A DNA stretch of 64,000 nt, taken from the NCBI GenBank assembly GCA_947629905.1, contig CANRFM010000003.1, positions 1 through 64,000 on the forward strand. Direction: 5' to 3'. Under the pieces are notes generated by a model, which saw only the letters and a list, made by a program, of their open reading frames with translations, ran no database searches and was not told the origin of the DNA. Within the stretch, counting starts at the first letter, position 1; the number at the start of each line of letters is the position of its first letter. The position numbers and the translations under genes are program-made. The DNA comes from an uncultured Clostridia bacterium. Its GTDB lineage: Bacteria > Bacillota > Clostridia > Oscillospirales > Ruminococcaceae. Shown here one piece after another: positions 1-64,000 of the stretch.

Positions 1-438
1 GGCCAGGTCGTTGTCAATGGTCTTGGGAACGCCCAAAAACTTCTGGGAATGTCCCTTGATGATCGCGTAATCGGACAGCCTCTTGATCGTGTCCATGGAG
101 TCGTTGCCGCCGATATAGATGAAGATGCCGATCCGGTGCGTGGTAAAAGTTTCCAGAATTTTTTCGTAGTCCGTGGGATCGTCCTCGAAATCTTTCAGTT
201 TGTAACGGCATGAGCCGAGCATGGTCGATGGTGTCTGCCGGAGCAGCTCCATGTCCTCATTGGTGCGGATGATGGATTTCAGGTTGATCAGTTCGTCATT
301 GATCATGCCCTCGATACCGTTGATCGAGCCGAAAATGGCATCAATGTCCCCGGTCAGCAGTCCCTGCTTGAAAACGCCCACCAGACTTGCATTGATAGCG
401 CAGGTAGGACCGCCGGATTGTGCGATCGCAATATTCAT
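1..438 (-). CDS. 6-phosphofructokinase (probably PPi-dependent type), 3' part outside window
   Basis: Reverse-strand reading from ATG at 438: MNIAIAQSGGPTCAINASLVGVFKQG...YIGGNDSMDTIKRLSDYA...GVPKTIDNDLA; PFK GGND and PKTIDND motifs. Truncated by the window edge. Confidence 0.88.
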   Translation of the reverse strand, partial: MNIAIAQSGGPTCAINASLVGVFKQGLLTGDIDAIFGSINGIEGMINDELINLKSIIRTNEDMELLRQTPSTMLGSCRYKLKDFEDDPTDYEKILETFTTHRIGIFIYIGGNDSMDTIKRLSDYAIIKGHSQKFLGVPKTIDNDLA

Positions 439-827
439 ATGAAAAGCCTCCCATGTGCCGGAGCAAGCCGGCAGATAATCACATAATAGTATTATAACAG
501 ATATTGCAAAAAAAAGCAAGACTTGTCCTTAAAATAAATGCGGCATCTGTTTTTCTGAAAAAGCGCCGGCGCAATATACTCTCAGGGAGATCCCGGAAAA
601 AAGGATTTTCCACAGAACTTCTTCCCGGAATATTGGGAGAAACCAGTAAAAAAACGGTGTTTTCAACAAACAGGGCAACCACAATATGTTGTGGTTGCAG
701 GAAAAATCAGGGAAACAGGAAGAAGCCGCCCCGAAAGGGACTTTTTATCTGCCAAAAAACGCAAATCAGCTTGTTTTTTATATAATATAACCATATTTTT
801 GCACTTCATATTGTGCACAATGAACTA

Positions 828-856
828 TTGACAAGCGGGGAATTATGCTGTATACT
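828..856 (+). promoter_or_regulatory. SigA-type promoter of nrdD (TTGACA-17-TATACT)
   Basis: TTGACA 828-833, TATACT 851-856, 17-bp spacer. Confidence 0.75.
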
Positions 857-911
857 TAAAAATAGCGAAAATAAACATACACAACATCTTGTATAGAGGG
901 AGGTAACCGGA

Positions 912-3227
912 ATGCTGATGTATATTACAAAGCGTGACGGACGGAAAGTACCGTTCAACGTGGAAAAAATAGTCAATGCGATATTCAAGGCTGCCAAGGC
1001 AGTCGGCGGAACGGACTACGAGGAAGCGACCCGTGTTGCAGAGGAGGTCTGCAGGCTCTGCGAAACCAAGTACGGCGATACGCCTACTGTAGAACAGGTG
1101 CAGGATCTGGTGGAGAAGGTGCTGATCGAGCGTGGACACGCCCAGACGGCGAAAGCCTACATCCTCTACCGCTACGAGCGTACCCGTTCCCGGGAAATGA
1201 AGACCAACCTGATGACCGTCCTCAACGAGCTGACGTTCAACGCCGCCAAGGACAGTGACATCAAGCGGGAGAATGCCAACATTGACGGCGACACAGCCAT
1301 GGGTACGATGCTCAAATACGGCAGCGTTTCCGCAAAGGAGTTCTATGAGCTGTATGTCCTCAAGCCGGAACACGCTAAGGCACATTCCAACGGTGACATT
1401 CACATCCACGATCTGGATTTTCTGACTTTGACAACGACCTGCTGTCAGATCGACCTGATCAAGCTGTTCAAGAATGGCTTTTCCACGGGACACGGTTTCC
1501 TGCGGGAACCGAATGACATTGCAAGCTATTCGGCACTTGCTTGTATTGCCATCCAGTCCAACCAGAACGACCAGCACGGCGGGCAGAGCGTTCCCAATTT
1601 TGACTATGCCATGGCTGACGGCGTGCGCAAGACCTATGTTGCCCGCTACAAGCAGAACATCGCACGGGCACTGGAGCTGTTGGCTGGCATGGACAATGCC
1701 GAGGAACAGGCAGATGCCTTGCTCTCTGCCATGGAGGCAGAGGGGACTCTTCCGGTGCTTGCCAATGACAATGGTTTTGCCGAACGTGCTGCGGCATGGC
1801 TCACCGAACGGACGGATGCCGAAACGGCACAGAAAGTGCTGGCATTTGCCGCCAAGCACGCCTACAAGGAGACCAACCGTGCCACCTATCAGGCAATGGA
1901 AGCCCTCGTACATAACCTCAACACCATGAACAGCCGTGCCGGTGCGCAGACACCGTTCTCATCCATTAACTACGGCACAGACACCACGCCGGAAGGGCGC
2001 ATGGTCATTGAAAATATTCTCCTTGCCAATGAAGCCGGACTTGGAAACGGCGAAACACCGATCTTCCCCATCCACATCTTCAAGATCAAGGAGGGCATCA
2101 ACTACAACCCCGAAGACCCGAACTACGACCTCTTCAAGCTTGCCTGCCGTGTTTCGGCAAAGCGCCTGTTCCCGAATTTTTCCTTCATTGATGCCCCCTA
2201 TAACCTCAAGTATTACAAGGAAGGGGACTACCGCACGGAGATCGCCTACATGGGCTGCCGGACAAGAGTCATCGGCAACGTCCATGATCCCAGCCGTGAG
2301 ATCGTCACCGGCAGGGGCAACCTCAGTTTCACCTCGATCAACCTGCCACGGCTTGCCATTGAGGCAAACCATGATATAGACAAGTTCTATGAAAGTTTAG
2401 ATGCGCTGATGGATCTGGCGATCGACCAGCTCAAGGATCGTTTCCGCATTCAGTGTTCCAAGAAAGTCCGCAATTTCCCGTTCCTGATGGGACAGGGCAT
2501 CTGGATCGACTCCGAAAAGCTCAGTCCGGATGAGAGCGTAGCAGAAGTCCTGAAACACGGTACACTTTCTGTCGGTTTCATTGGACTGGCAGAGACCCTG
2601 AAAGCCCTGATCGGAGAGCATCACGGCGAGAGCGACCGTGCCCGTGCGCTCGGCATTGAGATCATTTCGAGAATGCGCAACCGTCTGGATGCGGAATCCA
2701 AGGCTACAAAGCTGAATTTCTCCCTGTTAGCAACACCGGCAGAGGGACTTTCCGGGCGCTTTGTGAAGATGGATGCCAAGAAGTACGGCATCATCCCCGG
2801 CGTGACAGACAGAAGTTATTATACCAACTCTTTCCATGTTCCGGTGTATTATCCGATCAGTGCCTTTGACAAGATCAAGATCGAAGCCCCCTACCATGAA
2901 TTGACCAATGCAGGGCATATCAGCTATGTGGAGCTGGACGGCGATCCGCTCCAGAATTTAGCAGCCTTTGAGAAGATCATCCGCTGCATGAAAGAATCCG
3001 GCATTGGGTATGGCTCGATCAACCACCCGGTAGACCGTGACCCGATCTGCGGCTATACCGGCATTATCGGGGATAAATGCCCCCTGTGCGGCAGACCGGA
3101 GAAAGACCACAACAAGGTAGGTTTTGAGCGTATCCGCCGTATTACCGGCTATCTGGTCGGCACACTTGACCGCTTCAATGATGCTAAGCGCAAAGAGGTC
3201 GAGGACAGAGTGAAACATAACGTGTAA
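912..3227 (+). CDS. nrdD: Anaerobic ribonucleoside-triphosphate reductase
   Basis: 771 aa; N-terminal ATP-cone (ITKRDGRKVPFNVEKI), C-terminal Cys cluster, glycyl-radical motif RITGYLVGT; followed by nrdG. Confidence 0.96.
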   Translation: MLMYITKRDGRKVPFNVEKIVNAIFKAAKAVGGTDYEEATRVAEEVCRLCETKYGDTPTVEQVQDLVEKVLIERGHAQTAKAYILYRYERTRSREMKTNLMTVLNELTFNAAKDSDIKRENANIDGDTAMGTMLKYGSVSAKEFYELYVLKPEHAKAHSNGDIHIHDLDFLTLTTTCCQIDLIKLFKNGFSTGHGFLREPNDIASYSALACIAIQSNQNDQHGGQSVPNFDYAMADGVRKTYVARYKQNIARALELLAGMDNAEEQADALLSAMEAEGTLPVLANDNGFAERAAAWLTERTDAETAQKVLAFAAKHAYKETNRATYQAMEALVHNLNTMNSRAGAQTPFSSINYGTDTTPEGRMVIENILLANEAGLGNGETPIFPIHIFKIKEGINYNPEDPNYDLFKLACRVSAKRLFPNFSFIDAPYNLKYYKEGDYRTEIAYMGCRTRVIGNVHDPSREIVTGRGNLSFTSINLPRLAIEANHDIDKFYESLDALMDLAIDQLKDRFRIQCSKKVRNFPFLMGQGIWIDSEKLSPDESVAEVLKHGTLSVGFIGLAETLKALIGEHHGESDRARALGIEIISRMRNRLDAESKATKLNFSLLATPAEGLSGRFVKMDAKKYGIIPGVTDRSYYTNSFHVPVYYPISAFDKIKIEAPYHELTNAGHISYVELDGDPLQNLAAFEKIIRCMKESGIGYGSINHPVDRDPICGYTGIIGDKCPLCGRPEKDHNKVGFERIRRITGYLVGTLDRFNDAKRKEVEDRVKHNV

Positions 3228-3287
3228 ATTTGACCGGTTCACCCTCCGTCAGGAGGGTGAACGTTTCTACAGTGCAGGAGGTGCAGG

Positions 3288-3785
3288 ATGCTGACAATTT
3301 CTGACACGGTCAACGATTCTATCGTAGACGGACCGGGGCTGCGGTTTGCGATTTTTGTGCAGGGCTGTCCGCACCATTGTCCGGGCTGTCACAATCCGCA
3401 GACGCATCCGTTCACAGGCGGAAAGCAAGTCACCACGGAGGAGCTGCTTGCTAAAATACAGGCAAATCCGCTGCTGGACGGCGTGACGTTCAGTGGGGGA
3501 GAGCCGTTCTGTCAGGCGCAGGCGCTTGCGGAACTTGGCAGGGAAGTGCGGAAATTCGGACTGAACATCATCACTTACACGGGGTACAAGTTTGAGTATC
3601 TGTACGAACACCGGGCAGAAAACGGCATCGGTGAGCTGCTTTCCGTGACGGACTGGCTGATCGACGGGCGGTTTGTGGAGGAGCTGCGCAGTCTGGAGCT
3701 GCATTTCCGGGGCAGCGCCAATCAGCGGATCCTTGCTGTACCGGAAAGCCTTGCTGCCGGACAGGCAGTGGAGACGGACCTATGA
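3288..3785 (+). CDS. nrdG: Anaerobic ribonucleotide reductase activating protein (radical SAM)
   Basis: GPGLRFAIFVQGCPHHCPGCHNPQTH radical-SAM CxxxCxxC motif; follows nrdD. Confidence 0.95.
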   Translation: MLTISDTVNDSIVDGPGLRFAIFVQGCPHHCPGCHNPQTHPFTGGKQVTTEELLAKIQANPLLDGVTFSGGEPFCQAQALAELGREVRKFGLNIITYTGYKFEYLYEHRAENGIGELLSVTDWLIDGRFVEELRSLELHFRGSANQRILAVPESLAAGQAVETDL

Positions 3786-4051
3786 ATTATACCTATATGC
3801 TGCAATGTGCGGACGGTACGTTTTACACGGGCTGGACGAACGATCTCCCGAAACGGCTGAAAACACACAGCGCCGGAAAAGGCGGAAAATACACCCGCTC
3901 CCGGCTCCCGGTGAAGCTCGTCTATGCGGAGGAACACGAGGAACGTGCGGAAGCCATGCGCCGGGAGGTGCAGATCAAGCGGCTTTCCCGTAAAAGAAAG
4001 CAAGAACTTCTGGACAGCGCCGGCAATGTTGCACCTGCGTTTGATGAATAA
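3782..4051 (+). CDS. GIY-YIG nuclease family protein (UPF0213-like)
   Basis: NYTYMLQCADGTFYTGWTNDLPKRLKTH...RSRLPVKLVYAEEHEERAEAMRREVQIKRLSRKRK; overlaps the nrdG stop. Confidence 0.9.
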   Translation: MNYTYMLQCADGTFYTGWTNDLPKRLKTHSAGKGGKYTRSRLPVKLVYAEEHEERAEAMRREVQIKRLSRKRKQELLDSAGNVAPAFDE

Positions 4052-4079
4052 AGGATGAATTAGCTGAAATCGATCCGAA

Positions 4080-4114
4080 AAGTGCGTTCTGTTTCAAGAA
4101 TGCACTTCTTTTTT
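4080..4114 (+). terminator. Rho-independent terminator after the nrdDG operon
   Basis: AAGTGCGTTCT-gtttca-AGAATGCACTT followed by CTTTTTT. Confidence 0.8.
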
Positions 4115-4244
4115 CCGGAACAGGGTTCAAATATAATATAAATAGTCAGTTTACGCTGCTTTTGTTCATTGTAATTTGATATTGTTTAAGGTAAAATAAA
4201 ATATAAAGACATTGATCGTTCACAAAGTCAGAAGGGGGAATAGT

Positions 4245-7181
4245 ATGAAAACGATCAGACAAAGGATCATAGGCACGATCTTATCCTGCGCAGTAGCGCT
4301 GACCGGCTTTGCGGGTGTATCTGCGCCGGTCGCAGCAGCACAGACGGAGTGGAAATTCGACCTCGGCGGCGGAGGGGCAGCATCCGGCTTCACGGGCGTG
4401 AGTGCTGCAGATGGCTACAACGCCTCAGCCGGGTACGGATTTTCGGATACTTCCGGTGTCAAGAATGTGGCTGCTTCCGGCGGCGGCTCGTGGAGCGATG
4501 CGGTGCAGTTCACGTCCGACAAGACGACGTTCAACGTTGACCTGCCCAAAGGGCTGTATCAGGTCTCCGTTGCGACCGGAGACACCAGCCGCACCAGCAT
4601 CAAAGCGGAAGGGATGCTCCAGCTCATCAACCTGACCGGGAACAATGCCTTTGACACGTTCCAGCTTCCTGTTACAGACGGGCAGCTCAATATTCAGGCA
4701 GTTGCCGGACGGGCGAACACGCCGTTTTCTATCAGTGCGGTAGAGATCACGCAGCTCAATACCACAGGCGAGACGAATCCTACGATCTGGCTCTGCGGGG
4801 ATTCTACAGTCGCCAATTATTACAATACAGCCGATACAGCACAGCATGGCTGGGGGCAGCTTCTTGGCGATTTTCTGGACGGCACGGCTGCGGAAGGCTA
4901 TCAGGTGCGCAACATGGCAGCAAGCGGTCAGTATGCCAAAGGTTTCGTGGACGGCGGACAGTTCGATGCGATCGAAGCCTACGGCAGGACAGGGGACTAC
5001 TATGTGATCGCCATTGGTATCAATGATACGAACTATTCCAACGCAGACGAGTACACGGCTGTTGTGACAGACATGGTACAGCGTGCGAAGAAAAAGGGCA
5101 TGGAAGTCGTTCTTGTCAAGCAGCAGGGAAGAAGAAGCGACCTGAACCGCAGTCCGCTGCTTGGCGGCAGATGGTTCGGCGGACAGCTGGACAGCATTGG
5201 TGCAGCGGAGAATGTGAGAGTCATCGACCTGTTCACACCGTGGCAGGAATTTGGGCTTTCCGTAGGCTTTGACGGCATGGCGGAATACTATGCAGCCGAT
5301 GATGACCTGCACCAGAGCAAAGCAGGCTCGACCAAACTTGCGGAGATCATGGCAGGGCTGCTGTTCAGCGGCAGTGCAGCTGGTCCGCAGGGGGATGTAC
5401 TGGAGGGTGTGCCGGAGGTATTCATGCTCCGGAATGGAAATTCCAACCAGTATCTTTCCTTGGATGCTGCGCCGGGCACGAATGTGTCACAGCAAGCGGC
5501 CCCCGGCATTGACAGCAGATTGGCACTCTGGAAAGCTGTTCCGGCAGAGGACAATTACTATCACCTCGTCAGTGCAGCCGATGAGAGCAAGTATCTCGAC
5601 ATTTACCAAGCCAAAGCGGTCAACGGTACCAATGTCGGTATCTGGTCGGACAGCGGTTCGGATGCACAGCTGTTCCGTTTCCTGAAACAGGACGACGGCA
5701 GCTATATCATCACCACAAAGGTCTCGGACGGCAAGAGTGCCGTCGAGGTCAAGGATGCTTCTCTTGACAGCGGTGCAAATGTGCAGGAATGGGAGAGAAA
5801 CGGACACGCCTGTCAGACGTGGTTCATTGACAATGCGGTGACTTCAGCCGGGGCAGTGACAGCGGGCGACCTGAATGCAGACGGCGTGGTGGATGTGTTC
5901 GATGAAGCGCTGATGAAGCGGGCGCTTTCGGAGGAGGGCATTACCCACGCACAGCGCAGGGTCTCCGACCTCAACGGCGATGCGAAAGTCAATACGGACG
6001 ATCTGACAGTGATGCGGGATTTTGTCCTTGGCAAGGGGAAGATCACCTCTGTGGCAGAGGGCAAGGATGTTTACTATGCCATTGATGCAGCGTACAGCAA
6101 GGGCTTGACAGAAAATGTCAATACAGGCTTTACGTCTGATGCGTATCTGAATCTGGACAACAACGATCTCAGCTTTGTGGAATTTACAGTCAACGTACCG
6201 AAAGACGGCAATTATCTGTGCACGTTCCACATTGCCAACGGCAGTGCCAGCAACCGGCTGATGAAGATCGAGGTCAATGCCAATACGGACTACTGGATGC
6301 AGGATTTCCTCTCAACAGAGGCATGGACAACATGGCAGGAACGTGCCATTGTGCTGCCGCTGATCGCCGGTGCGAACCTCATTCGTCTGACTTCCGCCAC
6401 GGCGGAGGGCGGTCCGAATATGGACTACCTGCGCACGGAATGGACGGACGAGCCGATCGCTGAAACCTATCAGCCGCCGACAGAACCGGAACCCGCACCG
6501 CAGGGGACGACCATTTACATTGCAGGCGATTCCACCGTGCAGTCCTATCGTGCCAGCTATGCACCGCAGCAGGGCTGGGGCTATTATCTGGGGGACTATT
6601 TCACGGAGGGTGTGACGGTTTCCAACCATGCCATTGCGGGGCGCAGTTCCAAGAGCTTCTATGACAATGGCAGATTGCAGACCATTCTCGATGCGATCCA
6701 GCCGGGGGATTATCTCCTTGTGCAGTTCGCCATCAACGATTCCGCTGCCTCAAATGCGGAGCGCTATGCCCCGGTCTGCGGCAATGCAGATAACCCGGCA
6801 GAGGGTTCCTATGAATGGTACATGACGCAGTACATCAAGGGCGCACTGGACAAGGGCGCAACACCCATTCTGGTGACAACGGTCATCGGCTTGAAAGCAT
6901 ACTCCAACGGCAAATTTGTCAACAGCTACACCAACTACTGCGATGCGTGCAAGAGCCTTGCGGCGAAGTATAAGATCCCCTGCATTGACCTGAACACACT
7001 GATGGTTGATCACTATAACAGTATCGGCTACGATGCTGCCTATCAGTATCATCTGTGCGGCGCTGTCGAGGGTTCGACCGATATGACGCACTTCACGGAG
7101 AAAGGCGCCAATGCCGTGGCAGGACTGGTGGCAGGTGCGATCAAGGAACTGGGACTTCCGGTTTCTGCGAATGTCAAATAA
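4245..7181 (+). CDS. Secreted dockerin-containing carbohydrate esterase with two SGNH (CE12/rhamnogalacturonan acetylesterase-like) domains
   Basis: Signal peptide; N-terminal WKFDLGGG module; SGNH-1 (GDSTVANYYN ... DDLHQSKAG); ricin-type CBM13-like segment (SNQYLSLDAAPGTNVSQQ); dockerin (GDLNADGVVDVFDEALMKRAL...SDLNGDAKVNTDDLTVMRDFVLGK); CBM35-like segment; SGNH-2 (GDSTVQSYRASYAPQQGWG ... DMTHFTEKG). Start placed at ATG 4245 after GAAGGGGG. Confidence 0.85.
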   Translation: MKTIRQRIIGTILSCAVALTGFAGVSAPVAAAQTEWKFDLGGGGAASGFTGVSAADGYNASAGYGFSDTSGVKNVAASGGGSWSDAVQFTSDKTTFNVDLPKGLYQVSVATGDTSRTSIKAEGMLQLINLTGNNAFDTFQLPVTDGQLNIQAVAGRANTPFSISAVEITQLNTTGETNPTIWLCGDSTVANYYNTADTAQHGWGQLLGDFLDGTAAEGYQVRNMAASGQYAKGFVDGGQFDAIEAYGRTGDYYVIAIGINDTNYSNADEYTAVVTDMVQRAKKKGMEVVLVKQQGRRSDLNRSPLLGGRWFGGQLDSIGAAENVRVIDLFTPWQEFGLSVGFDGMAEYYAADDDLHQSKAGSTKLAEIMAGLLFSGSAAGPQGDVLEGVPEVFMLRNGNSNQYLSLDAAPGTNVSQQAAPGIDSRLALWKAVPAEDNYYHLVSAADESKYLDIYQAKAVNGTNVGIWSDSGSDAQLFRFLKQDDGSYIITTKVSDGKSAVEVKDASLDSGANVQEWERNGHACQTWFIDNAVTSAGAVTAGDLNADGVVDVFDEALMKRALSEEGITHAQRRVSDLNGDAKVNTDDLTVMRDFVLGKGKITSVAEGKDVYYAIDAAYSKGLTENVNTGFTSDAYLNLDNNDLSFVEFTVNVPKDGNYLCTFHIANGSASNRLMKIEVNANTDYWMQDFLSTEAWTTWQERAIVLPLIAGANLIRLTSATAEGGPNMDYLRTEWTDEPIAETYQPPTEPEPAPQGTTIYIAGDSTVQSYRASYAPQQGWGYYLGDYFTEGVTVSNHAIAGRSSKSFYDNGRLQTILDAIQPGDYLLVQFAINDSAASNAERYAPVCGNADNPAEGSYEWYMTQYIKGALDKGATPILVTTVIGLKAYSNGKFVNSYTNYCDACKSLAAKYKIPCIDLNTLMVDHYNSIGYDAAYQYHLCGAVEGSTDMTHFTEKGANAVAGLVAGAIKELGLPVSANVK

Positions 7182-7185
7182 ACCC

Positions 7186-7219
7186 AAAGTACCCGTTTCA
7201 GCAGGAAGCGGGTACTTTT
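7186..7219. terminator. Intrinsic terminator hairpin
   Basis: AAAGTACCCGTTTC/GAAGCGGGTACTTT 14-bp stem with one G-T wobble, then T. Confidence 0.75.
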
Positions 7220-7314
7220 CATGGGAGACGTACAGAAAAATCCGCAAATATGTTACCGGATTCTGAAAAAGTTTTTAAGAGTGCTGCCTTAACAGTAAAA
7301 ATTTGAAAAAACCC

Positions 7315-7343
7315 TTGACAAATTGCCTGAAATGTGGTAAAAT
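7315..7343 (+). promoter_or_regulatory. Promoter of the rplU-prp-rpmA operon (TTGACA-17-TAAAAT)
   Basis: TTGACA 7315-7320, TAAAAT 7338-7343. Confidence 0.75.
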
Positions 7344-7348
7344 AATAA

Positions 7349-7429
7349 AGCCGCTTGTGCCGGGTTTCTGCAAGTGCATTTGGATGCCGCCCGATACAGC
7401 GAGTTCAAAGAAAAGGCAGGTGCCGAAAA
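7349..7429 (+). ncRNA. Candidate L21 ribosomal protein leader RNA
   Basis: About 80-nt structured-looking 5' UTR between a strong promoter and rplU; L21 leaders are known upstream of rplU in Firmicutes. Covariance match not verified. Confidence 0.5.
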
Positions 7430-7741
7430 ATGTACGCAGTAATCGAAACTGGCGGAAAGCAGGTGCGTGTGCAGGAAGGTGACATCGTGTTCATCGAAAA
7501 GCTCAACGCAGAGGCAGAATCCGCTGTGACCTTTGACAAGGTCGTAGCCGTTGGCACGGATGACGGTATCAAGGTGGGTGTCCCCTATGTGGAGGGCGCA
7601 GCTGTTACCGCTAAGGTGCTCAAGAATGGCAAGGGCAAGAAGATCACCGTCTTTACCTACAAGCCCAAGAAGGGTCAGAAGCGTAAGATGGGTCACAGAC
7701 AGCCCTACACACAGGTACAGATCGAATCCATTCAGGCATAA
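7430..7741 (+). CDS. rplU: 50S ribosomal protein L21
   Basis: [25 protein letters not shown]...[14 protein letters not shown]. Confidence 0.97.
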
Positions 7742-7742
7742 C

Positions 7743-8057
7743 ATGATTCGGGCTGTTTTCCAGCAAAACAACGGCAGACTCTGCGGGTTCTCCGTGAGTG
7801 GACACGCAGGGTATGCAGATGCAGGAGCAGACATCGTCTGTGCGGCAGTGACATCTGCCGTGCAGCTTGCGGCAAATCTCATTACCGAACAGTTCGGGGA
7901 GAAAGCTGCTGTACGGGCGGAGGATAACACGGTCGCCTGTACTTTAGCACAGCCGACCGGAAACGGTGTGCGTGTGCTCGAGGGGCTGCTTGTGCATTTA
8001 CAGTGTGTCTCCGGGCAATTTCCGGGGACGATCCAGATCTCAGTTTCGGAGGTGTAA
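7743..8057 (+). CDS. prp: Ribosomal-processing cysteine protease Prp
   Basis: [33 protein letters not shown]; located between L21 and L27. Confidence 0.95.
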
Positions 8058-8060
8058 TCA

Positions 8061-8339
8061 ATGCTTAATCTCAGTATGCAGTTCTTTGCCCATAAAAAAG
8101 GTATGGGTTCTACCAAGAACGGTCGTGATTCCGAATCCAAGCGCCTCGGCGTGAAGCGTGCGGACGGACAGATGGTGACTGCCGGCAGCATTCTCGTGCG
8201 CCAGCGTGGTACACATATTCATCCCGGTATCGGCGTAGGCAAGGGCTCTGACGATACGCTGTTTGCAATGGTAGACGGCAGAGTCAGATTTGAGCGCTGG
8301 GGACGTGACCGTAAGCGTGTCAGTGTTTACGCTGACTAA
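8061..8339 (+). CDS. rpmA: 50S ribosomal protein L27 with Firmicute N-terminal extension
   Basis: [37 protein letters not shown]. Confidence 0.97.
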
Positions 8340-8347
8340 TGAATGAC

Positions 8348-8384
8348 AATCCCAGGCTTGTTCTGAAGCTTGGGATTTCGTTTT
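8348..8384 (+). terminator. Intrinsic terminator between rpmA and obgE
   Basis: AATCCCAGGCTT-gttctg-AAGCTTGGGATT then TCGTTTT. Confidence 0.65.
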
Positions 8385-8410
8385 CACACAGCAGGAGGGA
8401 GGTACAGACG

Positions 8411-9676
8411 ATGTTTGTCGATAAGGCGAAAATACGCATCAAAGCCGGCGACGGCGGAGACGGTGCAGTCTCCTTTCACAGGGAAAAATATGTGGCAGCC
8501 GGCGGTCCTGACGGCGGAGACGGCGGCAGAGGCGGCGATGTGGTTTTCGTGGCAGATGACAGTATGTCCTCCCTGCTTGACTTCCGCTACAAGCGGAAAT
8601 TCACTGCTCCCAATGGCGAAAACGGTGCGGCAAAACGCTGCACCGGAAGAAGCGCCCAGCCGCTTGTCATTAAGGTACCAAGGGGTACGCTCATCCGGGA
8701 AGCACAGTCCGGCAGAATTATGGCGGATATTTCCGATGATGCGCCCCATGTACTGGCACAGGGCGGCAGAGGGGGCAAAGGCAACCAGCATTTTGCCACA
8801 TCCACAAGACAGATCCCACGCTTCGCCAAGCCCGGTTTTCCGGGGGAGGCTTTTGAGGTGACACTGGAACTGAAACTGCTTGCCGATGTGGGACTGGTTG
8901 GCTTTCCGAGTGTGGGCAAGTCCAGCCTGATCTCCGTGGTCAGCGCTGCCCGCCCGAAAATTGCGGACTACCATTTTACGACCTTAACGCCCGTACTCGG
9001 CGTGGTGAAGCTGAACGAGGAGCGTTCGTTCGTCATGGCGGACATCCCCGGACTGATCGAGGGCGCAAGCGAGGGCGTGGGCTTAGGGCATGAGTTCCTG
9101 CGCCATGTGGAACGGTGCAGACTGATCGTTCACGTGCTGGATGTGTCCGGCATCGAGGGACGTGACCCGGAAGAAGATTTCCGCATCATCAACCGGGAAC
9201 TTGCCAATTTCAGCGAAGCACTGGCACAATGCCCCCAGATCGTTGCTGCCAACAAGTGCGACCTTGCCACGGAAGAACAGATCGCATCGCTGCGGGCGTA
9301 TATCGAGGGGCAGGGGCTGCCGTTCTTTCCCATTTCTGCTGCGACCACAGAGGGGACAAAAGCCTTGATACAGGCGATCGGGGAGAAACTTGCCGGACTG
9401 CCGCCTGTCAGGGTCTATGAACCCGAACCCATTCCCGTGGCACTGCCGGAAAGCGGACAACCGTTCGAGGTGGAAAAGGCGGACGGCATCTATTACGTGG
9501 AAGCGCCATGGCTGGAGGGCATCCTGCGGACAGTGAACATGGAGGACTACTCCTCGCTGCAATATTTCCAGCGTGTGCTGCGTTCGAGCGGCATCATTGA
9601 CAAGCTGGAGGAAATGGGCGTGCAGGAGGGTGATACCGTCAATGTCTGCGGCTTTGCATTTGATTATGTCAGGTAA
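8411..9676 (+). CDS. obgE: GTPase ObgE/CgtA
   Basis: MFVDKAKIRIKAGDGGDGAVSFHREKYVAAGGPDGGDGG; G1 GFPSVGKSSL; C-terminal OCT domain. Confidence 0.96.
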   Translation: MFVDKAKIRIKAGDGGDGAVSFHREKYVAAGGPDGGDGGRGGDVVFVADDSMSSLLDFRYKRKFTAPNGENGAAKRCTGRSAQPLVIKVPRGTLIREAQSGRIMADISDDAPHVLAQGGRGGKGNQHFATSTRQIPRFAKPGFPGEAFEVTLELKLLADVGLVGFPSVGKSSLISVVSAARPKIADYHFTTLTPVLGVVKLNEERSFVMADIPGLIEGASEGVGLGHEFLRHVERCRLIVHVLDVSGIEGRDPEEDFRIINRELANFSEALAQCPQIVAANKCDLATEEQIASLRAYIEGQGLPFFPISAATTEGTKALIQAIGEKLAGLPPVRVYEPEPIPVALPESGQPFEVEKADGIYYVEAPWLEGILRTVNMEDYSSLQYFQRVLRSSGIIDKLEEMGVQEGDTVNVCGFAFDYVR

Positions 9677-10073
9677 GATGACAGAGGCAGAAGCACAGCA
9701 GTACAGCCCGCTGACACTGGCATTTTTAGGTGACAGTGTGTATGAGGTGCTGGTGCGGTCTGCCCTTACGGAACAAGCGAATATGCCTGTGCAGAAGCTG
9801 CACAGTGAAAAAATACAGTTTGTCTGCGCCGGATTTCAGGCGAGGGCTGCGGAACGGCTCGAGCTGACGGAGGCAGAACAGGCGATTTACAGACGGGGGC
9901 GGAATGCCTCTGTCCATCCCCCGAAAAGTGCCGACCCGGCAGATTACCGGAAAGCGACCGGACTGGAAGCGGTGTTCGGGTATCTGCATCTGACCGGCAA
10001 CACGCAGCGCATGGAAGAACTCTTTGCGGCGGTGTGGGGGATGAGAAACGAACTGATTTCCCAAACGAAATGA
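9666..10073 (+). CDS. mrnC: Mini-ribonuclease 3
   Basis: SPLTLAFLGDSVYEVLVR...YRRGRNASVHPPKSADPADYRKATGLEAVFGYLHLTG; start overlaps the obgE stop. Confidence 0.9.
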   Translation: MSGKMTEAEAQQYSPLTLAFLGDSVYEVLVRSALTEQANMPVQKLHSEKIQFVCAGFQARAAERLELTEAEQAIYRRGRNASVHPPKSADPADYRKATGLEAVFGYLHLTGNTQRMEELFAAVWGMRNELISQTK

Positions 10074-10086
10074 AAGGAGACTGTGT

Positions 10087-10830
10087 ATGTCCGGACATTC
10101 CAAGTGGAATAATATCAAACGCCGAAAGGAAGCGACCGATGCGGTCAAGGCGAAGGTCTTTACGAAAATCGGCAGAGAGATGATCGTCTGCATCAAGGAG
10201 GGCGGTCCTGATCCGAGCAGCAATGCCCGCCTGCGTGACCTCATCGCCAAGGCAAAATCCAACAACGTACCGAATGACAACATCGACCGCCTGATCAAGA
10301 AAGCATCCGGCGAGGGGAGCAAGAGCGATTACGAAGCCATGGTCTATGAGGGCTACGGACCGAGCGGTGTTGCTGTCATTGTCGAGTGCCTGACCGATAA
10401 CAAGAACCGGACAGCCGGTGATGTGCGGCACTATTTCGATAAATTCGGGGGCAATTTAGGCACGACCGGATGTGTTTCATTCCAGTTTACGGACAAGGGT
10501 ATCGTGGTAGTGGAAAATACTGGTATCGACGAAGATCAGGCAATGGAGGACTGCTTCGACTGCGGGGGGGATGACCTCACGCTGGAAGAAGATACGATCG
10601 TCATGGAATGCGCACCCGCACAGGTTCACGCCATGCGGGAAGCCCTGACGGAAAAGGGATACAATGTGCTTTCTGCCGAAGCAGAGAAAGTCCCTTCGAG
10701 CTATGTCCGGCTGGACGATCCGGATGATGTGAAAAAAATGCAGAATCTCCTTGATTTTCTGGAGGAAAATGACGACGTTCAGAATGTTTATCACAACTGG
10801 GAAATGCCGGAAGATGGCGAATCATTATAA
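10087..10830 (+). CDS. YebC/PmpR family regulatory/translation protein
   Basis: MSGHSKWNNIKRRKEATDAVKAKVFTKIGREMIVCIKEGG. Confidence 0.95.
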   Translation: MSGHSKWNNIKRRKEATDAVKAKVFTKIGREMIVCIKEGGPDPSSNARLRDLIAKAKSNNVPNDNIDRLIKKASGEGSKSDYEAMVYEGYGPSGVAVIVECLTDNKNRTAGDVRHYFDKFGGNLGTTGCVSFQFTDKGIVVVENTGIDEDQAMEDCFDCGGDDLTLEEDTIVMECAPAQVHAMREALTEKGYNVLSAEAEKVPSSYVRLDDPDDVKKMQNLLDFLEENDDVQNVYHNWEMPEDGESL

Positions 10831-10851
10831 TTTAACAGGAGGCAGATCATT

Positions 10852-11094
10852 ATGCGCAGCACAGGAATTTTCAGACGTATGGATGCACTTGGCAGAATCG
10901 TACTGCCAAAGGAACTGAGAAAGAGTCTTGGTCTTGAAGTCAATGACTATATGCAGATTTTTCTGGATGACGATGCGATCGTTCTCCGCAAGAGCCATCT
11001 GAGCTGTATGGCTTGCGGTGAGACCGAGAATCTGACCGATTTCCACAATAAGAAGATTTGCCGGAAGTGCATGGAGGAGCTGCGGAATCTGTAA
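10852..11094 (+). CDS. AbrB/SpoVT-type DNA-binding protein with C-terminal CxxC...CxxC
   Basis: MRSTGIFRRMDALGRIVLPKELRKSLGLEVNDYMQIFLDDDAIVLRK plus CMACGETE...CRKC. Confidence 0.9.
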   Translation: MRSTGIFRRMDALGRIVLPKELRKSLGLEVNDYMQIFLDDDAIVLRKSHLSCMACGETENLTDFHNKKICRKCMEELRNL

Positions 11095-11124
11095 GCATTC
11101 CGCACCGCCGGCTGAGAATGGGAG

Positions 11125-12636
11125 ATGAGCCGTATGCGTAATACCCGGAACGATACCCTGCAATACATCTACACCCTCTGCAACCGCTATGAACAGCAGG
11201 GGATGCGTATCAGGGACAGCCATATGTCCGTGCGTGACTATGCACAGTTTGCGATCATGAAATTCATGCTCTACCTTGCCGACAGTGACCGGAACATCCG
11301 GGATGCGGAGGTAGACATCATCAACGATTGTCTGGGGTTCTCCCTGACAAGGGACTACGTGGTGCGCTTTGTGGAGGAGCACCGCATTTCGGGAGATGCG
11401 ATCTTTGATACCATACTCTCCCTGCTGACCGTGTTCATCAATGCAGACATCCAGAACGATGCGGCAGAAGGAAGCACATCGCTGATGCTGCTGGAATTTT
11501 TCGATGAGCTGGGTCTGGAGTTCATCACCCATGACGGCAAATATGACGACCGTCAGACCAAGGCAATGGCAGCCCTCATGCTGCGGCTGAAAAACTACCG
11601 CTCTGCCTATCTGCGGAGCTGGAAAAAGCTCAAGCATGAGCGCATTAACCCCTTTGCCCCGATGGCAAACAATCCGGAGTTGCGTATGGAGACACCTGCC
11701 AGCGCACCTCCTGCGGCTGACAGACCGTCTGCTGAACAGGCGGCAGACCCCATCCCCAAGCTGAAACAGGAAGAGACACAGGCAGAAAAGCCGGAAGAAG
11801 AGCCCGAAGAAGATCTGGAAACACTTTTGGAGAACCTCAACAGCCTGACCGGGCTTTCCCGTGTCAAGGAAGATCTTACCAGTCTCATCAACCTGCTGAA
11901 GGTACATAAGATGCGTGCCGACAGAGGGCTGCCGCAGGCTTCGGTATCGCTGCACATGATCTTTTCAGGCAACCCCGGCACGGGCAAAACGACCGTTGCC
12001 CGGCTGCTCAGCAAAATCTACAAGCAGCTTGGCGTACTCAGCAAGGGGCATCTTGTGGAAGTAGACCGTTCCGGGCTGGTCAGCGGCTATGTCGGGCAGA
12101 CGGCGATCAAGACGAAAAAGGTCATCGACAGCGCCCTTGGCGGCTTGCTGTTCATTGACGAGGCGTATGCTCTGACTGCCAATACTGGTTCAAATGACTT
12201 CGGCATAGAAGCAGTCAACACGCTCCTGAAAGCCATGGAGGACAGCCGGGAAGATCTGGTGGTCATCTGCGCCGGGTATACGGACCTGATGGAGCAGTTT
12301 CTGGACTCCAATCCGGGGCTGCGTTCCCGCTTTAACAAGCAGATCCTCTTTGAGGACTATACGGCAGAGGAGCTGGTGGATATTTTTATGGGCATCTGCG
12401 AAAAGTCTTTCTTTGAGCTGACGGATGAGGCGAAAGAGGTTGTTGATCAGTTCTTTGCCGACCGGGTAGCACACAAGACAGAACTGCCGGGCTTTGCCAA
12501 CGGCAGAGATGCACGCAATTATTTTGAGAAAACGCTGACTTGTCAGGCAAACCGCCTTGCCACGATGGTTTCCGTCACAGACAAGGATCTGGTGACGATT
12601 ACCAAGGAAGACGTGGAAAAGGTGGCACTGTTCTGA
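11125..12636 (+). CDS. AAA+ ATPase (CbbX/SpoVK-like) with helical N-terminal domain
   Basis: Walker A FSGNPGTGKTTVARLL, Walker B GGLLFIDEAY; RLKNYRSAYLRSWKK; N-terminal region TerB-like. Confidence 0.85.
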   Translation: MSRMRNTRNDTLQYIYTLCNRYEQQGMRIRDSHMSVRDYAQFAIMKFMLYLADSDRNIRDAEVDIINDCLGFSLTRDYVVRFVEEHRISGDAIFDTILSLLTVFINADIQNDAAEGSTSLMLLEFFDELGLEFITHDGKYDDRQTKAMAALMLRLKNYRSAYLRSWKKLKHERINPFAPMANNPELRMETPASAPPAADRPSAEQAADPIPKLKQEETQAEKPEEEPEEDLETLLENLNSLTGLSRVKEDLTSLINLLKVHKMRADRGLPQASVSLHMIFSGNPGTGKTTVARLLSKIYKQLGVLSKGHLVEVDRSGLVSGYVGQTAIKTKKVIDSALGGLLFIDEAYALTANTGSNDFGIEAVNTLLKAMEDSREDLVVICAGYTDLMEQFLDSNPGLRSRFNKQILFEDYTAEELVDIFMGICEKSFFELTDEAKEVVDQFFADRVAHKTELPGFANGRDARNYFEKTLTCQANRLATMVSVTDKDLVTITKEDVEKVALF

Positions 12637-12651
12637 TCACGGAGGTACGAT

Positions 12652-13122
12652 ATGGTAGTTATTGAAATGGAAAACGGAAAGGAGATCGAGATCGAGCTGT
12701 ATCCCGACATTGCACCGATCTCCTGCGAGAATTTTGAGAAGCTCGTCAGACAGGGCTTCTATGACGGGCTGACCTTTCACCGGGTCATTGAGGGATTTAT
12801 GATTCAGGGCGGCTGCCCGAACGGCACGGGCACAGGCGGTCCGGGCTGGACGATCAAGGGCGAATTTGCTGCCAACGGTGTGCAGAATGATCTGAAACAC
12901 ACCCGTGGTGTGCTCTCTATGGCAAGGGCAATGCAGCCGGACTCTGCCGGTTCGCAGTTCTTCATCATGCATCAGGATGCACCGCATCTGGACGGACAGT
13001 ATGCGGCTTTCGGGAAAGTGGTCTCCGGCATGGACGTTGTCGATGAAATTGCTGTGACAGCTACGGACTTTAACGACAAGCCTAAAACACCGCAGGTCAT
13101 GAAGCGGGTCTACATCAAGTAG
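12652..13122 (+). CDS. Peptidyl-prolyl cis-trans isomerase, cyclophilin type
   Basis: FHRVIEGFMIQGGCPNGTGTGGPGWTIKGEF...SAGSQFFIMHQDAPHLDGQYAAFGKV. Confidence 0.95.
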   Translation: MVVIEMENGKEIEIELYPDIAPISCENFEKLVRQGFYDGLTFHRVIEGFMIQGGCPNGTGTGGPGWTIKGEFAANGVQNDLKHTRGVLSMARAMQPDSAGSQFFIMHQDAPHLDGQYAAFGKVVSGMDVVDEIAVTATDFNDKPKTPQVMKRVYIK

Positions 13123-13174
13123 TACCCAAGATATAGCAATTGGTGCAGCCGATTGCAGCCTATACAGCAGACAT

Positions 13175-13210
13175 TCCCTAAAAATCTGATATCTGTCAGA
13201 TTTTTAGGGA
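13175..13210. repeat. Perfect 15-bp inverted repeat (hairpin)
   Basis: TCCCTAAAAATCTGA-tatctg-TCAGATTTTTAGGGA. Confidence 0.85.
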
Positions 13211-13292
13211 TTCGTATTAGAAGATAGTAAGTGTTCCATGATAAAGCCTCTGATGCGGCTGCTTCAGGAATGGTTAAGGCAGCATGGCACAG

Positions 13293-13321
13293 TTGACAAA
13301 AGCAAGAAAGCGTGGTATAAT
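13293..13321 (+). promoter_or_regulatory. lepA promoter (TTGACA-17-TATAAT)
   Basis: TTGACA 13293-13298, TATAAT 13316-13321. Confidence 0.75.
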
Positions 13322-13417
13322 ATAGAAATATGAAAGTTATTTCTGTGACTGCACCTGTGTTCAAGCGGCAGAAGGCAGTACTACATCATACGATCACACA
13401 GTAAGGAGGAAACCGGT

Positions 13418-15220
13418 TTGGATCCGAAACATATCCGGAATTTCTGCATCATTGCCCATATCGACCACGGAAAGTCTACGCTGGCTGACCGCATCCTCGA
13501 AAAGACCCGCACGGTCGCTGAACGGGATATGGAACAGCAGATCTTAGACAACATGGACCTCGAACGGGAACGGGGCATTACCATTAAAGCAAGAGCCGTG
13601 CGCCTGCAATATCAGGCGAATGACGGGGAGACGTATATCTTTAACCTCATCGATACGCCCGGACACGTGGACTTTAATTACGAAGTCTCCCGGTCGTTAG
13701 CTGCCTGTGAGGGGGCTATCCTGATCGTGGATGCTTCACAGGGCATCGAAGCGCAGACCCTTGCAAACACATACCTTGCCATTGAGCATGATTTAGAGGT
13801 CGTTCCGGTCGTGAACAAGATCGACCTGCCCTCTGCACAGCCGGAACGGGTCTGTCAGGAAGTAGAGGACATCATCGGCATCCCGGCAATGGATGCGCCC
13901 CGCATTTCTGCCAAATTAGGCACAAATATCGAAGAAGTGCTCGAACGCATCGTCACCGACATCCCTGCCCCGCAAGCCGACAAAACTGCCCCCCTGCGGG
14001 CGCTCATCTTTGACAGCTACTATGATTCCTACAAGGGTGTCATCATTTATGTGCGTGTCAAGGACGGAACCGTGCACGTGGGCGATACCATACGGCTGAT
14101 GGCGACTGGTGCGGAATTTACCGTCACGGAGACAGGCTACATGACGACCGATCAGCTTGTCAATACCGGAACACTCGAAGCGGGAGAAGTCGGCTACATT
14201 GCCGCATCCATCAAGAGTATCGGGGACACGCAGGTGGGCGATACCGTCACCCTTGCGGAGAACCCCTGTGCCGAAGCACTGCCCGGCTACCGGAAAGTCA
14301 ATCCCATGGTGTTCTCCGGTATCTATCCGGCTGACGGCGCAAGGTACGGCGATCTGCGGGATGCACTGGAGAAATTGCAGCTCAACGATGCAGCGCTCTC
14401 CTTTGAGCCGGAAACCTCTGTGGCGCTGGGCTTTGGCTTTCGCTGCGGCTTTTTGGGACTGCTGCACATGGAGATCATTCAGGAACGTCTGGAACGGGAG
14501 TATAACCTCGACCTCATCACCACAGCACCAAGCGTTATCTACAAAGTCACACTCACGGACGGCACGGTGCAGTATATCGACAACCCTACCAACTACCCCG
14601 ACCCCTCTCTCATTGCACAGGCAGAAGAACCGCTTGTCAAGGCGGATATTCTCGTCCCCTCGGAGTATGTGGGGAATGTCATGGACTTGTGTCAGGACAG
14701 ACGGGGCACATTCAAGGATATGCAGTATCTGGACGATACCCGTGTTACCCTGAAATATGAACTGCCCCTCAATGAGATCGTCTACGACTTCTTCGATGCC
14801 CTCAAATCCCGCACCAGAGGGTATGCTTCATTCGATTATGAGCTGATGGGCTATGCCCCTTCGAAGCTGGTGAAGCTTGATATTTTGCTCAACGGCGACG
14901 TGGTGGATGCGCTGTCCTTTATCATCCACACGGACAAGGCATATGCACGGGGCAGGAAAATTGCCGAAAAGCTGAAAGAGAACATTCCGAGACAGCTGTT
15001 TGAAGTCCCCATTCAGGCGGCGATCGGCGGTAAAATTATCGCCCGTGAGACGGTCAAGGCAATGCGCAAGGACGTGCTTGCCAAGTGCTATGGCGGCGAC
15101 ATCACCCGGAAGAAGAAGCTGCTCGAAAAGCAGAAAGAGGGCAAAAAGCGTATGCGTCAGCTTGGTACTGTAGAAGTGCCGCAGGAAGCCTTTATGAGCG
15201 TACTCAAGCTCGATGAATAG
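13418..15220 (+). CDS. lepA: Elongation factor 4 (LepA)
   Basis: [23 protein letters not shown]...; TTG start after AAGGAGGA. Confidence 0.97.
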
Positions 15221-15229
15221 GAGGAAGCT

Positions 15230-15550
15230 ATGAAGAAATTTACCTGTCCGCACTGCGGAGAACCGACTTTTTCCCCCCTGCAGAAAGCCCTTGCGGGTTC
15301 GCTGCGCACCAGAGGAAAGCCCTGCCCGAAATGCGGCAAACGCTGCTGCAATGATATGACTTCGATCTATTTTTCGGCGGTCGTGTCCGTTCTGGCTTTT
15401 ATCGCCGTCATGGTGATCTATCTCTTTCACACGGAGCGTGTTTTTTCGAGCATTCTGATCGTCTGCATTATTTTAGGCAGCCTGCTGCTGTGTTTTCTGT
15501 TCAATATGTTCTTCGGCAAGCTGACCCGTCCGCTGCGCATCATGGAATGA
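15230..15550 (+). CDS. Small membrane protein with N-terminal double-CxxC zinc ribbon, unknown function
   Basis: CPHCGEPTF...CPKCGKRCC followed by two hydrophobic helices. Confidence 0.75.
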   Translation: MKKFTCPHCGEPTFSPLQKALAGSLRTRGKPCPKCGKRCCNDMTSIYFSAVVSVLAFIAVMVIYLFHTERVFSSILIVCIILGSLLLCFLFNMFFGKLTRPLRIME

Positions 15551-16623
15551 TGACAGGGCTGTACCTGCACATTCCTTTCTGCGCCCGGAAATGCCCCTAC
15601 TGCGCCTTTTTCTCCGTACCGTACCGGAAAGAGACAGTCGCTGCCTACACGGAAGCGATCCGGCGGAATATTGCCGCCTGCGGTCTGACGGACAGGGTGG
15701 ACACGATCTATTTCGGCGGCGGAACGCCCTCTCTGCTGACAGCGGCGCAGGTTTCAGACATCCTGAACACCTGCGCAAAATATCTGCACCTTGCCCCCGA
15801 ACCGGAAATTACACTGGAATACAACCCGACCGGCAGCCGAGAGACTTACCTGCGTGAACTGTATGCAGCCGGAGTCAACCGGCTGTCTGTCGGGACACAG
15901 AGCTTTTCAGACAGGCAGCTCAGGCTGCTTGGCAGGACGCACACGGCACAGCAGGGGAGGGAAGCGGTGCTGACGGCGTATGCGGCAGGATTCCGGAATA
16001 TTTCCTGCGACCTGATGCTTGCCGTCCCGGAACAGATGGCGGAGCTGCTTGCGGAAACGCTGCAAACTCTCACAGAGCTGCCGATCGTTCATGTATCGGC
16101 GTATCTGCTGCAAGTGGAGGCGGGAACAGCACTTGCCGGAGATGCGGCGCTGCTTGCCCGCTGCCCGGATGAGGACACGGCAGCCGACCTCTATTTGCAG
16201 GCGGTACACACGCTCGAAAATGCCGGGCTGCACCAGTATGAGGTCAGCAGCTTTGCACGGGAGGGCTTTGAGAGCCGGCACAACCTGAAATACTGGCGCT
16301 GTGAGCCGTATTTCGGCATCGGGGCAGGGGCGCACGCCTGCTGTTTCGGGAAAAGATCCTGCGTGCCGGAGGATATAGCCGCTTTCCTCGAAGCCGACCG
16401 GCAGCCGGAACAGCTCCTCTCTGCAAGCCCCTGCGACCCGGAGGAACGGCTGATGCTTGGGCTGCGCCTGACAGAGGGCGTGCAGCCGGAGCGACTTCCC
16501 GGCAAAGGGAAGATCCCCCTCTTGCAGAAAGCCGGGTATCTCCGGGAGCGGAACGGAAAAATCGCCCTCACCCCAGAGGGCTTTGCGGTATCGAATGCCG
16601 TCATTACGGAATTATTAACATAA
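15550..16623 (+). CDS. hemW: Radical SAM heme chaperone HemW (coproporphyrinogen III oxidase-like)
   Basis: LYLHIPFCARKCPYCAFFSV...DTIYFGGGTPSLL. Confidence 0.93.
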   Translation: MTGLYLHIPFCARKCPYCAFFSVPYRKETVAAYTEAIRRNIAACGLTDRVDTIYFGGGTPSLLTAAQVSDILNTCAKYLHLAPEPEITLEYNPTGSRETYLRELYAAGVNRLSVGTQSFSDRQLRLLGRTHTAQQGREAVLTAYAAGFRNISCDLMLAVPEQMAELLAETLQTLTELPIVHVSAYLLQVEAGTALAGDAALLARCPDEDTAADLYLQAVHTLENAGLHQYEVSSFAREGFESRHNLKYWRCEPYFGIGAGAHACCFGKRSCVPEDIAAFLEADRQPEQLLSASPCDPEERLMLGLRLTEGVQPERLPGKGKIPLLQKAGYLRERNGKIALTPEGFAVSNAVITELLT

Positions 16624-16654
16624 ACAGCCGCCCTTTGCAGGACGGCTGTTTTGG
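16623..16654. terminator. Terminator between convergent hemW and the D,D-carboxypeptidase gene
   Basis: ACAGCCGCCCT...AGGACGGCTGTTTT. Confidence 0.7.
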
Positions 16655-16659
16655 ATTTG

Positions 16660-18120
16660 TCAGGATTTCGGCTTTTGGTTATCCGGTTTTTTCGGGGGTG
16701 CGGGGCGTTTGCGCTGTGCGGGTTTCCGGGGACGGCGGGCAGCATCTTTTTTCACGGCTGCGGAATTGGGGTGCAGATAGATGGGCTGCAGCGGTTTCTT
16801 GCGGTTCACGTACAGAATATGGGAGTACACGCAGAGCGCAATATAGATCGCACTGAGCAGCACGCTGAACAGGATCGCACGGGTGAGCCATTCCGTTTTC
16901 GGGAAGTGCTGAATGAGGGCTGTGTAGTACTTGAACCTCGACAGCTCCACGGATGAGGTCGCTATCAGGTCGACAGACGTGATGTCCTCACCGGAGAATT
17001 TCAGGGTGACTGTGCCGAGTTTTTCGCCAGCCTTGATGGGGGCGGAGACATTTTCTGCCAGTTCCAGTTCCTGCGTGATGGAAGCCACATCTGCCATATC
17101 ATACCAGAGCGTTCCGAAAGACTTTGCAGGCTTGACAAGCACATAGTCCACGCCGTCACCGTTCCGGACTGAAACCTGCCCCAGTTCGGTCGCATCGGAC
17201 AGAATGGTCTGGAACGAGAAATGCTCAAACACCCACTGGAACAGTGCCTGTGCATCCTCAATGTGGTAATATTCCAGTGTGCCTTCGCTGTTGTTGAACG
17301 GGGCAGCGAGCAGAATGACAAGGAAATTGTTCCCGTCTTTGGAAGCCTTGCAGACGATACTTCTGCCCTGTTCAGTGAGGTTAGCCGTCTTGATGCCCTT
17401 GACTTCTTCCATGTAATATTCACTGGAAGCCTGTGTCATGAGGTTGGAATGTGTCCACGTCCAGCCGTCCGGGTGACGTTCGGAATTGGGGGAAGCGGGC
17501 GAGTAGGTCGCTGCTTCACAGGCGATCTGCTCAAATTTCTGGTTTTGCAGGGCATAGGTCGTGATGATCGCCATATCGTTGGCAGTGGTTTTCTGCCCCA
17601 CGTCATAGATACCGCTGACATTGGTAAACGTTGTCTGCGTGCAGCCCAGTTCCACGGCTTTGGCGTTCATCATGCTCACAAAGGTCTGAATGCTGCCGTT
17701 CCCGAACTGGTTCGCCAGCAGTGTGGCAGCTTCACAGGACGAGGTCAGCATCAGCGCATAGAGCAATTCTTCCACCGTGAGCACATCGCCGTTCCGGATG
17801 TCTGCATAGCGCACATCATCGGGGTTTTCCAGTTCGGAAAAAGAGGCATACAGACTCGAATCCGCCGTGATGCGTAGGCTGAGGTTGTTGCAGTTTTCCA
17901 GCACGACAATGGCTTCCATGATCTGCACCAGTGAGCCGGGCATATACTGGGTATCTGCATTTTTCTGGTAAAGTACTTCCTGCGTGTCAAGATTGATCAG
18001 CAAAGCGGCAGAACTGCGTACCTCAAAGCTTGGTGTGAACAGCACAGCCCGTCCGCTGAGATCAACGCAGAAGCAGCAGACCAACAGCAGCGAGGTGAGT
18101 ATGGAAAGGATCTTCTTCAT
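16660..18120 (-). CDS. D-alanyl-D-alanine carboxypeptidase (peptidase S11 family)
   Basis: Signal peptide; SAALLINLDTQEVLYQKNADTQYMPGSLVQIMEAIVVLE; C-terminal TM plus Pro/Lys tail. The usual SxxK appears as SLVQ here (see findings). Confidence 0.85.
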   Translation of the reverse strand: MKKILSILTSLLLVCCFCVDLSGRAVLFTPSFEVRSSAALLINLDTQEVLYQKNADTQYMPGSLVQIMEAIVVLENCNNLSLRITADSSLYASFSELENPDDVRYADIRNGDVLTVEELLYALMLTSSCEAATLLANQFGNGSIQTFVSMMNAKAVELGCTQTTFTNVSGIYDVGQKTTANDMAIITTYALQNQKFEQIACEAATYSPASPNSERHPDGWTWTHSNLMTQASSEYYMEEVKGIKTANLTEQGRSIVCKASKDGNNFLVILLAAPFNNSEGTLEYYHIEDAQALFQWVFEHFSFQTILSDATELGQVSVRNGDGVDYVLVKPAKSFGTLWYDMADVASITQELELAENVSAPIKAGEKLGTVTLKFSGEDITSVDLIATSSVELSRFKYYTALIQHFPKTEWLTRAILFSVLLSAIYIALCVYSHILYVNRKKPLQPIYLHPNSAAVKKDAARRPRKPAQRKRPAPPKKPDNQKPKS

Positions 18121-18295
18121 GAAAGCGCCTCCTGTTATTCGTTTTGGGATATACACTATTATTATACCAGAAAAAACCCGGATTGCATAGCTTTTTCAGA
18201 AAAAATCAGGATTTTCCATAAAAATTCCCCCGAAACCTATGCATATCCGCCAACAGTGCCGGGCAGCCGCTGTGAAAAAATTTACATTTTCCCCC

Positions 18296-18324
18296 TTGAC
18301 AGATACGGGAAAATGCGGTATAAT
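18296..18324 (+). promoter_or_regulatory. feoA promoter (TTGACA-17-TATAAT)
   Basis: TTGACA 18296-18301, TATAAT 18319-18324. Confidence 0.78.
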
Positions 18325-18331
18325 ACTAATA

Positions 18332-18348
18332 GGTTAGCAGAAACTAAC
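18332..18348. promoter_or_regulatory. Candidate DtxR/IdeR-family operator
   Basis: GGTTAG-cagaaa-CTAAC inverted repeat just downstream of the feoA -10. Confidence 0.45.
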
Positions 18349-18394
18349 TGCTGTGAAAACAAGATTCTTTTAGCTTTACAGGAGGTTGGTATCA

Positions 18395-18604
18395 ATGCCG
18401 CTTACATTGGCAAACCCGGAGGAAATTCTCATCATCAAGCGTATCGGTGGCAGCCCGGAGGTCAAAAAGCACCTCGAAAACCTTGGCTTTGTGGTCGGCG
18501 GAGAGGTCCGCATCGTGAACCGGCTCGGTGATAATGTGATCGTCAATGTCAAGGAAGCCCGTGTTGCTATCAGTGAAGAAATGGCACGGCGCATTATGGT
18601 CTGA
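18395..18604 (+). CDS. feoA: FeoA-family ferrous iron transport protein
   Basis: MPLTLANPEEILIIKRIGGSPEVKKHLENLGFVVGGEVRIVNRLGDNVIVNVKEARVAISEEMARRIMV. Confidence 0.9.
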   Translation: MPLTLANPEEILIIKRIGGSPEVKKHLENLGFVVGGEVRIVNRLGDNVIVNVKEARVAISEEMARRIMV

Positions 18605-18615
18605 GGGGGAGGCGT

Positions 18616-18873
18616 ATGGTAAAGACTGTTCTGAAGATCGACGGCATGATGTGCAGCATGTGCGAGTCGCATGTCAACGATGCTATCCGCAACGCTATGC
18701 CCGTGAAGAAAGTGACATCTTCCCACGCAAAGGGCGTGACGGAGCTGCTCACGGAAGAAGTCCCCGATGCGGCGCAGCTCAAAGCGATCATCGCAAAGAC
18801 GGGCTATACGCTGCTCTCGGTCAAAAGCACGCCCTGTGAGAAAAAGCACTTCTCCCTGTTCGGGAAAACCTGA
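18616..18873 (+). CDS. Heavy-metal-associated (HMA) domain protein
   Basis: LKIDGMMCSMCESHVNDAIRNAM, MxCxxC metal-binding motif. Confidence 0.88.
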   Translation: MVKTVLKIDGMMCSMCESHVNDAIRNAMPVKKVTSSHAKGVTELLTEEVPDAAQLKAIIAKTGYTLLSVKSTPCEKKHFSLFGKT

Positions 18874-18884
18874 AAAACAATAGC

Positions 18885-18917
18885 AATGCCCCCTTTGCCA
18901 ATGGCATCGGGGGCATT
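18885..18917. terminator. Bidirectional terminator between the HMA gene and eno
   Basis: AATGCCCCC...GGGGGCATT. Confidence 0.75.
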
Positions 18918-18944
18918 ATGCATGCTATTAGTGGGTTCCCTTGC

Positions 18945-20324
<1,380 letters not shown>

Positions 20325-20326
20325 TT

Positions 20327-20355
20327 ATTATACCATATTACGGCTGCATTGTCAA
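20327..20355 (-). promoter_or_regulatory. eno promoter (TTGACA-17-TATAAT on minus strand)
   Basis: rc TTGACA 20350-20355, rc TATAAT 20327-20332. Confidence 0.75.
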
Positions 20356-20436
20356 TCATTTTCTATGAATTTTTCTACTGTACAGCACTGACTTTCGGGG
20401 ACGTAAAAGAAAATTTACAGATTTGTCATAAACCCC

Positions 20437-20465
20437 TTGCCAAATCTGCCTGCCTGTGTTATAAT
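20437..20465 (+). promoter_or_regulatory. Promoter of the DUF4132 gene (TTGCCA-17-TATAAT)
   Basis: TTGCCA 20437-20442; TATAAT 20460-20465 within CTGTGTTATAAT. Confidence 0.6.
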
Positions 20466-20513
20466 AAAGTATAACTATCTGTCATTCCATTGACGAATCA
20501 AGGAGGAATCCCC

Positions 20514-23500
20514 ATGTTATACGCATCTGCCCCTACGACAAGCGATTTCCCGAAAACTGCCGACCTGCTCGCCCAATGCGGTGCATCGGCGCATGACATT
20601 TCTGTCATGCGGGAATATTTTGACCTTTCCAAGCCCCGCAATAATGCACTGCTTGACACGCTGACAGGCGGTGCTGACCTGACTGTCGTCCGGTCGAACC
20701 CGCACTACAGGGAGGAGATCAAGGCTGCTGAGAGCGAGGAACTGGAAGAACGCTATGTGCTGTTCCACTTTGCTGTCGGCGGTACTTCTGCCCGGAATTA
20801 TGTGCTGGAAAGCTACTACCGGCGGACGAAATATAAAGATCGGAAAGCGGATGTCATCCGAGTGCTTGCGGACTATTTTCAGGACGATGCCGAACCGCTG
20901 TTTTATGCTTCCAACTATGATACGCTTCTGCATGCCCGGTATCTGTTCGATGTGGACGGTTTTTCCGGTATCAGCCCCGAACATCAGCTCCGTGCCGTGG
21001 AACTTGCCCGAAGTGCCAGTGCCAAGGGGAGTATGCTGGGTACATTCTTTACTTTTGCTGACCCGGAAAAGACGGACGGGAAAGATCCCCTTGTGGCACG
21101 GGCACTATCACTGTTGCAGGCACTCTGGGAGACCCGTGACAGTCTTGCTCCCGAAGAACTTGCCTGCCTGAATCTGGTGCTTGCCTTTGCGGCACCCTTT
21201 GATGCGGACTGCCTGAAACGGTTCCACAGCCTTCCGGATCAGGGAAAGGTGACTGCGCTGTCCAGTATCGTCGGCAACCCTATCTATTTTCCTGCCTATC
21301 TCAGGGCACTGCTGTCGGATACAGAGATCTCGGCAGACTGTATGTGTGCGTGCATTTGTCTGATCGGGGTTAACCCTGCCGCACAGGAGGGGGATACCTT
21401 GCAGCTGCTGGCGAAGAGATACCCGGAGCTCTATCTCAAAGCTGCCGGGAAATGCAGATCGGCTGACAATGCTGTCAAGATGTTGGAAGTGTATGCGGAG
21501 ATCTATCCGGATAAGTCCACAGAGGACGTGTTCAATGCCCTGCGCAGCCGTTCCCGGGAAGAACTGACGGAGCTGCTTGCACAGGCAAACCCCGACTTTG
21601 CGGCACAGACGGCTGCCTACCTGAAAGGGGAGACAGGCATTGCGGAGCTGCTTGCCATTCTGCCGCAGCTCAAAAGCTGGGCATACTGGATGCGGGAGAT
21701 CAGATGTAATGTAAATTATGGAAAAGCATTCGGCTATGATGAATTTGCGGAACGGTGCATCACGTTTCAACTTTTGGTGAACAGGAACGATTATCCGTAC
21801 GAACATATCAGCGCTCTCTTTTCCCGTGAAAAAGACGGTTGGCAGGATACCGTGGAGCAGATCCTGTACCGGCAGCAAGTCCCGCCGGCTTTGCTGCTCG
21901 ATTGCTGCGGCATTTTAGCAGACGGCAAGCCGAAGTGGATAGATCAAATGATAGCCTCCTGCCGGAAATTTGGCTTTGACCTGAAAGCGATCGACAGCAA
22001 GGCGCTTTCTGTTCCCGGCAGATGCCTGTATGCAAAGCTCTGCCAGATCTCAGGCGAAACGGAGCAGCTTGTTGCCCTCACGAATGACGGGAGCAAGGTC
22101 GTGCGTGCGCTGCTTGTGGAACTCCTGCCGGCAGAGCCGGACATCATCCTGCCCCTGTTGACCGCCAAGAAAGGCGCAAAGCGGGAGATCGCCGCACAGC
22201 TGCTCCGGCGGCATTTCCCCGAAAGCATCCGCCCGCAGGTGCAGGAAGCCTTTCAAACGGAAAAGACCGCTGCCATTCAGAAACTGCTTGCCGAAGTGCT
22301 TGGCAGTGCTGTCCCGGAACAGGCAGCCGAGGCACTTTCCGCAGATCTTGTGGGAAGTCTCACCAAGGGGAATAAGGCGAAGAAAGTCGCATGGCTGTTT
22401 GCAAACCCCTTTGCACCTGTTCATAAGAAAGACGGCAGCGAAGCGGAGGAAGCCTATTTGCAGGCGCTCTGTCTCTGCTACGCCAATGCCGCAGCACAGG
22501 AACGCAGTCCGGCAGCGGACACCCTTGCCGCTGACCTCAACACAGAGGAACTGGAACAGTTTGCCATTGCCGTGTTCGGCAAGTGGATGAACACCGGTGC
22601 ACCTGCCAAAAGCAAATGGGTACTTGTGCTGACGGCGGTACACGGCGGTTCTCCGGCAACCGATCTGCTGCTGCATCATATCCGGGAATGGGCAGACAAT
22701 GCCCGTCACGCCATAGCAGGGGAAGCCGCCGGTGCGCTTGCCCTCAACGGGAGTTCGGCAGCGCTGATGGCAGTGGACAACCTCTCCCGGAAATGCAAAA
22801 ACCGCCATGTCCGTGCGGCAGCCGGAACGGCTTTGCAGCGGGCAGCGGATGCACTTGCCATTACAAGGGAGGAACTTGCGGACAAGATCGTCCCCGACCT
22901 CGGCTTTGATGAGCAGCTGTGCAGGGTGTTCGATTTCGGGGAGCGGCAGTTTCAGGTCTATCTGACCCCGGCACTGGAGCTGGAAATTTTTGAGGGGGAG
23001 AAGCGGCTGAAAAATCTCCCGAAACCCGGTGCAAAGGACGATCTGGAAAAGTCCTCCGCCGCCGTGAAGGACTTCAAGGAAATGAAAAAGCAGATGAAAG
23101 CTGCCATCCAAAGCCAGCGGCAGCGGCTGGAATATGTGCTGCTGTGCGACCGGAAATGGACGGCAGAAGGCTGGCGTGACCTCTTTATCCGCAAGCCGGT
23201 GATGCACTGCTTTGCGATCGGGCTGATCTGGGGCGTGTATGAGAATGGCAAATTAGTGCAGAGTTTCCGGTACATGGAGGACGGCACGTTCAACACGGCA
23301 GACGAGGAGGAATACACCCTGCCGGAACAAGCCGTGATCGGACTGGTACATCCCCTCGAACTGGATGAGGAGCTGCTTGCCGCATGGCAGGAGCAGCTTT
23401 CGGACTACGAGATCGCACAGCCTTTCCCGCAGCTGAGCCGCCCGGTATTCCGCCTTACGGATGAGGAAGCGGAACAGACGGCGCTGACACGCTTCAAGGG

Positions 23501-23867
23501 CAGGAAGATCAACAATCTGTCTCTGCTCGGCAGGATGACAAAATCCGGCTGGGACAAGGGACAGGCGCAGGATGCGGGGTTCTTCTATGAATTTGTCCGC
23601 ACGGATATTTCCCGGCAGGAAAGGACTGCGGACGGCAGCGTGGTCAGATCCGGTTATCACACGGAGCTGAAATTCAGCGGTATGTACATCGGCGCTGGCG
23701 GCTACGGGCAGGATATGGAGGACGTGGAGCTGGAAGAAGTCGTATTCTATGCGCCCGACAGCAGGACTGCCCTGAAACTGGGGGAAGTCGATCCACGCTA
23801 CCTCTCGGAGATCATTGCGCAGCTTGGCGGTATTTCCGGGGAGACCACGGAGGAGAAAGAAGCATGA
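20514..23867 (+). CDS. DUF4132 (MolR/YehI-like) protein
   Basis: About 1117 aa, HEAT-like helical repeats, C-terminal LSLLGRMTKSGWDKGQAQDAGFFYEFVR...ELKFSGMYIGAGGYGQDMEDVELEEVVFY typical of DUF4132. Confidence 0.82.
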   Translation: MLYASAPTTSDFPKTADLLAQCGASAHDISVMREYFDLSKPRNNALLDTLTGGADLTVVRSNPHYREEIKAAESEELEERYVLFHFAVGGTSARNYVLESYYRRTKYKDRKADVIRVLADYFQDDAEPLFYASNYDTLLHARYLFDVDGFSGISPEHQLRAVELARSASAKGSMLGTFFTFADPEKTDGKDPLVARALSLLQALWETRDSLAPEELACLNLVLAFAAPFDADCLKRFHSLPDQGKVTALSSIVGNPIYFPAYLRALLSDTEISADCMCACICLIGVNPAAQEGDTLQLLAKRYPELYLKAAGKCRSADNAVKMLEVYAEIYPDKSTEDVFNALRSRSREELTELLAQANPDFAAQTAAYLKGETGIAELLAILPQLKSWAYWMREIRCNVNYGKAFGYDEFAERCITFQLLVNRNDYPYEHISALFSREKDGWQDTVEQILYRQQVPPALLLDCCGILADGKPKWIDQMIASCRKFGFDLKAIDSKALSVPGRCLYAKLCQISGETEQLVALTNDGSKVVRALLVELLPAEPDIILPLLTAKKGAKREIAAQLLRRHFPESIRPQVQEAFQTEKTAAIQKLLAEVLGSAVPEQAAEALSADLVGSLTKGNKAKKVAWLFANPFAPVHKKDGSEAEEAYLQALCLCYANAAAQERSPAADTLAADLNTEELEQFAIAVFGKWMNTGAPAKSKWVLVLTAVHGGSPATDLLLHHIREWADNARHAIAGEAAGALALNGSSAALMAVDNLSRKCKNRHVRAAAGTALQRAADALAITREELADKIVPDLGFDEQLCRVFDFGERQFQVYLTPALELEIFEGEKRLKNLPKPGAKDDLEKSSAAVKDFKEMKKQMKAAIQSQRQRLEYVLLCDRKWTAEGWRDLFIRKPVMHCFAIGLIWGVYENGKLVQSFRYMEDGTFNTADEEEYTLPEQAVIGLVHPLELDEELLAAWQEQLSDYEIAQPFPQLSRPVFRLTDEEAEQTALTRFKGRKINNLSLLGRMTKSGWDKGQAQDAGFFYEFVRTDISRQERTADGSVVRSGYHTELKFSGMYIGAGGYGQDMEDVELEEVVFYAPDSRTALKLGEVDPRYLSEIIAQLGGISGETTEEKEA

Positions 23868-24442
23868 AGCGTTTGTTAGCCGGGGTGATCGGGATCGGAC
23901 TGCTGTTCACCGGGTGCAGTACACAGGAAGCGTCTGCACCGGAAGCACCCGAAGTACCGGAGGGAGCGATCACGGATGACGGGGGAGAGTTCGTGTACAG
24001 CGGGGCGCTGATGCAGGTCGGGGACGATGAAAACGGCTATCTGCAAGTACCGGCGGACTTTGTACCGTTTCAGGACGAGGACGTGGAGGGGCTGACACAG
24101 TATTCCGACACGACCGGGAAAAATATATTCACGCTGGACTTTTACGAGGGGCTGAATTATCAGACCGCTGCCGAAAATCTCCGCAGCTACATGAGCACGC
24201 AGGAAGATTTAGAGGGGCTGACCGGAGCGCAGGTCACGGTCGGTGGCTATCCGGCTTTGCAGATCTACGGGCACTATACGGACGGGTATTTCATCGTGAC
24301 ATGGCTGATCGAGGACACCGCCGACCCGGAAAACTGCTACTATCTGGCGCTGGAATTTGACAACGACCACCAATATATGATGGCGTGCAGTTCGACATTT
24401 CAGATACCGGAAGATTTCCACGCAGCGGAAACGGCAGAATAA
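23864..24442 (+). CDS. Putative lipoprotein
   Basis: Lipobox LLFTGCS; start overlaps the DUF4132 stop. Confidence 0.8.
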   Translation: MKRLLAGVIGIGLLFTGCSTQEASAPEAPEVPEGAITDDGGEFVYSGALMQVGDDENGYLQVPADFVPFQDEDVEGLTQYSDTTGKNIFTLDFYEGLNYQTAAENLRSYMSTQEDLEGLTGAQVTVGGYPALQIYGHYTDGYFIVTWLIEDTADPENCYYLALEFDNDHQYMMACSSTFQIPEDFHAAETAE

Positions 24443-24445
24443 AAC

Positions 24446-24478
24446 AAGGAGCAGGGATTTTTGCCCTGCTCCTTTTCG
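24446..24478. terminator. Bidirectional terminator
   Basis: AAGGAGCAGGG-atttttg-CCCTGCTCCTT. Confidence 0.8.
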
Positions 24479-25351
24479 TTAATGCAGATCGTGTTCTACT
24501 TCGGTCTCCTGTTTCAGGATCTCTCCCGTCACGGCATCGATCTCGAAGCTGTATTCGTTGTTCCCGACAAGAAATTCCACATCATAATTCGGGCGGCGAT
24601 CGTCTGCATCGAGCTTGACTTCCAGAAACAGCACATCCGCTTCCGCAAAGCCTGCTGCCTGTAAAGCGATCTCCCTTGCCTTGTCATTGCCGATATAGGT
24701 CATACCTGCCGGCGCTGTGGGGAGCGCCTTGCTCTCCTTTTCCCGGATAGAACCGTCTGTCCGGCTGATCTCATAGTCATATTCCGTGTCGGCGGTGCAG
24801 AATTCCACATCATAGTGCCTGTCATCCGGTGCGGTGCGGGTGAAAGTCACATCCGCTTCGGTCAATCCTGCATCAGCAAGGGCGATCTGCTTGGCTACCT
24901 CGATGCCAATGTCCGTTGTATCTGTGGGGAGGGGAGCTGTTTCCGGTGCAGCGGTCTCCGTCGGTCCGGGAACAGATTCCGACAGCGTTTCCGGAACGGT
25001 CTGCAACGGTTCCTGTGTGGCAGGTTCCGTCTGCGGGACGGTCTGCTGTTCCGGGTCGATGTCCCTTGCGGCAATGTCGCCGTTTTTCGCTAACAGGGTG
25101 TATTCGTACTCTGTACCGTTACAGTAGAAGCTGACCTCGTAGACCATGCTGCCGTCCTCGGAGGAAAGCTTTGTACGCAGGGCGGAGACCTGATCGGCGG
25201 ACAGCCCTGCATCCGTAAGGGCGATCTCCTCTGCCCGTTCTGTGCCTATCAGAGACTTCTGCACCACCAGTACGGTAATGAGGGCAAGCAGGGCGATACC
25301 TGCCAAAATGCCCAATATCAGGGGCAATTTGCTTTTCTTCTTTTCTTCCAT
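24479..25351 (-). CDS. Membrane-anchored protein with three PepSY domains
   Basis: N-terminal TM; three repeats of A.EIAL.DAGL...V.F......YDVEF....YDYEI....G.I. Confidence 0.85.
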   Translation of the reverse strand: MEEKKKSKLPLILGILAGIALLALITVLVVQKSLIGTERAEEIALTDAGLSADQVSALRTKLSSEDGSMVYEVSFYCNGTEYEYTLLAKNGDIAARDIDPEQQTVPQTEPATQEPLQTVPETLSESVPGPTETAAPETAPLPTDTTDIGIEVAKQIALADAGLTEADVTFTRTAPDDRHYDVEFCTADTEYDYEISRTDGSIREKESKALPTAPAGMTYIGNDKAREIALQAAGFAEADVLFLEVKLDADDRRPNYDVEFLVGNNEYSFEIDAVTGEILKQETEVEHDLH

Positions 25352-25473
25352 GCGGAAAACTCCTTTCTGCAAATGATCTTATTTTTTCAGGATACCACAC
25401 AAATCTGAAATTTGTCTGAACTTTCTGTGATAATTGTCCGAAAAAAGTTCATTCTTTTTCCGAAAATACCCTC

Positions 25474-25502
25474 TTGACAAATTCGTCCGTATAGCGTATA
25501 AT
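25474..25502 (+). promoter_or_regulatory. Promoter (TTGACA-17-TATAAT)
   Basis: TTGACA 25474-25479; TATAAT 25497-25502. Confidence 0.75.
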
Positions 25503-25544
25503 AAAAGTAACAACTCTGTAACTAATTCTTAAGGAGCTGATGGA

Positions 25545-26096
25545 TTGACTACACGGAAGAAAGAAGAGATCTCCCGTTGCATCCGTGAGGGGACATGGGT
25601 ACACGTCACCGGAAGCCGGAAGAACATCTGCCAGACAGAATTTTTCCCGCTCGTCTCCGATCTGCTTGCCTCTGAACCGGTGCAGGCGCTCGGCGAATAC
25701 CGGCATCACATCCGCACGACACGCTATCAGCATTGCCTGAATGTGGCGTATTATAATTACCGGGTGTGCCGTCTGCTCCGGCTGGATGCTGCCTCTGCTG
25801 CAAGAGCCGGGCTGCTGCATGATCTGTATCACTATGAGACTTCCGGCTTTTCCCGCAGAAAGACACCCCTGAAGCATAGCCAATACCACCCTATGGCAGC
25901 ACTGGAAGCTGCGGAAAAGCTTGCTCCCATGAACGAGCGGGAGCGTGACATCATTGAAAAGCATATGTGGCCCGTTACCCGTCCACGTCCGAAATTTGCG
26001 GAGAGCTATGTCATCACGTTCGTGGATAAGTACTGCGCCATGCTGGAATTTCTGCTGCCGCAGCCGGATATTTTCAGACAGAGACCACATCGATAA
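25545..26096 (+). CDS. HD-domain phosphohydrolase
   Basis: YQHCLNVAYYNYRVCRLLRLDAASAARAGLLHDLYHYE; TTG start after AAGGAG. Confidence 0.85.
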   Translation: MTTRKKEEISRCIREGTWVHVTGSRKNICQTEFFPLVSDLLASEPVQALGEYRHHIRTTRYQHCLNVAYYNYRVCRLLRLDAASAARAGLLHDLYHYETSGFSRRKTPLKHSQYHPMAALEAAEKLAPMNERERDIIEKHMWPVTRPRPKFAESYVITFVDKYCAMLEFLLPQPDIFRQRPHR

Positions 26097-26100
26097 CAAA

Positions 26101-26122
26101 GGCAGATGCTGCGGCATCTGCC
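26101..26122. terminator. Terminator hairpin between convergent genes
   Basis: GGCAGATG-ctgcgg-CATCTGCC. Confidence 0.6.
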
Positions 26123-26826
26123 TATATTTCTTTGATTTCCGGCTTCATGTCGGTATTTTTGACGGTAACGGGGAGCACACGGTCAAAGACCGCATAGAAT
26201 TTGACGGGGATATATTTGTTGATATGGCACTTTCCGAAGAACCATTTCCGGTAGATGCACGCCCGGATCATGTCCTCGAAGAAGGTGTTGACTTCGAGCC
26301 GTTCGGCGGCATCCACCCGCAGGCAGTCTTTCAGGGAAGCAGGCGGCTCGTGGGTGATGATATAGTCAATGTGGTTGTCGTGTTCTGAAAGATTATGCAC
26401 ACCAAGCCGTATTTCCGAGGGGGTAGGGCGTTCTGCCTGCCACCAGTTCCCGGAATCGGCACGGAATTCCTCATCTTCGCTGTGTCCGCCGCCGAAAGCG
26501 AAGTAGGTGTGCTTTTCGATCGTGTAGACCTGTCCCCGCATCAGGTGGACGATGTTCGGGGCGATGGCATGGACGGGCGCACCGTTCCAGTTTTTGACAG
26601 GGTAGCGGACAAGCAGGTCAAAATTTTCATGACACCCGTCTACAAAGGCGATCGTAAAGGGCAGGGCTGCCATTTTTTTCAGGACGGATTTTTCTCTCCG
26701 TGTCCCTTTCCAGATAAAGCCGAAATCCCCGCAGACAAGCAGGGTATCGCCCGCTTTCAGGCGGCGCATTTCCTTGCTTTTGAAGCGTGCCCATTCGCCG
26801 TGCATATCGCCGGTCACATAGACCAT
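26122..26826 (-). CDS. Metallophosphoesterase
   Basis: MVYVTGDMHGEWARF...LLVCGDFGFIW...YIITHEPP. Confidence 0.9.
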   Translation of the reverse strand: MVYVTGDMHGEWARFKSKEMRRLKAGDTLLVCGDFGFIWKGTRREKSVLKKMAALPFTIAFVDGCHENFDLLVRYPVKNWNGAPVHAIAPNIVHLMRGQVYTIEKHTYFAFGGGHSEDEEFRADSGNWWQAERPTPSEIRLGVHNLSEHDNHIDYIITHEPPASLKDCLRVDAAERLEVNTFFEDMIRACIYRKWFFGKCHINKYIPVKFYAVFDRVLPVTVKNTDMKPEIKEI

Positions 26827-27050
26827 GCTCATCCCTCCCGTCTTTTTTTCTATTATACCATGCTTTATCGCTTTTGTCAATGCTTCGCCTTGACAGGGGA
26901 GAGATCAGACGATCCGGAACTTTCCGGGCTGCTGTCCTTATTTTTTCAGAATGTTCCTGTATTGTATGGGATTTTTACGAAAATCCTATTGATTTTTTGA
27001 CAAAAATATGTTATAATGAATTATATGTTATCTATAGAAAGGAAATGGAT

Positions 27051-28334
27051 ATGAACAATTATACGATAGATACCAGATGTGTGCAGGGCGGGTATACCCC
27101 CGGAAACGGCGAACCCCGTCAGATCCCGATCATCCAGTCTACTACCTTTAAGTATGCGACCAGTGAGGAAATGGGGAAGCTGTTTGATCTGGAGGAAAGC
27201 GGCTATTTCTACACCCGTCTCCAGAACCCGACCAATGATATGGTCGCTGCCAAGATCTGCGAGCTGGAGGGCGGTACGGCTGCCATGCTGACCTCCTCCG
27301 GGCAGGCTGCCAATTTCTTTGCAATATTCAATATTGCCTCCTGCGGCGATCATGTCATTGCCTGCTCCACGATCTACGGCGGTACTTACAATCTTTTCCA
27401 TGTCACCATGAAAAAAATGGGCATTGACTTCACGTTTGTCGATCCGGACTGCACGGAGGAGGAACTCAATGCCGCATTCCGCCCGGAGACAAAGGCGGTG
27501 TTCGGGGAGACGATCGCAAACCCGGCACTCACGGTTCTGGACATCGAGAAATTTGCGAAAGCAGCGCACGCACATGGTGTGCCGCTGATCGTGGATAACA
27601 CCTTTGCGACCCCTGTGAACTGCCGTCCGTTTGAGTGGGGGTGCGATATTGTCACGCACTCCACCACCAAATATATGGACGGACACGGGGCAGGCGTAGG
27701 CGGCTGCATTGTGGACAGCGGAAAATTTGACTGGCTTGCCCATGCGGATAAATTTTCCGGACTTACCACACCGGACGACAGCTATCACGGTGTCACGTAT
27801 GCTGAAAAATTCGGGCTTGGCGGCGCATTCATCACGAAATGCACGGCACAGCTCATGCGGGATTTTGGTTCGATACAGTCACCGCAGAATGCCTTTATCC
27901 TCAACCTCGGTCTGGAAAGTCTGCACGTCCGTATGCCAAGGCACTGCGAAAACGGGCTTGCCGTTGCCACATTCCTGAAATCCCACCCGAAGATCCGGTT
28001 CGTGACCTACCCGTCTCTAAAGGGCGATCCCTACTATGAACTGGCGCAGAAATATATGCCGAACGGCACTTGCGGCGTGGTATCTTTTGGCTTCAACGGC
28101 GGCAGAACGGCAGCGGAAGCATTCATGAAACACCTGAAACTGGCTGCTATCGAAACGCACGTTGCCGATGCACGCACCTGCTGTCTGCATCCGGCTTCTG
28201 CAACACACCGTCAGATGAACGACAAGGAACTGGAAGCCGCAGGCATCAGCTCCGATCTGGTTCGTATGTCCTGCGGTCTTGAAAATTCTGCCGACCTGAT
28301 CGCAGATATTTCGCAGGCGCTGCAAAAGATCTGA
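27051..28334 (+). CDS. O-acetylhomoserine aminocarboxypropyltransferase/sulfhydrylase (Cys/Met PLP enzyme)
   Basis: TRCVQGGYTPGNGEPRQIPIIQSTTFKYAT...VTHSTTKYMDGHGAGVGG. Confidence 0.92.
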   Translation: MNNYTIDTRCVQGGYTPGNGEPRQIPIIQSTTFKYATSEEMGKLFDLEESGYFYTRLQNPTNDMVAAKICELEGGTAAMLTSSGQAANFFAIFNIASCGDHVIACSTIYGGTYNLFHVTMKKMGIDFTFVDPDCTEEELNAAFRPETKAVFGETIANPALTVLDIEKFAKAAHAHGVPLIVDNTFATPVNCRPFEWGCDIVTHSTTKYMDGHGAGVGGCIVDSGKFDWLAHADKFSGLTTPDDSYHGVTYAEKFGLGGAFITKCTAQLMRDFGSIQSPQNAFILNLGLESLHVRMPRHCENGLAVATFLKSHPKIRFVTYPSLKGDPYYELAQKYMPNGTCGVVSFGFNGGRTAAEAFMKHLKLAAIETHVADARTCCLHPASATHRQMNDKELEAAGISSDLVRMSCGLENSADLIADISQALQKI

Positions 28335-28384
28335 TCTTGCTGCCTTTTTGGGAATCAATTTGACGGATAAAAGGGGAAACGGGT

Positions 28385-29419
28385 ATGAAACGAATTCTGG
28401 CTATTTTGCTCAGTATCGTGCTCTGTGGTCTGATGACAGGATGTCAGACGAATGAGACCGCACAGGTCGAAAGATCTGCGCCGGATTTCATGCCGCTGAC
28501 AGAGATCGTGGACGGGCGGGACAATGTGTATCTGATCGTCAAGGTGCTGGAAAACAGTAGCTACTGGGATGTCATCATTGAAGGTGCCAAGGATGCAGGA
28601 AACGCCCTTGACTGCAATGTGTATTACAGCGGATCTTACGTGGAGACGGACTGGGCTTCCCATGAACGGCTGCTGAATGAAGCCTCAGCTGCCGGTGCGG
28701 ATGCGATCGTGTTAGCGCCGGATGATTCTGTAAATCTGTCGGGCAAGATCGATGAGATCTATCAGCAGGGCATTCCGCTTGTGCTTATTGATACCATTGC
28801 GAATACGGAAAATTATGACGTGTGCTACATGACGGACAATCTGATGGCAGGGCAGGAAGCAGCCAAGGAAATGCTCTCTTTGCTCGAAAAGCAGGGAACG
28901 GACACTTCCGAACCGGCACAGGTCGGTATTCAGGTCGGTGCAACGTCCTCTCTGACGATCATCGAACGGTTAGCAGGCTTTTTCCAGTACTGGAGCAAGT
29001 ATGCACCGCCGGACTGGGAGGTCATACCGGACATCAAGTGCAATGAAGGCGATACAGAAAAGGCTTTGGCGTGTGCGGAAGAATTGCTGGAATATCCCGA
29101 ACTCAAAGGCGTGTTCGGTGCGAACAACGGCTCTACAGTCGGGTTTGCCAAAGCCATCCGGGAACAGGAACGGACGGATGTTGCCATTGTCGGGTTTGAT
29201 TATTCCGAGGAGATCGCCGGGCTGATCATGGATGATGATTATATTGCATCCTCCATCCTGCAAAAACAATATGATATGGGCTATCGGGGTGTAGAAACGG
29301 CATTGTCCCTGAAAGACGGCGAAAAGATGCCTGTAAAATTCATTGATACAGGCGTTATCATCGTCAATCAGGATACACTTCAGCAGGAAGAAGTGCAGGA
29401 AGCACTGTCGCATAATTGA
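28385..29419 (+). CDS. Sugar-binding lipoprotein (LacI/periplasmic-binding type, ribose family)
   Basis: Lipobox GLMTGC; ENSSYWDVIIEGAKDAGNALDCNVYYSG; ADAIVLAPDD; GVFGANNGSTVGFAKAI. Confidence 0.88.
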   Translation: MKRILAILLSIVLCGLMTGCQTNETAQVERSAPDFMPLTEIVDGRDNVYLIVKVLENSSYWDVIIEGAKDAGNALDCNVYYSGSYVETDWASHERLLNEASAAGADAIVLAPDDSVNLSGKIDEIYQQGIPLVLIDTIANTENYDVCYMTDNLMAGQEAAKEMLSLLEKQGTDTSEPAQVGIQVGATSSLTIIERLAGFFQYWSKYAPPDWEVIPDIKCNEGDTEKALACAEELLEYPELKGVFGANNGSTVGFAKAIREQERTDVAIVGFDYSEEIAGLIMDDDYIASSILQKQYDMGYRGVETALSLKDGEKMPVKFIDTGVIIVNQDTLQQEEVQEALSHN

Positions 29420-29427
29420 GGTGAGTC

Positions 29428-30942
29428 ATGAAGAATAAACGATCCCTGTCGCATTCTGAGGAGATCAATGAAAATATTTCATTTTTCAGAATGCTGGTAA
29501 TCTATCTTCTGATCTGCGGTATCGGGGTAATACTGCTTCTGGTCAGCTTTGATTCCCTCATCCGCAGCCATGACAAAAAGCTGACGGCAGACATTTGCAA
29601 TCTGGTAACGGAAAAGATGAACAACTCTATCCGGTATATGACAAGCGCCGCACAAAATATGGCAGATGTTTTTTCTGCGCAAAACTGCGATGATTTGCAG
29701 GAATTGTATGATACCATATCACAGGCAGAGGAGAACAGCAGCTATGTCAGCATGGGCTTTATCGATGCGGAGCAAAAGATCTATGCCACGCCGACAGAAC
29801 TGGACGAGTTTGAGAAGTGGGGGCTGCTCGATACGGCAGCTTTAGCAGATCCGATCTCCATTTCTGCACCGTACCGCTCCGGGGCGACTGGTCAGCCGGT
29901 GTATACCATGTTTGCCCATTTTACATACGATAACGGCAAGAAAGGCTATCTGTTCCTGACCTATCCGCTGAAAGAAATACAGGAAATGGCATATACAGAG
30001 TCCCTGACAAAGGACACAGAGATCTGGCTGATGGAAGCGGCATCCGATAATATCATTCTCTGCGCCGGTTCGAATGCCTATTCGATCGGAAGCTGGAACA
30101 ACGCTTTGCTCTCCATGCGGATGCAGATCGATGCCGCCGATCAGAACGCCTATATCCAGTGGAAAAACAAGATGAACAGCGGTGAAAAAAATGCCAGTGT
30201 CACCTACCACATCGGTGATGAGACCTATACGCAGGTATATGCCGACATTGATTTCATGTACGGCTGGTATGTGGTGGTGCGTATTCCAAGCAGTTCTCTT
30301 TCGTCTGCCATTCAGCAGTTCCGGAAAAGCGTCATGCTGTTCCTGTCCGTGCTGCTTGTTGCGACCGTCATTCTGTTCATCCTGTCACACAAACGGGAAG
30401 CGGAGGAAAAGCGTGTCCTTGAAAACCTTTCCATCCACGACCCCCTGACATCGGTCATGAACCGGAGAGCCTTCGATTTTGCCGCAGAAAAATATCTGAC
30501 AAGAGGTGCAAAGACGGAAGCCTCGCTGCTGTTTTTGGATGTGGACTATTTCAAGCAGGTCAATGACCGTTTCGGGCACGATGCCGGAGACCGGATCCTG
30601 AAGGAATTTGCAGCTGCCCTGCGGAATCTGTTTGGGGAAACAAGCTATATTTCCAGATACGGCGGAGATGAATTTGTCATTCTGGTACGCAGTGCAGATA
30701 CCGTGAAAGTCAGCGAACTGCTGACGCATCTGCAAAAAAAGACGGCGGAGATCAAGCCCTGCGACGACCCGAAGGAATATGGTGATTTCACGTTGACATT
30801 CAGCTGCGGGGCAGCGGTTTTCCCGAAAAACGGAAGCAATTTTCAGGAACTGAAAGCAAGCGCCGACAGTGCCCTGTACCTTGTGAAAAAGAACGGCAGG
30901 AACCATTTCGGCTGGTATTTTGATATGCCGCCTGCCAAATAG
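29428..30942 (+). CDS. Membrane diguanylate cyclase with extracellular Cache-like sensor and GGDEF
   Basis: Two TM segments flanking an extracellular domain; HDPLTSVMNRRAF...LLFLDVDYFKQVNDRFGHDAGD...SRYGGDEFVIL. Confidence 0.92.
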   Translation: MKNKRSLSHSEEINENISFFRMLVIYLLICGIGVILLLVSFDSLIRSHDKKLTADICNLVTEKMNNSIRYMTSAAQNMADVFSAQNCDDLQELYDTISQAEENSSYVSMGFIDAEQKIYATPTELDEFEKWGLLDTAALADPISISAPYRSGATGQPVYTMFAHFTYDNGKKGYLFLTYPLKEIQEMAYTESLTKDTEIWLMEAASDNIILCAGSNAYSIGSWNNALLSMRMQIDAADQNAYIQWKNKMNSGEKNASVTYHIGDETYTQVYADIDFMYGWYVVVRIPSSSLSSAIQQFRKSVMLFLSVLLVATVILFILSHKREAEEKRVLENLSIHDPLTSVMNRRAFDFAAEKYLTRGAKTEASLLFLDVDYFKQVNDRFGHDAGDRILKEFAAALRNLFGETSYISRYGGDEFVILVRSADTVKVSELLTHLQKKTAEIKPCDDPKEYGDFTLTFSCGAAVFPKNGSNFQELKASADSALYLVKKNGRNHFGWYFDMPPAK

Positions 30943-30949
30943 ACAGCGT

Positions 30950-30983
30950 AAAAGCAGTCTGTGCCAGCGTACAGACTGCTTTT
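30950..30983. terminator. Bidirectional terminator
   Basis: AAAAGCAGTCTGT-gccagcgt-ACAGACTGCTTTT, 13-bp perfect stem. Confidence 0.85.
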
Positions 30984-31033
30984 ATGACAGAGAGCGTTCA
31001 GGGCATAAGATGTGTACAATGCAGTGCCATGCC

Positions 31034-32641
31034 TTAAGTATGTATGTGCGTATCCGTTCGGAACAGCCCCTTTACCAGTGTTCGCCGGGCGCACAGCAGC
31101 ATACAGAGTACATACACCCCAGCCCCCGCTGCGACTGACAACAGGAGGGAAAGCCGCTGCGGCAGCGGAAGTCTTGTGTAGCAGAGCCATGCAGCTGCTG
31201 CACACATGACACCGCTGTAGCACTGCGCCAGTAAAAGCCCTGCAAGATGCAAGGGTTCGCCAAGCGTTTTCCTGAGACAGAGCAGAGACGGTATCAGGAT
31301 CACCAGATAGCAAAGACTTGTGGAAAGGGCAGCACCTACTGTGTACAGATGCGGGAGCAGCAGAATGTTCCCGATCAGCTTTACAGCGATACCCGGCAGC
31401 ATCAGCAGGACGGGGAGTTTTTCCTTTCCCACTGCCTGCAACAGGCTGAACACCGGAAAGGTCATGCACAGGAACACCATCCCCGGCGCAAGCCATTGCA
31501 GGCTGCTCACGGCGGCATGGATCTCCGCTTCCCGTCCTGCAAACAGAAATTTCAGCACTCCCCCTGATAGCACAAAAATGCCGCACCCTGCCGGGATCGC
31601 TGCAAGCCCCGTCAGCAGCAGCACCTGCCTTGCATAGCCGGCTGCTTCCCGGCGGCTGCCGCTTGCCCATGCCTGCGCTGTACAGGGCAGGACACCTTTC
31701 GCAAGCATATTCGTCAGGCTTGGTACGAGGTTGAACACTGTGATCGACAAGCCCATGAACGAACCGTACACAAAGGCTGCCGCTTCCCCGGTCGGGATGC
31801 TTCCGGGAATGTCTGTCCCCCTGTAAAAGGCTTCCGGGTCGGTGTGCAGCAGATCGGAAAAGCAATGCATGACCGTCATCAGGTCGATCAGGGATGTCAG
31901 ATTCGTCACAAGCGCCCCCAAAGCTGCCGGGATCATGACCGACAGCAGAAGCCGGACAACAACCCCTGCCGACGGGTGCGGCTGACTGGACGTTTCCTGT
32001 CTGCCCAGACAATTCCGGAACACCATACACAGCAAGCCTGCCAGCGTAGAGGCTGTCACCCCCAGCACTGCCCCGAATGCCCCTGCCGCTTCACAGGTCA
32101 TGCCGGGCAGCGGGTGTTTCAGAAAAAAAGAACAGCCTACAAGCCCGCAGATCAGCTTTGCCAATGCCTCCACAGCCTGTGAGACGGCAGTCGGTGTCAT
32201 GGTGCATAAGCCTTCATAATAGCCACGTTCCACCGCTGTCAGACAGCAAAGCAGCACGGCAGGTGTAATGGCAAGCACTGCCGGAAAGGCTTCCGGGCTG
32301 GTACGTGCGGCAAAGCTTTTTGCACAGACGGCTGCGATCAGCATTCCGGCAAGCCCTGCCCAGAAGAACAGCATCCTTGCCACCCGGCGGACATAGCGGG
32401 CAGCGGCATAATTACCCCGTCCGGCATAGTCTGCCGTGGGGCGGGCTACTGCCGTGGACAAACCTGTCACAAATACCGCATACAGCGGCAGAAACAGCCC
32501 GTAGGCACAGCTGAAATAGCCCATCCCCGTCCCGCCAAGCATTGCCGTCAGCGGGATCTTGAACAGCGCCCCCAGTACCTTGGCAGTCAGGGCAGAGGCA
32601 GTCAGGAGCAGGGAACCGGTCAGAAATGTTTGTTTTTTCAT
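31034..32641 (-). CDS. Oligosaccharide flippase / SpoVB-like MATE-superfamily (MOP) protein
   Basis: MKKQTFLTGSLLLTASALTAKVLGALFKIPLTAMLGGTGMGYFSCAYGLFLPLYAV; multiple TM segments. Confidence 0.88.
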   Translation of the reverse strand: MKKQTFLTGSLLLTASALTAKVLGALFKIPLTAMLGGTGMGYFSCAYGLFLPLYAVFVTGLSTAVARPTADYAGRGNYAAARYVRRVARMLFFWAGLAGMLIAAVCAKSFAARTSPEAFPAVLAITPAVLLCCLTAVERGYYEGLCTMTPTAVSQAVEALAKLICGLVGCSFFLKHPLPGMTCEAAGAFGAVLGVTASTLAGLLCMVFRNCLGRQETSSQPHPSAGVVVRLLLSVMIPAALGALVTNLTSLIDLMTVMHCFSDLLHTDPEAFYRGTDIPGSIPTGEAAAFVYGSFMGLSITVFNLVPSLTNMLAKGVLPCTAQAWASGSRREAAGYARQVLLLTGLAAIPAGCGIFVLSGGVLKFLFAGREAEIHAAVSSLQWLAPGMVFLCMTFPVFSLLQAVGKEKLPVLLMLPGIAVKLIGNILLLPHLYTVGAALSTSLCYLVILIPSLLCLRKTLGEPLHLAGLLLAQCYSGVMCAAAAWLCYTRLPLPQRLSLLLSVAAGAGVYVLCMLLCARRTLVKGLFRTDTHIHT

Positions 32642-32700
32642 GAAATACTCCTCTCAAGCCGTTCTGCATAAGCTTTTTATCGGAATCTTGCAAAATACTC

Positions 32701-32729
32701 TTGACAGAAACGGGGTTTTGGTGTAAAAT
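32701..32729 (+). promoter_or_regulatory. Promoter (TTGACA-17-TAAAAT)
   Basis: TTGACA 32701-32706; TAAAAT 32724-32729. Confidence 0.72.
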
Positions 32730-32805
32730 ATACATATAGGCTTCCGGTGCTTTGCGCCGGGTAAGCCGGCTTTCAAAAGCATTTTATGTGAAAGGAATGG
32801 ATCCT

Positions 32806-34002
32806 ATGAATTATGTATTCTCCGATAAGGTTGCCGGGCTACAGGCTTCGGCGATCCGTGAGATCCTGAAATTCACCTCCGACCCGGAAGTCATCTCTTT
32901 CGCAGCCGGTAATCCTGCGCCGGAAGCGTTTCCGGTTGATCTGATACGGAAATTCTCCGATGCCATTATCGCCGAAGAACCGATCACGATGCTCCAGTAC
33001 GGCATTACGGAAGGCTATACGCCGCTGCGTGATCTGCTCAAGGCACGCATGGCACAGCAGAACCAGTTTATAGCAGATGCGGATGAACTCATCATCACTT
33101 CCGGCGCACAGCAGGTCATGGAACTTGCCTGCAAATCCCTGTGCAACCCCGGAGATACCCTCATCTGTGAAGCACCGAGCTTTATCGGCTCGCTCAATGC
33201 GTTCAAGTCTTACAATGTCGATCTGGTCGGTGTCCCGATGGATGCAGACGGCATGGACCCGGCTCTGCTCGAAGAAACCCTCCGGACACACCCTCGCACA
33301 AAGCTCATTTACCTCATCCCGAATTTCCAGAACCCGACCGGACAGACGACCACGTTTGCCCGCCGGAAAGAGCTGTATGCGCTTGCGCAGAAATACAATG
33401 TGCTCATTCTGGAGGATAACCCTTACGGTGATCTGCGCTTTGCAGGGGAGGATATTGCTTCCTTCAAGAGCATGGACACGGACGGCAGAGTCATCTATGC
33501 AGGCACGTTTTCTAAAGTGCTTTCCCCCGGTATCCGTGTCGGCTATGCCATCGCCCCGAAAGAGATCATCTCCAAAATGGTGGTCTGCAAGCAGGTCTCC
33601 GATGTGCATACCAGCAATTACGGGCAGATGCTTGCCTACCGTTTCATGACGGAGACGGACTTTGATGCACATCTGAAAGGGCTCCGGCAGATCTACAAGC
33701 AGAAGGCGGAACGGATGATGCGGGGCATAGAAAGCTGCTTCTCGTCTGCTGTGGCTTTCACACGGCCGCAGGGCGGTCTGTTCCTCTGGTGTACACTGCC
33801 GGAGGGCAATGATATGCCCGGCTTCTGTAAGCGGGCAGTGGCAGAATACAAGGTCGCTGTCGTTCCCGGCAATGCCTTCATGGTGGCAGAAAGCGATGTG
33901 ACCTATTCGTTCCGTCTGAATTACTCCACCCCGACAGACGATGCGATCGACAAGGGCATTACCACGCTCGGCAGCCTGACCAAAGAAATGTTCGGCTGCT
34001 GA
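32806..34002 (+). CDS. PLP-dependent aminotransferase (class I/II, MocR/2-aminoadipate type)
   Basis: FAAGNPAPEAFPVDLIRK...LQYGITEGYTPLRDLLKARM...YLIPNFQNPTGQTT...GTFSKVLSPGIRVGY. Confidence 0.92.
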   Translation: MNYVFSDKVAGLQASAIREILKFTSDPEVISFAAGNPAPEAFPVDLIRKFSDAIIAEEPITMLQYGITEGYTPLRDLLKARMAQQNQFIADADELIITSGAQQVMELACKSLCNPGDTLICEAPSFIGSLNAFKSYNVDLVGVPMDADGMDPALLEETLRTHPRTKLIYLIPNFQNPTGQTTTFARRKELYALAQKYNVLILEDNPYGDLRFAGEDIASFKSMDTDGRVIYAGTFSKVLSPGIRVGYAIAPKEIISKMVVCKQVSDVHTSNYGQMLAYRFMTETDFDAHLKGLRQIYKQKAERMMRGIESCFSSAVAFTRPQGGLFLWCTLPEGNDMPGFCKRAVAEYKVAVVPGNAFMVAESDVTYSFRLNYSTPTDDAIDKGITTLGSLTKEMFGC

Positions 34003-34036
34003 ACACAGCAATTTTATCAGGAAAGGATCTTCAATT

Positions 34037-34579
34037 ATGGCAGTAGTAAGACGTTCACCGCTTGACCCCTATCCGGTGACACCCAAATATCTTGCAACCC
34101 GCAGCAGTGCGCTGCATATCCCCCCGGCACAGTTCTCCGGTCTGAAATTCAAGGCGGATGAAGTGTACGGCGTTATCGTTGACATTCCCATGAATGGGAC
34201 CGTACTCTGCACAATGGTCTGCTTCATCAACGGTGCGGCAAATCTCTATTTCAACAATGGCGGCGAATATACCGGCGCTTCCACAAGGTACAAATCCGTT
34301 GTGCAGGCAGCACGCAATCTCGTGCTCAATGCGACCCCGCTGAAGGCACAGTCCAAGCGCACCTCGCAGTTCCCGCTGCCGGTCGGCAATACCCATTTTG
34401 TATACCTGATGACGAAGCGGGGCACGTTTAAGACGGAGATCGACCCACGCAATATCGGAACGGCAGATAACGAAAAGCGTGTTGTCTATTACCTGTATCA
34501 GCAGGTGATGGGCGCACTCCGCAGAGCGCAGTTACGGGATCAGGAAGGACTTCCGGAAGGCGGTAAGAGGGATGAGTGA
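34037..34579 (+). CDS. Conserved-looking hypothetical protein
   Basis: Good codon pattern, RBS AGGAAAGGA, overlaps the trpS start; no family recognised. Confidence 0.7.
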   Translation: MAVVRRSPLDPYPVTPKYLATRSSALHIPPAQFSGLKFKADEVYGVIVDIPMNGTVLCTMVCFINGAANLYFNNGGEYTGASTRYKSVVQAARNLVLNATPLKAQSKRTSQFPLPVGNTHFVYLMTKRGTFKTEIDPRNIGTADNEKRVVYYLYQQVMGALRRAQLRDQEGLPEGGKRDE

Positions 34580-35591
34580 ACAGAAGCCTGCCGAAAAAAA
34601 GCTGATTTTCAGCGGCATCCAGCCGACTGGTACTTTCACGCTCGGTAACTATATCGGGGCGATCCGGAACTGGGCACCGCTGCAGAAGGAATACCGCTGT
34701 GTCTACTGCGTGGTCGATGAACACGCTATCACAGTCCGCATCGACCCGGCAAAGCTGCGGCAAAAGACCCTCGAAGCCTATGCACAGCTCCTTGCCTGCG
34801 GCATCGATCTGGAAAAATCCTTGCTGTTCATTCAGAGCCATGTGCCCACCCATGCACAGTTGAGCTGGGTGCTCAACTGCTCCACGCAGTTCGGGGAGCT
34901 GTCCCGGATGACACAGTTCAAGGACAAGAGCCAGAAACACCCGGACGATGTCAATGCTGGGCTGTTCGATTACCCGGTACTGATGGCGGCGGACATTCTC
35001 GTCTACAATGCTGACCTCGTCCCGGTGGGAGAGGATCAGCGGCAGCATTTAGAGCTTGCAAGAGTCATTGCAAGGCGCTTCAACGGGCGTTATGGCGACA
35101 CCTTTACCGTGCCGGAAGCCTACATTGCGCCGGTCGGTGCAAAGGTCATGAGCTTGCAGGAGCCAACTAAAAAAATGTCCAAATCCGACGAAAATCCCAA
35201 TGCTGTCATTCTCATTCTCGATGATAAGGACACCATCATCCGCAAATGTAAGCGGGCTGTCACAGACAGCGAATCGGAGGTCGTGTTCCGTGAGGGGAAG
35301 GACGGCATCAACAACCTGCTCACCATTTATTCTGCTGTGACGGGCAAGACGATACCGGAGGCAGAAAAGGAATTTGACGGGCAGGGCTACGGCACATTCA
35401 AGCTTGCTGTGGGGGAAGCGGTTGCTGATCATCTTGCACCCGTCCGGGAAGCCTACACAAGGCTGATCTCCGACAAGGGCTACCTGAAAGAATGCTACAC
35501 CCGTTGCGGTGCAGAAGCGCTGCGCTATTCCATGCGTGTTCTGAATAAGGTTTACAGAAAGGTCGGCTTTGTACAGTCGGAGCTGCACTGA
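34572..35591 (+). CDS. trpS: Tryptophanyl-tRNA synthetase
   Basis: SGIQPTGTFTLGNYIGAIRNW...KKMSKSDENPNAVILILDDKDTI. Confidence 0.96.
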   Translation: MSEQKPAEKKLIFSGIQPTGTFTLGNYIGAIRNWAPLQKEYRCVYCVVDEHAITVRIDPAKLRQKTLEAYAQLLACGIDLEKSLLFIQSHVPTHAQLSWVLNCSTQFGELSRMTQFKDKSQKHPDDVNAGLFDYPVLMAADILVYNADLVPVGEDQRQHLELARVIARRFNGRYGDTFTVPEAYIAPVGAKVMSLQEPTKKMSKSDENPNAVILILDDKDTIIRKCKRAVTDSESEVVFREGKDGINNLLTIYSAVTGKTIPEAEKEFDGQGYGTFKLAVGEAVADHLAPVREAYTRLISDKGYLKECYTRCGAEALRYSMRVLNKVYRKVGFVQSELH

Positions 35592-35617
35592 AAGACAGAT
35601 GTTCCGGGAGGTAAAGT

Positions 35618-36448
35618 ATGGTAGAATATGAGCAGAAACCGCAGTATACCATTGCCGATCTGCGGGAGATCGTCCAGCTGCTTCGTTCTCCGGGGGGCTG
35701 TCCGTGGGATAAGGAACAGACGCATCAGTCTGTGCGGAACGACCTGTTAGAGGAAGCCTATGAAGTAGCGGAAGCGATTGATCTGCAGGATAGGACACTG
35801 CTCCGGGAGGAGCTGGGGGATGTGCTGCTGCAGGTCGTGTTCCACTGCACCATGGCGGAAGAGGAGAAAGCCTTTGACTTTGATGCAGTCTGCGATGAAG
35901 TGTGCAAAAAGCTGATCGTGCGGCATCCGCACGTATTCGGGGATGTGAAAGCAGAGGACAGTGAGACCGTTCTCAAAAACTGGGATGCGATCAAAAAACA
36001 GACAAAGGGACAGGAAACCTATGCCGACACCCTGCGAAGCGTTGCGAAGTCGCTGCCTGCCCTTGCAAGGGCACAGAAAGTCGGGAAACGGGCAGCAAGA
36101 GCCGGCATGGATTTTGAAAGCATGGCGGATGCCTTTGACTGCGTGCGTGCAGAACGTGCGGAATTGCAGGCTGCCATTGCTGCGGGGGATACATCTATGA
36201 TGGAGGAGGAGCTGGGCGACCTGCTGTTCTCCTGTGTCAACACAGCAAGACATCTGGGCATAGATGCTGAACAAGCTCTGACAAAAGCCATCAACAAATT
36301 CATAGAGCGCTTTGCCGCTGCCGAAACACTGATCAGCAGAGACGGGAAACAAATGCCTGAGCTTTCTGCGGATGAGATGGATGAATACTGGGCAGATGCC
36401 AAAGAGAGCCGCCGCCTTGCGCTCAACAGCCCACCAAAGGAGGAATGA
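35618..36448 (+). CDS. mazG: Nucleoside triphosphate pyrophosphohydrolase MazG
   Basis: GGCPWDKEQTHQSVRNDLLEEAYEVAEAIDL...EELGDVLLQVVFH; second MazG half EEELGDLLFSCVNTARHL. Confidence 0.94.
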   Translation: MVEYEQKPQYTIADLREIVQLLRSPGGCPWDKEQTHQSVRNDLLEEAYEVAEAIDLQDRTLLREELGDVLLQVVFHCTMAEEEKAFDFDAVCDEVCKKLIVRHPHVFGDVKAEDSETVLKNWDAIKKQTKGQETYADTLRSVAKSLPALARAQKVGKRAARAGMDFESMADAFDCVRAERAELQAAIAAGDTSMMEEELGDLLFSCVNTARHLGIDAEQALTKAINKFIERFAAAETLISRDGKQMPELSADEMDEYWADAKESRRLALNSPPKEE

Positions 36449-36451
36449 ATC

Positions 36452-36736
36452 ATGACCAGATCGGAACTGATCGCACTGTATGCCAAAAGCCGCAACCGCA
36501 AAAAAAAGGAAGCCGAGGAAGATGTGAATTTCATCTTTGACGCTATCGTAGATGCACTTGCCAGAGATGAAAAGGTCGTACTGACGGGTTTCGGTACGTT
36601 CAATGTCAAAGACCGCAAGGGTAAGAGATGCCTCAATCCCCGCAACAAGAAGCCGATGCAGCTCCCGCCCGGCAGGGCAGCTACGTTCAAATCCGGCAGA
36701 CGTATGCGGGAGGCAGTCAACCCCAAAAAGGACTGA
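36452..36736 (+). CDS. HU-family DNA-binding protein
   Basis: VVLTGFGTFNVKDRKGKRCLNPRNKKPMQLPPGRAATFKSGRRMREAVN. Confidence 0.95.
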   Translation: MTRSELIALYAKSRNRKKKEAEEDVNFIFDAIVDALARDEKVVLTGFGTFNVKDRKGKRCLNPRNKKPMQLPPGRAATFKSGRRMREAVNPKKD

Positions 36737-36742
36737 AACCGC

Positions 36743-36988
36743 ATGAGATTGGACAAATACCTGAAAGTTTCCCGGCTGATCAAGCGCCGCACCATTGCCA
36801 ATGAAGCCTGCGATGCCGGCAGGGTCTTAGTCAACGGCAAAGCGGCAAGAGCCTCTTACGATGTTAAGGAACAGGACGTGCTTGAAATCCAGATGGGGGC
36901 GCACCCGATCAAGGTGCGTGTGCTCACCGTGGCAGAACACGTCATGAAGGCAGAGGCATCGCAGATGTATGAGGTACTTCCGACATGA
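36743..36988 (+). CDS. S4-domain RNA-binding protein
   Basis: MRLDKYLKVSRLIKRRTIANEACDAGRVLVNGKAARASYDVKEQDVLEI. Confidence 0.93.
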   Translation: MRLDKYLKVSRLIKRRTIANEACDAGRVLVNGKAARASYDVKEQDVLEIQMGAHPIKVRVLTVAEHVMKAEASQMYEVLPT

Positions 36989-37038
36989 ACCAAAGGCATC
37001 CGTTTCGGTGATGCTCCCTATAAAAGTATCTCTGAACC

Positions 37039-37075
37039 AAGGGCAGCACTGCACGATTTTGTGCAGTGTTGCCTT
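37039..37075. repeat. Hairpin repeat copy 1 (also terminator-like)
   Basis: AAGGGCAGCACTGCACGATTTTGTGCAGTGTTGCCTT; closely similar to 39473-39511. Confidence 0.7.
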
Positions 37076-37137
37076 TATTGTATGATTATTGTCATGGATT
37101 GTCAATCAATTTTGTCAGAACGTCCAATTGGAAAGCC

Positions 37138-37166
37138 TTGACAAGGAACAGATTTTCGGGTATAAT
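37138..37166 (+). promoter_or_regulatory. Promoter of the C1-like dockerin gene (TTGACA-17-TATAAT)
   Basis: TTGACA 37138-37143; TATAAT 37161-37166. Confidence 0.75.
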
Positions 37167-37226
37167 GAAAATACGGGAAAAAACTCAATTTTTCGTGATG
37201 ATCCTGTAATAACATGGAGGATGGGT

Positions 37227-39464
37227 ATGAAACACAATAAACAGACAGCGCTCCTGCTCAGTATGCTGCTAACAGTTTCCTGCGGCAGCGGACTTTCAGC
37301 CGGGGCTGTGACTGGATCACATTTATATCCCGCACCGGAAGATGCGTACAGATATGTTTCAGACGATGCAGCAGAAGAATCTCTTCCGGAACGGTTTGAT
37401 TTGCGGGAAAAAGGACTTGTCTCCCCGGTACGGGAACAGGGAAATTATCAGACAGGCTGGGCATTTGCTGCTGTGCAGAGCGTGGAAAGCAGCCTGATCT
37501 CCCGGAATGCGAAAATCGACCTCTCTGAATGGCAGCTTGCCTGCTCCATGTACAGTCATACGTTCGGGTATCCGGCTGACAAGGATGCTTTTTTGCAGGA
37601 GGAGGCTTCGGATAAGCAGATCATGGGACTGCTTGCCGGATGCATCGGACCTGTCAGGGAAGAAGATGCGCTCTACGGAGATATGGACTATGCAGATAAA
37701 TCGCTGACCATGGAAGAAATACAGGCACAGGCAGCGTATCATGTGACAGATGTGTACACCTATCCGTATTTGCAGGAAGCGGAGAATTTTTCTGCACAGT
37801 GTGAAGCCGTCAAGCAGGCAGTCTATGCGGGAGAGGCTGTATCTTTCAGCTATGTCCATGCAGAGAATTGCTACAATGAGGCATTTCATTCCTATTATTA
37901 TGACCCGGATCAGGCAGAGACAGGCGCCATAACCGGGCATTCAGCGTGTATTGTGGGCTGGGATGATACATTCCCGGCAGAGCAGTTCAATACCGACCCC
38001 GGCAGAGACGGGGCTTGGCTTGTCAAGAACAGCTGGGGTACCAATTGGGGGGAATATGGATTTTTCTGGATCTCCTATGCGGATGATACAGTCAATTCCC
38101 TGCTTTCCTTTGATGCTGTCCCCGCTGATGATTCTATGCTGTACCAGCATGACGATTTTGGCTGCTTTGGCTCTTTCTCGTCAAATCCTTCCGGCGATGA
38201 GGCGGCATGGATCGCCAATATGTTTACCGCCGGGCAGGATATGTGGGTGACATCTGCCATGCTCTGCTGCATGGAAGCCGATGATGTATGCGAGATCACG
38301 GTTTACAAGGGCTGTGAAGAAGGCATACCGCTGTCCGGAGAGGCTTCTGCTGTCACAAGTACCATTCTCTCCCGGACAGGGTATCAGACGATCCCGCTTG
38401 CAGAGCCTGTGTTCGTGAAAGCAGGGGAGCGTTTTTCTGTTACGGTACGGCTTTCCGGAAATAAGGGATGGCATATCCCCTGCGAATATGCGACTCATAC
38501 GGAACGCACCGACCCGGATGGAACGATCAAAGTCACGGACAGTACTTTTTCCATTGAAATGCTCAGCCGGCAGTTTCAGGCTGGTGAAAGCTTTTTCAGC
38601 AGCGATGGGATACAGTGGCAGGATATGGCAGATCTGACACCGGAGGTGGTTTCCTATACTGCCGGAGAGGACAACAGCATCCGCTACGAGAATACAACGA
38701 TGTATGGAAATATTTGCCTGAAAGCCGTTACCCATGCTGCCGGGGCTGTCACCTTTTCTGAAAACAGTGCCTTTCTGCCTGCCGGTGCGGAGATCGCCCT
38801 TTCCTGTGAGGAAGACCTGCCGATCTATTATTCTGTCAATAATGGGGCATATCAGCTCTATGAAGCGCCCATTCCCTTTTCTGAGGAAATGACCGTTTAT
38901 GCCTACCCGGAGGGAATGGACAATACTGTCAGCATCCGTCATTATCAGGAGCAGAAGGCAGAAATTTCCGGCATTCTGTGTGCAGAAGATGGATTTTGCT
39001 GGTATGCTGACCCGACTTCCGAACCGAATACGTTCCACTACTACACAGAAAAGGGCGAGCGCAGTATTGGCATCATGCCGGTTTCGACCGGAACAGTCAT
39101 GTACGAAGATCAGGTGCTTCCTCCCGGAAAGCTGACGGATATTTCTGTTCCGGGCGGAAAGACAACGCTTACTTTCACAGTCACAGAAGAGGGCATCGGC
39201 ACTTCCGAATATAATCTGATCATAGAGGAACTGAATGACACTGAGCAGACTTCCGGGCTGCTTGGTGATGTAGATCTGAACGGAACGATAGACACCTCAG
39301 ATGCATCACAGATCTTGCAGTATATTGCCCAGAGTTTGTTTGGTGATACCCCGGACTTTGCTGATTCAGAATGGTTGGCACGGGCAGATTATGATGAGGA
39401 TCAGGATGTAGATACAAGTGATGTCAGCGAAATTCTTGAATATATTGCTTCAAATCTGTTATAA
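37227..39464 (+). CDS. Secreted dockerin protein with papain-like (C1) fold lacking the catalytic Cys
   Basis: Signal peptide; LPERFDLREKGLVSPVREQGNYQTGWAFAAVQSVESSL, ITGHSACIVGWDD, WLVKNSWGTNWGEYGFFWISY; C-terminal dockerin GDVDLNGTIDTSDASQILQYIAQ...ADYDEDQDVDTSDVSEILEYIASNLL. Confidence 0.85.
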   Translation: MKHNKQTALLLSMLLTVSCGSGLSAGAVTGSHLYPAPEDAYRYVSDDAAEESLPERFDLREKGLVSPVREQGNYQTGWAFAAVQSVESSLISRNAKIDLSEWQLACSMYSHTFGYPADKDAFLQEEASDKQIMGLLAGCIGPVREEDALYGDMDYADKSLTMEEIQAQAAYHVTDVYTYPYLQEAENFSAQCEAVKQAVYAGEAVSFSYVHAENCYNEAFHSYYYDPDQAETGAITGHSACIVGWDDTFPAEQFNTDPGRDGAWLVKNSWGTNWGEYGFFWISYADDTVNSLLSFDAVPADDSMLYQHDDFGCFGSFSSNPSGDEAAWIANMFTAGQDMWVTSAMLCCMEADDVCEITVYKGCEEGIPLSGEASAVTSTILSRTGYQTIPLAEPVFVKAGERFSVTVRLSGNKGWHIPCEYATHTERTDPDGTIKVTDSTFSIEMLSRQFQAGESFFSSDGIQWQDMADLTPEVVSYTAGEDNSIRYENTTMYGNICLKAVTHAAGAVTFSENSAFLPAGAEIALSCEEDLPIYYSVNNGAYQLYEAPIPFSEEMTVYAYPEGMDNTVSIRHYQEQKAEISGILCAEDGFCWYADPTSEPNTFHYYTEKGERSIGIMPVSTGTVMYEDQVLPPGKLTDISVPGGKTTLTFTVTEEGIGTSEYNLIIEELNDTEQTSGLLGDVDLNGTIDTSDASQILQYIAQSLFGDTPDFADSEWLARADYDEDQDVDTSDVSEILEYIASNLL

Positions 39465-39472
39465 TGTCACTG

Positions 39473-39511
39473 CAAGGCAACACGGCACAATTTTAGTGCG
39501 GTGTTGCCTTG
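39473..39511. repeat. Hairpin repeat copy 2 (also terminator-like)
   Basis: CAAGGCAACACGGCACAATTTTAGTGCGGTGTTGCCTTG. Confidence 0.7.
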
Positions 39512-39652
39512 AATGCTTCTCTATGATTGCGTGATTGGCATAACTGCCTTGCGCCGCTCCGGAAAGCAGTCACCAAAATGCCCATAAAAGCCCCGGTTTT
39601 CTGATGAAATTTAGCGCACCTGCCAAAAATCCGCAGCAGCTTTCGTCAGGGA

Positions 39653-39681
39653 TTGACAAAGAACGGAATTCAAGGTATACT
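39653..39681 (+). promoter_or_regulatory. ppa promoter (TTGACA-17-TATACT)
   Basis: TTGACA 39653-39658; TATACT 39676-39681. Confidence 0.7.
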
Positions 39682-39728
39682 GTTAATGGGACACTTTGTC
39701 ACCAAATTCTCCGCAAAGGGGCAAGATT

Positions 39729-40259
39729 ATGAACATCTGGCACAGCATCAGCCCAAAGCGCATCAGCGCAGAGGATTTCGCAGCCGTTATCGAGATCCCC
39801 AAGGGCAGCAAGATCAAGTATGAACTGGACAAGGAAACCGGCTTCATGAAACTTGACCGCATCTTACATACCTCCACGCATTATCCTGCGAATTATGGGC
39901 TGATTCCCCGTACTTACGCAGACGATGAAGACCCGCTTGACGTGCTTGTCCTCTGCTCGGAAGCACTGATGCCCATGACTTTGGTGCGCTGCTATCCGAT
40001 CGGGGTCATCCGCATGATTGACAGCGGGCGGCATGATGACAAGATCATCGCTATCCCGTTTGATGATCCGAATTACAACTGCTACCACTCGATCGAAGAG
40101 CTGCCGTCACATATTTTTGCCGAAATGACACACTTCTTCCGTGTCTACAAGGAGCTGGAGAACAAGACCACTGCCGTAGACGAGGTCGAGAACGTGGACA
40201 CGGCAAAGCAGATCATCACGGAAGATATTGAGCGCTATATCGAAAAATTCTGCAAATAA
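39729..40259 (+). CDS. ppa: Inorganic pyrophosphatase (family I)
   Basis: AVIEIPKGSKIKYELDKETGFMKLDRILHTSTHYPANYGLIPRTYADDEDPLDVLVL. Confidence 0.96.
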   Translation: MNIWHSISPKRISAEDFAAVIEIPKGSKIKYELDKETGFMKLDRILHTSTHYPANYGLIPRTYADDEDPLDVLVLCSEALMPMTLVRCYPIGVIRMIDSGRHDDKIIAIPFDDPNYNCYHSIEELPSHIFAEMTHFFRVYKELENKTTAVDEVENVDTAKQIITEDIERYIEKFCK

Positions 40260-40276
40260 GGCAAGGAGGATACAAA

Positions 40277-41416
40277 ATGCATACAAAGGATGAAGTGCTG
40301 TTCGACCACCAGAGCAATGTCGCACCGCTCGGACTGATCGCCATGAACAGTGCCGCAGAGCAGGGTAAAATGATCGACAATTATCTTGTAAAATGGGCAC
40401 GCAAGGGCGGTTTCCGGACGGATTCTTTCCTGATCGAGAGCGAATGCCCCCGTTTCTCCTCCGGGGACGGCAAGGGGCTCATCAAGTCCACGATCCGTGG
40501 CATGGATCTGTTCATCATCACGGACGTGGGGAATTATAACTGCACCTATGATTATTTCGGCAAGACAAACGCCATGTCACCGGACGATCATTTTCAGGAC
40601 CTGAAGCGGATCATTCAGGCGGCAAGCGGCAAGGCGCACCGCATCAATGTCATTATGCCCATTCTCTACGGCGGCAGACAGCACCGCAGGAATTACCGGG
40701 AATCGCTGGACTGCGCCGTGGCTTTGCAGGAATTGCAGGCAATGGGCGTTTCCAATATCGTGACCTTTGATGCCCACGACCCCCGTGTGAGCAATGCCAT
40801 TCCGCTCATGGGGTTTGACAATGTGATACCGTCCTATCAGGTGCTGAAAACCATGTTCAAGAGCATTCAGGACTTCCACACAACCAAGGAACAGTTCATG
40901 GTTGTCAGCCCGGATGAGGGCGCACTCAACCGGAATATGTTCTATGCCTCGGAGCTTGGCGTGGATCTCGGTATGTTCTACAAGCGCCGTGACTACTCCC
41001 GTATCGTCAACGGGCGCAACCCCATTGTTGCCCATGAGTACCTCGGCAATTCCGTAGAGGGACGGGATGTGTTCATTGCGGATGATATTATTTCCTCCGG
41101 TGAATCTGTGCTCGACATTGCCTATGAGCTGAAAAAGCGCAATGCAAGGCGCATCTTTGCCTATGCGACCTATTCTATCTTCACGAACGGGCTTGAAAAA
41201 TTCGACAAGGCATATGCAGACGGCTTCATCAGCGGTGTGTTCGGCACGAATCTGACCTACCGCTCTCCGGCTCTGCTCGGTCGGGAATGGTTCCATGAAG
41301 TGGATGTTTCCAAGTACGTTGCCTACTTCATCGCATCCATTAACCATGATGTTTCCATCAGCACCGTCATCGACCCGCACGAGAAGATCCGTGTCCTGCT
41401 GGACAAGTATAATTGA
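40277..41416 (+). CDS. prs: Ribose-phosphate pyrophosphokinase (PRPP synthetase family)
   Basis: VIMPILYGGRQHRRNYRESLDC; MVVSPDEGALNRNMFYASELGVDLGMFYKRRDYS; DVFIADDIISSGESVLDIAYEL PRPP loop. Confidence 0.85.
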   Translation: MHTKDEVLFDHQSNVAPLGLIAMNSAAEQGKMIDNYLVKWARKGGFRTDSFLIESECPRFSSGDGKGLIKSTIRGMDLFIITDVGNYNCTYDYFGKTNAMSPDDHFQDLKRIIQAASGKAHRINVIMPILYGGRQHRRNYRESLDCAVALQELQAMGVSNIVTFDAHDPRVSNAIPLMGFDNVIPSYQVLKTMFKSIQDFHTTKEQFMVVSPDEGALNRNMFYASELGVDLGMFYKRRDYSRIVNGRNPIVAHEYLGNSVEGRDVFIADDIISSGESVLDIAYELKKRNARRIFAYATYSIFTNGLEKFDKAYADGFISGVFGTNLTYRSPALLGREWFHEVDVSKYVAYFIASINHDVSISTVIDPHEKIRVLLDKYN

Positions 41417-41437
41417 GATCCCACTGAAAAAAATTCA

Positions 41438-41463
41438 CCCCGCCGGCTGTCCGGCGGGGTTTT
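41438..41463 (+). terminator. Intrinsic terminator
   Basis: CCCCGCCGG-ctgt-CCGGCGGGGTTTT. Confidence 0.85.
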
Positions 41464-41469
41464 GCTGCT

Positions 41470-42204
41470 TCATGTCATCGAAACAAAGCGCTCCCTGTAT
41501 CGTTTGGGTGTCATGCCCGTAAGCTTCCGGAATGTCTCCGCAAAATGGCTTTGACTGGAGAAAGCGAGTATCGTTGCGATCTCCGAATAGCTGTAGTCCG
41601 AAAATCGGAGCATATTCTTTGCCGTTTCTATGCGCTTCTGCGTGATGTAGCCGGAAAGTTTAATGCCCGTTTCCTTCCGGAACAGTGTCGAAAGGTAGGA
41701 CGGGTTCGTGGCAGTCAGTTCCGCAAGCTGCGTGACCGTAATCTTTTCATGCAGATGATAGGAAATATAGTTCATGCACTTCATGACCGGTAGGGAATAG
41801 GGCTTTTGCTTTTCCAGTGCAGCGACCTCTTTCGCATAAAATTCCATCATCTCAACGGAAAGGTCTATCACGGCTTCTTTTTCGGTAAGAAGGTCCATTT
41901 TCTGGATGTAGAGGTCGCTGATATTATATGCCCGTTCGCTGTCAAGCCCTGCCGCCATGGCAGCCCGGCAGGCAAGCGTGACCGATGCCACAAAGAGATA
42001 TTTCTGATTCCGGAGTGCATCTTCAGAGACTTTCCCCGTCTGCCCGGAGAGCAGTATCTTCCGGTTCTCCTCTCCGGCTCGGACATTGCCCTGCTTGATC
42101 AGTTCATACTGGTAGTTATCCGCCTCGTTGGTATGATGAAAATGGGCATTTTCCCGGTTGACAAATTCGAGATACCGGAGCTGTCTCTCGCTGATTTCCG
42201 GCAT
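41470..42204 (-). CDS. AraC-family transcriptional regulator
   Basis: C-terminal double HTH: ITVTQLAELTATNPSYLSTLFRKETGIKLSGYITQKRIETAKNMLRFSDYSYSEIATILAFSSQSHFAETFRKLTGMTPKRYRE. Confidence 0.93.
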   Translation of the reverse strand: MPEISERQLRYLEFVNRENAHFHHTNEADNYQYELIKQGNVRAGEENRKILLSGQTGKVSEDALRNQKYLFVASVTLACRAAMAAGLDSERAYNISDLYIQKMDLLTEKEAVIDLSVEMMEFYAKEVAALEKQKPYSLPVMKCMNYISYHLHEKITVTQLAELTATNPSYLSTLFRKETGIKLSGYITQKRIETAKNMLRFSDYSYSEIATILAFSSQSHFAETFRKLTGMTPKRYRERFVSMT

Positions 42205-42322
42205 AGGCTCACCCCCATGAAAAACTATATAAGTATTATAACATAAATCCAAGAAAAATGATATACTTTCCGGGAAAATATTTGTAAAATAATTGCAGAA
42301 TCTGCAATAAGGAGAGGGTCGT

Positions 42323-43684
42323 ATGCAAAGCCTTACCAAAGATATGACAAAAGGTGCTCCGCTCAAAATCATCCTGACATTTGCCGTACCGATGCTGATC
42401 GGCAATCTGTTTCAGCAGGTCTACAATCTGGTCGACACCATGATAGCCGGGAACGTCCTCGGCGATGATGCGATCGCAGCGATCGGGGCAGTTTCCGTGA
42501 TCTACTCCCTGCTCATGAATTTTGCGGTCGGGCTGAATGACGGGTGCTGTATCATGCTTTCGCAGCATTTCGGGGCAGACGATATCCGGAAATTCAAGCA
42601 GGGTGTCTCGGCAATGGTCATCTTAGACCTGAGCATCGGCACGATCCTGACCATCGTTCCGGCACTCTTCCTCAAGCCCCTCATGCGGGCACTGGAAACA
42701 CCGGACAAGATCTTCGATCAGGCATATACCTACATCATCATCATCTTTTTCGGCACACTTGCGACCATATGCTACAATATGTGTTCCGGCTTCCTGCGGG
42801 CAGTCGGCAACAGCAAGACACCGCTGTGCTTCCTGATGATCTCGAGCGTGCTGAATGTCGTTTTGGACATCCTACTTGTTATCGTAATACCCTGCGGCAT
42901 TGCCGGAACGGCGATCGCAACGGTGATCTCGCAGGTCATTTCCTCCGTGCTCAGTATTGCATACATTGCCAAGCATTACCGCAGTTATCTCCCCGGCAAG
43001 GAGGAGCTGCATCCGGAATTGTCCGTTGTTGCAGGCATGGTAAGCACCGGGCTTTCCATGGGCTTGATGCAGGCGGGCTACTCGCTTGGTTCTGTGCTGC
43101 TGCAGCGGGCGATCAATGCACTGGACACGCCGATCATCACGGCACATACGGCATCCCGGCGGACGATTGAGCTGCTGATGATACCAATGGCAACGATTGC
43201 CAGTGCCAATGCCACATTTGTCGGGCAGAATTACGGTGCGGGCAGATATGACCGGATACGGCAGTCCAACAAGCAGATGTTCCTGCTCGAATTTGCATGG
43301 TCGGCATTTTCGATACTTGTGAGCTTTGCATTCGGGAAAACGATCATCCGTCTGCTCACGGGGTCGGACAGTGCGTATGTGACAGACAATGCCATGCTGA
43401 ACCTGAAAATGGCAGTGCTGTTTTACTTCTCGCTTGGCATCCTGCTTGTCCTGCGGACATCCATGCAGGCTATGGGGCATAGGGTACTCCCCGTGCTGGC
43501 GAGTGTCATCGAGCTTGTCGGGAAGATCATTGCGGCTTTCTGGGTCGTACCGGTGAAAGGCTATTTCGGTGTTGCCCTCACCGAACCGATCATCTGGGTG
43601 CTCTGCGCCCTGTTCCTTGGTTCCTTTTATCTGACGATCGGGCGGCAGCGAAAAGCCGTCCTCTGCCATGCGCCGGCAGCATGA
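42323..43684 (+). CDS. MATE-family efflux transporter
   Basis: MTKGAPLKIILTFAVPMLIGNLFQQVYNLVDTMIAGNVLGDDAIAAIGAVS; 12-TM pattern. Confidence 0.93.
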   Translation: MQSLTKDMTKGAPLKIILTFAVPMLIGNLFQQVYNLVDTMIAGNVLGDDAIAAIGAVSVIYSLLMNFAVGLNDGCCIMLSQHFGADDIRKFKQGVSAMVILDLSIGTILTIVPALFLKPLMRALETPDKIFDQAYTYIIIIFFGTLATICYNMCSGFLRAVGNSKTPLCFLMISSVLNVVLDILLVIVIPCGIAGTAIATVISQVISSVLSIAYIAKHYRSYLPGKEELHPELSVVAGMVSTGLSMGLMQAGYSLGSVLLQRAINALDTPIITAHTASRRTIELLMIPMATIASANATFVGQNYGAGRYDRIRQSNKQMFLLEFAWSAFSILVSFAFGKTIIRLLTGSDSAYVTDNAMLNLKMAVLFYFSLGILLVLRTSMQAMGHRVLPVLASVIELVGKIIAAFWVVPVKGYFGVALTEPIIWVLCALFLGSFYLTIGRQRKAVLCHAPAA

Positions 43685-43727
43685 CAGGATCACCATGCGG
43701 GATATACAAAGAATATTGTAAAAACCC

Positions 43728-43756
43728 TTGACATTTTCCACACTATGTGGTATGAT
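43728..43756 (+). promoter_or_regulatory. pspA-like gene promoter (TTGACA-17-TATGAT)
   Basis: TTGACA 43728-43733; TATGAT 43751-43756. Confidence 0.7.
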
Positions 43757-43811
43757 TAAAATAAGCAGGTGCAGGCAGAGGATAGCCTGCCAATGATTGG
43801 AGGAAATGACA

Positions 43812-44585
43812 ATGGGTATTTTTTCACGTATCAGTGACATTTTTAAGTCAAATGTCAACGACCTGATCGACCGTGCGGAGGATCCGGAGAAAATGGTAAA
43901 ACAGATCATCATGGATATGGACAAGGAGCTTCAGAAGTCTACACAGGCACTCGGTAAGGCAGTTGCCAGTGAGCGCATGGCAGAGAAGCAGCTCAACGAT
44001 GCCGTCAGAAAGTCCGCTGACTGGGAAGCAAAGGCAAAGGCAGCCCTTGCTTCCGGCAATACCGACCTTGCCAAGCGTGCCCTTGCCCAGAAGGTGAAGG
44101 CAGACGAGGAAGTGGCTACCTACCGGGAAATGCATGAGACCATTTCCAACCAGACCGAAGCCATCAAGACACAGGTCGAGACCCTGAAAGCAAAGATGGC
44201 AGAGGCAAAAAGCCGTCAGGCAATGCTGATCGCCCGCTCTCAGATGGCAGATACACAGAAGAGCCTTGCACAGTCGATCGGCGGTATTGACACTTCCAGT
44301 TCGTTCGATAAGTTCAACCGCATGGAAGAAAAGGTCATGCGCAAGGAAGCCGAGGCAGAAGCTTTCTCCCAGATGGCAGGTGCATCTGTGGCAAAGGACT
44401 ACGAGACCTTTGAGCAGATCGAGCAGAATGCCAAGGTGGACAGCGAGCTGCAGCGCCTGATGGCAGAGCTGGGTCAGACCACCCCGACTGCCGAGGGTGA
44501 GCCTTCTTTAGAGGAGCAGATCGCCGCTGCGGAAGCTGCCGCAGAAGCCGCTGCCGCTGAAGGCGCAGCCGTAAGCGCTGAGTAA
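43812..44585 (+). CDS. PspA/IM30 (Vipp1) family protein
   Basis: MGIFSRISDIFKSNVNDLIDRAEDPEKMVKQIIMDMDKELQKSTQALGKAVASER. Confidence 0.93.
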   Translation: MGIFSRISDIFKSNVNDLIDRAEDPEKMVKQIIMDMDKELQKSTQALGKAVASERMAEKQLNDAVRKSADWEAKAKAALASGNTDLAKRALAQKVKADEEVATYREMHETISNQTEAIKTQVETLKAKMAEAKSRQAMLIARSQMADTQKSLAQSIGGIDTSSSFDKFNRMEEKVMRKEAEAEAFSQMAGASVAKDYETFEQIEQNAKVDSELQRLMAELGQTTPTAEGEPSLEEQIAAAEAAAEAAAAEGAAVSAE

Positions 44586-44593
44586 AACGCAAG

Positions 44594-44631
44594 AATATAT
44601 ACCCTGTGCTGCGGCGCAGAGTATATTTTTT
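44594..44631 (+). terminator. Intrinsic terminator after the pspA-like gene
   Basis: AATATATACCCTGTGC...GCGCAGAGTATATTTTTT. Confidence 0.7.
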
Positions 44632-44634
44632 GTC

Positions 44635-44662
44635 TTGACATTTTCCTGAAATATGGTATAAT
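44635..44662 (+). promoter_or_regulatory. Promoter (TTGACA-16-TATAAT)
   Basis: TTGACA 44635-44640; TATAAT 44657-44662. Confidence 0.7.
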
Positions 44663-44742
44663 AAGAATAGGTGTTCCCATGGGGGCATAATTTGTCTGTG
44701 CAAAGGCATACTACCTGTATCAAACGGAAAGGAGTATGCCGC

Positions 44743-45510
44743 ATGGAAAAGGATATGGGTGAAATACACACCCCCCACGAAAAAGACCCCGGGGAACAGG
44801 AGGACACCAGTGAGGTGCAGCAGCAGCTTGACGAAGCGGAACTGATCGAAAAGACCGGCGCCGTCCGTCCGCAGGATGCCAAGCACCTGATCCACTGCCT
44901 GACCGTGATCGGACAGGTGGAGGGGCATTATGTGCTGTCCTCCCAGAACAAGACCACGAAGTATGAGCATATCATCCCCGCACTGGTTGCTATTGAGCAG
45001 GACAGGAGCATCGAGGGGCTGATCATCATCCTGAATACGGTCGGCGGCGATGTGGAAGCAGGTCTTGCCATTGCGGAGCTGATCGCCGGGATGAGAACGC
45101 CGACAGTCTCACTGGTGGTCGGCGGCGGACATTCGATCGGTGTGCCGCTTTCAGTGAGTGCAAAATGTTCGTTCATCGTGCCGTCCGCCTCCATGACCAT
45201 TCACCCGGTGCGTGTCAATGGCATGATGCTGGGCGTTCCACAGAGTCTGGCGTATATCGGACGCATTCAGGACAGGATCGTGGAGTTTGTCGTGCGCAAC
45301 AGCCGCATTTCTGAGGACGACCTGCGCCGACTGATGATGAACACGGAAGAACTTGCCACGGATGTGGGTTCGGTGGTTTCCGGCGCACAGGCTGTGGAGC
45401 TGGGACTGATCGACCGGATGGGCAGCCTGAGTGATGCGGTGGAGACGCTGTATACGCTCATCGAGGAGGGCGAACCCCGTTACCCGGATCAGAAGCCGGA
45501 ACAACCGTGA
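44743..45510 (+). CDS. ClpP-fold serine protease (TepA/YmfB-like)
   Basis: EGLIIILNTVGGDVEAGLAIAELIAGMRTPTVSLVVGGGHSIGVPLSVSAKCSFIVPSASMTIHPVRVNG. Confidence 0.88.
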   Translation: MEKDMGEIHTPHEKDPGEQEDTSEVQQQLDEAELIEKTGAVRPQDAKHLIHCLTVIGQVEGHYVLSSQNKTTKYEHIIPALVAIEQDRSIEGLIIILNTVGGDVEAGLAIAELIAGMRTPTVSLVVGGGHSIGVPLSVSAKCSFIVPSASMTIHPVRVNGMMLGVPQSLAYIGRIQDRIVEFVVRNSRISEDDLRRLMMNTEELATDVGSVVSGAQAVELGLIDRMGSLSDAVETLYTLIEEGEPRYPDQKPEQP

Positions 45511-45514
45511 AACA

Positions 45515-45540
45515 TGGTATGCAGCTCCGGCTGCATACCA
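45515..45540. repeat. Perfect 10-bp inverted repeat upstream of uppP
   Basis: TGGTATGCAG-ctccgg-CTGCATACCA. Confidence 0.8.
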
Positions 45541-45565
45541 GAATCTACAGATTGGAGAGCTACAT

Positions 45566-46417
45566 ATGACAATTTTGGATGCGATCTTACAGGGCATTAT
45601 TCAGGGACTGACAGAATTTCTGCCGGTGAGCAGTTCAGGGCATCTGATGCTGTATTCCCACATCACAGGGCAGGCAGGTGAGGAGGGGAACTTCCTGTTT
45701 TCGGCGTTCCTGCATTTAGGCACGCTGCTTGCAGTCTGCCTTGCGTTCCGGAGTACGGTCGTGGCGCTTGCGAAAGAGGGCGGTGCGATGGTGGCAGACC
45801 TGTTCACGGGAAAGCTGTTCCGGAAAGGTCTTGGCAACCCGGAACGCCGGATGCTGTACATGATGATCCTGTCTCTGGTGGTGCTTGTGCCGTTCTATTT
45901 CCTGCGTGACTTCATCGAGGGCGTGGCACAGAAGTACCTGATCGCACTGGGGTGTTTTTTCCTGTATACGAGCGTGATTTTGTTCCTTTCCGACAAGTGC
46001 GTGAACGGACACAAGGGACCGGGCGAACTGACATGGAAAGATGCACTGGTCGTAGGCTTGTTTCAGGCGGTGGCATTGCTGCCGGGCGTTTCGAGGAGCG
46101 GTTCGACCATTTGCAGCGGCTTGTTTGTCGGCATGGATCGGGATACTGCCGTAAAATATTCGTTCATGCTGGGTATTCCGACCATTTTGGCAGGCTGCCT
46201 TGTGGAGATCAAGGATGCAGCGGAGGCAGGCGCACTGGGCATGGAACAGTTCCCGCTGTTCGTGGTCGGCTTTATCGTTGCTGCTGTTGTGGGTGTACTG
46301 GCGATCCGCATGGTCGATCTGCTGGTGAAGTCCAATAAATTCAAGTATTTCGCAGTTTACACGCTGCTGCTGGGTCTGGCAGTAGTCGGCTTCGGCATTT
46401 ACAGACTGGTTCACTGA
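45566..46417 (+). CDS. uppP: Undecaprenyl-diphosphatase
   Basis: AILQGIIQGLTEFLPVSSSGHLML; LPGVSRSGSTICSGLFVGMDR. Confidence 0.96.
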   Translation: MTILDAILQGIIQGLTEFLPVSSSGHLMLYSHITGQAGEEGNFLFSAFLHLGTLLAVCLAFRSTVVALAKEGGAMVADLFTGKLFRKGLGNPERRMLYMMILSLVVLVPFYFLRDFIEGVAQKYLIALGCFFLYTSVILFLSDKCVNGHKGPGELTWKDALVVGLFQAVALLPGVSRSGSTICSGLFVGMDRDTAVKYSFMLGIPTILAGCLVEIKDAAEAGALGMEQFPLFVVGFIVAAVVGVLAIRMVDLLVKSNKFKYFAVYTLLLGLAVVGFGIYRLVH

Positions 46418-46443
46418 GCGATACATAGAGAAAGGAGATCCCA

Positions 46444-48924
46444 TTGGCTGAGAAAAAGAAAAGAGCCGCATCGGGTAAGACTGCCAAAGAAAGTTCTCCG
46501 AAACCCACCAAAGCACCTTCCAAAACTGAAACGCAGAATCAGCAGTATGCGGTCATTCTGTTCGCATTTGCCGTGCTGGTGCTGCTGCTGGCACTGGTCG
46601 AGGGCAGCAGCGGCTGGAAAGTGATGCATCAGGCATTATGGGGATCTTTTGGCGTTACGCTGCTGCTTGTGCCGGCAGCGCTCTGTTACATTGCGGTCAT
46701 GCTGGATAAAGATGCGACACCGCAGAAGCTGGCACGGCAGGGCGGTCTGGTCTTGCTGGCGACCGTTTTCACGAGCTGTTTTCTGGAGATCATGCTGGGC
46801 GGCGGCAGGATGCTCGGCGCAAAGCCGCAGGAGCTGCTCCCGATCCTGTATCAGGAGGGACAGGCATGGCGGGGCGGCGGGATGATCAGCATCATTGCCT
46901 ATCCGCTCCAGTCGCTGTTCGGCGACATCGGGTCGAAGATCCTGATCTGCCTGCTCCTGTTCGTCAGCATCATGCTGATGATGAAGAAAACGCTTTCGGA
47001 TCTGCTGCATCTGCTGACAGCACCGATCCGGCTTCTGAAAGACCTGATCTTTGAGGAGCAGGAAGAGGAGGAGCTGCTGGAGCAGGAGGAACAGCAGTTT
47101 GCGGTGGAGACGGAAAAGCAGGCTCTGAAAATGGCAAAGAAATCCAAATCTAAGCCAGAACGTACACAAGAGCCGCAGTTCCTGATCGACATTCCCATGC
47201 CGGAAGAACCGGCTGCTCCGGCTGTACAGGAGGAAGTACCTGCCCCCGAAGCACAGCCTGAACCGGAGCCTCTCCCTGTACCCCCGCCTCCGGCAGACCC
47301 AGAGCAGGATGCTGCACTGGAGGAACTGATCCGGAAAGCGACCGCCACGAAGAAAAAGACCAAAGAGGACGAAAAGCTCGAAGCGATGCTTCAGATCGCC
47401 GACGAAGTGGCACAGCAGGCGGAGAACCGTAACCCGGAACGCCCCTATCAGATGCCGAAACTTGATTTCCTGAACAAGGGCGAATCCCATGCCAAAGACC
47501 CCGGCGCAGGGGCAGAACTGCGGGAAAAGGCAGACCTGCTGCAGGAAGTACTCAAGAGCTTCAATGTGGAGGCAAGAATTACCAATATTGCAAGAGGTCC
47601 GTCTGTTACCCGCTACGAGGTACAGCCGGCTGCCGGTGTCAAGGTCAGCCGTGTGACGAGCCTTGCCAATGACATTGCCTTGAATTTCGCCACAGAGGGC
47701 GTGCGTATGGAAGCACCCATTCCCGGCAAGCCCGCCATCGGCATTGAAGTGCCGAACTCCAAGCGGGATACTGTTTCGCTCCGGGAACTGCTCGAATCCC
47801 GGCAGTTTGCGGAATCGAAAAGCAAGCTTACTTTCGGGGTGGGCAGGGATATTGCCGGCAATGTCATCATCGGTGATATTGCGAAAATGCCCCACATGAT
47901 CATTGCCGGGGCGACCGGTTCGGGTAAATCCGTCTGCACGAACTCGATCATTATGAGCATTCTCTACCATGCGACCCCCGACGAGGTCAAGCTCATTCTG
48001 ATCGACCCGAAGATCGTAGAATTCCGGGTGTATGACGGCATCCCGCATCTGCTGATCCCCGTTGTCACCGACCCGAAGAAAGCAGCCGGTGCGCTCAACT
48101 GGGCAGTGCAGGAAATGCTCAAGCGCTACGATGTGTTTGCGGAGAACGGTGTCCGTAATTTAGAGGAGTTCAATGCCCTGACCGCAAAGAACGAGGCGCT
48201 CACAAGAATGCCGCAGATCGTCATCTGTATCGACGAGCTTGCCGAGCTGATGATGACCGCCTCCAAGGAAGTCGAAGATGCGGTCTGCCGTCTGGCACAG
48301 CTTGCCAGAGCCGCAGGTATGCACCTCGTCATTGCCACACAGCGACCGACGACCAATATCATCACCGGTCTCATCAAGGCAAATATTCCGAGCCGTATTG
48401 CTCTTTCCGTCAAATCCCAGATCGACTCCCGTGTGATATTGGACATGGGCGGTGCGGAAACACTGCTCGGCAACGGCGATATGCTCTATCTGCCGAACGG
48501 GCAGCCAAAACCCGTCCGTGTGCAGGGGTGCTTTGTCTCCACGGCGGAGATCGAAAAAGTTGTGAACTTCATCAAATCCCAGTCCACGAGCGAATACGAT
48601 GAAAGCATCATGCAGGCAGTCGATAAACTTACCGTCAATACCGGCGAGGACAATAAGCAGGAGGAAACTGCGCAGGGTGAACAGCTTGAACTGGACGAGG
48701 ATGCCAGCCTGATCGAACAGGCGATCGAAGTGGTCGTGGCAGCCGGACAGGCTTCCACCAGCAATTTGCAGCGCCGCCTGCGGCTCGGCTACGGACGGGC
48801 AGCAAGGATCATGGATGAGCTGGAAAAAATGGGTGTCATCGGACCGTATGAGGGCGCAAAGCCCCGCCGGGTATTGCTGACCAAGGCACAGCTTGACGAG
48901 CGGAAACTGCGCAATATGAAGTAG
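46444..48924 (+). CDS. ftsK: DNA translocase FtsK/SpoIIIE
   Basis: Four N-terminal TM segments; HMIIAGATGSGKSVCTNSIIMSILYHATPDEVKLILIDPK; C-terminal gamma winged helix. TTG start. Confidence 0.96.
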   Translation: MAEKKKRAASGKTAKESSPKPTKAPSKTETQNQQYAVILFAFAVLVLLLALVEGSSGWKVMHQALWGSFGVTLLLVPAALCYIAVMLDKDATPQKLARQGGLVLLATVFTSCFLEIMLGGGRMLGAKPQELLPILYQEGQAWRGGGMISIIAYPLQSLFGDIGSKILICLLLFVSIMLMMKKTLSDLLHLLTAPIRLLKDLIFEEQEEEELLEQEEQQFAVETEKQALKMAKKSKSKPERTQEPQFLIDIPMPEEPAAPAVQEEVPAPEAQPEPEPLPVPPPPADPEQDAALEELIRKATATKKKTKEDEKLEAMLQIADEVAQQAENRNPERPYQMPKLDFLNKGESHAKDPGAGAELREKADLLQEVLKSFNVEARITNIARGPSVTRYEVQPAAGVKVSRVTSLANDIALNFATEGVRMEAPIPGKPAIGIEVPNSKRDTVSLRELLESRQFAESKSKLTFGVGRDIAGNVIIGDIAKMPHMIIAGATGSGKSVCTNSIIMSILYHATPDEVKLILIDPKIVEFRVYDGIPHLLIPVVTDPKKAAGALNWAVQEMLKRYDVFAENGVRNLEEFNALTAKNEALTRMPQIVICIDELAELMMTASKEVEDAVCRLAQLARAAGMHLVIATQRPTTNIITGLIKANIPSRIALSVKSQIDSRVILDMGGAETLLGNGDMLYLPNGQPKPVRVQGCFVSTAEIEKVVNFIKSQSTSEYDESIMQAVDKLTVNTGEDNKQEETAQGEQLELDEDASLIEQAIEVVVAAGQASTSNLQRRLRLGYGRAARIMDELEKMGVIGPYEGAKPRRVLLTKAQLDERKLRNMK

Positions 48925-48931
48925 GTGAGTT

Positions 48932-49870
48932 ATGCGTATCCAGAGAAGAGCGCCTGTCTTTGAAACGAACAAATCCAAGTCCCGCAGTATTTTGCTGTAT
49001 TGTGCAGTGATCTTTTTGCTGTCGCTGGTCGCTCTGTACAGGGGCAGACTGAGCTATGAGCAGGAACAGCGGACGGTAGACTTTGCCGATGCGGAATTTC
49101 AGGTTCATGTCATAGATGTCGGACAGGGTGACAGCATTCTGGTGACGGCTGACGGGCACAGTATGCTGATCGATGCAGCAGAATCCAGTGCAGCCGGTGC
49201 GATCACGGACTATCTGGCACAGCAGCAGATCACGTCACTGGACTATGCGGCGGCAACGCATCTCCATGCCGACCATATTGGCGGCTTTCCGGCAGTATGG
49301 GAAGCCGTAAAGCCGGCACATATCATAGAACCCGTCTGCCCGGACGGCTTGCTGCCGACCTCAAAGACCTATGAACGGTATCTCGATGCTGTAGAAGTTT
49401 CCGGGGCGGACTATACAGAAATGCAGGCAGGGGACAGCTTCACGCTGGGCAATGCCGTTGTGGAGGTGCTTGCACCCGTCACGGACGAGGCAAAGGATCT
49501 CAACAACACCTCTCTGGTGCTGCGGGTGCAGTATGACGATGTGGTCTGCCTTTTCACGGGGGATATGGAAAACGCAGAGGAAGAAACTTTGCTGGAACAG
49601 GGCAGCGACCTGAAAGCGGATTTCCTGAAAGTCGGACACCACGGCAGTGATACCTCCACCGGCGCAGAATTTCTTGCCGAGGTGAAGCCGGCATATGCGG
49701 CGATCTCCTGCGGTGTGGACAATTCCTACGGGCATCCTGCCAAGGAAACGCTGGAAAAGTTAGCAGAATATACCGATCATGTGAGCATCACCGCCGAGGA
49801 CGGCGATATTGTATTTTTATATGACAAGGACACCGGAAACGTCAGTATGACAGCTTCCGGCAAGGAGTAA
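48932..49870 (+). CDS. ComEC/Rec2-like MBL-fold metallohydrolase (stand-alone)
   Basis: QVHVIDVGQGDSILVTADGHSMLIDAAES; TLDYAAATHLHADHIGGFP-type HxHxDH; KVGHHGSDTSTGAEFL. Confidence 0.92.
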   Translation: MRIQRRAPVFETNKSKSRSILLYCAVIFLLSLVALYRGRLSYEQEQRTVDFADAEFQVHVIDVGQGDSILVTADGHSMLIDAAESSAAGAITDYLAQQQITSLDYAAATHLHADHIGGFPAVWEAVKPAHIIEPVCPDGLLPTSKTYERYLDAVEVSGADYTEMQAGDSFTLGNAVVEVLAPVTDEAKDLNNTSLVLRVQYDDVVCLFTGDMENAEEETLLEQGSDLKADFLKVGHHGSDTSTGAEFLAEVKPAYAAISCGVDNSYGHPAKETLEKLAEYTDHVSITAEDGDIVFLYDKDTGNVSMTASGKE

Positions 49871-49872
49871 GT

Positions 49873-50088
49873 ATGTATAGTGTAGACCGAATCGAAAGTG
49901 AATTTGCTGTTCTCGAAGCAGAGGGGGCAGCTGTCAACATACCGCTGAACGATCTGCCGGAAGGTATTCAGGAGGGCGATCTGCTCCGGCAGACCGCAGA
50001 CGGCTGGGTGATCTGCCGGGAAGAGACCGTTTCCCGCCGGAGCGCCCTTGCAGAACGCCGCCGGAAACTGCTCGGAGGTAAGCCTTGA
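49873..50088 (+). CDS. DUF3006-type small protein
   Basis: MYSVDRIESEFAVLEAEGAAVNIPLNDLPEGIQEGDLLRQTADGWVI; directly follows the MBL gene. Confidence 0.85.
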   Translation: MYSVDRIESEFAVLEAEGAAVNIPLNDLPEGIQEGDLLRQTADGWVICREETVSRRSALAERRRKLLGGKP

Positions 50089-51314
50089 AAACGATCATCG
50101 TCGGCGGCGGTGCGGCGGGCTGCTTTGCGGCTGTACAGGCAGCAAGAGCCGGGGAGCAGGTGACGATCCTCGAACGGAATGACCGCATCGGGAAAAAGCT
50201 GCGCATCACCGGAAAAGGGCGCTGCAACGTCACAAATAACTGCGACACGGAAACACTGCTGCGGAACATCCCACATGGCGGACGGTTTCTGTACAGTGCT
50301 TTTGCAGCGTGCAGCCCACAGGATGTGATGGCATTCTTCGAGGGGTTGGGCGTTGCCCTGAAAACAGAGCGTGGCAACCGGGTATTCCCGGTCAGCGATC
50401 AGGCTGCCGAGATCGTGGAAGCCCTGCATACCGAGCTGCGCCGTCTGCGGGTGGATCTTGTGCATGATCGGGTGACAGACCTGATCATAGAGGGAGACCG
50501 CTGCAAAGGCGTGCGCTGCGGCGGAAAGATCTTTGCAGCCGACCGTGTCATCGTTGCAGCGGGTGGAGCGACCTACCCGCTGACCGGTTCGGAGGGGGAC
50601 GGCTATACACTTGCGAAGCAGGCAGGGCACACGGTCACACCGCTGCGCCCGTCCCTTGTGCCGCTGGAAACGCTGGAGCGTGACTGTGCTGAAATGATGG
50701 GCATTTCCCTGCGGAACGTGACACTCACCCTGAAAAAGGACGGCAAGCTGGTCTTTTCGGAACTGGGCGAGCTGCTGTTTACGCATTTCGGGCTGTCAGG
50801 ACCATTGGTGCTGAGTGCTTCTGCCCATATGGAGGGGGACGGTGTGTATACGCTGCACATCGACCTGAAACCGGCACTGACCCTCGAGCAGCTTGACAAA
50901 CGGCTGCAAAGGGAGATACAGGCAGCCCCGAACAAGGCACTGCCGGGCTTGCTGCGCAGACTGCTGCCGTCCGGCATGGTATCGCCTGTGATCGGGCGGT
51001 GCGGGATACTGTCCTACACCAAGGGCAATGCTCTCACCAAGCCGCAGCGGCAGCGCATCTGCCGGGAACTGAAAGACCTTGCCTTTTCCGTCCGGGGCAC
51101 AAGACCCATGGCAGAGGGCATCATCACAAGGGGCGGCGTGCTTTGCAAAGAGATCGACCCGAAAACCATGGCATCCCGTCTGGTGCGGGGGCTGTACTTC
51201 GCCGGTGAGGTGCTGGACTGTGACGGCTATACGGGCGGCTTTAATTTGCAGATCGCATGGGCGACGGCATATCTTGCAGGAAATGCCTGCCGGCATCCGG
51301 GCAGAGCTACATAG
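50085..51314 (+). CDS. NAD(P)/FAD-dependent oxidoreductase (HI0933/YhiN family)
   Basis: TIIVGGGAAGCFAAVQAARAGEQVTILERNDRIGKKLRITGKGRCNVTN; C-terminal GGVLCKEIDPKTMASRLVRGLYFAGEVLDCDGYTGGFNLQIAWATA. Confidence 0.93.
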   Translation: MKTIIVGGGAAGCFAAVQAARAGEQVTILERNDRIGKKLRITGKGRCNVTNNCDTETLLRNIPHGGRFLYSAFAACSPQDVMAFFEGLGVALKTERGNRVFPVSDQAAEIVEALHTELRRLRVDLVHDRVTDLIIEGDRCKGVRCGGKIFAADRVIVAAGGATYPLTGSEGDGYTLAKQAGHTVTPLRPSLVPLETLERDCAEMMGISLRNVTLTLKKDGKLVFSELGELLFTHFGLSGPLVLSASAHMEGDGVYTLHIDLKPALTLEQLDKRLQREIQAAPNKALPGLLRRLLPSGMVSPVIGRCGILSYTKGNALTKPQRQRICRELKDLAFSVRGTRPMAEGIITRGGVLCKEIDPKTMASRLVRGLYFAGEVLDCDGYTGGFNLQIAWATAYLAGNACRHPGRAT

Positions 51315-51330
51315 ACAAAGGAGAAACAGT

Positions 51331-51996
51331 ATGAAAACCATTAACATTGCCATTGACGGACCGAGCGGGGCGGGCAAGAGCAGTATTTCAAGGGCTGTTG
51401 CTGCCGATCTGGGCTTCATCCACGTGGACACGGGTGCGATGTACCGTGCTGTGGGGCTGTATGCCATCCGGCATGACTGCCTGTCACCGGAAAAGCTTGC
51501 TCCGGTCGTGGAAGATATTGCCATTGACCTGAAATTCATCGGGGGCGCACAGCGTGTTCTGCTGGACGGAGAGGATGTTTCCGACCATATCCGCACCCCA
51601 GAAGTTTCCATGGCAGCATCCGTGGTGTCTGCCATTCCGGAAGTCCGTGCGCACCTGCTTGACCTGCAAAAGAAAATGGCTGCTGAAAATAATATCCTGA
51701 TGGACGGCAGGGACATCGGTTCGGTGATCTTGCCCCATGCCGACCTGAAAATTTTCCTGACCGCCTCTGCGGAGGAACGGGCAAGCCGGCGGTATCTTGA
51801 ATTGCGTGAAAAGCCCGACTGTCCGCCCTATGAGGAAATTCTCAAGGACATCCAACAGCGTGACTATAACGACACGCACCGGGAGATCGCTCCGCTGCGG
51901 CAGGCAGAGGATGCGGTACTGGTCGATACTTCCAATATGGGCTTCCATGAAGTGGTCGATCACATCAAGGCACTGATTCAGGAAAAACTGGACTGA
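51331..51996 (+). CDS. cmk: Cytidylate kinase
   Basis: INIAIDGPSGAGKSSISRAVAADLGFIHVDTGAMYRAVGLYA. Confidence 0.96.
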   Translation: MKTINIAIDGPSGAGKSSISRAVAADLGFIHVDTGAMYRAVGLYAIRHDCLSPEKLAPVVEDIAIDLKFIGGAQRVLLDGEDVSDHIRTPEVSMAASVVSAIPEVRAHLLDLQKKMAAENNILMDGRDIGSVILPHADLKIFLTASAEERASRRYLELREKPDCPPYEEILKDIQQRDYNDTHREIAPLRQAEDAVLVDTSNMGFHEVVDHIKALIQEKLD

Positions 51997-52004
51997 GGTG
52001 GGCG

Positions 52005-52640
52005 ATGTACTATATCGTTGTATTTCTGGTGCGCATTGCCATGCATATCTGGTACGATCTGCGCTTTGAGGGGCGTGAGAACATCCCGAAAGGCAGGGCT
52101 TGTGTCTACGCCTCGAATCACAGGACCTATGCCGACCCGGTACTGGTGACACTGGCAGGACACGGACGGTTCAGCTTCATGGCGAAGTCGGAACTGTTCG
52201 AGGGAAACAAATTATTTGCATGGCTGATCCGCTGGCTGGGGGCGTTTCCGGTCGAGCGTGGCAAGGGCGACACGGCAGCGATTGACAAGGCGATCGACAA
52301 TGTGCAGCATGGTGTCAATCTGCTGATCTTCCCGGAGGGCACACGCAGCAAGGACGGTTCGGTCGGCAGGGGCAAGACGGGTGTTGCCCTGATCGCTGCA
52401 AGGGCAGGGGCAGACGTGCTTCCGGTCGGTGTGAATTTCACGGGGAAGCTGCACTTCCGGAGCAAGATCATTGTTCGCATCGGTAAGCCCATTCCGGCAA
52501 GCGCCCTGACACTGACGGAGGGGCTTTCGGACAAGGAAATGCTCCGCTACCTCAAAAAGAATGTGATGCCCCCGATCATGGACGGCATCCGGTCGCTGGT
52601 GGATGCACCGCCGGAACTGCCTGTACAGACGGAGGAATAG
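52005..52640 (+). CDS. plsC: 1-acyl-sn-glycerol-3-phosphate acyltransferase
   Basis: YASNHRTYADP acyltransferase block; LIFPEGTRSKDGSVGRGKTGVALIAARAGADVLPVGV. Confidence 0.92.
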   Translation: MYYIVVFLVRIAMHIWYDLRFEGRENIPKGRACVYASNHRTYADPVLVTLAGHGRFSFMAKSELFEGNKLFAWLIRWLGAFPVERGKGDTAAIDKAIDNVQHGVNLLIFPEGTRSKDGSVGRGKTGVALIAARAGADVLPVGVNFTGKLHFRSKIIVRIGKPIPASALTLTEGLSDKEMLRYLKKNVMPPIMDGIRSLVDAPPELPVQTEE

Positions 52641-52648
52641 GAGGAACT

Positions 52649-54580
52649 ATGGCAAAACTGACAGTTTCAAAGTCTGCGGGCTTCTGCTTCGGTGTGAACC
52701 GGGCAGTGCAGATGGTCTACAAGGCGCTGGAGGAGGGCAAACCCGTGGCGACTTTAGGACCGATCATCCACAACACAGACGTGGTGAATGACATGATCTC
52801 ACGGGGCGCACGGATCATTGACGATGTGTCCGAACTGCGGGAAGGGGAGTATGTGGTCATCCGTTCCCATGGGGTAGGCAGGGCGGTCTACGAGGAAATT
52901 GCAAGGCGGGGAAACCCTGTCATTGATGCGACTTGTCCGTTTGTGGCAAGGATCCATAAAATTGCCGCTGAACAGACGGAACAGGGACGTTTTATCCTGA
53001 TTGCCGGGGATGAGAATCATCCGGAGGTGCAGGGGATAGTTGGACATTGTGACGAAAATTACTTTGTTTTCCGTGATGAATTTGTGCTAAAAGACTTTTT
53101 TGAAAAAAATTCAGAAAAAAAGCTTGCAATTATTTCGCAAACCACTTATAATAATATAATATGGGAGAAGTGTTTGAAGGTTCTTCCTAAGGATCATCCG
53201 AATATTGTTGTATATGATACGATCTGTACTGCAACTGAGCAGCGGCAGAGCGACACAGCGGCGTTGGCAGCGGCTTCCGATCTGATGATCGTGATCGGCG
53301 GACGGCATAGCTCCAATACCGTGAAGCTGTACGACATCTGCAAGAGCTATTGCAGGGCATACCATATTGAGAATGCGGACGAGCTTGACACTTTAGACCT
53401 GACCAATGCCGATAAAATAGGCATTACGGCTGGTGCTTCCACACCGGCTCATATAATTAAGGAGGTTGTTACGACTATGGAAGAAATTCTGAATAGGGAA
53501 GGCAATGAGGAGGATATCGATTTTGCGCAGGCAATCGATGAGACCTTCAAGAAATTACATACGGGAGCAAGGGTCAAGGGCACTGTCATGGCTGTCAACA
53601 ACAGTGAAGTTATCGTAGATCTGGGTGCAAAGCAGACAGGTACCGTTCCGGCATCTGAGCTGACCAATGACCCGTCCAAGAAGCCCGCTGAGCTGGTTTC
53701 TGTCGGCGATGAGATCGATCTGATCGTCATCAAGGTAAGCGATCAGGACGGTATGGCTACCCTCTCCAAGAAGCGTGTGGACGAGCAGGCAGGCGTGGAG
53801 AAAGTCACAGAAGCCAAGGAGAACGGCACAGTACTGGAAGGTACTGTCAGCGGTATCGTCAAGGGCGGCGTGAATGTTTACTATGAGGGCGTGCGTGTGT
53901 TCATTCCGGCATCGCAGACAGGTATGCCGAAGGATGCCGATCTCGATGTCATGAAGGGACAGGCAGTCCGCTTCATCATCATCGAAGCACCGGAGCGCAG
54001 AAAGAGCGCAGTCGGCTCTATCAAGGCTGTTGCACGCAGAGAAAAGGAAGCTGCCAAGGCGAAGTTCTGGGAAACTGCCGAGATCGGCAAGGAGTACGAG
54101 GGCGAAGTTAAGTCCCTGACGAGCTATGGCGCATTTGTAGATCTGGGCGGCATTGACGGGATGGTACACATCTCCGAGCTGTCGTGGAACCGCATCAAGC
54201 ATCCGAGTCAGGTCGTTTCTGTCGGCGATATGCTGAAGGTCTTCATCAAGGATCTGGACAAGGAGCATGACCGCATCTCTCTGGGCTACAAGAGAGCAGA
54301 GGACAACCCGTGGGAGAAATTCCTTGCCAACTATGAAGTGGGCGACATCGTGGATGCCAAGATCGTCTCCATTACAAGTTTCGGTGCGTTTGCACAGATC
54401 ATTGACGGCGTGGATGGTTTGATCCACATTTCTCAGCTCGCAGACCGCCGTGTGGAGAATGTACGTGATGTCGTTTCCGTTGGCGATGAGGTTCGTGTGA
54501 AGATCACCAACATTGACACGGACAGCAAGCGTATTTCCCTTTCTATGCGTGAAGTCATCGAGGACGAAGACGAGGACTAA
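52649..54580 (+). CDS. ispH: Bifunctional IspH (HMBPP reductase) / 30S ribosomal protein S1 fusion
   Basis: IspH Cys motifs GFCFGVNRAV, DATCPFV, DTICTATEQRQ; then four S1 repeats (TVMAVNNSEVIVDLGAKQTG, TVSGIVKGGVNVYYEG, EVKSLTSYGAFVDLGGIDGMVHISEL, KIVSITSFGAFAQIIDGVDGLIHISQL). Confidence 0.95.
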   Translation: MAKLTVSKSAGFCFGVNRAVQMVYKALEEGKPVATLGPIIHNTDVVNDMISRGARIIDDVSELREGEYVVIRSHGVGRAVYEEIARRGNPVIDATCPFVARIHKIAAEQTEQGRFILIAGDENHPEVQGIVGHCDENYFVFRDEFVLKDFFEKNSEKKLAIISQTTYNNIIWEKCLKVLPKDHPNIVVYDTICTATEQRQSDTAALAAASDLMIVIGGRHSSNTVKLYDICKSYCRAYHIENADELDTLDLTNADKIGITAGASTPAHIIKEVVTTMEEILNREGNEEDIDFAQAIDETFKKLHTGARVKGTVMAVNNSEVIVDLGAKQTGTVPASELTNDPSKKPAELVSVGDEIDLIVIKVSDQDGMATLSKKRVDEQAGVEKVTEAKENGTVLEGTVSGIVKGGVNVYYEGVRVFIPASQTGMPKDADLDVMKGQAVRFIIIEAPERRKSAVGSIKAVARREKEAAKAKFWETAEIGKEYEGEVKSLTSYGAFVDLGGIDGMVHISELSWNRIKHPSQVVSVGDMLKVFIKDLDKEHDRISLGYKRAEDNPWEKFLANYEVGDIVDAKIVSITSFGAFAQIIDGVDGLIHISQLADRRVENVRDVVSVGDEVRVKITNIDTDSKRISLSMREVIEDEDED

Positions 54581-54594
54581 GCTGTTACAGAATG

Positions 54595-54622
54595 TGCTCC
54601 CCTGAAAAGGGGAGCATTTTTT
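54595..54622 (+). terminator. Intrinsic terminator after ispH-S1
   Basis: TGCTCCCC-tgaaaa-GGGGAGCA-TTTTTT. Confidence 0.9.
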
Positions 54623-54683
54623 GTAGGAATAGTCGATAATGCGTTACATTTTTACAGCAGAATGCCGAAAAAAGAAAAGCGTC

Positions 54684-54713
54684 TTGTCACAGCCCTGCCG
54701 GCTGTGTTATAAT
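54684..54713 (+). promoter_or_regulatory. Promoter of the MoxR/VWA/SWIM operon (TTGTCA-18-TATAAT) with embedded inverted repeat
   Basis: TTGTCA 54684-54689; TATAAT 54708-54713; CACAGCC-ctgcc-GGCTGTG at 54688-54706. Confidence 0.65.
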
Positions 54714-54773
54714 GAAAGAAACAGAAGCTGTGTGTAAAGGAACACAGCAGAAATGATCTGAGGGAGGAATACT

Positions 54774-55883
54774 ATGGAACAGGAACTCATCAAGCCCCCT
54801 GTGGAACTGCGCTATGCAGAGGAACTGTCTGCTCTGAAAGCTGCGGATACCGGACGCAGACCGGAGAACTGGAAGCTTTCCCCAAAGGCAGTCCGCACCT
54901 TTATCCTTGGCGGTACGGTAACGCTGCCGGACGGACAGAAGCGGGATATTTCCCGGAAATTCTACGGCAATGATGCCCTTGTAGAGCGCTGTATCATCAC
55001 CCTTGCCGGCAACCGGGGGCTCATGCTTGTCGGTGAACCGGGCACGGCAAAGACCATGCTTTCAGAGCTGCTGTCTGCTGCCATCTGCGGCAGGAGTACC
55101 AATACCGTACAGGGCACTGCCGGTACAACGGAGGACATGATCAAGTATAGCTGGAACTATGCGCTCCTGCTCTCGAAAGGTCCCTGCCGGGAAGCCCTTG
55201 TGCCTGCGCCGCTGCTGATCGGCATGGAGGAGGGGATCTTTGCCCGCTTTGAGGAAATTACCCGTACCCCTGCGGAAATTCAGGATAGCCTGATCTCCGT
55301 CATGAGCGATCAGATCCTGAACATCCCGGAACTGGGGGATGCGGGGCTTGTTTTCGCACGTCCGGGGTTCAACATCATCGGCACAGCCAACACAAGGGAC
55401 AAGGGTGTCAACGAAATGTCCGGTGCGCTGAAGCGGCGTTTCAACTTTGAGACGGTATCTCCCGTGCGGGATGTGAAGCTCGAAAAGGAGATCATCCTCC
55501 GGGAAGCCAATGACCTTGCCAAGGCAGGGCACATTGACTGCCCGGCAGACCGGGACGTTGCCGAACTGCTTGCCGTGACCTACCACGAACTGCGGGAGGG
55601 CATGACTGCCGAGGGGACTAAGGTCGAAAAGCCCGCAGCCGTCATGAGTACGGCAGAGGCAGTCTCTGTCTATTTCCAGACGCTTTGCCATGCGTGGTAC
55701 TACGGGAATGGCACTATGGAACTGCCTGTGCTGACGGAAAATCTGCTCGGTGCTGTCTGCAAGGAAAGCCGAGACGACCTCGAACGCCTGAAAGCCTATT
55801 TCAACACAGCCATCAAGCAGAAAAGCACCCGGGAGGGCGGAATATGGGAAGCCTATTTCAAGACAGCGGCATATCTGAAATAA
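54774..55883 (+). CDS. MoxR-family AAA+ ATPase, YehL-like subfamily
   Basis: RPENWKLSPKAVRTFILGG; Walker A GEPGTAKT; FARFEEITRTPAEIQDSLISVMSDQ; IIGTANTRDKGVNEMSGALKRRF. Confidence 0.92.
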   Translation: MEQELIKPPVELRYAEELSALKAADTGRRPENWKLSPKAVRTFILGGTVTLPDGQKRDISRKFYGNDALVERCIITLAGNRGLMLVGEPGTAKTMLSELLSAAICGRSTNTVQGTAGTTEDMIKYSWNYALLLSKGPCREALVPAPLLIGMEEGIFARFEEITRTPAEIQDSLISVMSDQILNIPELGDAGLVFARPGFNIIGTANTRDKGVNEMSGALKRRFNFETVSPVRDVKLEKEIILREANDLAKAGHIDCPADRDVAELLAVTYHELREGMTAEGTKVEKPAAVMSTAEAVSVYFQTLCHAWYYGNGTMELPVLTENLLGAVCKESRDDLERLKAYFNTAIKQKSTREGGIWEAYFKTAAYLK

Positions 55884-58234
55884 TGCCGGATATGCCGGAG
55901 GGCGTGCGTTTTTTCCCGGTGCGGCATCACAGCCCGGTCTGTGCGTACCAGCTCCGGAACTATGCACGGGCGTACCAGCCGGAGCTAATCTTGATCGAGG
56001 GTCCGGAAAATGCCAACGGCCTGATCCCGGTGTTGACGGATGAACACACCACGCTCCCGGCGGCGATCTATTACTTTTACAAGGACAAGAAGAAGTATGT
56101 CAGCGAGGAAGCGGAGGACTATCACTGCTATTATCCGTTTCTGTACAGCTCTCCGGAATATGCTGCCATGGACGAAGCCAAACGGCTGGGCATCCCGGCT
56201 CGGTTTATCGATCTGCCCTATAGTGAGATACTGATCCATACCGGCGAATTTGCCGGACTGCGCCGGGAGCAGGAACGCCACAGCTATGCGGATGACAGCT
56301 ATCTGGTGCAGAGCCGTTTCTATCAGAAACTCTGCGAAAAGACGGAGCTGCGGAGCTTTGAGGAATTTTGGGAGAAATATTTCGAGATCGCCGGACTGCG
56401 CCTGACCCCGGAAGCCTTTCTGCGGCAGATGTTTACCTACTGCACCTTTACACGGGAAAGCACGCCGCCCGAACAGATGGAACAGGACGGCACGAATGCC
56501 CGTGAACAGCACATGGCATACCGCATCCGGGAAGCGATGCAGCAATACCGGAAAATACTGGTCGTGACGGGCGGATTTCATTCGGGTGCGCTTGCACGGC
56601 TGGTGCAGACAGCGGTAAAGCCGATCCGTCTGCACAAATTTACGGAGGAACAGCAGGGCTGCTACCCGATCGCCTATTCCTACGAAGCCGCAGATGCCCT
56701 GAATGGCTATGCATCCGGTATGCAGCATCCGGGCTTTTATGACGGCGTGACACGGGCACTTGCCGAAGCGGCAACACCGGAAGGCATTTACACGTCATGC
56801 AGCCTTGACCTGCTGACGAAAACCGCAAAGGCAAGCGCCAAAAAGGACATCCCCGTTTCGATTTCGGACATTACTGCCGCATGGTCGCTGGCGGAGGGGC
56901 TTGCGGCATTGCGGGGCAGTGCCGAGCCGGGCTTTGCGGAAGTCTGGGACGGTGTGACGGGTGCACTCATCAAGGGCGAGAAAACCGCCGCTGCCGCCCT
57001 GCCGCTGGAGCTGCTCACGAAAATCGGAGCAGGCGAGGGAATAGGGCATATCGGTGACACAAAGCATATGCCGCCGCTGATACAGGATTTTATACAGACC
57101 TGTGCCGCCCTGCGCCTGAAAGCGGATGCCATTGTGCCGCAGGAAGCAGAAATTTCCCTGTTCACCGGGGAAAAGGAACTCGATAAGAGCCATTTTCTGC
57201 ACAGGATGGTATTTCTGGGTACGGGCTTCTGTGAACGGAAGAAAGGTCCTGACCTGCATACCGGCAAGGACAGAAGCCGTGTGCGGGAGGTCTGGAGCTA
57301 TTGCCGCAGCCCGCAGGTCGATGCTGTTCTGGTTGACCGGACGACGGACGGAGCGACCATTGTGGAAGCGTGCCGGATGATCGCCTCCCGGCGTATCCGG
57401 CAGGAGCGCCGCTGTGACGTTGCGGCGGGTGTGAGTGTGGATTGTTTCCTGATGGGAATTGCCCTGACGGGCGAAGATATTCAGATCATGGAAGAAATTC
57501 TGGCAGGGGACGGCGATTTCTTTTCTTTGGGGAAGGGCTTGCAGTACTTTGATATGCTCCACGAGCTGCGGCAGCTTTACCGGGCGGAGAATCCGGCTTT
57601 GCTGCGCTATATTACGCAGTGCTTTCAGTCGCTGCTGACACAGCTTCCGTCTATGGCGCAGTGTCCGGCAGCACAGGCGCAGGACTGTATCCGCATTTTT
57701 CGGCTGCTGTTCGGGATCACAGGGCGGCTGCTGACGGACAGGCGGGCGGAATTCCGGGAGGCGCTGATCTCCCTGACAGAACGACCGGACAAAGAACCGT
57801 CCGTGTTCGGGGCAGCGATGGGCTTGCTGTATGCGATGGATGCCGCCTTTCTGCCACAGGCAGAGGCAGCCATGCAGGGCTACCTGATGGGCACGAAGGA
57901 GATGCGCAAGCAGGGAGCTTTGTACCTGAAAGGCTTGTTTGAGACGGCAAGGGACATTGTACTGGGAGAGAATCGCTTTTTAGAGATGACAGATGCGCTG
58001 TTGGGTGGTTTGGATCATGAGGATTTCATGGACATTCTGCCGTCTATGCGGCTGGCGTTCAGCTATTTCACGCCGTCTGAAACGCAGCAGATCGCCGGGG
58101 CAGCTTCTGCGCTGCACGGCGGAAAAGCAGATCAGGTGCTGCATGAGGCAGCACTCGATGAGCTGCTCTGTGCTTTCGGGGCAGAACTGGATGCGGAAAT
58201 TTTCCGGGAAATGCGGGCGAACGGAGGAAACTGA
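55883..58234 (+). CDS. DUF5682 family (YehM-like) protein
   Basis: VRFFPVRHHSPVCAYQLRNYARAYQPELILIEGPENANGLIPVLTDEHTTLPAAIYYFYKD; TAATG overlap with the MoxR stop. Confidence 0.87.
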   Translation: MPDMPEGVRFFPVRHHSPVCAYQLRNYARAYQPELILIEGPENANGLIPVLTDEHTTLPAAIYYFYKDKKKYVSEEAEDYHCYYPFLYSSPEYAAMDEAKRLGIPARFIDLPYSEILIHTGEFAGLRREQERHSYADDSYLVQSRFYQKLCEKTELRSFEEFWEKYFEIAGLRLTPEAFLRQMFTYCTFTRESTPPEQMEQDGTNAREQHMAYRIREAMQQYRKILVVTGGFHSGALARLVQTAVKPIRLHKFTEEQQGCYPIAYSYEAADALNGYASGMQHPGFYDGVTRALAEAATPEGIYTSCSLDLLTKTAKASAKKDIPVSISDITAAWSLAEGLAALRGSAEPGFAEVWDGVTGALIKGEKTAAAALPLELLTKIGAGEGIGHIGDTKHMPPLIQDFIQTCAALRLKADAIVPQEAEISLFTGEKELDKSHFLHRMVFLGTGFCERKKGPDLHTGKDRSRVREVWSYCRSPQVDAVLVDRTTDGATIVEACRMIASRRIRQERRCDVAAGVSVDCFLMGIALTGEDIQIMEEILAGDGDFFSLGKGLQYFDMLHELRQLYRAENPALLRYITQCFQSLLTQLPSMAQCPAAQAQDCIRIFRLLFGITGRLLTDRRAEFREALISLTERPDKEPSVFGAAMGLLYAMDAAFLPQAEAAMQGYLMGTKEMRKQGALYLKGLFETARDIVLGENRFLEMTDALLGGLDHEDFMDILPSMRLAFSYFTPSETQQIAGAASALHGGKADQVLHEAALDELLCAFGAELDAEIFREMRANGGN

Positions 58235-58236
58235 GC

Positions 58237-59142
58237 ATGGAACTGGATCACACCTGTCCGGCACGGGAACAGGCAAAGGCTACGCTCCGGACTGCCTATG
58301 CGGCATACAGAGAGGTTTATGATGTGCCTGTTGAGCAGTGTGTTTATGAGGACCTGAGCCGTTACTACCGGAAGCAGCTTTACCCGGATGCGGAGCAGAT
58401 CCATACGCTGACCACGCTCTTTCACCTGATCGGAACAGATCATGCGGCAAAGGCAAGACTTGCCTGTTTTGTCGAGGAAGATATGGTGCGGACACAGTGC
58501 CATCAGCAGGCGGCTGCCAAATGCCATGCGATGTCCTATGCCATGTACCTGACACAGCGTCAGCCGCCCACGCCGGAAATTGCGGCAGAGTATGCAGCAA
58601 GCGGGTACTTTGAACTGCTTGAATACCGGCTGATCGCAGCAGGGGAGGAAAAGGTGGCAGCGGCACTTGCCAGAAGCTCGAAGCTGTATGGTCTGCTCTT
58701 TGCCGGGGATGTGGAGAGGTTCGGGCAGCTGCTCCGGGCAATACCGGAAGATCCTGCAAAGCCGTCCTATCATATCAGTGTGACAAAGCCGATCTATGAA
58801 GCCATGCTGAAACGGGATACTGCGGCATTTCAGGAGCGTATCGGGGAGCGGATCCTAAACTACCGTGAGCTGTCTGCTGACCAGCAACCTGTTGTAGATG
58901 TGGTGACGATCGCACTTTGCAAGTTGGCACAGCGGTTCGGGATACGGTACTATCCTGCTGTTGCCGAAGTGCCGGAGGTATTTCTGACACAGGAAGCCCC
59001 ACATCGCCCGGACTGCCGCATCCCCGACCCTGACCACTGCGAACAGGTGTTCCAATCATGGGGAGACCAGATGCCGGGGCTTACAGAGATCCGGCAGAAG
59101 CTTTACTTTATGGACAAGAACGGGAGGTATCCGGCGTGGTGA
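58237..59142 (+). CDS. 301-aa protein of unknown family, predicted alpha-helical
   Basis: GGAGG RBS, tightly coupled between the DUF5682 and VWA genes; no recognised motif. Confidence 0.85.
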   Translation: MELDHTCPAREQAKATLRTAYAAYREVYDVPVEQCVYEDLSRYYRKQLYPDAEQIHTLTTLFHLIGTDHAAKARLACFVEEDMVRTQCHQQAAAKCHAMSYAMYLTQRQPPTPEIAAEYAASGYFELLEYRLIAAGEEKVAAALARSSKLYGLLFAGDVERFGQLLRAIPEDPAKPSYHISVTKPIYEAMLKRDTAAFQERIGERILNYRELSADQQPVVDVVTIALCKLAQRFGIRYYPAVAEVPEVFLTQEAPHRPDCRIPDPDHCEQVFQSWGDQMPGLTEIRQKLYFMDKNGRYPAW

Positions 59143-60266
59143 CGAATGAACAGAGCCTGAACCGCTGGCGGCTGGTGCTTGGCAAACAGGCGGAAGCATC
59201 CATTGATTTCAGCGGAGGGGAAGAGATACAGAACCTCACGGACATGGAGGAACTGCTTGAATACCTGTACAGCAGGGCAGGCGGTGAGGATGTCCGTGGG
59301 ACAGGGCGTTCCGGAGGACTTGACCCGTCCCATTTACAGGCGGCGGAGTGGATCAACAAAGTGCGTGAACTGTTTCCCCGGCAGACTGCCGAAGTACTGG
59401 AACGGCACGCACTGGAAGAGTTTCACATGACGGAATTGCTCACGGACAAGGAAGTACTGGAAAAGATCACGCCGGATATGAACCTGCTGAAATGCGTGCT
59501 CCAACTCAGACACCTGATGAAAGGCGAAGTGCTGGAGACGGCAAAGCGAATTGCCGCAAAGGTAGCGGAGGAGCTGCGGAAGAAACTGGAAAACAGCGTG
59601 CGGCGGTCTATTTTGGGGCGTATCGACCGGAATACATCGAGTCCCTTGCATTCCGCAAGGAATCTCGACATACAGAAAACCATCCGCCGCAACCTGAAAC
59701 ACTACGACCCCGAAACACAGCAGCTGATTTTGCAGGATGTGTATTTCAGCAGCCGTGTGAAGCGTTTCAGCACGTGGCGTGTCATCATTGCCATTGACGA
59801 AAGCGGTTCGATGCTGGGTTCGGTGATCTATTCGGCTGTCATGGCACAGATACTGGCAAAGCTGCCCTTTGCGGACGTGAAGCTGATCATCTTTGACACG
59901 AGCGTAGTAGACCTTTCCGGGGAAGCGGAAGACCCGGCAGAAGTACTCATGAGTGTGCAGCTTGGCGGCGGCACGGACATCGGAAAGGCACTTGCCTACT
60001 GTGAGGGCTTGGTGGAAACCCCTGCTAAGACCTGCATTCTGTGTGTGACCGACCTCGGTGAAGGTGGTTCGGAGTCCCGGCTGCTGAACATCAGCCACAA
60101 CATTATCGAAAGCGGCGTGAAGCTCAATTTTCTCACAGCACTCGATGAAGATGCCAACCCTGCCTATGACCGGCGGTTAGGGCAGAAATTAGCGGACATG
60201 GGGGCATTTGTGGGGGCACTCACACCGGATCAGCTCGGCGATTACATCGGGCGTATGTTCGGGTAA
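59136..60266 (+). CDS. VWA-domain protein, YehP-like
   Basis: NRWRLVLGKQAEASIDF near the N-terminus; MIDAS IAIDESGSMLGSVIYSAVMAQIL; GGGTDIGKAL. GTG start after GGGAGG overlapping the upstream stop. Confidence 0.88.
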   Translation: MVTNEQSLNRWRLVLGKQAEASIDFSGGEEIQNLTDMEELLEYLYSRAGGEDVRGTGRSGGLDPSHLQAAEWINKVRELFPRQTAEVLERHALEEFHMTELLTDKEVLEKITPDMNLLKCVLQLRHLMKGEVLETAKRIAAKVAEELRKKLENSVRRSILGRIDRNTSSPLHSARNLDIQKTIRRNLKHYDPETQQLILQDVYFSSRVKRFSTWRVIIAIDESGSMLGSVIYSAVMAQILAKLPFADVKLIIFDTSVVDLSGEAEDPAEVLMSVQLGGGTDIGKALAYCEGLVETPAKTCILCVTDLGEGGSESRLLNISHNIIESGVKLNFLTALDEDANPAYDRRLGQKLADMGAFVGALTPDQLGDYIGRMFG

Positions 60267-60275
60267 GGAGGACGT

Positions 60276-62249
60276 ATGGAAAATTTGCTGAATGCGCTTG
60301 CCGCTGCCGATGAAGCGTATCTGATCGGTATGTCCAACAAGGGCGTTTACAAGCGTGCCTGTAAGGATGCACAGGAGACGGAAGCAGCCGTGACCTATGC
60401 GGCAGATTCTGCGGAAGTGCGTATCGGGGGAGAGGTCTGTCAGATCAGAGATCCGCTGTGGGAAAGCAGCTGTTCCTGCCCGTCCCGGAGTGTCTGCCGG
60501 CATCTGATCGCTGCCATACTCTGGCTGAAAGAACACAGCGAAGAACAGCCCCATGCCGATGCACCGGAGGAGGTTTTTCCGGAGACACTGCGGAAAGCCC
60601 TGACAGCATTTCCGGCGGAGAAGCTGAAAAGCATTCTCTCCGGGAAGTGGCGGACACTTGTCGGGGGGATTCCTGAAATCCGCCTTGCGGAGGGAAGTGT
60701 GCTGTCCGGAACACTGCCGGACGGAACGGCAGTGCGCTTGCTGTACCCGCTGGAGGGTTCTACCTGTTCGTGCCATAAAAAGGAAATCTGTCCGCACAAG
60801 GCTGCGGTCATTGCGGCATGGCAGATCCGGGAGGGTCTGCTTACCCCGGAGGCACTTCAGCCGGAAAAAACAGTACTCCCGGCAGCGGAAGCAGACCGCA
60901 TCCGGGAGAGTGCCGCCCGTAGCTATGCGCTGCTCTGTGAGGTACTGCACTGGGGTCTGGTGCGCCTGCCGGAGAACATTGCCGACCACATGGAAGCCGC
61001 AGCCGTGCAGAGCCATGCCCTGAAAATGGCAGATGCGGAACGGGCACTCCGGGACATTGGCAGCCGTCTTTCCGACAGCCGCAGCCGGCGTGCAGTGTTC
61101 CGGAACGAGGCATTCCTGCGGAAGCTGTGCAGTACTGCCCGGATGTTGGAGCGTTTGCAGGATGAGAAGATCACGGAAGCGCAGTTGGGAGAATTTCGGC
61201 AGAGTTATAGCGATTATCCGGGGGATCTGTATCTCCTGCCGCTTGGACTGCGGGAAGTACAGGGGGAATATGTGGGACGGATGTACTACTTCCTGAATCT
61301 TGATGAAACGGCAGAACGGCGGTTTTACACGCTGTCCGACATTCGTCCGGCATTTTATGAGGGCATGGGACGGAAGCGAAGGGCAACAATGGTCTGGGAT
61401 CTCAGTGTGCCGCTGCGGTCGCTGATGCGTTCCCGGTTGGTGCTGCATGGCGCAAAGGTCAATGGCGGCAAGCTCTCTGCCTCGCAGGAGACAACGCTTG
61501 TCAGTCAGGCAGAGGGGAATCCGGACTGTACGCAGGTGCGGGAGCTGCTGCACACGGATTTCCGGGAGCTGGCGGTGTGGCTTTCGGCGCAGGGGGCGCA
61601 GGAGACGGACCGGCTCTGTCTGGTACATCCGGCAGCCTGTACGGACTGTCAGTTTGACACGCACACGCAGGAGTTGAAAGTGAAACTGATTGACCATGCG
61701 GAAAATCGCATTGCCATCCGGGTGCGCTACCGGGCAGAGACACAGAAGCTGATCAACCAGCTCGAGGGCATTGCCCGAAAGATGCTCGAACACCCCGAAA
61801 AGGAATATGTATGGCTGTGTACGGCACAGTTTGAGGGGGGCAGGCTGACCCTGTTCCCGATCGATATGTATGACTTCATCCACACCCCCGAACTGCAGCC
61901 CTACACGCTCCCTACAGAGTTCTGCCGCCGGGAAAACCGCTATGCGCCGGAAATTCTCCGGTTCTTAGACGAGGTGGAGAACAGCCTGTGCGCTCTGCTG
62001 CAAAGCGGCGTGGAGAACGGTGCGGACAAGCAGCTTGCCGGCGCTGCGGAACGGTTTGGGATGCACGGACTTGCCGGGCTGCTGCGTACCCTTGCCGACG
62101 AGACAGAACGGTTCCGGCATTCGACAGACAGCGGGCTGACGGCAGTAATGCAAGCAATGACCGCCGTGCAGCATTACACGGCGGTCGGTCGGAAAAAATT
62201 GGAGCTGATCTGTGCGCTGCAAACCATGTCAGACGGCAGCGCTCTCTAA
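60276..62249 (+). CDS. SWIM zinc-finger protein, YehQ-like, with two SWIM motifs
   Basis: SSCSCPSRSVCRHLIAAILW and STCSCHKKEICPHKAAVIAAW (CxCx(n)CxH). Confidence 0.88.
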   Translation: MENLLNALAAADEAYLIGMSNKGVYKRACKDAQETEAAVTYAADSAEVRIGGEVCQIRDPLWESSCSCPSRSVCRHLIAAILWLKEHSEEQPHADAPEEVFPETLRKALTAFPAEKLKSILSGKWRTLVGGIPEIRLAEGSVLSGTLPDGTAVRLLYPLEGSTCSCHKKEICPHKAAVIAAWQIREGLLTPEALQPEKTVLPAAEADRIRESAARSYALLCEVLHWGLVRLPENIADHMEAAAVQSHALKMADAERALRDIGSRLSDSRSRRAVFRNEAFLRKLCSTARMLERLQDEKITEAQLGEFRQSYSDYPGDLYLLPLGLREVQGEYVGRMYYFLNLDETAERRFYTLSDIRPAFYEGMGRKRRATMVWDLSVPLRSLMRSRLVLHGAKVNGGKLSASQETTLVSQAEGNPDCTQVRELLHTDFRELAVWLSAQGAQETDRLCLVHPAACTDCQFDTHTQELKVKLIDHAENRIAIRVRYRAETQKLINQLEGIARKMLEHPEKEYVWLCTAQFEGGRLTLFPIDMYDFIHTPELQPYTLPTEFCRRENRYAPEILRFLDEVENSLCALLQSGVENGADKQLAGAAERFGMHGLAGLLRTLADETERFRHSTDSGLTAVMQAMTAVQHYTAVGRKKLELICALQTMSDGSAL

Positions 62250-63146
62250 AAAGGCAAACAGCTTTTCGGTCTCCTCCTGTTCGGCAAGTTTTCCGGAAAA
62301 GACGCTTGCACTTGCGGCAGCAATGCCCATGTGCAGCGCCTTTTTTGCATCCCCAAACCGTTCGTAACCGGTCAGGAAACCCGCCAGCATGGAATCGCCT
62401 GCCCCCGTGGTATTGCGTGCCTTGCCCCGGAGCGCACGGCGTGTGAAGCTTTCCCCGTCCGGCGTGACAAGTACGCTGCCCCGTTCGCCCATGGAGACCA
62501 GCACATACTGTGCGCCATTGTCCTGCAATTTTCGGGCATAGCGTTCCGCTTCGGCAGGAGTGTTCAGGCGCACCCCGAACAGCTCGCCCAGTTCATGATG
62601 ATTCGGCTTGATGAGGAACGGATGATGCGGCAGCGTATTCCGAAGCAGCGTCCCGGTCGTATCCACCGCAAAGCGGATGCCCTTCCCCTGCAATGCCTGC
62701 ATGATGTCGGCATACACGGTTTCCGGAAGTCCGGGCGGTACGCTGCCGGCAAGGACAAGGGTATCCCCTGCCTGCAAAGCGGAAAGCTGCTGCATCAGTG
62801 CGGCAAAGCTCTCCGGGGGTACGGGTGCGCCGCTGCCGTTCAGCTCCGTGTCCGTTTCGGCATGGAGCTTGACGTTGAGGCGGGTGCTGCCTTCCGGGAG
62901 TGTCAGAAATTCCGCCGGGATACCCGTTCCCGTAAGCAGCATTTTCAGCAGCTCTCCCGTCAGCCCTGCCGTGCAGCAGAAAGCCTTTGTCGGCACACCC
63001 AAATGATGCAGCACGGCGGAGACGTTGATGCCCTTTCCGCCGGGCAGAAGCTGTTCTTCGTGGATGCGGTTGACTTCACCGGGCTTGAGGTGTTCGGCAC
63101 GGATGTGATGATCCAGTGCGGGATTGAGCGTGAGGGTAGCGATCAT
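62229..63146 (-). CDS. PfkB-family sugar kinase (1-phosphofructokinase/tagatose-6-P kinase type)
   Basis: MIATLTLNPALDHHIRAEHLKPGEVNRIHEEQLLPGGKGINVSAVLHHLG...NTTGAGDSMLAGFLTGY. Confidence 0.93.
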   Translation of the reverse strand: MIATLTLNPALDHHIRAEHLKPGEVNRIHEEQLLPGGKGINVSAVLHHLGVPTKAFCCTAGLTGELLKMLLTGTGIPAEFLTLPEGSTRLNVKLHAETDTELNGSGAPVPPESFAALMQQLSALQAGDTLVLAGSVPPGLPETVYADIMQALQGKGIRFAVDTTGTLLRNTLPHHPFLIKPNHHELGELFGVRLNTPAEAERYARKLQDNGAQYVLVSMGERGSVLVTPDGESFTRRALRGKARNTTGAGDSMLAGFLTGYERFGDAKKALHMGIAAASASVFSGKLAEQEETEKLFAFLESAAV

Positions 63147-63181
63147 AGGGGGTCTCCTTTCTTTTCACGGCAGATCGGTTT

Positions 63182-64000
63182 TCAGGCGGTCGTTTCCTGT
63201 TCGGCGGCAAGTTTGGCAAGGGCGCTGAACGCCTGCCGGAGGGAGCTTACCCCGAAAATGCGCAGCTTGCGGGAGCTTTTCGGGAGCGCCGGAAGTGCCT
63301 GCTTGGGAACGATGCACACCTCAAAGCCCATGCGCTGTGCTTCCTGTACTCGCTTGATGATGTGGGACACGTTGCGTATCTCTCCGGCAAGTCCTACTTC
63401 TCCGATGGCAATGAGTTTGTCGGGAAGTACCCTATCCGTCAGCGAGGAATAGAGCGCCAGTGCAACAGGCAGATCCCCGGCGGGTTCGTCGAGCTTGAAA
63501 CCGCCGACAATGTTCAGGTAGACATCCAATGCCCCGTAACTCAGCCCGAAGCGCTTTTCCAAAACGGCAAGGATCAGGCTCATGCGGTTGTAGTCGAAGC
63601 CGGTCGCCGTGCGTTTCGGGGAAGCAAAGCCGCTTTTGGAGACGAGTGTCTGCACCTCTGCTAAAATCGGGCGTGAACCCTCCATGACACAGGCGATACA
63701 CGTACCGGAAACGCCCAGCGGTCGCCCGGCAAGGAGCATCTGTGAGGGATTTTCGACTTCCTGCAAGCCCTTTTCCTGCATATCGAACACACCGATTTCA
63801 TTGGTAGAGCCGAAACGGTTCTTCACCGCCCGCAGTATCCGGTAACTCATGTGCCGTTCGCCCTCAAAGAACAGCACCGTATCCACGATGTGTTCCATGA
63901 CTTTCGGTCCGGCAATGGCACCGTCCTTGTTGACGTGTCCGACAATGAAAGTCGGTATCTCAAGGCGTTTTGCCGTGTGCATGAACAGGTTGGTACACTC
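63182..64000 (-). CDS. radA: DNA repair protein RadA, 5' part outside window
   Basis: ECTNLFMHTAKRLEIPTFIVGHVNKDGAIAGPKVMEHIVDTVLFFEGERHMSYRILRAVKNRFGSTNEIGVFDM; Lon-like C-terminal domain. Confidence 0.95.
   Translation of the reverse strand, partial: ECTNLFMHTAKRLEIPTFIVGHVNKDGAIAGPKVMEHIVDTVLFFEGERHMSYRILRAVKNRFGSTNEIGVFDMQEKGLQEVENPSQMLLAGRPLGVSGTCIACVMEGSRPILAEVQTLVSKSGFASPKRTATGFDYNRMSLILAVLEKRFGLSYGALDVYLNIVGGFKLDEPAGDLPVALALYSSLTDRVLPDKLIAIGEVGLAGEIRNVSHIIKRVQEAQRMGFEVCIVPKQALPALPKSSRKLRIFGVSSLRQAFSALAKLAAEQETTA

Follow-up and report, generated by a model that had tools for sequence, protein, structure and literature searches.

A dockerin-bearing papain-fold protein without the catalytic cysteine: a predicted pseudoprotease from a family with recurrent nucleophile loss

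The stretch of DNA that we analyzed (64,000 nucleotides from an uncultured Ruminococcaceae bacterium; hereafter the window) encodes a dockerin-bearing papain-fold protein that has glycine in the position of the catalytic cysteine. We think it probable that this protein is a secreted, cellulosome-docked pseudoprotease that is retained for binding rather than cutting. This reading is supported by the absence of the nucleophile, purifying selection on the gene, the fold, a conserved promoter, the dockerins and cohesins of the genome, and repeated loss of the nucleophile within the family.

In the mechanism that we propose, the papain domain would fold normally and keep its cleft but would not cleave, in vitro or elsewhere, for want of a nucleophile. 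Through its dockerin, the secreted protein would plug into a cohesin on a scaffoldin made by the bacterium itself, and the papain and lectin-like domains would form a non-catalytic module that binds a peptide, a protein, or a glycoprotein, presumably using the cleft, and keeps this ligand on the cell surface or the fiber-bound complex. The loss of catalysis would be old, held by selection, and a recurring outcome in one clade of the family. A preliminary description of this DNA had suggested a non-catalytic binding module, inhibitor, or decoy, roles that are, for now, an inference.

Domain organization and the nucleophile position

The gene and its features are as follows.
37138–37166, plus strand: consensus sigma-70-type promoter (TTGACA-17-TATAAT, 12/12 matches), with the start codon ~60 bp downstream
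37227–39464, plus strand: gene for a papain-fold protein with a dockerin and no catalytic Cys, predicted to be secreted (P0001; 745 aa ORF; homologue L009)
37227–37310, plus strand: predicted signal peptide, about residues 1 to 28, by pattern only (KHNK, hydrophobic core, SAGAV)
37383–38084, plus strand: Peptidase_C1 (papain) domain, residues 53 to 286 (PF00112, 69.7 bits against a cutoff of 20.7, E 5e-19)
37437–37439, plus strand: oxyanion-hole Gln71 (93-sequence alignment)
37455–37457, plus strand: Gly77 (GGC) in the nucleophile position (sequence, alignment, and L009)
37938–37940, plus strand: His238, in the catalytic-His position (alignment)
38028–38030, plus strand: Asn268, in the catalytic-Asn position (KNSWG; alignment)
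38139–38729, plus strand: Lectin_like domain of the Cwp84 type, residues 305 to 501 (Pfam PF18560, 88.2 bits, E 8e-25)
38730–39236, plus strand: beta-rich linker, residues 502 to 670 (strands predicted in the model)
39261–39446, plus strand: type-I-like dockerin (Dockerin_1), residues 679 to 740 (PF00404, 25.6 bits against a cutoff of 22.9)
39474–39510, plus strand: terminator-like hairpin 3′ of the gene (predicted fold –27 kcal/mol)

All three domain matches (Peptidase_C1, Lectin_like, and Dockerin_1) exceed the curated Pfam cutoffs, with Lectin_like the strongest, and the linker region of one relative matches CHB_HEX_C_1 (Pfam). The Pfam search of the window protein gave no match to an NlpC/P60 module, a serpin domain, or PF04122 cell-wall-binding repeats, in whose place the dockerin stands; the NCBIfam search gave no match, and an Rfam scan of the whole window returned nothing. 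The promoter matches the consensus at 12/12 positions, compared with a mean of 3.6 promoter-like sites scoring at least 9/12 when the region was shuffled, and its hexamers and spacing are the same upstream of the homologue L009. A hairpin similar to the 3′ one lies upstream of the gene (37039–37075); the two are related in sequence (GGCA(A/G)CAC...GTGTTGCCTT) and flank the gene unit, a possible duplicated terminator or insertion trace.

Residue 77 is a glycine within VREQGNYQTGWAFA, where C1 (papain) proteases carry the catalytic cysteine. The preliminary description had read this residue from a GGC codon and had listed the Gln, His, and Asn as retained; both statements hold, with the same Gly codon found in L009 and with Gln71, His238, and Asn268 aligned to the catalytic partners. 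It had also remarked on a tyrosine in place of the upstream disulfide cysteine. The tyrosine is present, but it is ordinary: none of the relatives read has a cysteine there, and intact ones, the active paralogues among them, carry Tyr or some other residue (SYGMCW, PYGTCW, and others in the alignment). The papain fold itself is indicated by PF00112 and by Foldseek matches to cathepsins (probability 1.00). Judged by sequence, the protein is a papain-fold homologue and not an active C1A peptidase: it has the His, Asn, and oxyanion Gln but not the catalytic Cys. As a homologue of enzymes that has lost an essential catalytic residue while under purifying selection, it qualifies, by sequence, as a pseudoenzyme.

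Residual or new catalysis without the cysteine is extremely improbable. Gln, His, and Asn are kept and some relatives read Ser-His-Asp, but glycine lacks a side chain that could serve as the nucleophile, and the oxyanion Gln has become Lys in two of the Ser relatives and Glu in a third, which also has Arg for His. The listed cysteine positions include none within residues 20 to 105 of the window protein, so no neighboring thiol is available as a substitute. Cys241, three residues after the His, was ruled out as a substitute nucleophile, being present in the intact relatives L010 and L024 too. Nor is the cysteine content an unusual marker: the protein's 15 Cys are many for this family without being extreme.

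The closest structural comparison is with Cwp84 of Clostridioides difficile, which was the best PDB sequence match (E 3e-23). With an AlphaFold model of the window protein (19 sequences, mean pLDDT 83; low confidence in the signal-peptide segment), the top Foldseek match was Cwp84 C116A, over both domains (TM 0.78 by target length). The two proteins share a papain-family domain followed directly by the same Lectin_like domain (PF18560), with the same fold across both (PDB 4ci7, 4d59; PMC4089489). They differ in that Cwp84, an active S-layer protease, has Cys116 and carries both a propeptide and cell-wall-binding repeats, whereas the window protein has Gly77, a dockerin in place of the repeats, and apparently no comparable propeptide (its predicted signal peptide is separated from residue 53 by only ~25 residues, modeled with low confidence, and this segment is likewise short in the intact paralogue L002). 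Replacement of Cwp84 Cys116 by Ala left SlpA uncleaved in a co-expression assay (PMC4089489), and loss of the thiol is therefore expected to abolish cleavage in the window protein. Given this inactive mutant, a nucleophile that is gone in two species, and purifying selection, the earlier label of predicted pseudo-protease is well supported. At the canonical papain Asn position, Cwp84 itself carries Ser (KSSWG, in the alignment with PDB 4ci7/4d59), so changes under Asn268 alone are no proof of inactivity. The "lectin-like" middle region of the preliminary description corresponds to the Cwp84-type Lectin_like domain, but "lectin" is here a name, and carbohydrate binding by this type is putative only (PMC4089489).

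Selection and gene movement in comparison with a second species

A second species of the genus (genome G007) carries a homologue, L009, with 84% protein identity and the same glycine encoded by the same GGC codon. The genes are 86% identical as DNA, and the codons around the glycine differ silently. The same glycine in a different species amid silent changes is neither a read error nor chance. Sequencing error or gene decay, to which the draft state of both genome assemblies might point, is thus almost certainly wrong: L009 comes from an independent assembly, the ORF is full length, the promoter is conserved, and dN/dS is about 0.16 for the whole gene and 0.09 for its protease domain. The second species and dN/dS together refute it.

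By the Nei-Gojobori method, the window gene and L009 have an overall dN/dS of 0.158; the protease domain stands at 0.093, the lectin-like domain at 0.127, and the dockerin at 0.33. An intact paralogue pair from the same two genomes (L002 and L040) gave 0.176 for the mature protein and 0.135 for the protease domain. Thus, constraint is as tight on the dead protease domain as on a live one. Around the dead site, the loops (residues 69 to 84 and 236 to 276) differ at 1/57 residues, compared with 27/191 elsewhere in the protease domain (Fisher p = 0.0075), although these stretches were chosen after the data had been seen and the same skew appears in some intact pairs. Conservation of the active-site loops could reflect folding alone.

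These values bear on an alternative in which the lectin-like and beta domains bind carbohydrate or fiber and the papain domain only holds the fold. The papain and lectin-like domains of Cwp84 are packed tightly and have contacts in common (PMC4089489), Lectin_like is the strongest domain match of the window protein, and the organism is equipped with scaffoldins and dockerins for cellulosome-type fiber degradation. However, dN/dS is lowest in the papain domain rather than in the lectin-like one, the active-site loops are the most conserved stretch, and sugar binding by this lectin-like type is itself putative, so we regard passive support as plausible but on the unlikely side. Loop conservation could also be expected of a decoy that engages cystatin- or serpin-like inhibitors (from plant, host, or rival) and shields intact proteases or the cellulosome, and the cathepsin matches of the fold include an entry for a cathepsin–cystatin complex. 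The inhibitor partner of such a decoy is purely hypothetical, however, and a motif on the non-primed side of the cleft is altered: the Gly-Gly motif by which papain clefts hold substrate (EQGGN in most paralogues) is absent, and the window protein has EEASD. We therefore consider a decoy very unlikely. With the Gly-Gly motif lost, the old substrate-binding mode may be gone, and our preferred reading of a docked binding protein does not commit us to a decoy role toward those same substrates or inhibitors.

The dockerin (window 39237–39461) is the fastest-changing part of the protein, with 39% of its residues different from those of L009, compared with 11 to 15% in the preceding domains. The changes extend to putative cohesin-contact residues, as though one docking specificity had been exchanged for another, and the docking partner may differ between the two species.

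In the window, the gene is flanked by ppa and by a short S4-like gene that follows hup. Its neighbors, recognized by sequence as trpS, mazG-like, hup, ppa, and prs, are presumably housekeeping genes. Genetic linkage to a partner was rejected because the neighbors are of this housekeeping-like kind and are different in the second species. In G007, the gene lies directly after an esterase-dockerin gene, on the opposite strand, and the hup region ends in its own terminator-like sequence, without a pseudoprotease gene. The counterpart of that esterase gene in the window (4212–7181) is a long SGNH-esterase-like gene with its dockerin mid-protein instead of terminal. Homology of the unit between the window and G007 spans 37075–39404, beginning where the first hairpin ends (L038 7949–10278; L160). 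Synonymous divergence is 0.56 for the pseudoprotease gene, compared with 0.26 for nrdD, 0.33 for the esterase gene, and 0.30 for the intact paralogue. The different sites and the excess synonymous divergence indicate that the gene has moved and that the two copies may not be simple vertical orthologues, a hint that gene and promoter were transferred or relocated together. The shared glycine either predates the split of the two genomes or arrived with a transferred copy.

Recurrent loss of the nucleophile in the genus

The papain-lectin family was present in 38/38 genomes of the genus examined. The active-site cysteine is kept in 71 of the 82 gene copies that were read and is missing from the other 11, which come from nine genomes, each a separate species. 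Three of these copies have Gly (the window protein, L009, and L015, which also has Asp for Asn) and eight have Ser. The Asn-to-Asp change is frequent and occurs in the Ser copies L043, L044, L045, L046, L067, L070, and L071, most of which read D(S/C)RG for NSWG. The eighth Ser copy, L075 (106–2739, minus strand), is the most degenerate, with Arg for His, Cys for Asn, and Glu for Gln in a full-length ORF. A Ser-His-Asp triad is accompanied by Lys in the Gln position in L044 and L046, and the alignment shows it with the oxyanion Gln kept in the following loci.
L043 343–2469, minus strand: Ser-His-Asp triad with oxyanion Gln
L045 279–2429, minus strand: Ser-His-Asp triad with oxyanion Gln
L067 271–2487, minus strand: Ser-His-Asp triad with oxyanion Gln
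L070 259–2805, minus strand: Ser-His-Asp triad with oxyanion Gln
L071 105–2456, minus strand: Ser-His-Asp triad with oxyanion Gln
It is possible that these relatives have switched catalytic class or merely that they have decayed further.

In a tree of 81 rows from which the trait columns had been left out, all 11 copies without the cysteine fell within one clade of 26, compared with 0/55 of the other copies. A single origin for all dead copies was rejected (AU p = 0.0013); p was 0.010 with the window pair left out and 0.008 when the three Gly copies were made a single clade, groupings that were picked after a first tree. Since a single origin is rejected and the best tree requires three changes, we count about three losses or more. 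Outside the genus sample, 34/34 readable loci kept the cysteine, in a sample rather than a census (an order-wide search of 394 genomes and a scan of named genomes). The loss-prone clade tolerates change of the Gly two residues ahead of the nucleophile (YNTC, YRTC, and YATC in some intact members; YETS, YETG, and YQTG in dead copies), and the EQGGN motif that marks the other clades is largely gone from it. These two features may together be a precondition for loss of the nucleophile. Recurrence in one family clade, with intact paralogues alongside, is a pattern beyond the single protein of the preliminary description.

Every genome with a dead copy (9/9) also holds at least one intact copy; here, it is L002 (G000:C7:13373–15436), which aligns over residues 46 to 744 with 43% identity. 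L002 differs from the window protein in keeping the Cys (SYGMCWSF) and the EQGGN motif and in belonging to another clade of the family. Both carry a dockerin (identified by Pfam in the window protein and by alignment through the dockerin in L002). One might therefore picture the window protein as a regulator of its intact paralogue, much as SERA5 works alongside active SERA proteases; by competing for substrate or docking site, or by partnering the active enzyme, it would adjust proteolysis at the surface. Yet with the family in 38/38 genomes and intact copies common, co-occurrence says little; moreover, the dead and intact genes are not adjacent, and the dissimilar Gly-Gly motifs make shared substrates doubtful. 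We judge such regulation quite unlikely.

Cellulosomal setting and comparison with known systems

The genome gave 58 dockerin matches and five cohesins over the cutoff. Contig C6 (L161, G000:C6:24000–33000) holds a 1241-aa multi-cohesin ORF with long TPEP repeats, adjoined by ORFs of 569 and 321 aa with cohesin-like and dockerin-like parts. With a dockerin over the Pfam cutoff (PF00404) and cohesin scaffoldins in the same genome, the window protein is predicted to be a component of a cellulosome and likely docks onto a cohesin; the preliminary assignment as cellulosomal is thus on firm ground.

Dockerin-bearing peptidases are known in Ruminococcus flavefaciens, where "Peptidase-UNK-Doc" (ZP_06142181) binds the cell-surface cohesin ScaE (PMC5301203). 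This protein and "UNK-LRR-Cysteine proteinase-Doc" (ZP_06144185) are likewise peptidase-like, dockerin-borne, and cellulosomal, although both are listed as peptidases and were compared with the window protein by description only (PMC5301203). RflaF_05439 of R. flavefaciens is also cellulosomal and has a distantly papain-like cysteine-peptidase fold, and one of its repeats in strain 17 has Ser for Cys; it differs in belonging to the NlpC/P60 superfamily, with tandem modules and an X-dockerin rather than papain and Lectin_like domains (PMC3573020). By Pfam, the window protein is neither of the RflaF_05439 type (NlpC/P60 with X-dockerin) nor a cellulosomal serpin. The catalytic residues of "peptidase" modules in ruminococcal cellulosomes are worth checking before the modules are labeled as enzymes.

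Dockerin-borne proteases and papain pseudoproteases are each known, and we found no report of the combination, a cellulosomal papain-family pseudoprotease, in a full-text literature search whose reach excluded most subscription papers. The best-known papain-family pseudoproteases come from parasites, mites, and plants; in the present case, a bacterial genus has dropped the nucleophile repeatedly within one predicted secreted and scaffold-docked family and has retained the products under selection. A broader and rather doubtful view is that, in this genus of gut fiber degraders, at least three conversions of cellulosomal papain-lectin proteases have produced a docked, non-cutting class that tunes or shields proteolysis at the cellulosome, in parallel with SERA5, beside a possible papain-fold serine hydrolase with a Ser-His-Asp triad. 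Copies of one architecture with Gly, with Ser, and with an intact Cys provide a test set for the function of dead proteases.

The eukaryotic papain pseudoproteases resemble the window protein in having a papain fold, a lost catalytic Cys, and a non-enzymatic role that has been shown or proposed. To our knowledge, SERA5, the scabies mite proteins, and soybean P34 have neither a dockerin nor a Cwp84-type lectin-like domain. In P34, the residue in place of the catalytic Cys is Gly. P34 (PMC2292165) and the inactive cysteine proteases of the scabies mite (PMC5956821) are both papain-family pseudoproteases. SERA5, which has Ser in the nucleophile position, shows no protease activity but is active once Cys is introduced, so it can bind peptides, and it has an essential non-enzymatic role (PMC4671257). 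By analogy, SERA5 would be a fair model for the function of the window protein.
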